From a virus: a stretch of DNA of 22,692 bases. The notes under the pieces are model-generated. The model did not search any database and was not told where the DNA came from. It saw only the letters and a program-made list of their open reading frames with translations. The stretch covers positions 1 through 22,692 of the IMG/VR virus record IMGVR_UViG_3300042444_000965. One strand, given 5' to 3'. This document shows, piece after piece, positions 1 to 22,692 of this stretch. How positions within the stretch are numbered: the first letter of the stretch is position 1; the number at the start of each line of letters is the position of its first letter. A program made the translations under genes and the position numbers.

Positions 1-192
1 AATTCGTCAAACGTCACAGCCGTTGGCTACGATGCCGAAAGTCAGACTGTATATGTTCAATTCTTAAACGGCTCGACTTACGCCTATAAGGGGGTTCCGG
101 AACACGAATTTGAGAACCTGCTCACCGCGCCTTCCGTTGGGTCCTACCTTAACCGGAATTTCAAGAACGTTTACCCATACGAGCGTACTTAA
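1..192 (+). CDS. KTSC-domain protein, 3' end only
   Basis: The frame is open from the first base and ends with TAA at 190-192, giving 63 residues; the start lies off the window. The translation holds the KTSC-type pattern: [10 protein letters not shown], then a strand reading [17 protein letters not shown], then a helix and [14 protein letters not shown] before a Tyr-rich end (VYPYERT). KTSC is a small domain of about 60 residues named for the KTSC residues in some members. It occurs alone or fused to other domains and has no established biochemical role. Here it ends 20 bp before hsdR on the same strand, so the two may be cotranscribed. KTSC proteins are also seen next to restriction and phage genes, so the location fits but proves nothing. 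Domain assignment is fairly secure; function is unknown. Confidence 0.8.
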
Positions 193-212
193 CGCGGAGC
201 TGGAATATTGAA

Positions 213-3365
<3,153 letters not shown>

Positions 3366-3657
3366 CCAGAATAGTACGAGTTTGTAATTCAGCGAAACAT
3401 AGATTCCCCCTAGTCGTCGGGCTTCCCAGACCCGACGGCTCACTGCATTCAACCAAAGTGTCAAAGAGGAAGCCAACATCGGAGATATTCGGGACGTGGT
3501 GCGCTCCAAAAGGTTCCGAGGCTAAATAGGCAAAGTTCCAAGGGGAAATGGTAGTGGCCATGCGCTGCTTCGAGAGAGCCGTTTTACCAGTGATGGAGCG
3601 ATTTGTTTTGATTGGGCCCCTCGTCTTTTTCCGAGGCGGCAAGCGAGCAAACACAAT
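3366..3657. other. Convergent intergenic region with two small stem-loops
   Basis: This 292-bp stretch separates the 3' ends of hsdR (+) and the phage late operon (-). I see no convincing gene in it. It has two inverted repeats: CGTCGGG (3415-3421) with CCCGACG (3431-3437), loop 9 nt; and CCTCG (3619-3623) with CGAGG (3632-3636), loop 8 nt. Either could help end transcription from one side, but neither is followed by a clear T-tract. Base composition is lower in GC than the flanks. If the phage genes are an integrated prophage, one attachment site might lie here, but a second copy for comparison is not in the window. Confidence 0.5.
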
Positions 3658-4083
3658 TTACCCTCCCCACAGCACCCCGTTCACCTGGTCAAACTGGAAC
3701 GTGAACGGATCCGAGCTCCCGCTGAGGGCAATCGGCACGCCGTAGTCGGCCCAGCAAATTAGGTCTTTGTTGGTGGCCGTGAAGTTGTAGAGCGCGGCGT
3801 ATTGCCAAGTACTGACGGCTCCGCTGGGGGTGAAGGTGTAGTCCTGGAGGAAGAGCCTCCAGATTCCAGTTGAGGCTCCATCGTCGAAGCTGAGCCGGGT
3901 CAGCGGGAAGCCGTTGGCCGTGTAGCCGCCGCCGGCGGCGATTTCGGTGAGGTTGGCTTTCACGGTGTTGGAGATCACTGGCTCGACGTTGGTCAACATC
4001 AGGTAGATGCTGTCCGAGCTGAGGTTGTGAATCTTCTTGGCGAGAGCTCCGGGGAAGGAGCGGAAGCGAGTGGTGCTGGGCAT
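3658..4083 (-). CDS. Putative virion protein, last gene of late operon
   Basis: A 141-aa protein, ATG at 4083 and TAA at 3658, 12 bp after the preceding gene. The sequence is beta-rich with no signal peptide. Its centre reads GGGYTANGFPLTRLSFDDG and the C-terminal half carries the pattern WQYAALYNFT...LICWADYGVPIALSG...FTFQFDQVNGVLWG. This matches a class of short proteins often found beside tail-fibre genes in tailed phages, in which an 'aliYn..........a..dfG' motif ends in a short hydrophobic 'G(i/v)l' tail. Their exact role is not settled; attachment or decoration of the tail tip is likely. As the last gene of the operon it sits where receptor-binding or fibre-associated proteins usually lie. 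Confidence is high that it is coding and phage-derived, moderate for its being structural. Confidence 0.72.
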   Translation of the reverse strand: MPSTTRFRSFPGALAKKIHNLSSDSIYLMLTNVEPVISNTVKANLTEIAAGGGYTANGFPLTRLSFDDGASTGIWRLFLQDYTFTPSGAVSTWQYAALYNFTATNKDLICWADYGVPIALSGSSDPFTFQFDQVNGVLWGG

Positions 4084-4095
4084 GGTCGAGAACTC

Positions 4096-4503
4096 CTAGG
4101 AATTGCCTTCGGTGATGGTGAAGCTGGTGATCGTGACGGAGCCGCCCGAGACGATTGAAGTGGAACTAAGAGTCAAATCACCGCCACCTCCGGTCGAGGT
4201 GGCGTTACCTTGTATTTCGCAGGTCGTTCCGTCGCTGCGGTAGATGCGGAAGTGGCCGGCGGTGCCGGTGGCGTCGGCGCTGGCGTCTTGCCAGGTGCCG
4301 GCGAGCGAGACGGCTCCACCGGACGCCGCTGCCATCCAGTCGGCCGGTAGGTTCAAGGTCGCCAAGACGGTCCCGCTGTCGGCTGAACCGCAGTTCGCCG
4401 GGACTGAGCCGGAGCGGATTTTCATCACGGCCGAGGCCCCGACGTGGGACTCGATCTGGTTTGCTCGCGAGTTGCGAAGATTGGTGCTGAACTGAAGTGC
4501 CAT
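4096..4503 (-). CDS. Putative virion protein (short tail-associated family)
   Basis: I place the start at the ATG at 4503 (MALQFSTNLRNSRANQIESH), giving 135 aa. The frame stays open up to 4698, but the extra 65 residues are Arg/Pro-rich and overlap the upstream gene, while a good ribosome site (AGGTGG) lies just before 4503. The protein has the layout of a widespread phage family: 'LR N.R...I...vGasA.lkI.SG..Pancg.adsGt.lat..LP.dWmaaAsgGavsl.GtW...a.atGtaghFRIy.sdGttc.iqG'. Here residues through GHFRIYRSDGTTCEIQG fit closely. The final ~35 residues are Ser/Thr/Gly-rich beta strand (SGGSVTITSFTITEGNS). Members lie near tail-fibre genes and are presumed virion proteins; no enzymatic residues are evident. 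It sits between the paralogous fibre-like proteins and the last operon gene. Confidence 0.75.
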   Translation of the reverse strand: MALQFSTNLRNSRANQIESHVGASAVMKIRSGSVPANCGSADSGTVLATLNLPADWMAAASGGAVSLAGTWQDASADATGTAGHFRIYRSDGTTCEIQGNATSTGGGGDLTLSSTSIVSGGSVTITSFTITEGNS

Positions 4504-4528
4504 GAACCACCTGTAGAGTAAAACTGCG

Positions 4529-5905
4529 TTAAACCGTGAAAGAACCCGAACTGGAAACGGACGAAGCGGAAGTCGATGCGGATGTGGCTCCGAGCCGGGC
4601 AAACGCCTTTTGCGAGAACCCGACCGCCGACGTTTGCAGCAGCCCGCCCGAGAGGCTCCCCTCGATTGGTCCGAGGATGCGTCCGCTGTCGGATTCACCG
4701 CCCGGAGTTGTGATCGAAGAGGGAGTCGGCGGCGGTGGGGGAGGGTTCGACGGGTCGCGGATTAGCGGAACCGTATCGTCCCGCTGGGTTTCCATCAGCT
4801 CGAGGGAACAGTAGATGCAACGGACCTGGACCGAGCCGGGCGAGTAAACCGGCATGTCTGCTCCGCCCAGCCAGCAATTCACGCTCCACTTGTAATTCCA
4901 TTTGGCGGGATCGCTGAAGGTTGACGGATTGAACGTGCTCAGCGGCAGCACTAGCGTGACGCCGGTCTGGAGCGACTGGTCCGGAAGATAGAAGTCATTG
5001 AAGTTTGCGTCGAACTCGCCAGCGGTGAATTTCTTCGGCTGCCTCGACATCCAGAGAGGGTGGATCGTTTGCGAGACGGTGCCTGAAAGCGGCTCGACCT
5101 GGCCCAGTCGCGTGGACTCGACCCGCGCGTTGAGCGTCAGCCCCGGATAGCCAAACCCGATTGTGCGGCCCGTTGGTCCGTCCTTGAGCGGGCTGCGATT
5201 GCGGAAGACCACGAACGTGAGCTGCAGTACACCGCGGAACTGTTGCCGGTACCGCGACTGGATGAGCGCCAGCGGCTGGCCGCCGGCTCGCTCGGCCGCG
5301 ACGGCCTGAAAAGACTCCAGCCCAGGTAGGTAAGCCGGCAGTTGAGTCATGCCGTAGGGCACACCGACGAACGGAACCGGGACTCCTCCCCAAATCCAAT
5401 TCTGGAAAGTCTCCCAGAAGCCCGTGTTGAGGTAAGGCACTCCGACCACCGACGAACCCGCGTAAAACCGTTGACCGTGCGCTCGCCGCGAGACGTTCTT
5501 AACCGCCGCGCTGCCCCCGCCAACCCATCCGAGCACCGCCGCCTTGCCGACCAGCTTCGGTTCGATGGTTTCCAAAAGCCGGGCGTATGAACTGGTTGAA
5601 AAATCCGGCTTCACTGCCGGAAACACTGCCTCGGCATGAAGCAGTTTTCCACCTGCCGGAGTCGCGCCCATCGACTCGGGCGGAAACACTTTGACCAGCT
5701 CGCCGGCGATCATTCGAGCGCCCGAAAGATTGCGGACGTTCACTGTGAGATTGGGAAAGAAACTGGTGGAGCTCGCCGGATCGGCCGGCAGCCCCGAGCG
5801 TTTGGCCTGGGTCTCGCGGGCAACGTCAACCAGCTCCCGCCAAGCGCGAACTGAGCGCGGGAGTCGGTCGCCGGGCCTGAGATGCTGGAACGGGTCTTGG
5901 CTCAT
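4529..5905 (-). CDS. Tandem paralogous virion protein A (458 aa)
   Basis: This is the third of three related genes in translation order. The ATG at 5905 overlaps the stop of the preceding paralog by 4 bp (ATGA). Features shared with its two neighbours: an N-terminal 'GDRLPRSVRAWRELVDVA' segment, a first strand VNVRNLSGARMIAGELV, a core AAVLGWVGGGSA followed by a VGVPYL strand, FDANFNDF, and the sequence LELMETQRDD ending near residue 377. After that comes a Pro-rich linker (PPPPPP), ILGPIEG and an ~80-residue Ser/Ala-rich C-terminal tail ending SSVSSSGSFTV. There is no signal peptide and no recognised catalytic motif. The place in the operon (after tape measure and a distal tail protein) suggests a tail-tip or fibre protein. 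That role is inferred; the family has no name I can assign. Confidence 0.75.
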   Translation of the reverse strand: MSQDPFQHLRPGDRLPRSVRAWRELVDVARETQAKRSGLPADPASSTSFFPNLTVNVRNLSGARMIAGELVKVFPPESMGATPAGGKLLHAEAVFPAVKPDFSTSSYARLLETIEPKLVGKAAVLGWVGGGSAAVKNVSRRAHGQRFYAGSSVVGVPYLNTGFWETFQNWIWGGVPVPFVGVPYGMTQLPAYLPGLESFQAVAAERAGGQPLALIQSRYRQQFRGVLQLTFVVFRNRSPLKDGPTGRTIGFGYPGLTLNARVESTRLGQVEPLSGTVSQTIHPLWMSRQPKKFTAGEFDANFNDFYLPDQSLQTGVTLVLPLSTFNPSTFSDPAKWNYKWSVNCWLGGADMPVYSPGSVQVRCIYCSLELMETQRDDTVPLIRDPSNPPPPPPTPSSITTPGGESDSGRILGPIEGSLSGGLLQTSAVGFSQKAFARLGATSASTSASSVSSSGSFTV

Positions 5906-7455
5906 GCGCCTCCTCCGCCAAAGCCGGAAACCGTTGCGCCCGCGCTGAGTGTGGCATTGGCGGCGGTCAACGAGGCTGCACCGCTAACCGGTCCACTGGA
6001 GTAGCTACCTGAAGCAGCCAAAGAGGAATCCGCTGCGACCAACGCGGCCGAGCCGCTAACCGGTCCACTTGAAAAGCTCCCTGAAGCAGCCAGTGTACAG
6101 CCAGCCAGCTGCATCTCGGCTGAGCCGCGTACCGAGCCGAACCCGGTGGAGATCCGCCGCACCAAATTGCTGCCTTGCGTTTTTGGTGCCTGAGCCGGCG
6201 AAAAACCAATTGGCCCGAAAACGTCAGGACCAATGGAACCTGAACTGCTCGGGCTTGGCCCCGGCGTGATCACGGGTGGGATGACGGTTCCGTCGGAGCG
6301 GATCGCATCGTCGCGGTCGGTCTCGAAGATCTGCACCACCTCCGGGCCGGGCACCGCGAATGCTTCGGGAGGCACGGTGTTGGTGATGTTCCAGCCGCTG
6401 ACCAGCGAACCGCTGACGTTGAACCGGTAAAGCGCCGAGCGAGCCATTGCGTTGGCTTCGCTTTCACCCTTTTGCCAAAGATTCTTGCTTGAGAAATTGA
6501 CTGGAATTGAAAACGTCTGGGAGATCGGCCGGGGAGGAACTCCGCCATTTGGATTGAAGGCGGTGCCGGTCACGAGCGGGTCGAAATTAAAGTTCCCGCT
6601 GTAGGCGTTGGGCGCGGCGTTGAAGCCGACGATGGCCGGATGCCAGCAGATTGGTTCCAGCCAAATCTGATTCTGGCCGCCGTATTCGCTTTGGCGAAAA
6701 GTTTGCACGGCGGGCGGCGAAAAAAAGTTATTCGTGCCGCCCCAAATCGAATAGTTATGGTAGGTCCGAAGTTCAACCGAAGCGTTCCACCAGCCATGCT
6801 GGTCGGCTGGATTCCGCAGTTCCAAAGTAGTCCCGTAAAACGGAAAATTCCTGTATCCCAGCGACTCCATTCCGGGGAACCGCGCCTCAGGCGAGCCGCT
6901 GTAATTCAAACCAAACAGTTCGCCGAACCAAGCATGCCGCCCGACTGTGCTTGCCGCTCTGGGAAAATCCTGCCGAGCGGCCTGAACGTAAGCCAGCCCG
7001 GTAAAGGTCGTCCCGCCATAGGCTCGCTGCGGCTGAGTCCGTCTCCAGGCCTGCCCGCCGTAAACGTAATTGGCCCCGCGACGCCCCGGTCCAAGCCAAC
7101 CGAGGATCACCGCTGGACCGGCGCAGCCCGGAGGCAAGCGTTTCAGCGGCCGCGCGTAGGTGGCCCAGCCGGGTACATACGAAACCATCGGAAACACGAC
7201 CTGCCCGTTGTAGAAGTCGCCGGAGCCGGAATGTTTGCCGATCGGGATTGGCTGGTCGTCGGGTATCTGAAACTGAGTCGTATTGCGAATGAAGATGACG
7301 CGGTGAGGATAGTAGTCGGTTGAGACGGACGCATCGCCTGCGGGCCTGGAGTCCGAGTCGGCGTCTGCCCGGGCTCCATCTAGTAGCGAGTTAATGAGCG
7401 TTGCCGAACCTGGCAAGCTCTGTCCGGTGACTGGAAGTGCATAGGGGTCGCTCAT
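5902..7455 (-). CDS. Tandem paralogous virion protein B (517 aa)
   Basis: The middle and longest of three paralogs; ATG at 7455 and stop at 5902 both lie in ATGA overlaps with its neighbours. It shares the first strand VIFIRNTTQFQIPDDQPIP, the core AVILGWLGPG, and VVQIFETDRDD ending near residue 383, followed by GPIGFSP. The N-terminus (SLPGSATLINSLLDGARADA) resembles the short helix at the start of the other two. Its C-terminal ~134 residues are distinctive. Two near-identical 24-residue units, each with ASGS(F/Y)SSGPVSG(S/A)A, form a low-complexity Ala/Ser/Gly tail ending GFGGGGA. Such tails could act as flexible or beta-solenoid arms. No catalytic motif was recognised. A tail-tip or fibre role is inferred from position; I cannot name the family. 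Confidence 0.75.
   Translation of the reverse strand: MSDPYALPVTGQSLPGSATLINSLLDGARADADSDSRPAGDASVSTDYYPHRVIFIRNTTQFQIPDDQPIPIGKHSGSGDFYNGQVVFPMVSYVPGWATYARPLKRLPPGCAGPAVILGWLGPGRRGANYVYGGQAWRRTQPQRAYGGTTFTGLAYVQAARQDFPRAASTVGRHAWFGELFGLNYSGSPEARFPGMESLGYRNFPFYGTTLELRNPADQHGWWNASVELRTYHNYSIWGGTNNFFSPPAVQTFRQSEYGGQNQIWLEPICWHPAIVGFNAAPNAYSGNFNFDPLVTGTAFNPNGGVPPRPISQTFSIPVNFSSKNLWQKGESEANAMARSALYRFNVSGSLVSGWNITNTVPPEAFAVPGPEVVQIFETDRDDAIRSDGTVIPPVITPGPSPSSSGSIGPDVFGPIGFSPAQAPKTQGSNLVRRISTGFGSVRGSAEMQLAGCTLAASGSFSSGPVSGSAALVAADSSLAASGSYSSGPVSGAASLTAANATLSAGATVSGFGGGGA
5975..6118 (-). repeat. 72-bp tandem repeat, two copies, coding
   Basis: Two adjacent 72-bp copies (5975-6046 and 6047-6118) lie within the C-terminal tail of paralog B. 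The best-conserved core runs 5981-6018 against 6053-6090, starting CCGCTAACCGGTCCACT in both. Each unit encodes 24 residues with ASGS(F/Y)SSGPVSG. The unit length is a multiple of three, so copy-number change would preserve the frame. Confidence 0.85.
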
Positions 7456-8813
7456 GTCCCGCCGCTCCCCGTGTTGGCGGTGCCAGAAGCAGAAACGGTC
7501 GCCGAGGTCAGCGAAGCGGAAGCTTGACCATTCCGTAAGAAAAACAGGGGCGTTTTTATTACAGCCGAGTCCCCGCGTGTGCTGGCACCGACACGAAACG
7601 AACTGTCTCGGACGAGTGGTCCGATTTCGCTTGATTGCGTCCGGGACCCATTACCGAGAAATGGCGAAAGCGGGTTGCCGCTGCGGTCCCGCGAGTCGTC
7701 CCGGTCGATCTCCAGCAGCTCGACCATGCAGCCGGCTATCTTCACCGTCGGCAGTAACGGGCAGAGGTCTCGGCCGCGGCGGACAATTACGGTCCAGTAA
7801 AGATCCCCGCGAAAAAGATCCGTGGGTGATCCGAGCATGAACGGCGCGACAATCGTGCGGAACTCGCGTAGGTTCTCCGGCGGGACGCTTCCCGAGCTGC
7901 CGTCGGGAGTAAGCGGCGAGTTGTTGAAGTTGATGTCGAAGCCGCCGCCGGAAAACTGCCTGATGCAGCGATTGAAGAGGACCGGCCCGATGGTCCAGCG
8001 TTGAGCGAAATTGTCGGTACTTATCGATAAGTCCCGGCCAATATTGACTCCGACAATCAGCTCGCAGTCACCGTACAGAAACCCGCTGCGCAGGTTCACT
8101 CGCGGGCGCGAGACCATCAGCCGCATCGTCAGGGTCCCCACCAAGCGGCAGGGATGCACCGGCTGGTAAGCGTCCCAGAGTTTCTCCCGGCCGCCATCGC
8201 GAAGCGGAATGAACTCCAGTCCATCGATTGAGCTGGGCTTAGTTGCGGGACCGGGCACACCCGAAAGCGATCCGCCACTGCCAGACATAGGGATGGGAAT
8301 CCAATCGGCCTCGACGCCGGTAAACGGTTGGCTTTCATGTTTGGCTTGATTTAAAAACGGAACGCCAATGAAAGGTTTCCCGGCCCAGTGCCGGCGAGGT
8401 CCCAGCTGCGAGACTCCGTCGGGCAGATGCCCCAGCAGCACGGCCCGTCCTGCATTGCCCGGCTCTATCCGGTCGAGTGTCCGTACGAATGAGCAGGCCT
8501 CGGGTGCAACGATTCTGCCGGAAGCCGGCCAGATGACCGGTACCTGATGCAGCTTGGATGTGGTCGAGTTGCCAAACGGGAGAGTGCCGCTGGGCATTTG
8601 GACGTGACAGAGAGTCCCCGGCTCAATCCGGAAATTTTGAGCGTTGCGGACCTCGAGCATTTCGTAAGGGTAAGAGTCGAGAAACTGCTCGTCGCCCGAG
8701 GGCGGCGGGGAGTTTCGCTGGCGGCGATGTTTGGCGGCCCGCAGAGCCGCGTTCCAGGTCCGGCTCGACCTGGGCAGTTTGCCATTGCGGTTGACTTTAC
8801 CGAGCGGGTCCAT
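7452..8813 (-). CDS. Tandem paralogous virion protein C (453 aa)
   Basis: First of the three paralogs in translation order. Its ATG at 8813 overlaps the preceding stop by one base (TGATG) and its own stop overlaps paralog B by 4 bp. It begins with a Lys/Arg-rich segment (NGKLPRSSRTWNAALRAAKH) like the start of paralog A, then LEVRNAQNFRIEPGTLCHV, RTLDRIEPGNAGRAVLLGHL, GKPFIGVPFLN, FDINFNNSPL and VELLEIDRDD ending near residue 373, then EIGPLVRD. The C-terminal ~80 residues end in a Ser/Ala/Thr tail (SASLTSATVSASGTANTGS). The shared blocks occur at similar spacing in all three proteins, which shows tandem duplication followed by strong divergence. Likely a tail-tip or fibre component; biochemical role unknown. 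Confidence 0.75.
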   Translation of the reverse strand: MDPLGKVNRNGKLPRSSRTWNAALRAAKHRRQRNSPPPSGDEQFLDSYPYEMLEVRNAQNFRIEPGTLCHVQMPSGTLPFGNSTTSKLHQVPVIWPASGRIVAPEACSFVRTLDRIEPGNAGRAVLLGHLPDGVSQLGPRRHWAGKPFIGVPFLNQAKHESQPFTGVEADWIPIPMSGSGGSLSGVPGPATKPSSIDGLEFIPLRDGGREKLWDAYQPVHPCRLVGTLTMRLMVSRPRVNLRSGFLYGDCELIVGVNIGRDLSISTDNFAQRWTIGPVLFNRCIRQFSGGGFDINFNNSPLTPDGSSGSVPPENLREFRTIVAPFMLGSPTDLFRGDLYWTVIVRRGRDLCPLLPTVKIAGCMVELLEIDRDDSRDRSGNPLSPFLGNGSRTQSSEIGPLVRDSSFRVGASTRGDSAVIKTPLFFLRNGQASASLTSATVSASGTANTGSGGT

Positions 8814-9625
8814 CAGGTGCCGATCCCCAGCGTCGCGAAGTCTCCATACTGGTAAACCTGCTGGACGTAGACACCCTGAGCCTTGGGCTTGAGCGCGTTG
8901 GTCGGGCTATCGACCTCCTTGCACCAGTTGACCCAGAGATACTCCCAGCCCCGTTTGCTGGCGACCGAGACGCCAGCAACGCTCAGACCGGTAGCGTTGG
9001 GGCTGGCGGCAAAGCGAAACGAGATCTCCCAGTCGTCGTCACCGCGTTTTGAACCGCTTGCCCCAAGGAACAAGACTTCGCCTTGGGCAAACCCTTTGAA
9101 CGAGCTGCCGTTTACTTTGCCGGTCGCGTTAAACAGAGCCAGCTTGTAGGCCCCAGTCACGGTCGCCGCCGGAAGCACATGCGTCTCGGAGAAGTTGAAG
9201 ACCGGAGCCTGGACCTCGACGCCATTGATTCGCTCGCCATCGAAGTTCACCGCATTGGCCATATCGGGCGCGGTTGCGGGATACTTGGTCGTCGCAATCG
9301 CGTAGGAAACCTGCTTGGTCCCGCCGCCCGTCTCGAACTGGTAACTCGACTCGCCCTGCTGCAGCTCGTCCTTGTCGAGCGACCGTTTTGTAAACGTGCA
9401 AGTTCCGTCGAACAGCTGGAAGTCGATGTAGTCGAGCGTGAAGACCCGCTTGCTCAGCACAAAGCCATCGACCGTGACGCTGGCCGGTACAGCCGCAATC
9501 AGCGCGGCGTAAGCCACATCGCGATCGTCGGTGCCGCGAATCTTGAAGTTGTACTCTTCGCTCGACTCGGCAAAGTTACCGGTGCGGCGGGGAGATCGGA
9601 CGTACTGTTCGCAGGTGACTGGCAT
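8813..9625 (-). CDS. Putative distal tail protein (270 aa)
   Basis: ATG at 9625, four bases after the tape measure stop, and a stop shared with paralog C (TGATG). The protein is beta-rich with few charged clusters. Recognisable blocks are EYNFKIRGTDDRDVAYAALI near residues 24-43, a repeat of aromatic strands (VFTLDYIDFQLFDGTCTF), GTKQVSYAIATTKYP, and RGWEYLWVNWC near the C-terminus. The gene directly after a tape measure protein usually encodes the distal tail or baseplate-hub adaptor in siphoviruses, and the length (250-280 aa) fits. I do not recognise a named family from the sequence, so the Dit-like call rests on gene order. No transmembrane segment or signal peptide is visible. Confidence 0.65.
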   Translation of the reverse strand: MPVTCEQYVRSPRRTGNFAESSEEYNFKIRGTDDRDVAYAALIAAVPASVTVDGFVLSKRVFTLDYIDFQLFDGTCTFTKRSLDKDELQQGESSYQFETGGGTKQVSYAIATTKYPATAPDMANAVNFDGERINGVEVQAPVFNFSETHVLPAATVTGAYKLALFNATGKVNGSSFKGFAQGEVLFLGASGSKRGDDDWEISFRFAASPNATGLSVAGVSVASKRGWEYLWVNWCKEVDSPTNALKPKAQGVYVQQVYQYGDFATLGIGT

Positions 9626-9629
9626 TGTT

Positions 9630-11615
9630 TTATGGTCCCAGGCGGTTGGCTTTGGCGACGGCGGCCGGGATCTCCCGAATCAGCCGTCCAGTGTTGCGGG
9701 CGGTCTCTTCGCTGGAGCCGGCGATCTTCCGCTGCATGTCATCCCCCGGGCCGAACTGAAGCGCCTGCGCAGCGGAGAACGTGCCGACGGTGCGGCTCGC
9801 GGATTGCACTGCACTGGCTGCTTTTTCGGATTCAGCCTGAATGTCGATTGGGCTGGGTGCTCCGGGCCGGGCGGGTGCAGCGGGACTCTGTCCTGCGATG
9901 GCCTGCTCGGCTGCCGTATTGGCCGCGTCGAGCTTGGCCCGGGCCGCGGCTGCCTTGGCCGAACGCTCGGCTTTGGCTGCCTGGGCATCGGCGTTTCGCT
10001 GGTCGATGGTACGCTGCCGATCCTGCTCGAGCGCCTTGTCGATGTCCTTGCTCCGCTGGTCGATAGCGACTTGCCTTTGGTAGCGGGCGTCAAACCGCTG
10101 GCCGAGGATTTGCTCAGTCGAGGCATCACTGGCTGCGTTCTTCTGTGAAGTCTCGGCGTTGATCCGGTCGACCTCGGCCTGGACGTTAATCTCCGAGTCG
10201 AACAGGCTCTTGAGCCGTACCCAAGCCTTCTGCACAAACCCAATCGTCGAGTTCCAGGTCTTGGTCAGGAAGTTGGTAAAGTTGGTCCAGCTGTCGGTGA
10301 ACATCCCGATCGTTTCAATCCAGCCGATTTCCACAAACCCCCAGCTCTCATTGAAGAACTTGGCGATGCCGCTGATGGTACTGGTCCAGAGATTCAGCAG
10401 CGAAGTCGTGAAGTCGGTCCAGAGATTCTTCAGTCCGGCGATTCCCGTTTGCCACGCGGCGTCGATCGCCGTCCAAGCCAGTTCCATCGCCGCCCCAAGT
10501 TGCCCGGCCTGCAGCAGGCCCACAATGTTGCCGATGGTCCGGGAGACGGTCGCCAGCAAGGCCGAGAACTGCTCGCCCAGCCAGCCGACCATCGCGACGC
10601 CGAACTCAGTCTGCGTAGCGATCACCGCTCCCAGTGCGACGATGGCCGCGATGACCAGTCCCACGGGCGAGACGATTGCCGCAAACACCGCGGCCAGTAC
10701 GCCGCCAAGGGAAATCAGTCCACCGATCGCCGCCGAGAGGGCCAGCGAAGCGACTCCGAAGCTGACCAGTGCAGCACCCGCCGCACCGACCGCTGCGGCG
10801 ACGCCGGCAATCCAGACCACAAGTTCGCGGTTCTGGCTGATCCACTCTGCGACGCCCACGACAATCGGCGTCACGGTCTGAATGAGTGCAGTTAGAGCCG
10901 GCGCGAGGGCCGCTCCGATTTCAAATGCGACGTCTTTGACTACCGACCAGAGATTGGCCAGTGTGTCGCCGTAGAGTGTCGCGGCCGCAGCGTCGGCACC
11001 GCTCACCTGCAGGCCCAGGTCGCGTGCTTCCTGCCGCAGTGCCTTGACTCCGGCCGCACCCTGCGTCATCAGCGGAAGTAGATTCGCTCCTGACTTACCG
11101 AAGATGTCCATCACGGCCTTGGTCCGCAGGGCCGGGTCGGCGATGCCGCCGATAGCCTCGGCCAGTGCTTCAAACTGCATGTCGGGCGAGAGGCTCTGCA
11201 GGTCCTCGACTCGCAGGCCCAGCGCCGCTAGTGCTTCGATGGCACTACTGCTGCCGGTGGCCGCCTCGCCGAGCGTTTTGTTCATTTTATTGAGGCCGTT
11301 TTGCAGATCGCTCACGGCCACGTCCGACTGCCCGGCTGCGTGCCGCAGCTCGGAGAGTGCCTCGACCGAGACGCCGGTCCGGTCGCTCAGCTTGGAGAGT
11401 TCATCGCCGCTGGAGGAGAAGACCTGCACGCTGGCCGCCATCGGGCCGAGGATGGCACTGGAGAGCGCCGACATCCCGCCGCCGACAGCCGAGAGTCCCA
11501 TCCCGAACTTCTTCAGTTTCTCCTGGGCCGAGCGCAGGCCTTTGACCAGCGCCGAATCATTGGCACCGATCTCGACGAATGCCCTGCCGGCCCGGATTCC
11601 TGCTGCTGAAGACAT
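9630..11615 (-). CDS. Phage tail tape measure protein
   Basis: A 661-aa protein, ATG at 11615. The N-terminus AGRAFVEIGANDSALVKGL followed by LKKFGMGLSAVGGGMSALSS is typical of tape measure proteins. The segment 70-180 (SDRTGVSVEALSELRHAA...MDIFGKSGANLLPLM) is the conserved tape-measure core. A long hydrophobic stretch lies at about 264-333 (WIAGVAAAVGAAGAALVSFG, then LAAVFAAIVSP). A charged alanine-rich coiled coil covers about 505-590 and the C-terminus ends SEETARNTGRLIREIP. The protein sets tail length and is released during DNA delivery. With ~1.5 Å per residue (known rule for helical tape measures) it would suit a tail of roughly 100 nm; that figure is an inference. It follows a 167-bp gap that holds two hairpins. 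Confidence 0.93.
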   Translation of the reverse strand: MSSAAGIRAGRAFVEIGANDSALVKGLRSAQEKLKKFGMGLSAVGGGMSALSSAILGPMAASVQVFSSSGDELSKLSDRTGVSVEALSELRHAAGQSDVAVSDLQNGLNKMNKTLGEAATGSSSAIEALAALGLRVEDLQSLSPDMQFEALAEAIGGIADPALRTKAVMDIFGKSGANLLPLMTQGAAGVKALRQEARDLGLQVSGADAAAATLYGDTLANLWSVVKDVAFEIGAALAPALTALIQTVTPIVVGVAEWISQNRELVVWIAGVAAAVGAAGAALVSFGVASLALSAAIGGLISLGGVLAAVFAAIVSPVGLVIAAIVALGAVIATQTEFGVAMVGWLGEQFSALLATVSRTIGNIVGLLQAGQLGAAMELAWTAIDAAWQTGIAGLKNLWTDFTTSLLNLWTSTISGIAKFFNESWGFVEIGWIETIGMFTDSWTNFTNFLTKTWNSTIGFVQKAWVRLKSLFDSEINVQAEVDRINAETSQKNAASDASTEQILGQRFDARYQRQVAIDQRSKDIDKALEQDRQRTIDQRNADAQAAKAERSAKAAAARAKLDAANTAAEQAIAGQSPAAPARPGAPSPIDIQAESEKAASAVQSASRTVGTFSAAQALQFGPGDDMQRKIAGSSEETARNTGRLIREIPAAVAKANRLGP

Positions 11616-11657
11616 GGCTGAGTCGACGCTCCAAAAAGTGAGGGACGAAATTCGGCA

Positions 11658-11701
11658 GGGCCGACTGCGGAAAGGATAGAAATCCCTCCTGCAGTCGGCC
11701 C
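11658..11701 (-). other. Long hairpin upstream of tape measure gene (1)
   Basis: A perfect 11-bp inverted repeat, GGGCCGACTGC (11658-11668) with GCAGTCGGCCC (11691-11701), encloses 22 nt. On the minus strand the interior pairs further (GGAG/GGAT against ATCC/TTCC around a TTCT loop), with only single-base bulges, so the full stem is about 19 bp. It lies 43 bp before the tape measure ATG and inside the late operon. No T-tract follows on the minus strand, so a simple terminator is unlikely; it may be an RNA-processing or translation-control element, or a small palindromic repeat. Confidence 0.8.
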
Positions 11702-11720
11702 CGCCTTCCCCGGCTGTTTA

Positions 11721-11775
11721 AGGGCGGATTTGCACTCAGGCTCCCCGTTAGGAGGCCTGCCTGCAAATCAGCCCT
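11721..11775 (-). other. Long hairpin upstream of tape measure gene (2)
   Basis: The arms AGGGCGGATTTGCA (11721-11734) and TGCAAATCAGCCCT (11762-11775) pair at 13 of 14 positions. The interior forms a second stem (CAGGCTCC with GGAGGCCTG, one bulge) around a short CCGTTA loop. The two hairpins occupy 99 of the 167 bases between the small tail gene and the tape measure gene. Such a double structure in an operon where other gaps are 0-49 bp is unusual. A structured mRNA leader, a repeat element or a transcription pause site are all possible. Confidence 0.75.
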
Positions 11776-11782
11776 CGATGGC

Positions 11783-12133
11783 TCAGGATTTCAGTACGAC
11801 CCAGAAATCGCCGGTTGGCTGAGAAACACTGGATACAAAGCGAATTGGCAAGCCGCACATCGCACTCATGGAGATGTATTTCGGGCTCTCGGGATTGAAC
11901 AGGTCCAGGCCGAGGTAAGTCGTAATCTCAACCACCTGTCCACTGGGCAGCAGCGCCTCGATGGTCCAGTCGGCTTCGACCGACCCGAAGGCGATACAGA
12001 AGCAGCTGCGATAAGCCGCCGCATTGAGCCACTGGCTCGTCGTCTGGTCGACTCCCAGACTGCTGGTCGAAAGTTCAAGCTTCTCGGCAAGGGCCGCTTT
12101 GTCGATCGTCACCCGCCTGGTTGCTCCACTCAT
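11783..12133 (-). CDS. Small phage protein between tail chaperone and tape measure
   Basis: A 116-aa protein whose ATG at 12133 overlaps the stop of the chaperone extension (ATGA). I do not recognise the family. The N-terminus is basic and helical (RRVTIDKAALAEKLELSTSS), the middle has SQWLNAAAYRSCFCIAFGS, and the C-terminal half is beta-rich (WTIEALLPSGQVVEITTYL and FWVVLKS). It has no signal peptide or membrane span. Its place between the chaperone frame and the tape measure gene, with tight coupling upstream but 167 bp of structured sequence downstream, suggests it belongs to the tail assembly unit. It may be a virion or assembly protein; nothing in the sequence decides this. Confidence 0.65.
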   Translation of the reverse strand: MSGATRRVTIDKAALAEKLELSTSSLGVDQTTSQWLNAAAYRSCFCIAFGSVEADWTIEALLPSGQVVEITTYLGLDLFNPESPKYISMSAMCGLPIRFVSSVSQPTGDFWVVLKS

Positions 12134-12567
12134 TCTCGCTCCTCGCCACTGGCTGATTGGATTTTGCTTCCGGCAGTAAACACGGCCAGCAGCGCGTCGA
12201 TCGACTCGGCTGGCCCGAGGCGAGGCCGCTGCGGCTTCTGCCGAAAGGGGTGAAAGTTATCTGGTGATTTCATCTGCGTGGTCCTTGAACAGTTCGTGTT
12301 GTGCAGCATCGCTAAAAGGGCCGAGGCCGCGTCCCACAGAGCCGACTGCCGAGCCCGGGCCATCGCTGCGAGCTCCCCGAAACTGAAGCTCCAGGGCTCG
12401 ACGCCGGCCACTCCAGCAAACTCAAAAATCAGCCTCCAGACTTCTGCGGCAGACTCGCCAGGATCGGGTCGAGCTTTTGCCCGACGAGCCTCTCCAAATC
12501 GAGCGTCTCCATCCGGTCCAGAACCCGCTCGGTCGCCAGCTCGCGGGTCGCCTGAAACTTCGCCCAC
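12130..12567 (-). CDS. Tail assembly chaperone, -1-frame extension (gpT-like)
   Basis: This frame is -1 relative to the overlapping chaperone gene ending at 12429, the arrangement of lambda G and GT. The first possible start is a GTG at 12567, but the protein-like part begins near ESAAEVWRLIFEF. From there it matches gpT-type sequences: FEFAGVAGVEPWSFSFGELA, MARARQSALWDAASALLAML, then DNFHPFRQK. The residues before this are Arg/Gly/Asp-rich and look like the off-frame shadow of the upstream gene. It is therefore probably made as a fusion by frameshifting and not from the GTG. No canonical X-XXY-YYZ heptamer occurs in the overlap; the best candidate is CAAAAG at 12479-12474. In lambda the fusion recruits the tube protein to the tape measure. 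Coordinates for the true N-terminal boundary are approximate. Confidence 0.7.
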   Translation of the reverse strand: MGEVSGDPRAGDRAGSGPDGDARFGEARRAKARPDPGESAAEVWRLIFEFAGVAGVEPWSFSFGELAAMARARQSALWDAASALLAMLHNTNCSRTTQMKSPDNFHPFRQKPQRPRLGPAESIDALLAVFTAGSKIQSASGEERE

Positions 12568-12896
12568 ATCGCCTGAATGATCTGCCCCTCCTGGGGCCGC
12601 GAAAAATTTACGACGGCCTCGATCAGGGCATTGGTCGCATTGACGATTCCCACGCCGGCAATCCCCTGGGCAAACTGCTTCTCAGAGAGGCCGACCTGCC
12701 GAATCTGTTCTTCCAGCAGGCAGCTCAGCACGTCGACCAGCAGGACCGGGTCTGAGGCGAGCCGCTCGAAAACCGTGTTCTCGCGGCTGGCGAATTCAGC
12801 CAGGTCGAGCTGGAACTCTGACTTCAGCTTTTTCAGTTCCAGAACCGTCAGTTCCAGCGTCCAGCCGCGGTCCAGCCGGTCTTTGAAATTAGCCAT
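12429..12896 (-). CDS. Tail assembly chaperone (gpG-like)
   Basis: A 155-aa helical, acidic protein. The ATG at 12896 overlaps the tail tube stop (TGATG). It starts MANFKDRLDRGWTLELTV, has LDLAEFASRENTVFERLASD and VDVLSCLLEEQIRQVGLSE in the middle, and ends with the helix ATERVLDRMETLDLERLVGQ and then a Gly tail. Position between tube and tape measure, length and helical character fit the lambda gpG-type chaperone, which coats the tape measure while the tail tube assembles and is absent from the finished virion. A second frame, -1 to this one, runs on past its stop with gpT-like sequence. Both products would be translated from the same mRNA. Confidence 0.75.
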   Translation of the reverse strand: MANFKDRLDRGWTLELTVLELKKLKSEFQLDLAEFASRENTVFERLASDPVLLVDVLSCLLEEQIRQVGLSEKQFAQGIAGVGIVNATNALIEAVVNFSRPQEGQIIQAMWAKFQATRELATERVLDRMETLDLERLVGQKLDPILASLPQKSGG

Positions 12897-13333
12897 CAGT
12901 TGATCACCATTTCTGTCGGAGGAGCCGTCGCCGGCGAGGGCTTGAGCGTGACGGAAATCATCTGCGCGTTTTCCAGTTCCTGAGTCCGCTCGAACTTCAG
13001 CACGCTGCAGGTCGCCCGCAGTCCGCGGCTTCCGGGGACCGTGATGCCACCGTCCATCACAGCGACTTCGATCAGGGCTCGGGTCGAGTAAGCCGTTGAG
13101 ATGGCCGCCATATCGGCGTCGCCGGCGATGTTGACCATGTCAAAGTCGATGCTCGCCTCGCGCAGCGTCGGCACCGTTTCGCGGTAGCCGCCCGAGGCGC
13201 GTCGGGTTACGTCGGCCTCGGACATCGCGTCTGTGAGCGTGAGGTCGCGGATGTTGGTGATTTCGGTCCACGCCGGAGTCGAGCCAGTTCCCGAGTTCCG
13301 GTAGGTCTTGGCATTGAGGCCGAGTTTGGTCAT
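12896..13333 (-). CDS. Major tail tube protein
   Basis: A 145-aa protein; ATG at 13333 with GGAG about 10 bases upstream. It begins KLGLNAKTYRNSGTG, then ITNIRDLTLTDAMSEADVT, RRASGGYRETVPTLREASID and DGGITVPGSRGLRATCSVLK, and ends in MISVTLKPSPA. The pattern of a short start, 'i.nv.dlt.....ea D.t.r...g....l.tl.d..i.f....' and a final strand is that of tube proteins in siphoviruses with the TP901-1/lambda gpV fold, which stack as hexameric rings into the tail tube. Gene order (tail completion, tube, chaperone pair, tape measure) supports the assignment strongly. No sheath gene follows, so a non-contractile tail is expected. Confidence 0.85.
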   Translation of the reverse strand: MTKLGLNAKTYRNSGTGSTPAWTEITNIRDLTLTDAMSEADVTRRASGGYRETVPTLREASIDFDMVNIAGDADMAAISTAYSTRALIEVAVMDGGITVPGSRGLRATCSVLKFERTQELENAQMISVTLKPSPATAPPTEMVIN

Positions 13334-13349
13334 CGCAGTGGCTCCGATT

Positions 13350-13970
13350 TCAGGAGGTGATCAGGTTTTTGAACGAGGTTGCGATCAGCGGCCGAGCTTT
13401 TTCCAGAGCGGGGCTCATGTAGGGACGTTTGGCGAGGCGAACACTCAGGCGTCGCTTGCGAACTGAGCCGCTCGCGGGGAGCGTCCCTGCCGCGCGCTTG
13501 CGGAGGAAGGCTTCAAGTTGACGCCCGCTCGCCTTGCGGCCGCGCCGCGCGGGCCTCTCCAGCTGCAGGACAGTGATTTCCGTTGTGCCACCATGTTCCA
13601 GCACGGCGGCGGCATCTCCCGAGGAGTTGAACTTTGTCGGTCCTGCGACCACCGATTTGGTTTTCGGGTCGTAGGCAAACAGGATTCCCTGCTTGAGCGT
13701 TCCCTTGCGGACCCGCGGCGGCTCGCCCGGCTCGCTCGATTTGAGCGGCAGGTTTTCCCGCTTGCCGCCGGCCGCCTGAAAAATCGCTAGCTGCGTTTCG
13801 CTCAGTTCAGCTTCTTTCATCCGGCGGGCTTTGCGCATCGAGCGCCGAGCAGCAGTCCGTACGAACCCGCCGAGCTTGGCCAGTGCGGAGGCCCTGCCCT
13901 TTTCAACTTCTTCCATCACGCGAATCCGGTCGAAGAAGAATTCCTTTGCCTGACTGAACGTCAGCTCCAT
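13350..13970 (-). CDS. HK97 gp10-like tail completion protein
   Basis: I choose the ATG at 13970 (MELTFSQAKEFFFDRIRVME), 206 aa. The frame is open up to 14111, but the extra residues are basic shadow sequence over the upstream gene, and GAGGCGG sits properly before 13970. The protein shows the HK97-gp10-type layout: an N-terminal helix, GGFVRTAARRSMRKARRMKE near residues 34-53, PGEPPRVRKG at 81-90, GILFAYDPKTKSVVAGPTKF at 95-114 and VLEHGG at 123-128, followed by a basic C-terminal half. This family joins or completes the tail at the head-tail connector. The high Arg/Lys content suits contact with DNA or with an acidic connector surface. It lies just upstream of the tube gene, as expected. 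Confidence 0.75.
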   Translation of the reverse strand: MELTFSQAKEFFFDRIRVMEEVEKGRASALAKLGGFVRTAARRSMRKARRMKEAELSETQLAIFQAAGGKRENLPLKSSEPGEPPRVRKGTLKQGILFAYDPKTKSVVAGPTKFNSSGDAAAVLEHGGTTEITVLQLERPARRGRKASGRQLEAFLRKRAAGTLPASGSVRKRRLSVRLAKRPYMSPALEKARPLIATSFKNLITS

Positions 13971-13977
13971 TTCCGCC

Positions 13978-14172
13978 TCACTTTTTGGGTGGTGAGTTTG
14001 CGGCCAGCAGGTCGCGCAGCAGCGAGACCTGACAGGACACAAGCCTCGCGTCGGGCGTCTCGGCGTCGACTTTGCCGCCGAGGGTGCGCAGCGTCTCGGC
14101 CTTGATTGCAATCAGCGCCTCGGGGGCGAGGCCTTTGACTGCTGCGTTGATGATTTCACGAACGGATTCCAT
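13978..14172 (-). CDS. Small hypothetical protein (64 aa)
   Basis: ATG at 14172 and stop at 13978, 7 bp before the gp10-like start, so the two are translationally close. The sequence is mostly helical: VREIINAAVKGLAPEALIAI, then KAETLRTLGGKVDAETP and a second helix VSCQVSLLRDLLAANSP. No motif or membrane span is seen. The length, a start 27 bp after the protease stop, and placement in an otherwise solid operon support a real gene. Function unknown; a small connector or scaffold-type protein would fit the location. Confidence 0.55.
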   Translation of the reverse strand: MESVREIINAAVKGLAPEALIAIKAETLRTLGGKVDAETPDARLVSCQVSLLRDLLAANSPPKK

Positions 14173-14199
14173 GCGTGGGTCTCTCAGGTGTGGGAGGAA

Positions 14200-15246
14200 T
14201 CAGTCAAGCAGTTTGGCCAGCTCGGAAAGCAGGCTGATGAGCCGCGGCCAATCATCGCCAAGCTGGGCGCGAAGTTGCTGCTCGGCTGGTCCGATCTCCG
14301 GGCACTCCGGCTGGGGATTGCTCTCGTCTTGGCCGCCGTCCCAAATCGGATAGTCGCTGAGTGAACTGGTCTCGCGGTGGTAACCTTCGAGGAGTTCGAC
14401 GCCGGCAGTGGAGGCCGGGATCATCATGCCTGGTACTCGGGCTGGGCCGTCGGTGTTCTGCTGCTGGGATTGCCGATAGATGGTCGCCGTTTTTTGACCA
14501 GCGCCGTTGCCGTTAATCGTCCAGGTGAGGAGTCCCTTCTGCTTACCGTCCTGCACGACGGCCGAGCCGCTCTGGCCGCCGATGGAATTCGGCTGCCAGT
14601 ACCAGATGCTTCCCAGCTGCAGTGTGCGGCAGAGCTGGCCGCTGGGAACTTCGCAGCGCGGACAGCCCCAGGTTCCGGTAAGCTCGCGCGTATCCGGCTC
14701 GGTCTTGGAGAGTTTGATTGGCTCCAGTCCCCGCATTGCGGTCGGTTCGGCCTTGAGCAGCGCCCAGTCGGTCGAGGTCTTGCTGCTGTAAGCCGCTTCG
14801 ATGACGCGAGCGGTGAATTTTTCGGTGCCGCTGCCATCGGCCAGGAGCGCTTCGCAGCTGACCGTGTGTCCGATCCGCGAGCCGGCGACGTGTGCGTTGG
14901 TCAGGATGTAGATGCCGGTTGCGTCCCGTCCGCAGAGCGAACCAGTGCCGCAGGAGCTACCGTTGAGGATGCGCACAGCGCGCTTGGCCCAGGAACGAAT
15001 CTTGGCTTCCTCGGCTGCGCTGAGGGCGTAGCCGCTGGGTCCCCGCAGGGTTTTGTACCAAGCGGTCGAGGCCGGCTCGACCTGGGCTTGGGTTTCGATT
15101 AATGGGAGAGGGATGTTTGATGCGTAAATAATCGGCTGCGGACAAACGCCGCCGGGGCAAGTGCCCGAAGGCTGGCGGCGGAATCGCTGGGCCTCGGCTG
15201 AGCTGGCAATGAAGAGAAGAAGCAAAATCGTGAGTAGCTGTTTCAT
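14200..15246 (-). CDS. Secreted trypsin-like serine protease
   Basis: A 348-aa protein with a clear signal peptide (MKQLLTILLLLFIASSAEA, cleavage after residue 19). The protease domain carries the chymotrypsin/trypsin-fold triad: His119 in ILTNAHVAG, Asp160 in STDWALLK, and Ser226 in GGQSGSAV. Several cysteines (30, 35, 99, 105, 131, 195, 198, 206) may form disulfides outside the cytoplasm. The C-terminal ~90 residues are acidic and Gln/Pro-rich and end in a Leu-rich helix. The gene lies inside the phage operon, between a small secreted protein and the gp10-like gene, in the same orientation, 27 bp before the next gene. It is not the prohead protease, which is in the capsid fusion. It may act on host cell-surface proteins, in lysis, or as a moron benefiting the lysogen; the target is unknown. 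Confidence 0.85.
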   Translation of the reverse strand: MKQLLTILLLLFIASSAEAQRFRRQPSGTCPGGVCPQPIIYASNIPLPLIETQAQVEPASTAWYKTLRGPSGYALSAAEEAKIRSWAKRAVRILNGSSCGTGSLCGRDATGIYILTNAHVAGSRIGHTVSCEALLADGSGTEKFTARVIEAAYSSKTSTDWALLKAEPTAMRGLEPIKLSKTEPDTRELTGTWGCPRCEVPSGQLCRTLQLGSIWYWQPNSIGGQSGSAVVQDGKQKGLLTWTINGNGAGQKTATIYRQSQQQNTDGPARVPGMMIPASTAGVELLEGYHRETSSLSDYPIWDGGQDESNPQPECPEIGPAEQQLRAQLGDDWPRLISLLSELAKLLD

Positions 15247-15295
15247 AGTGAGTCTCGGGTGGTGCTGTGGGGAGGTGCGCTGGCGAGCGGTGCGG

Positions 15296-15694
15296 CTAAC
15301 TGAACAGGTCGATCAGCGTGGTGATGAATTTGAAGATCGATTCCTGGTTGGCGATGATGAACTTGATGAAGGCGTAGAACTGGTCGCCGGCGGCAACCTC
15401 GGCAGCCGCTTCATCGAGCTGCTCGGCGTAGCGGATGGCGAGGTATTCACAGAGGGCCGCGTCCTTGGCCGCGCGGCGAAGCTTGGCGGCCTGCAGCGGC
15501 CGCAATCGGTTCTGCTCGGCCAGTTGATTGAGGGCCACCTGAAAGGCGAGCGTCCGCTCACGCTGCACGTCAAGCTCTGCCGGAACTGCAGCGGGAGCTT
15601 CCGTCAGAAGCGAGACCGGCTCGCTGGTTTGCTGGCCGAAGGCAACGGAAGGAAGAAAGCAAATGGCGAGAAGCATCGGGAGTAGGTTTTTCAT
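15296..15694 (-). CDS. Small secreted protein with hydrophobic C-terminus
   Basis: A 132-aa protein; ATG at 15694 with the previous stop at 15701. The N-terminal 20 residues (MKNLLPMLLAICFLPSVAFG) form a signal peptide. The mature part is a helical, charged segment (VQRERTLAFQVALNQLAEQN, then RRAAKDAALCEYLAIRYAEQ) and the last ~27 residues form a hydrophobic aromatic helix (FIKFIIANQESIFKFITTLI). It could be a periplasmic protein with a membrane-binding end. It neighbours the secreted protease and shares its orientation, so the two may act together. A spanin-like or lysis-accessory role can be imagined but there is no lipobox or other sign. Unknown function. Confidence 0.7.
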   Translation of the reverse strand: MKNLLPMLLAICFLPSVAFGQQTSEPVSLLTEAPAAVPAELDVQRERTLAFQVALNQLAEQNRLRPLQAAKLRRAAKDAALCEYLAIRYAEQLDEAAAEVAAGDQFYAFIKFIIANQESIFKFITTLIDLFS

Positions 15695-15700
15695 GGTCGG

Positions 15701-16135
15701 TCATTCCAAACTGAGGTAGGTGGCAATCAGGACGGTGTGAAAGGTTCGTTTCCCTTCCAGGAGTTTCCAGTCAAAGGTCTGAATCTCGGTGCGGGCCAGA
15801 CTGAAGCCCGCGAGGCTCCGGCAGCTGGCGTAGAGGAACTTGTCCAGCCGCTCGGCCAGTTCCAGCAGAGCGTCGACTTCCGTTTCGCTCGCCAGCTTCT
15901 GCACAATCTGAATCGCAATCCGCGTCGTGCGTTCGATGTCCCGCCGCGTCTTGGGTGTGCCGGAAATCGTTCCCGGCGCGACATTCACTGTCAGCGAGGA
16001 AACTGCGTCGAGGTCGTCCGTCAGGTACCAGGCGGCACTCGGTGTAAAACTTGGCCAGGTAGCAGGTGGCGAAGGAACCCAGGCGGCAATCGCCGTGACG
16101 ACCGCGTCTCGTAGTGCCTTGGTCTCACTCGCCAC
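15701..16135 (-). CDS. Head-tail connector / tail terminator-like protein
   Basis: A 144-aa protein starting with GTG at 16135 (MASETKALRDAVVTAIAAW), 3 bp after the preceding stop. It has an N-terminal helix, a segment AWYLTDDLDAVSSLTVNVAP, then a strand RDIERTTRIAIQIVQKL followed by the helix SETEVDALLELAERLDKFLY and a final strand RTFHTVLIATYLSLE. The 'R..r....i.iv......e.e.d.l..l.e.l..fl' pattern with an edge strand at the C-terminus is that of tail terminator or minor tail proteins that cap the tail at the connector. Position between the head-closure gene and the tail module fits. The precise role is inferred from order and fold pattern. Confidence 0.65.
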   Translation of the reverse strand: MASETKALRDAVVTAIAAWVPSPPATWPSFTPSAAWYLTDDLDAVSSLTVNVAPGTISGTPKTRRDIERTTRIAIQIVQKLASETEVDALLELAERLDKFLYASCRSLAGFSLARTEIQTFDWKLLEGKRTFHTVLIATYLSLE

Positions 16136-16138
16136 CGT

Positions 16139-16495
16139 TTACCCCGCAATCTTTCTGACGTGAATCCGGTACAGCTCCTCGGTCGGCCTGCGGAAGCAAG
16201 GCTCGTCCCCCAGAAGCTGTACCTCATAAGTCCCATCCGCCGAGACGATTCGGTCGCCGACTTCCGGGAGCAAAGGCACGGCCGCAATCTGCAGCCGGTC
16301 CTTGTGAATCAGCCAGTCGATTTGCACGCTGCGGACCAGACTCCCGTCTTCCCCTTCCGACTCGAACACCTCGCGTCCCTGCACGGCATCCGGTACCGGA
16401 ATGGATGTTGCACCCCGGTAGTAGGTGACGGGCTGGCCGGCTGCTGGGGGCAGCTGCCGGGAGAGCCAACTCAGTCCATCAGTCAGCAGTGACAT
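16139..16495 (-). CDS. Head closure (stopper)-like protein
   Basis: A 118-aa protein, ATG at 16495, TAA at 16139. It begins SLLTDGLSWLSRQLPPAAGQ with YYRGATSIPVPDAVQGREVF following. The rest is a small beta-barrel pattern: VRSVQIDWLIHKDRLQI, then LPEVGDRIVSADGTYEVQLL and a C-terminal strand YRIHVRKIAG. The 'p..GD.i...g..y.v' signature is shared by head-closure or stopper proteins of siphoviruses, which sit beneath the portal and hold DNA inside the capsid. It follows the DUF2190 gene by 4 bp and precedes the terminator-like gene by 3 bp, giving the standard head-to-tail order. No enzymatic motif. Confidence 0.7.
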   Translation of the reverse strand: MSLLTDGLSWLSRQLPPAAGQPVTYYRGATSIPVPDAVQGREVFESEGEDGSLVRSVQIDWLIHKDRLQIAAVPLLPEVGDRIVSADGTYEVQLLGDEPCFRRPTEELYRIHVRKIAG

Positions 16496-16499
16496 CGCG

Positions 16500-16844
16500 T
16501 TAAGCCGCCGGGTCGTGGAGGAATTCGACGCTTTGGCCCGCGGCCGAGGCGGAACTGTTCGGTAGCAGCCAGCCCAGTGGCTTGTTGCCGGTCGCCGTGG
16601 CCGTCACCCGGTTGGCAGTGTTGTCCCAGAAGACTTTCGCGCCAGCCGTAATTGCTCCGCCCGAGAGTCCGCTGTAGACGCCGCCGCCAGCGGCAACCGC
16701 GCCGAGGATATTGGCGGGAATCGCTGTGTGGCAAATCAGGTTCAGTTCCCCGACAACGACAATCTGTCCGGCGGGAACGGCCGAGGCCGGCGTGTAATCG
16801 AGCATCACGGGATGCCCGCTGCGGAAGGTGACTTCCAGTGCCAT
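16500..16844 (-). CDS. DUF2190-type capsid cement/decoration protein
   Basis: A 114-aa protein, ATG at 16844 with GGAG in the leader (CTTGGAGTTAATAC). Residues AGQIVVVGELNLICHTAIPA, then GGGVYSGLSGGAITAGAKVF, WDNTANRVTATATGNKPLGW and a short C-terminal strand VEFLHDPAA match DUF2190, whose members are small beta-barrel proteins decorating or bracing capsids. Typical marks seen are the 'G..v.v......a...i.ag..g......G.....p.....a...G..v.wd......t....g....G' layout. It lies directly after the capsid gene in translation order, as expected. The 121 bp between them contain a palindromic element. Confidence 0.82.
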   Translation of the reverse strand: MALEVTFRSGHPVMLDYTPASAVPAGQIVVVGELNLICHTAIPANILGAVAAGGGVYSGLSGGAITAGAKVFWDNTANRVTATATGNKPLGWLLPNSSASAAGQSVEFLHDPAA

Positions 16845-16877
16845 GTATTAACTCCAAGTGGTTGAGGTTGATTGGAA

Positions 16878-16955
16878 GGAAAATGGGGTCTGGCTCCCAA
16901 AAACTTGAGGCCTCAAAGCTCAGGCAACCATTCCAGGTGCCTGACCCCATTTTCC
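16878..16955. repeat. REP/MITE-like imperfect palindrome
   Basis: Two 20-nt arms, 16878-16897 and 16936-16955, are inverted repeats matching at 18 of 20 positions; the outer 13 bp, GGAAAATGGGGTC / GACCCCATTTTCC, are perfect. The 38-nt interior contains a perfect 12-bp palindrome (TTGAGGCCTCAA, 16905-16916) and a smaller stem. AATGGGGTC...GACCCCATT termini resemble the REP-type repeats mobilised by IS200-like REP-associated transposases in several environmental phyla (recalled from general knowledge, not searched). It occupies most of the gap between the capsid and DUF2190 genes. It could alternatively act as a hairpin in the late mRNA. Confidence 0.75.
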
Positions 16956-16965
16956 GGATGTGTGG

Positions 16966-19077
16966 TTAGGCGATGCCCTTGCTCTTCACGCCGGCTCGCC
17001 ACTCCTGCTTGGCGACACCGAAGTCGAAGTAACCCCGCATCGCGATGCCGAGCGTGTCGAAGTCGGCTTCCGCTTCTTCGATGACCGGAGTCTGCTGGCC
17101 GTTGAGGAACACGACCTCGATGGTCGCAAGGTCATTCGGGTCGCTCAGCAAATACCAGGCGTTCTGTGAACCGCCGAAAGCCGTGTTGCCGACGTAAGCC
17201 GAGACTTCGGGACGGTAGCGACCGGCAAACACGTTGATCGCCATGTTCTTTCCCGCTGAGCCGGTGATCAGTCCAGTCGAATTAAACAGCTCGCGGGCCG
17301 TGACGCTGTTGCTCGAGGCGACCAGCAGAATCGCCGGCGTCAGGCCGAGCGGATTCCCCTTGGGATCGACCTGGTCCATGAACATCTGCTCAGCGGTCTG
17401 CAGCGAACTGCTCTGCAGGTTGGTAGCCGCACCCTCGAAGTAGTTCTTGCGGGCCGTGGTGAAGAAGGTCGAGTTGCTGTTGAACTCAGTCCAGAAAACT
17501 TCGTTCAGTTCCAGTGCTGCTCCCCGGCCAATCTTCTGGGCCCGGGTGCTGAGCGCGCCGAGATCGTCGTTGATGATGTCTTGCCGCGTGAGCGAGAGAA
17601 TCTTGCCGTAGGTCTCGGCCTTGTTCGAGAAAGATTCCTCCTCGAATCCGGCGTGCTTGAGCCGGCCGTCGGGACCAACCCGCTCGAACTTGGCGTCTTC
17701 AATCAGCCGGAAGCGGGTCACCGTTTTGAAGTCGTTGACTTGGCCGACCGCGGCAATCGAGCGCCAGACACTCTCGACGGCGTTGAAGCTCGCCAGCAGC
17801 AGCTTGTTGCCCGTGTTGGAGAGGATGCCCGAGATCTCGTGCATCGTGAATGCAGCCCGGAGAAAGTCGCGGGAGACTTGCCGCATCGGACCGGGGGGGA
17901 CCGGGTAACCGGCCGCACCGGCGGCCATGATCAACAGTCGCTGCAGCCCGACGCCGGTGCGGTACTGCTTGTCGGCCGCTTCCAGCGTGCGGGTATCGAA
18001 CCGCTGCTCGCGATCGAGCAACTGGGCGCTCTTGGCCACGGCGCACTCGAGCACGGTGAGGTTGCCGGAGAAGTCCTGGGCAACGTGAATTGCCGGACTG
18101 GCGGGACGGCTGGCACGCAGGGCTTCGAGTTCCGTTCGCTCGACGCTCCAGCCTTCGCGGATAGCGTGCGCTTCGAGGCTGGGGACTTCCTTGCCGTCGA
18201 CCTTCGTGGAGCTGATGTTGTACTTGCTGCAGACCAGGCGAATGCCGCTGGTCCGGTCGGCTTCGGCTGCCTGAATCTCGCGGACTTGTTTTTGGATGGC
18301 TGCCGTGTCGACAGTCGCTGTGAGCGGAGCCGGCTTGGTAGCTTCCTCATGTTGTTCGGGCGTTTCGGTCTCCGAGTCGTAAGCGGCCCGGAGAAGGTCG
18401 AGCTGCGGCTGGCTGAGGCTCGCTTCGTCAAAGCCGTTGGCTGTGAGCCACTGGGAAAATTCCATGAGAGATTGCTCCTGAGGAGAGAGAGTGGCGGCGA
18501 TTGATGCGGTGGTGTTGTCATCAGCTCCGAGTGCCGCGAAAGAGATTTCACGGAGCGATGTCCTGCGGGCGACGTAGACCGGCCCGGAGAAGTTGCGGCC
18601 ATTGACCTTGACCGTGTTGCCACGGTCGACGAATTCGAGTTGCTGGACCTCGGCCCCGATGCTTGCCTGCCAGGGGAAGCCGTTGTCGCCCAGTGCGGTC
18701 ACTTCGGAAGCCGCGGCGCTGATGCCACTGACTTTTCCCGAGACTTTGATTGTCTGGGCCGTGACGGTGATTTTTTCGCTGTGCCCGACGATCTGGGCTG
18801 CATCGTGCGAGTAGAGAATCGGCCGTGTGTGCGAGCGGACCGTCATGCCCGCCAGATCCACGACCACTGGCCAGTAGTAACCAGCGACATTCATCTGGCC
18901 GCCCGTGTAAGCGGTCATCGAAAAGGCGCGGACCTTCGGCCGCTGGCCTTCCGTAGAGGGTTCCGCAGCGGTGAGCTGCAGGTCGGCCACCTGGCTGGTG
19001 AGCGTGATGCGCTGGGGACCTTGGGCGAGCAGCTGCTTACGCCGCGGCTTCTTCCGGGGTCGAGTCTTCCGTGGCAT
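16966..19077 (-). CDS. Prohead protease-major capsid protein fusion
   Basis: A 703-aa protein. ATG at 19077 overlaps the portal gene by 41 bp and has no good ribosome site, so translational coupling is likely. After a basic N-terminus (KTRPRKKPRRKQ), residues ~45-185 carry a prohead-protease-like domain: His91/His99 in SHDAAQIVGHSEK, and Ser139 in PWQASIGAEVQQ. Residues ~240-330 are a helical, acidic/basic linker that could act as a scaffold domain (for example AIQKQVREIQAAEADRTSG). From ~400 to 703 is a Mu gpT/HK97-fold capsid protein: KAETYGKILSLTRQDIINDD, AQKIGRGAALELNEVFW, GNTAFGGSQNAWYLLSDP and MRGYFDFGVAKQEWRAG. The usual separate protease, scaffold and capsid genes thus appear as one ORF. 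The precursor would assemble and cut itself apart during maturation; this is inferred from related fused phages. Confidence 0.88.
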   Translation of the reverse strand: MPRKTRPRKKPRRKQLLAQGPQRITLTSQVADLQLTAAEPSTEGQRPKVRAFSMTAYTGGQMNVAGYYWPVVVDLAGMTVRSHTRPILYSHDAAQIVGHSEKITVTAQTIKVSGKVSGISAAASEVTALGDNGFPWQASIGAEVQQLEFVDRGNTVKVNGRNFSGPVYVARRTSLREISFAALGADDNTTASIAATLSPQEQSLMEFSQWLTANGFDEASLSQPQLDLLRAAYDSETETPEQHEEATKPAPLTATVDTAAIQKQVREIQAAEADRTSGIRLVCSKYNISSTKVDGKEVPSLEAHAIREGWSVERTELEALRASRPASPAIHVAQDFSGNLTVLECAVAKSAQLLDREQRFDTRTLEAADKQYRTGVGLQRLLIMAAGAAGYPVPPGPMRQVSRDFLRAAFTMHEISGILSNTGNKLLLASFNAVESVWRSIAAVGQVNDFKTVTRFRLIEDAKFERVGPDGRLKHAGFEEESFSNKAETYGKILSLTRQDIINDDLGALSTRAQKIGRGAALELNEVFWTEFNSNSTFFTTARKNYFEGAATNLQSSSLQTAEQMFMDQVDPKGNPLGLTPAILLVASSNSVTARELFNSTGLITGSAGKNMAINVFAGRYRPEVSAYVGNTAFGGSQNAWYLLSDPNDLATIEVVFLNGQQTPVIEEAEADFDTLGIAMRGYFDFGVAKQEWRAGVKSKGIA

Positions 19078-20473
19078 TGGACGGGGGAGTTGCCTGCGAA
19101 GAGGGCTCAGGGCTCAGGTTCAGACTCTCCATCAGCGCCAGTTCTCGGGCTCTCTGACGGAGCTGCTGCTCCCAGTCTTTACCTTGCCGGGCGTATTCTT
19201 CGGCAAGGGTCGTCGTGTGATTACGGAGTCGGGTTTCCTGGGCGCTCGCCTCCTTGGTCGGATCGACATGCTCGGCTCCGTCCCAGAACCATTGCCGCTC
19301 GCCTGCCCAGTCGCCATAGGGACCGGGCGGGAGCAGGCCGGGGACGAGCGATGCTTCGTCGAGCCACGCCTGGAAAACCTTGTTCAGGACAATTGCCTCC
19401 AGCGAGTCCTGTTCGACGCGAATCGACTTGAAGTAGACCTGATGGTCCAGTCGACCGGAGGCATAGTTGTACGATGCCGAGTTGCAAGCGGCGACGTTGA
19501 AGGGCATGTTCAGACAACGTGCGATTTCATTGATCAACTCCCGCTTGAACTCGGCATAGGTGCTGCAGGGCTGCTCGGGCCGGAGCTGGCCCATCTGCCA
19601 GCCGGCTGGGACTGTGGTCATCATCCGCTGTTCGATTTCAATCGGCAGAAATGGATCGACATCGTCCGCTTCGCCGTTGGCAGGCGCGGTGGTGTAGAGT
19701 ACGGCCGCAAATGAGGCGGCCGTCTCGGCGGCGGCCAGTACGGCGAGCGTGAACCGCCGCAGCTGGGCAAACAGCGGCAGGGCTGGCGTGATATCCGGAA
19801 TCCCGCGAACCTGGCCGGGCCGGTCGACGCTGAACCAGTGAATCATGCTCTCGGCCGGGACGGGCGGAAGTTTTTCGACGGTTCCTGCACTGCTGCCGGG
19901 GTGTTCTCGAAGGACCGTGTACGAGCGGGGATTGCCGAATTCATCAAAGCGAATCCCGTCGGCGTGGTTCTGGCTGTCGTCCGGGTCGGTGACCTGGTCG
20001 GCTTCGACGATTTTCAGGTCGAGCTTGATCGGGCTGCGGAGCTGCTGGTTGGTGACCAGCATCGCAAACGCTTCGCCATCGACCGCCTTCGATTGCCGCA
20101 TCGTGCGGAGTTTCTGGGCCAGTCCAATCTCGGTCGCCCAGGCACTGAAAGCCCGTTCAATCCGGGTGTTGGCCGAGTCATCGCCTGTGGCGACCTGCAG
20201 TATTGGCCCGCGGCCGACCACATCATTGGCCAGCGTCGAGATGATCCCCTTGGCGTAACTGTTGTTAGCGACTTCGTAACGGGCCCGGTTGCGGAGAGTG
20301 CGGCGAACTGAACGGCTGTTGGCTGCGGCCGCACTCAGGCCATCGGCCATCGCCCAGTGCCGGCGGTTGTCTTCCGTCGTCTGGGCCGCGTCGTACTTCC
20401 CGCGCACCGCCAGCGGAACGACCTTGGTCGCCGCATCGCGGTTGCGGAATAGACGGGAGAGCAGCTTGAGCAT
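19037..20473 (-). CDS. Phage portal protein, lambda family
   Basis: A 478-aa protein, ATG at 20473, 4 bp after the gpW-position gene. It forms the dodecameric ring through which DNA enters and leaves the capsid. Marks of the lambda gpB-type portal family are ARYEVANNSYAKGIISTLAN with VVGRG near residues 64-88, LRTMRQSKAVDGEAFAML, LDLKIVEADQVTDP, MIHWFSVDRPGQVRGIPDIT, RRFTLAVLAAAETAASFAAV, and EFKRELINEIARCLNMPFNV. The C-terminal segment carries coiled-coil-like sequence and an Asp/Glu/Pro-rich end (ATPPSNATEDSTPEEAAA). Its length is typical. The end overlaps the capsid fusion by 41 bp. Confidence 0.94.
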   Translation of the reverse strand: MLKLLSRLFRNRDAATKVVPLAVRGKYDAAQTTEDNRRHWAMADGLSAAAANSRSVRRTLRNRARYEVANNSYAKGIISTLANDVVGRGPILQVATGDDSANTRIERAFSAWATEIGLAQKLRTMRQSKAVDGEAFAMLVTNQQLRSPIKLDLKIVEADQVTDPDDSQNHADGIRFDEFGNPRSYTVLREHPGSSAGTVEKLPPVPAESMIHWFSVDRPGQVRGIPDITPALPLFAQLRRFTLAVLAAAETAASFAAVLYTTAPANGEADDVDPFLPIEIEQRMMTTVPAGWQMGQLRPEQPCSTYAEFKRELINEIARCLNMPFNVAACNSASYNYASGRLDHQVYFKSIRVEQDSLEAIVLNKVFQAWLDEASLVPGLLPPGPYGDWAGERQWFWDGAEHVDPTKEASAQETRLRNHTTTLAEEYARQGKDWEQQLRQRARELALMESLNLSPEPSSQATPPSNATEDSTPEEAAA

Positions 20474-20477
20474 TCGT

Positions 20478-20678
20478 TTAGTATGAAGTTCCAGGCGGGA
20501 CCAGCTTGTTGAACCGCAGTCCCCGGCGGGGCGAGTTCTTTAGGGCTTCCTTGCCGGCCAGATGCTGGTCAGCCTTGATCAGGTCGTCGACTGACTGAGC
20601 ATCCACGCGGGTGCCATCGACGGCCACCGCCTTGGGATTCTTGGCGGTGTCTTTGATGGTTTGACCGAGGTCAGGCAT
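20478..20678 (-). CDS. Small head protein in gpW position
   Basis: A 66-aa protein, ATG at 20678 and TAA at 20478. The centre reads AVAVDGTRVDAQSVDDLIKA followed by DQHLAGKEALKNS and a basic end RRGLRFNKLVPPGTSY. Lambda-type phages encode a small gpW-like or related protein between the terminase and portal genes, and this 'v.vDG..v...s..dli.ad..l' sequence with a C-terminal 'rrGl.f.kl.PpG' is a common variant in that slot. Role in head-tail joining or in portal assembly is inferred from position. The start has no strong ribosome site; a weak promoter-like sequence lies upstream. Confidence 0.7.
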   Translation of the reverse strand: MPDLGQTIKDTAKNPKAVAVDGTRVDAQSVDDLIKADQHLAGKEALKNSPRRGLRFNKLVPPGTSY

Positions 20679-20718
20679 ACGTGGGCTCGAGACGCGGGGC
20701 GTGAGGTTCAGACAGCGA

Positions 20719-20746
20719 ATCGTAGAGGGATTTCGCTGGGGCTCAA
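20719..20746 (-). promoter_or_regulatory. Possible promoter for head genes
   Basis: On the minus strand TTGAGC (20746-20741) and TACGAT (20724-20719) are separated by 16 bp, each matching the sigma70 consensus at 4 of 6 positions. It would start transcription about 30-35 bp before the gpW-position gene. A local promoter would make sense because an oppositely oriented gene interrupts the operon upstream. The match is weak. Confidence 0.25.
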
Positions 20747-20824
20747 TTCGAGTTTTGGGTTAGAGCGTTGGATTTGGAAGAAGTCTGCTAGGGGTAGCAA
20801 AGCGGGCTAAGTTGTTGGACTTGA

Positions 20825-20853
20825 TTGAAGGGTGCTCGGCAATCTTTTAGAAT
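20825..20853 (+). promoter_or_regulatory. Possible promoter for SUMF1-like gene
   Basis: TTGAAG (20825-20830) and TAGAAT (20848-20853) are separated by 17 bp and match the sigma70 -35 and -10 boxes at 4 and 5 of 6 positions. They lie ~75 bp before the TTG start of the secreted protein, in a 251-bp region with no other gene. An own promoter would allow expression independent of the phage late operon, as expected of a moron. Confidence 0.4.
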
Positions 20854-20929
20854 TCGGCGGTGGGGCAGGCCATCATGTTCAAGTATGACAGGTCTTTGGT
20901 AAGCCACCCGAAAACAAAAAGCAGGTGCC

Positions 20930-21787
20930 TTGTTGAGCCGCTTCTTCCTAGCCTTGATTTTATTTGGACTATCGACAGGCGTTGGCTTTGGGCAAGAAGT
21001 CACCGTGGAGTTAACCAACAGCATCGGGATGAAACTGGTGCTGATCCCGAAAGGGAGCTTCATGATGGGTTCGCCGGAGACCGAGAAGGAACGTGACTCA
21101 GATGAAGTGCAGCATGAGGTAATGCTGAGTAAGGACTTTTATCTGGGGGTGACAGAAGTCACTCAGGCCCAGTACGAAAAAGTCATGGGGAAAAATCCGA
21201 GCTACTTTCAAGGTGTTGAGGTCCAAGGCGGAAGCAGCCAACATCCGGTCGAAATGGTTTCATGGGAAGATGCTGTCGAATTCTGCAAGAAGCTTTCGGG
21301 CTTGCCGGAGGAGCGGAAGGCAGGTCGGGTGTATCGTTTACCGACCGAGGCGGAATGGGAATACGCTTGCCGGGCTGGGAGTAAGTCGGCGTACAGTTTT
21401 GGTGACGAACAAGACTCGCTGGCTGACTATGCTTGGTTCTCTGGAAACAGTGATTACAAAACTCATCCGGTAGGGCAGAAGAAGCCGAACGCCTGGGGGT
21501 TGTATGACATGCATGGGAACGTTTGGGAATATTGCAGCGACTGGTCCGGTGATTATCCCAAAGGTGCAGTCAGCGACCCCGTTGGACCGCGGGAGGCCTC
21601 CGGCCCGCGGGAGGCCTCCGGCCGCGTGGTCCGTGGCGGCGGTTGGCGGGGCGAGGCCGCGTATTGTCGGTCGGCGGACCGGGCGGCCGGGAGCATCCGG
21701 TCGAAGCCCGACATTAACGTCGGCTTTCGCGTTGCCCTGAGTCCCCCGGAAATCCCCAAGCAGGCGGAGCCGGGACAAGACAAGTAA
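20930..21787 (+). CDS. Secreted SUMF1/FGE-fold protein (moron-like)
   Basis: A 285-aa protein starting with TTG at 20930 (a second TTG at 20933 has better spacing to AGGTG). Residues 1-21 are a signal peptide (LSRFFLALILFGLSTGVGFG). The rest is a formylglycine-generating-enzyme/SUMF1 domain: SIGMKLVLIPKGSFMMGS at 31-48, LGVTEVTQAQYEKVMG, PVEMVSWEDAVEFCKKL, YRLPTEAEWEYACRAGS at 135-151, GLYDMHGNVWEYCSDW at 190-205, and RVVRGGGWRGEAAYC near 232-246, ending INVGFRVAL. Of the two copper-binding cysteines of true FGE only the second (Cys246) is retained; the first position is Gly241. Sulfatase activation is therefore unlikely; a binding or structural role of the C-type-lectin-like fold is more probable. 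It lies on the opposite strand inside the phage head operon. The region 219-231 has an 18-bp repeat. Confidence 0.88.
   Translation: MLSRFFLALILFGLSTGVGFGQEVTVELTNSIGMKLVLIPKGSFMMGSPETEKERDSDEVQHEVMLSKDFYLGVTEVTQAQYEKVMGKNPSYFQGVEVQGGSSQHPVEMVSWEDAVEFCKKLSGLPEERKAGRVYRLPTEAEWEYACRAGSKSAYSFGDEQDSLADYAWFSGNSDYKTHPVGQKKPNAWGLYDMHGNVWEYCSDWSGDYPKGAVSDPVGPREASGPREASGRVVRGGGWRGEAAYCRSADRAAGSIRSKPDINVGFRVALSPPEIPKQAEPGQDK
21584..21619 (+). repeat. 18-bp in-frame tandem duplication
   Basis: Two 18-bp copies, 21584-21601 and 21602-21619, differ at one base and encode GPREAS twice. Each contains the palindrome GGAGGCCTCC. They lie just before the RVVRGGGW segment that starts the most variable part of SUMF1-fold proteins. 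The repeat lengthens a surface loop by six residues and could form hairpins. Confidence 0.85.
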
Positions 21788-21806
21788 TCGCCGCCAGGCG
21801 GGCGGA

Positions 21807-21823
21807 GGCACGGAGGTCGTGCC
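21807..21823. terminator. Stem-loop between convergent genes
   Basis: GGCACG (21807-21812) and CGTGCC (21818-21823) form a perfect 6-bp stem with a 5-nt loop, 20 bp after the SUMF1-like stop and 51 bp before the zinc-ribbon gene's stop. Surrounding sequence has further GC-rich self-complementarity. No T-tract follows closely, so termination, if any, may be Rho-dependent or weak. Confidence 0.3.
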
Positions 21824-21873
21824 GGCGGATGCCCGCGACCGGAGATGCCGTAGCCGACTGGCGAAGCGCGGTT

Positions 21874-22092
21874 TTATTTGGTGGCTTCTGCAGTGCCGGA
21901 TTTGTTGCGATTGACTATTGCCAAGTCTGCATTGCTCAATTCAAACGTCACAAACCGGTATCCGCAATTCCGGCACTTCCGCCTTCGCCGCACCGAACCA
22001 TTCCTCAGCCGCTCTGTGTTGCTGACTGAGCAATGCTGACAGCCGCAGCGGCGGCAGTACATTCCGATGGCGGGCTGGTTTTTCTCGGTCAT
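21874..22092 (-). CDS. Small zinc-ribbon protein (NrdR-like ribbon)
   Basis: A 72-aa protein. The ATG at 22092 overlaps the terminase stop by 4 bp (ATGA). It contains a four-cysteine zinc ribbon: Cys13 and Cys16 (YCRRCGCQHC; Cys18 and Cys21 are extra), then RRRRKCRNCGYRFVTFE with Cys40 and Cys43. The basic RRRRKC..CGYRF.T.E block closely resembles the DNA-binding ribbon of NrdR, but the ATP-cone domain of NrdR is absent. Small ribbons of this type occur in phages as DNA-binding or regulatory proteins. Coupling to the terminase suggests a packaging or late-gene role; this is inferred. It is the last gene before the oppositely oriented SUMF1-like gene. Confidence 0.75.
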   Translation of the reverse strand: MTEKNQPAIGMYCRRCGCQHCSVSNTERLRNGSVRRRRKCRNCGYRFVTFELSNADLAIVNRNKSGTAEATK

Positions 22093-22692
22093 CGCGGCGG
22101 TCTCCGGCGGGGGATATCAGCGGCCGTGATACGGCGGCGATTGCGGGCGGGTGCTTCACCGAGCACCGTATTGAGCGTCACGCCAATGAGCGATGCGGCG
22201 ACTGCGTTGCCGGCCACTCCATCGAGCCAGTGGTTGTCTCGCCCCGGCCGGAGGTTCCAGACCGTGACTGTTCGTCCACTTTCGGCGGACGTCTGCTGGT
22301 CGGGATACTCGGCCGTGAGGTGCTCGGCCAGCATGTAATGCGTCTGCGGGTCGCCGCCGTACAGCGTGATCGCTCCGGGATCACCTGGGACCGTGGCAAA
22401 GCGGTCGAACAGAAACGACTTCCACCAGTTGGAGTCGAACAGGCAGTGCCGAATCGCCCGCTTCACGTTGCGCGTGACCATCCAGTTCAGTCCGATTTCC
22501 TCTCCCGGCCGTTTCTCGTAGGCCGCAAATGGCTTAGCCCGGGGGCCGACAGCTCGCCCGAGGCTCGGCATTGCGACCGTCGAAAATTCCTGTTCGCGGC
22601 AGACCTGATAGACCAAGTGCGATTTGTAACCGGCATCGACCAGAATCCGGGAATGCCGGAACGTGATCCCGTCCTGCCGCTGGTAGCTTTTC
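22089..22692 (-). CDS. Terminase large subunit (GpA-like), C-terminal part
   Basis: The frame enters from the right edge and ends at 22089; about 200 residues are present. The first ATP-ase part is off the window. The visible part is the nuclease domain of the GpA-type large terminase: RILVDAGYKSHLVYQVCR, AMPSLGRAVGPRAKPFAAYE, NWWKSFLFDRFATVPGDPGA, HYMLAEHLTAEYPDQQ, and WNLRPGRDNHWLDGVAGNAV. The 'DaGY', 'WWK.f...R', 'aEhltaEy' and 'DNHWLD' blocks are characteristic of this family, which cuts concatemeric DNA and pumps it into the prohead. The C-terminus is Arg-rich. The stop is coupled to the zinc-ribbon gene. Confidence 0.92.
   Translation of the reverse strand, partial: KSYQRQDGITFRHSRILVDAGYKSHLVYQVCREQEFSTVAMPSLGRAVGPRAKPFAAYEKRPGEEIGLNWMVTRNVKRAIRHCLFDSNWWKSFLFDRFATVPGDPGAITLYGGDPQTHYMLAEHLTAEYPDQQTSAESGRTVTVWNLRPGRDNHWLDGVAGNAVAASLIGVTLNTVLGEAPARNRRRITAADIPRRRPPR

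Follow-up and report, generated by a model that had tools for sequence, protein, structure and literature searches.

A predicted exported trypsin-fold serine protease and its small helical partner in a phage family, with a possible role in lysis or egress

MarP (Rv3671c) and HtrA/DegS are bacterial periplasmic serine proteases of the PA clan, with a chymotrypsin fold and a His-Asp-Ser triad. Phages also encode proteases in their late operons, among them the major head-and-protease proteins (PHROG 4523/133). For lysis, dsDNA phages are normally expected to encode a peptidoglycan hydrolase, and their endolysins are either canonical, holin-dependent enzymes or exported by the Sec pathway.

In this study, we analysed a viral DNA of 22,692 nucleotides (IMG/VR record IMGVR_UViG_3300042444_000965; the whole stretch is hereafter called the window), which encodes a trypsin-fold serine protease among its structural genes. 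MarP and HtrA/DegS are the best PDB matches of the protease model and have in common with it the fold, the triad and the envelope location, the last being predicted for the phage protein. The latter differs from them in being phage-encoded, in lacking a PDZ domain and in having a separate, predicted exported helical partner, and the sequence identity is 20-28% over about 110 residues. The head-and-protease protein of the window has no signal peptide and is unrelated in sequence to the protease described here. As in phage endolysins, two modes of export are likewise predicted within the protease family, and membrane genes lie near several members. The protease, however, has no peptidoglycan-hydrolase or muralytic domain; the likeness is one of working and not of membership. 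The domain itself, Trypsin_2 (PF13365), is already known and, as a broad model, is uninformative on function; the present lineage adds to it a CPxGxCP leader and the partner gene.

The phage family, the partner and their arrangement were not found in the papers searched or in INPHARED and PLSDB, from which the protease family was absent at the sensitivity used. A literature search found no paper describing such a phage protease family, and neither "trypsin" nor "Planctomycet" occurs in the text of a survey that covers the lytic proteins of prokaryotic viruses broadly (PMC12596118).

Catalytic residues and fold of the protease

The ORF had originally been predicted to encode an exported, active protease with a signal peptide, a His119/Asp160/Ser226 triad and multiple cysteines. 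The coordinates of the ORF were borne out, the triad residues lie at their predicted positions, and a putative signal peptide and nine cysteines are present (Table 1). The N-terminus, MKQLLTILLLLFIASSAEA followed by Gln, reads by eye as a Sec-type leader with an AEA-Q cleavage motif. The nine cysteines are residues 30, 35, 99, 105, 131, 195, 198, 206 and 315. Judging from the intact triad and the leader, the protein appears to be a catalytically competent, probably exported protease. It is a regular component of the phage.

The Pfam match to PF13365 covers residues 100-233 and exceeds the curated cut-off. It was the sole match above cut-off, and no peptidoglycan-hydrolase domain was detected by Pfam. 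A candidate zinc finger at residues 193-209 (Phage_zn_bind_8, E 0.0085) was under the cut-off and was rejected; it is consistent with the CxxC in the core of the protease. The AlphaFold2 model of the full-length protease was moderate (pLDDT 59), and its first barrel matched PA-clan entries in the PDB (Rv3671c/MarP, 7.5e-4; DegS and HtrA, about 1e-3). These matches, the order of the His, Asp and Ser residues and the PF13365 match place the protein in the PA clan, with the second barrel poorly modelled. The residue at the base of the S1 pocket, six positions ahead of Ser226, is Asn220 and not Asp. The Arg/Lys specificity of trypsin is therefore not predicted, and the term "trypsin-like" used in the original prediction holds for the fold but not for the specificity.

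Given that the nearest folds are those of MarP and DegS/HtrA, and that several divergent members carry a C-terminal membrane segment, the protein could be an envelope-stress or quality-control protease of the HtrA/DegS/MarP kind, serving the lysogen or host takeover and not lysis. Pfam, however, detected no PDZ domain, a mark of HtrA/DegP proteases, and the NCBIfam model of DegP (TIGR02037) was not matched above cut-off, with only E 0.06-0.07, far under it, in two relatives. The gene also occupies a late-operon position in the window group. These facts make a quality-control role quite unlikely.

Table 1. Features of the protease locus in the window and small membrane genes beside the pair in other phages (coordinates of the respective contig)
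Feature	Position	Strand	Remarks
Protease ORF, trypsin-fold serine protease, predicted exported	14200-15246	minus	348 aa; Trypsin_2, E 6.8e-7
Putative signal peptide	15190-15246	minus	residues 1-19 (AEA-Q); sequence inspection by eye
CPGGVCP leader motif	15139-15159	minus	residues 30-36; in L040 on the partner instead
Catalytic domain	14527-14982	minus	residues 89-240; 82-89% identity among close relatives; termini drift
Catalytic His119	14890-14892	minus	sequence, comparison with relatives
Catalytic Asp160	14767-14769	minus	sequence, comparison with relatives
Catalytic Ser226	14569-14571	minus	GGQSGSAV; sequence, comparison with relatives
Partner, small all-helical protein, predicted exported	15296-15694	minus	132 aa; C-terminal hydrophobic helix LIDLFS
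Conserved C-terminal hydrophobic helix of partner	15302-15346	minus	residues 117-131
Flanking head-tail connector genes	15701-16495	minus	16139-16495, Phage_H_T_join_3; 15701-16135, without family
Flanking genes, other side	12896-14172	minus	13978-14172; 13350-14021, neck/tail-completion-like (weak); 12896-13333, tail tube-like
Capsid-processing protease fused to major capsid gene	16966-19077		PHROG 4523/133-type
Small membrane gene, L038	2884-3099		overlaps partner start
Small membrane gene, L042	2785-3102		adjoins pair
Small membrane gene, L041	8758-9240		adjoins pair
Small membrane gene, L037	2420-3117		adjoins pair
Small membrane gene, L029	9104-9403		adjoins pair

The partner gene and the position of the pair

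The original prediction treated the protease alone and missed the partner gene, which travels with it. This gene lies directly upstream of the protease after a gap of 49 bp, and its product has a putative signal peptide of its own at the N-terminus. The AlphaFold2 model of the partner is a confident all-helical domain, with pLDDT above 90 across most of residues 41-130. A PDB structure search with this model gave no match, the protein was left unnamed by every profile library scanned, and no catalytic motif that would mark a hidden muralytic enzyme was seen in its sequence. This arrangement, with the partner immediately ahead of the protease, is shared by the window and 13 related contigs (near-duplicates included), and the two sub-families of the partner align to each other (hhalign E 7e-8). 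In L048-L055, no partner was found.

The protease is in the same orientation as the structural genes, and the gaps to its adjoining genes are 49 and 27 bp. Scanning the window copy of the pair for consensus promoters and terminators gave no candidate site. The gene is thus cooriented and tightly packed, and unlike a set-apart moron, as had been proposed; likewise in agreement with the proposal, the capsid-processing protease is a different protein, encoded as a fusion with the major capsid gene. No membrane gene was seen among the late genes of the window besides the partner. Synteny with the window extends over the pair and its connector neighbours in G001 (29.7 kb), G002, G003 and L007, with L004 and L005 as near-duplicates within this close group, and the protease is present on every contig found carrying the head-tail joining gene.

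From this syntenic position between connector and tail genes, the protease might be a virion component or have a role in assembly, acting for instance on a tail or connector protein, or it might be borne by the particle and digest envelope protein at entry. Such a role is at odds with the signal peptides on both protease and partner and with the capsid having its own fused protease, and it is further weakened by the related phage G010 (IMG/VR record UViG_2883346072, an identifier that reads as isolate-style), in which the pair lies outside the block of homologous capsid, portal and tail genes. We therefore consider it improbable. In comparison with the window, the portal of G010 is 47%, the capsid-protease 38% and the tail proteins 28-31% identical; its pair is located about 15 kb away from this slot, at 13575-15150, beside the terminase and upstream of it, and none is present in its connector region. 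The position in the connector block is therefore the habit of one lineage, and the meaning that the original prediction gave to the block itself was not upheld. Protease and partner form a portable module, the connector slot of which is kept in close relatives.

Conservation, layouts and neighbouring genes

In IMG/VR contigs, 18 related loci were found, some of them near-duplicates. Successive scans reached G004, G005 (L009), G006 (L029), L037, L038, L040, L041, L042 and L048-L051, and the most distant relatives reached were L052-L053 (27-28% identity). The sole match in a GTDB genome (L010, Rhodocyclaceae) was rejected as spurious, the shared GSIWYWQ stretch belonging to an efflux-type protein.

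The portability of the pair and its occurrence in different slots would also be expected of a recently acquired passenger without function for the phage. The protease was found, however, in the same slot in several related contigs, and its triad was never mutated, being intact in 19 of the 19 proteins compared, down to 27% identity. Its GC and GC3 are those of its neighbours, and its dN/dS (0.10-0.24, Nei-Gojobori) is like that of the neighbouring genes. The catalytic part is conserved among close relatives, the N and C termini of which fall to 38-61% identity. We therefore rejected the idea that the protease is a passenger or a decaying gene, which is extremely improbable.

The family shows three layouts. 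In clade A, the type of the window, both the signal peptide and the CPxGxCP-like leader are on the protease. In the seven relatives of clade B (L009, L029, L037, L038, L040, L041 and L042), the protease has no signal peptide, its N-terminus lying at the catalytic domain or close to it, and the partner alongside has one wherever its start is visible, i.e. in all but L042. The partner of L040 carries the leader AQ.LRR..CPNGVCP, which clade A has on the protease (tblastn E 0.004). In a shuffle test, scores as high were obtained in 3 of 2000 cases against the window and in 2 of 2000 against L002. A swap of the leader between protease and partner is thus well supported by sequence comparison for L040 only; the signal in L041 is weaker. 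In L050-L053, where no partner was found, a membrane segment is present at the C-terminus of the protease. These layouts may have in common that the protease is retained on the outer side of the inner membrane, either through the partner, acting in trans, or through an anchor of its own.

As a separate observation, all seven clade-B proteases terminate in FGL or YGL. FGL recurs in the L040 partner (TTFGL, SSFGL and a terminal AFGL). In L009 (1534-2235) and L037 (1944-2336), it also comes after the signal peptide in small secreted proteins encoded nearby.

In several other phages, the neighbours of the pair are the terminase and small genes that encode a membrane or signal segment (Table 1). 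Such segments were found in 20 of the 46 small co-oriented genes within 2.5 kb of the protease versus 9 of 138 farther away, a crude count in that the ORF calling was simple and neighbouring genes are not independent.

Both this neighbourhood and the tight packing of the pair bear on another explanation, in which the protease is expressed by the lysogen and trims an outer-surface receptor against superinfection, the partner being a helper or self-protection factor. The signal peptides on both proteins, the portable position of the pair, the fast evolution of the termini around a conserved catalytic core and the integrases in some relatives (G001, G004 and G010) would fit such a surface modifier. 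In the window group, however, the pair is tightly packed in the late structural operon, where the gap shows nothing resembling a promoter, and in other phages it lies near the terminase, adjoining small membrane genes. A surface modifier therefore seems unlikely.

Other genes near the pair are worth recording. In L017, an ORF of 64 aa that encodes two membrane segments (10318-10509; G001 25318-25512) is located between partner and protease, in antisense orientation. A few genes from the pair, L029 encodes a CAP (cysteine-rich secretory) protein with a signal peptide (6290-6730, E 1.7e-11). In L008 (G004), a matrixin-like gene with an HExxH motif is found two genes after the pair (2708-3256; Peptidase_M10, E 0.0017, under cut-off). 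A membrane gene adjoins the protease of G014 (L063 3304-3900; G014 21804-22400); the gene set scanned with it gave one Lipid_desat match (E 6e-37), by sequence probably that gene.

Lysis or egress, host and other genes

Five peptidoglycan-hydrolase families, PF01510 (Amidase_2), PF00959 (Phage_lysozyme), PF13539 (Peptidase_M15_4), PF01464 (SLT) and PF01520 (Amidase_3), were searched in six frames in 13 phage records (355 kb). None was found in any record, and each was detected in control genomes. No muralytic family at E 0.01 was among the Pfam matches listed for the called genes of G004, G006, G010 and the window/G001 block. These facts are suggestive of a phage group without the common peptidoglycan-hydrolase families, in records that are possibly incomplete; an endolysin could sit in their unsampled parts.

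G010 has a DUF1559 gene (1.2e-53), and DUF1559 gave matches in 0 of 14 control genomes. According to PMC10632474, this domain seems to be confined to Planctomycetes. A planctomycete host for the protease family is therefore indirectly supported, by way of structural kinship with this one relative. The planctomycete host of the original prediction is accordingly supported for G010 only; for the window, comparisons of HsdR, integrase and terminase gave no host assignment. In Planctopirus limnophila, most peptidoglycan-synthesis genes are non-essential, and a cysteine-rich YTV protein was suggested to affect or regulate wall rigidity (PMC10632474).

The explanation that we favour, with about an even chance of being correct, is that the serine protease is made late, is exported and, assisted by its partner, cuts proteins of the envelope so that the host lyses or virions leave; the hosts would be ones that can largely do without peptidoglycan genes. 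Partner and protease would be expressed late from the structural operon; for G010, late expression is assumed, because its pair lies beside the terminase, outside the structural block. The protease would be exported to the envelope compartment via its own signal peptide and would cleave host envelope proteins there, resulting in cell breakage or virion release. The partner, with its predicted export and hydrophobic end helix, may tether, chaperone or restrain the protease at the membrane. An active protease exported by Sec could be toxic before the time of lysis unless restrained. In relatives without a signal peptide, the protease may cross the membrane once a holin-like neighbour opens it, as with canonical endolysins; these proteases could also act in the cytoplasm. 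The two genes, the intact triad, the purifying selection, the co-conservation of the pair and its portability are directly established, as are the small membrane genes beside it in several relatives and the absence of the five hydrolase families from the 13 records, and we infer export, proteolytic activity, late expression, the substrate, holin function, the role of the partner and lysis.

Of the three roles originally proposed (lysis, surface modification against superinfection and service to the lysogen), lysis is best supported, by the small membrane neighbours, the members without a signal peptide and the 13 records without a hydrolase match. Against lysis, no HMM profile recognises holins among the membrane neighbours, and none of these lies near the window copy; in addition, the records are incomplete and planctomycetes possess peptidoglycan (PMC4432640). 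In a more far-reaching form, which we put forward tentatively and at somewhat below an even chance, the endolysin is replaced by a serine protease that is either exported or let out by a holin and that has its own dedicated partner, the strength of the planctomycete cell lying in crosslinked cysteine-rich protein and not in peptidoglycan. Phages without common hydrolases, always with an exported protease and usually with a partner, would represent a new strategy of lysis or egress, if this is true. This bears on the long-standing question of what holds planctomycete cells together. Should the protease be sufficient to open them, this would indicate that protein forms a load-bearing layer, in line with the dispensable peptidoglycan-synthesis genes of P. 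limnophila (PMC10632474).

Several other genes of these phages may be mentioned. The L029 phage (38 kb) also has queuosine-pathway genes (QueE-like, GTP cyclohydrolase and queuine tRNA-ribosyltransferase-like). In the window, a type I restriction R subunit (HsdR, 213-3365) adjoins the late block on the opposite strand, and G001 has HsdR- and HsdM-like genes (4959-7394 and 8644-10566) at the corresponding place, which suggests that a site for restriction-modification cargo lies between integrase and tail genes. Three neighbouring proteins at 4529-8813 of the window, without a Pfam match, are alike in size and have related opening motifs; they are possibly tandem paralogues.
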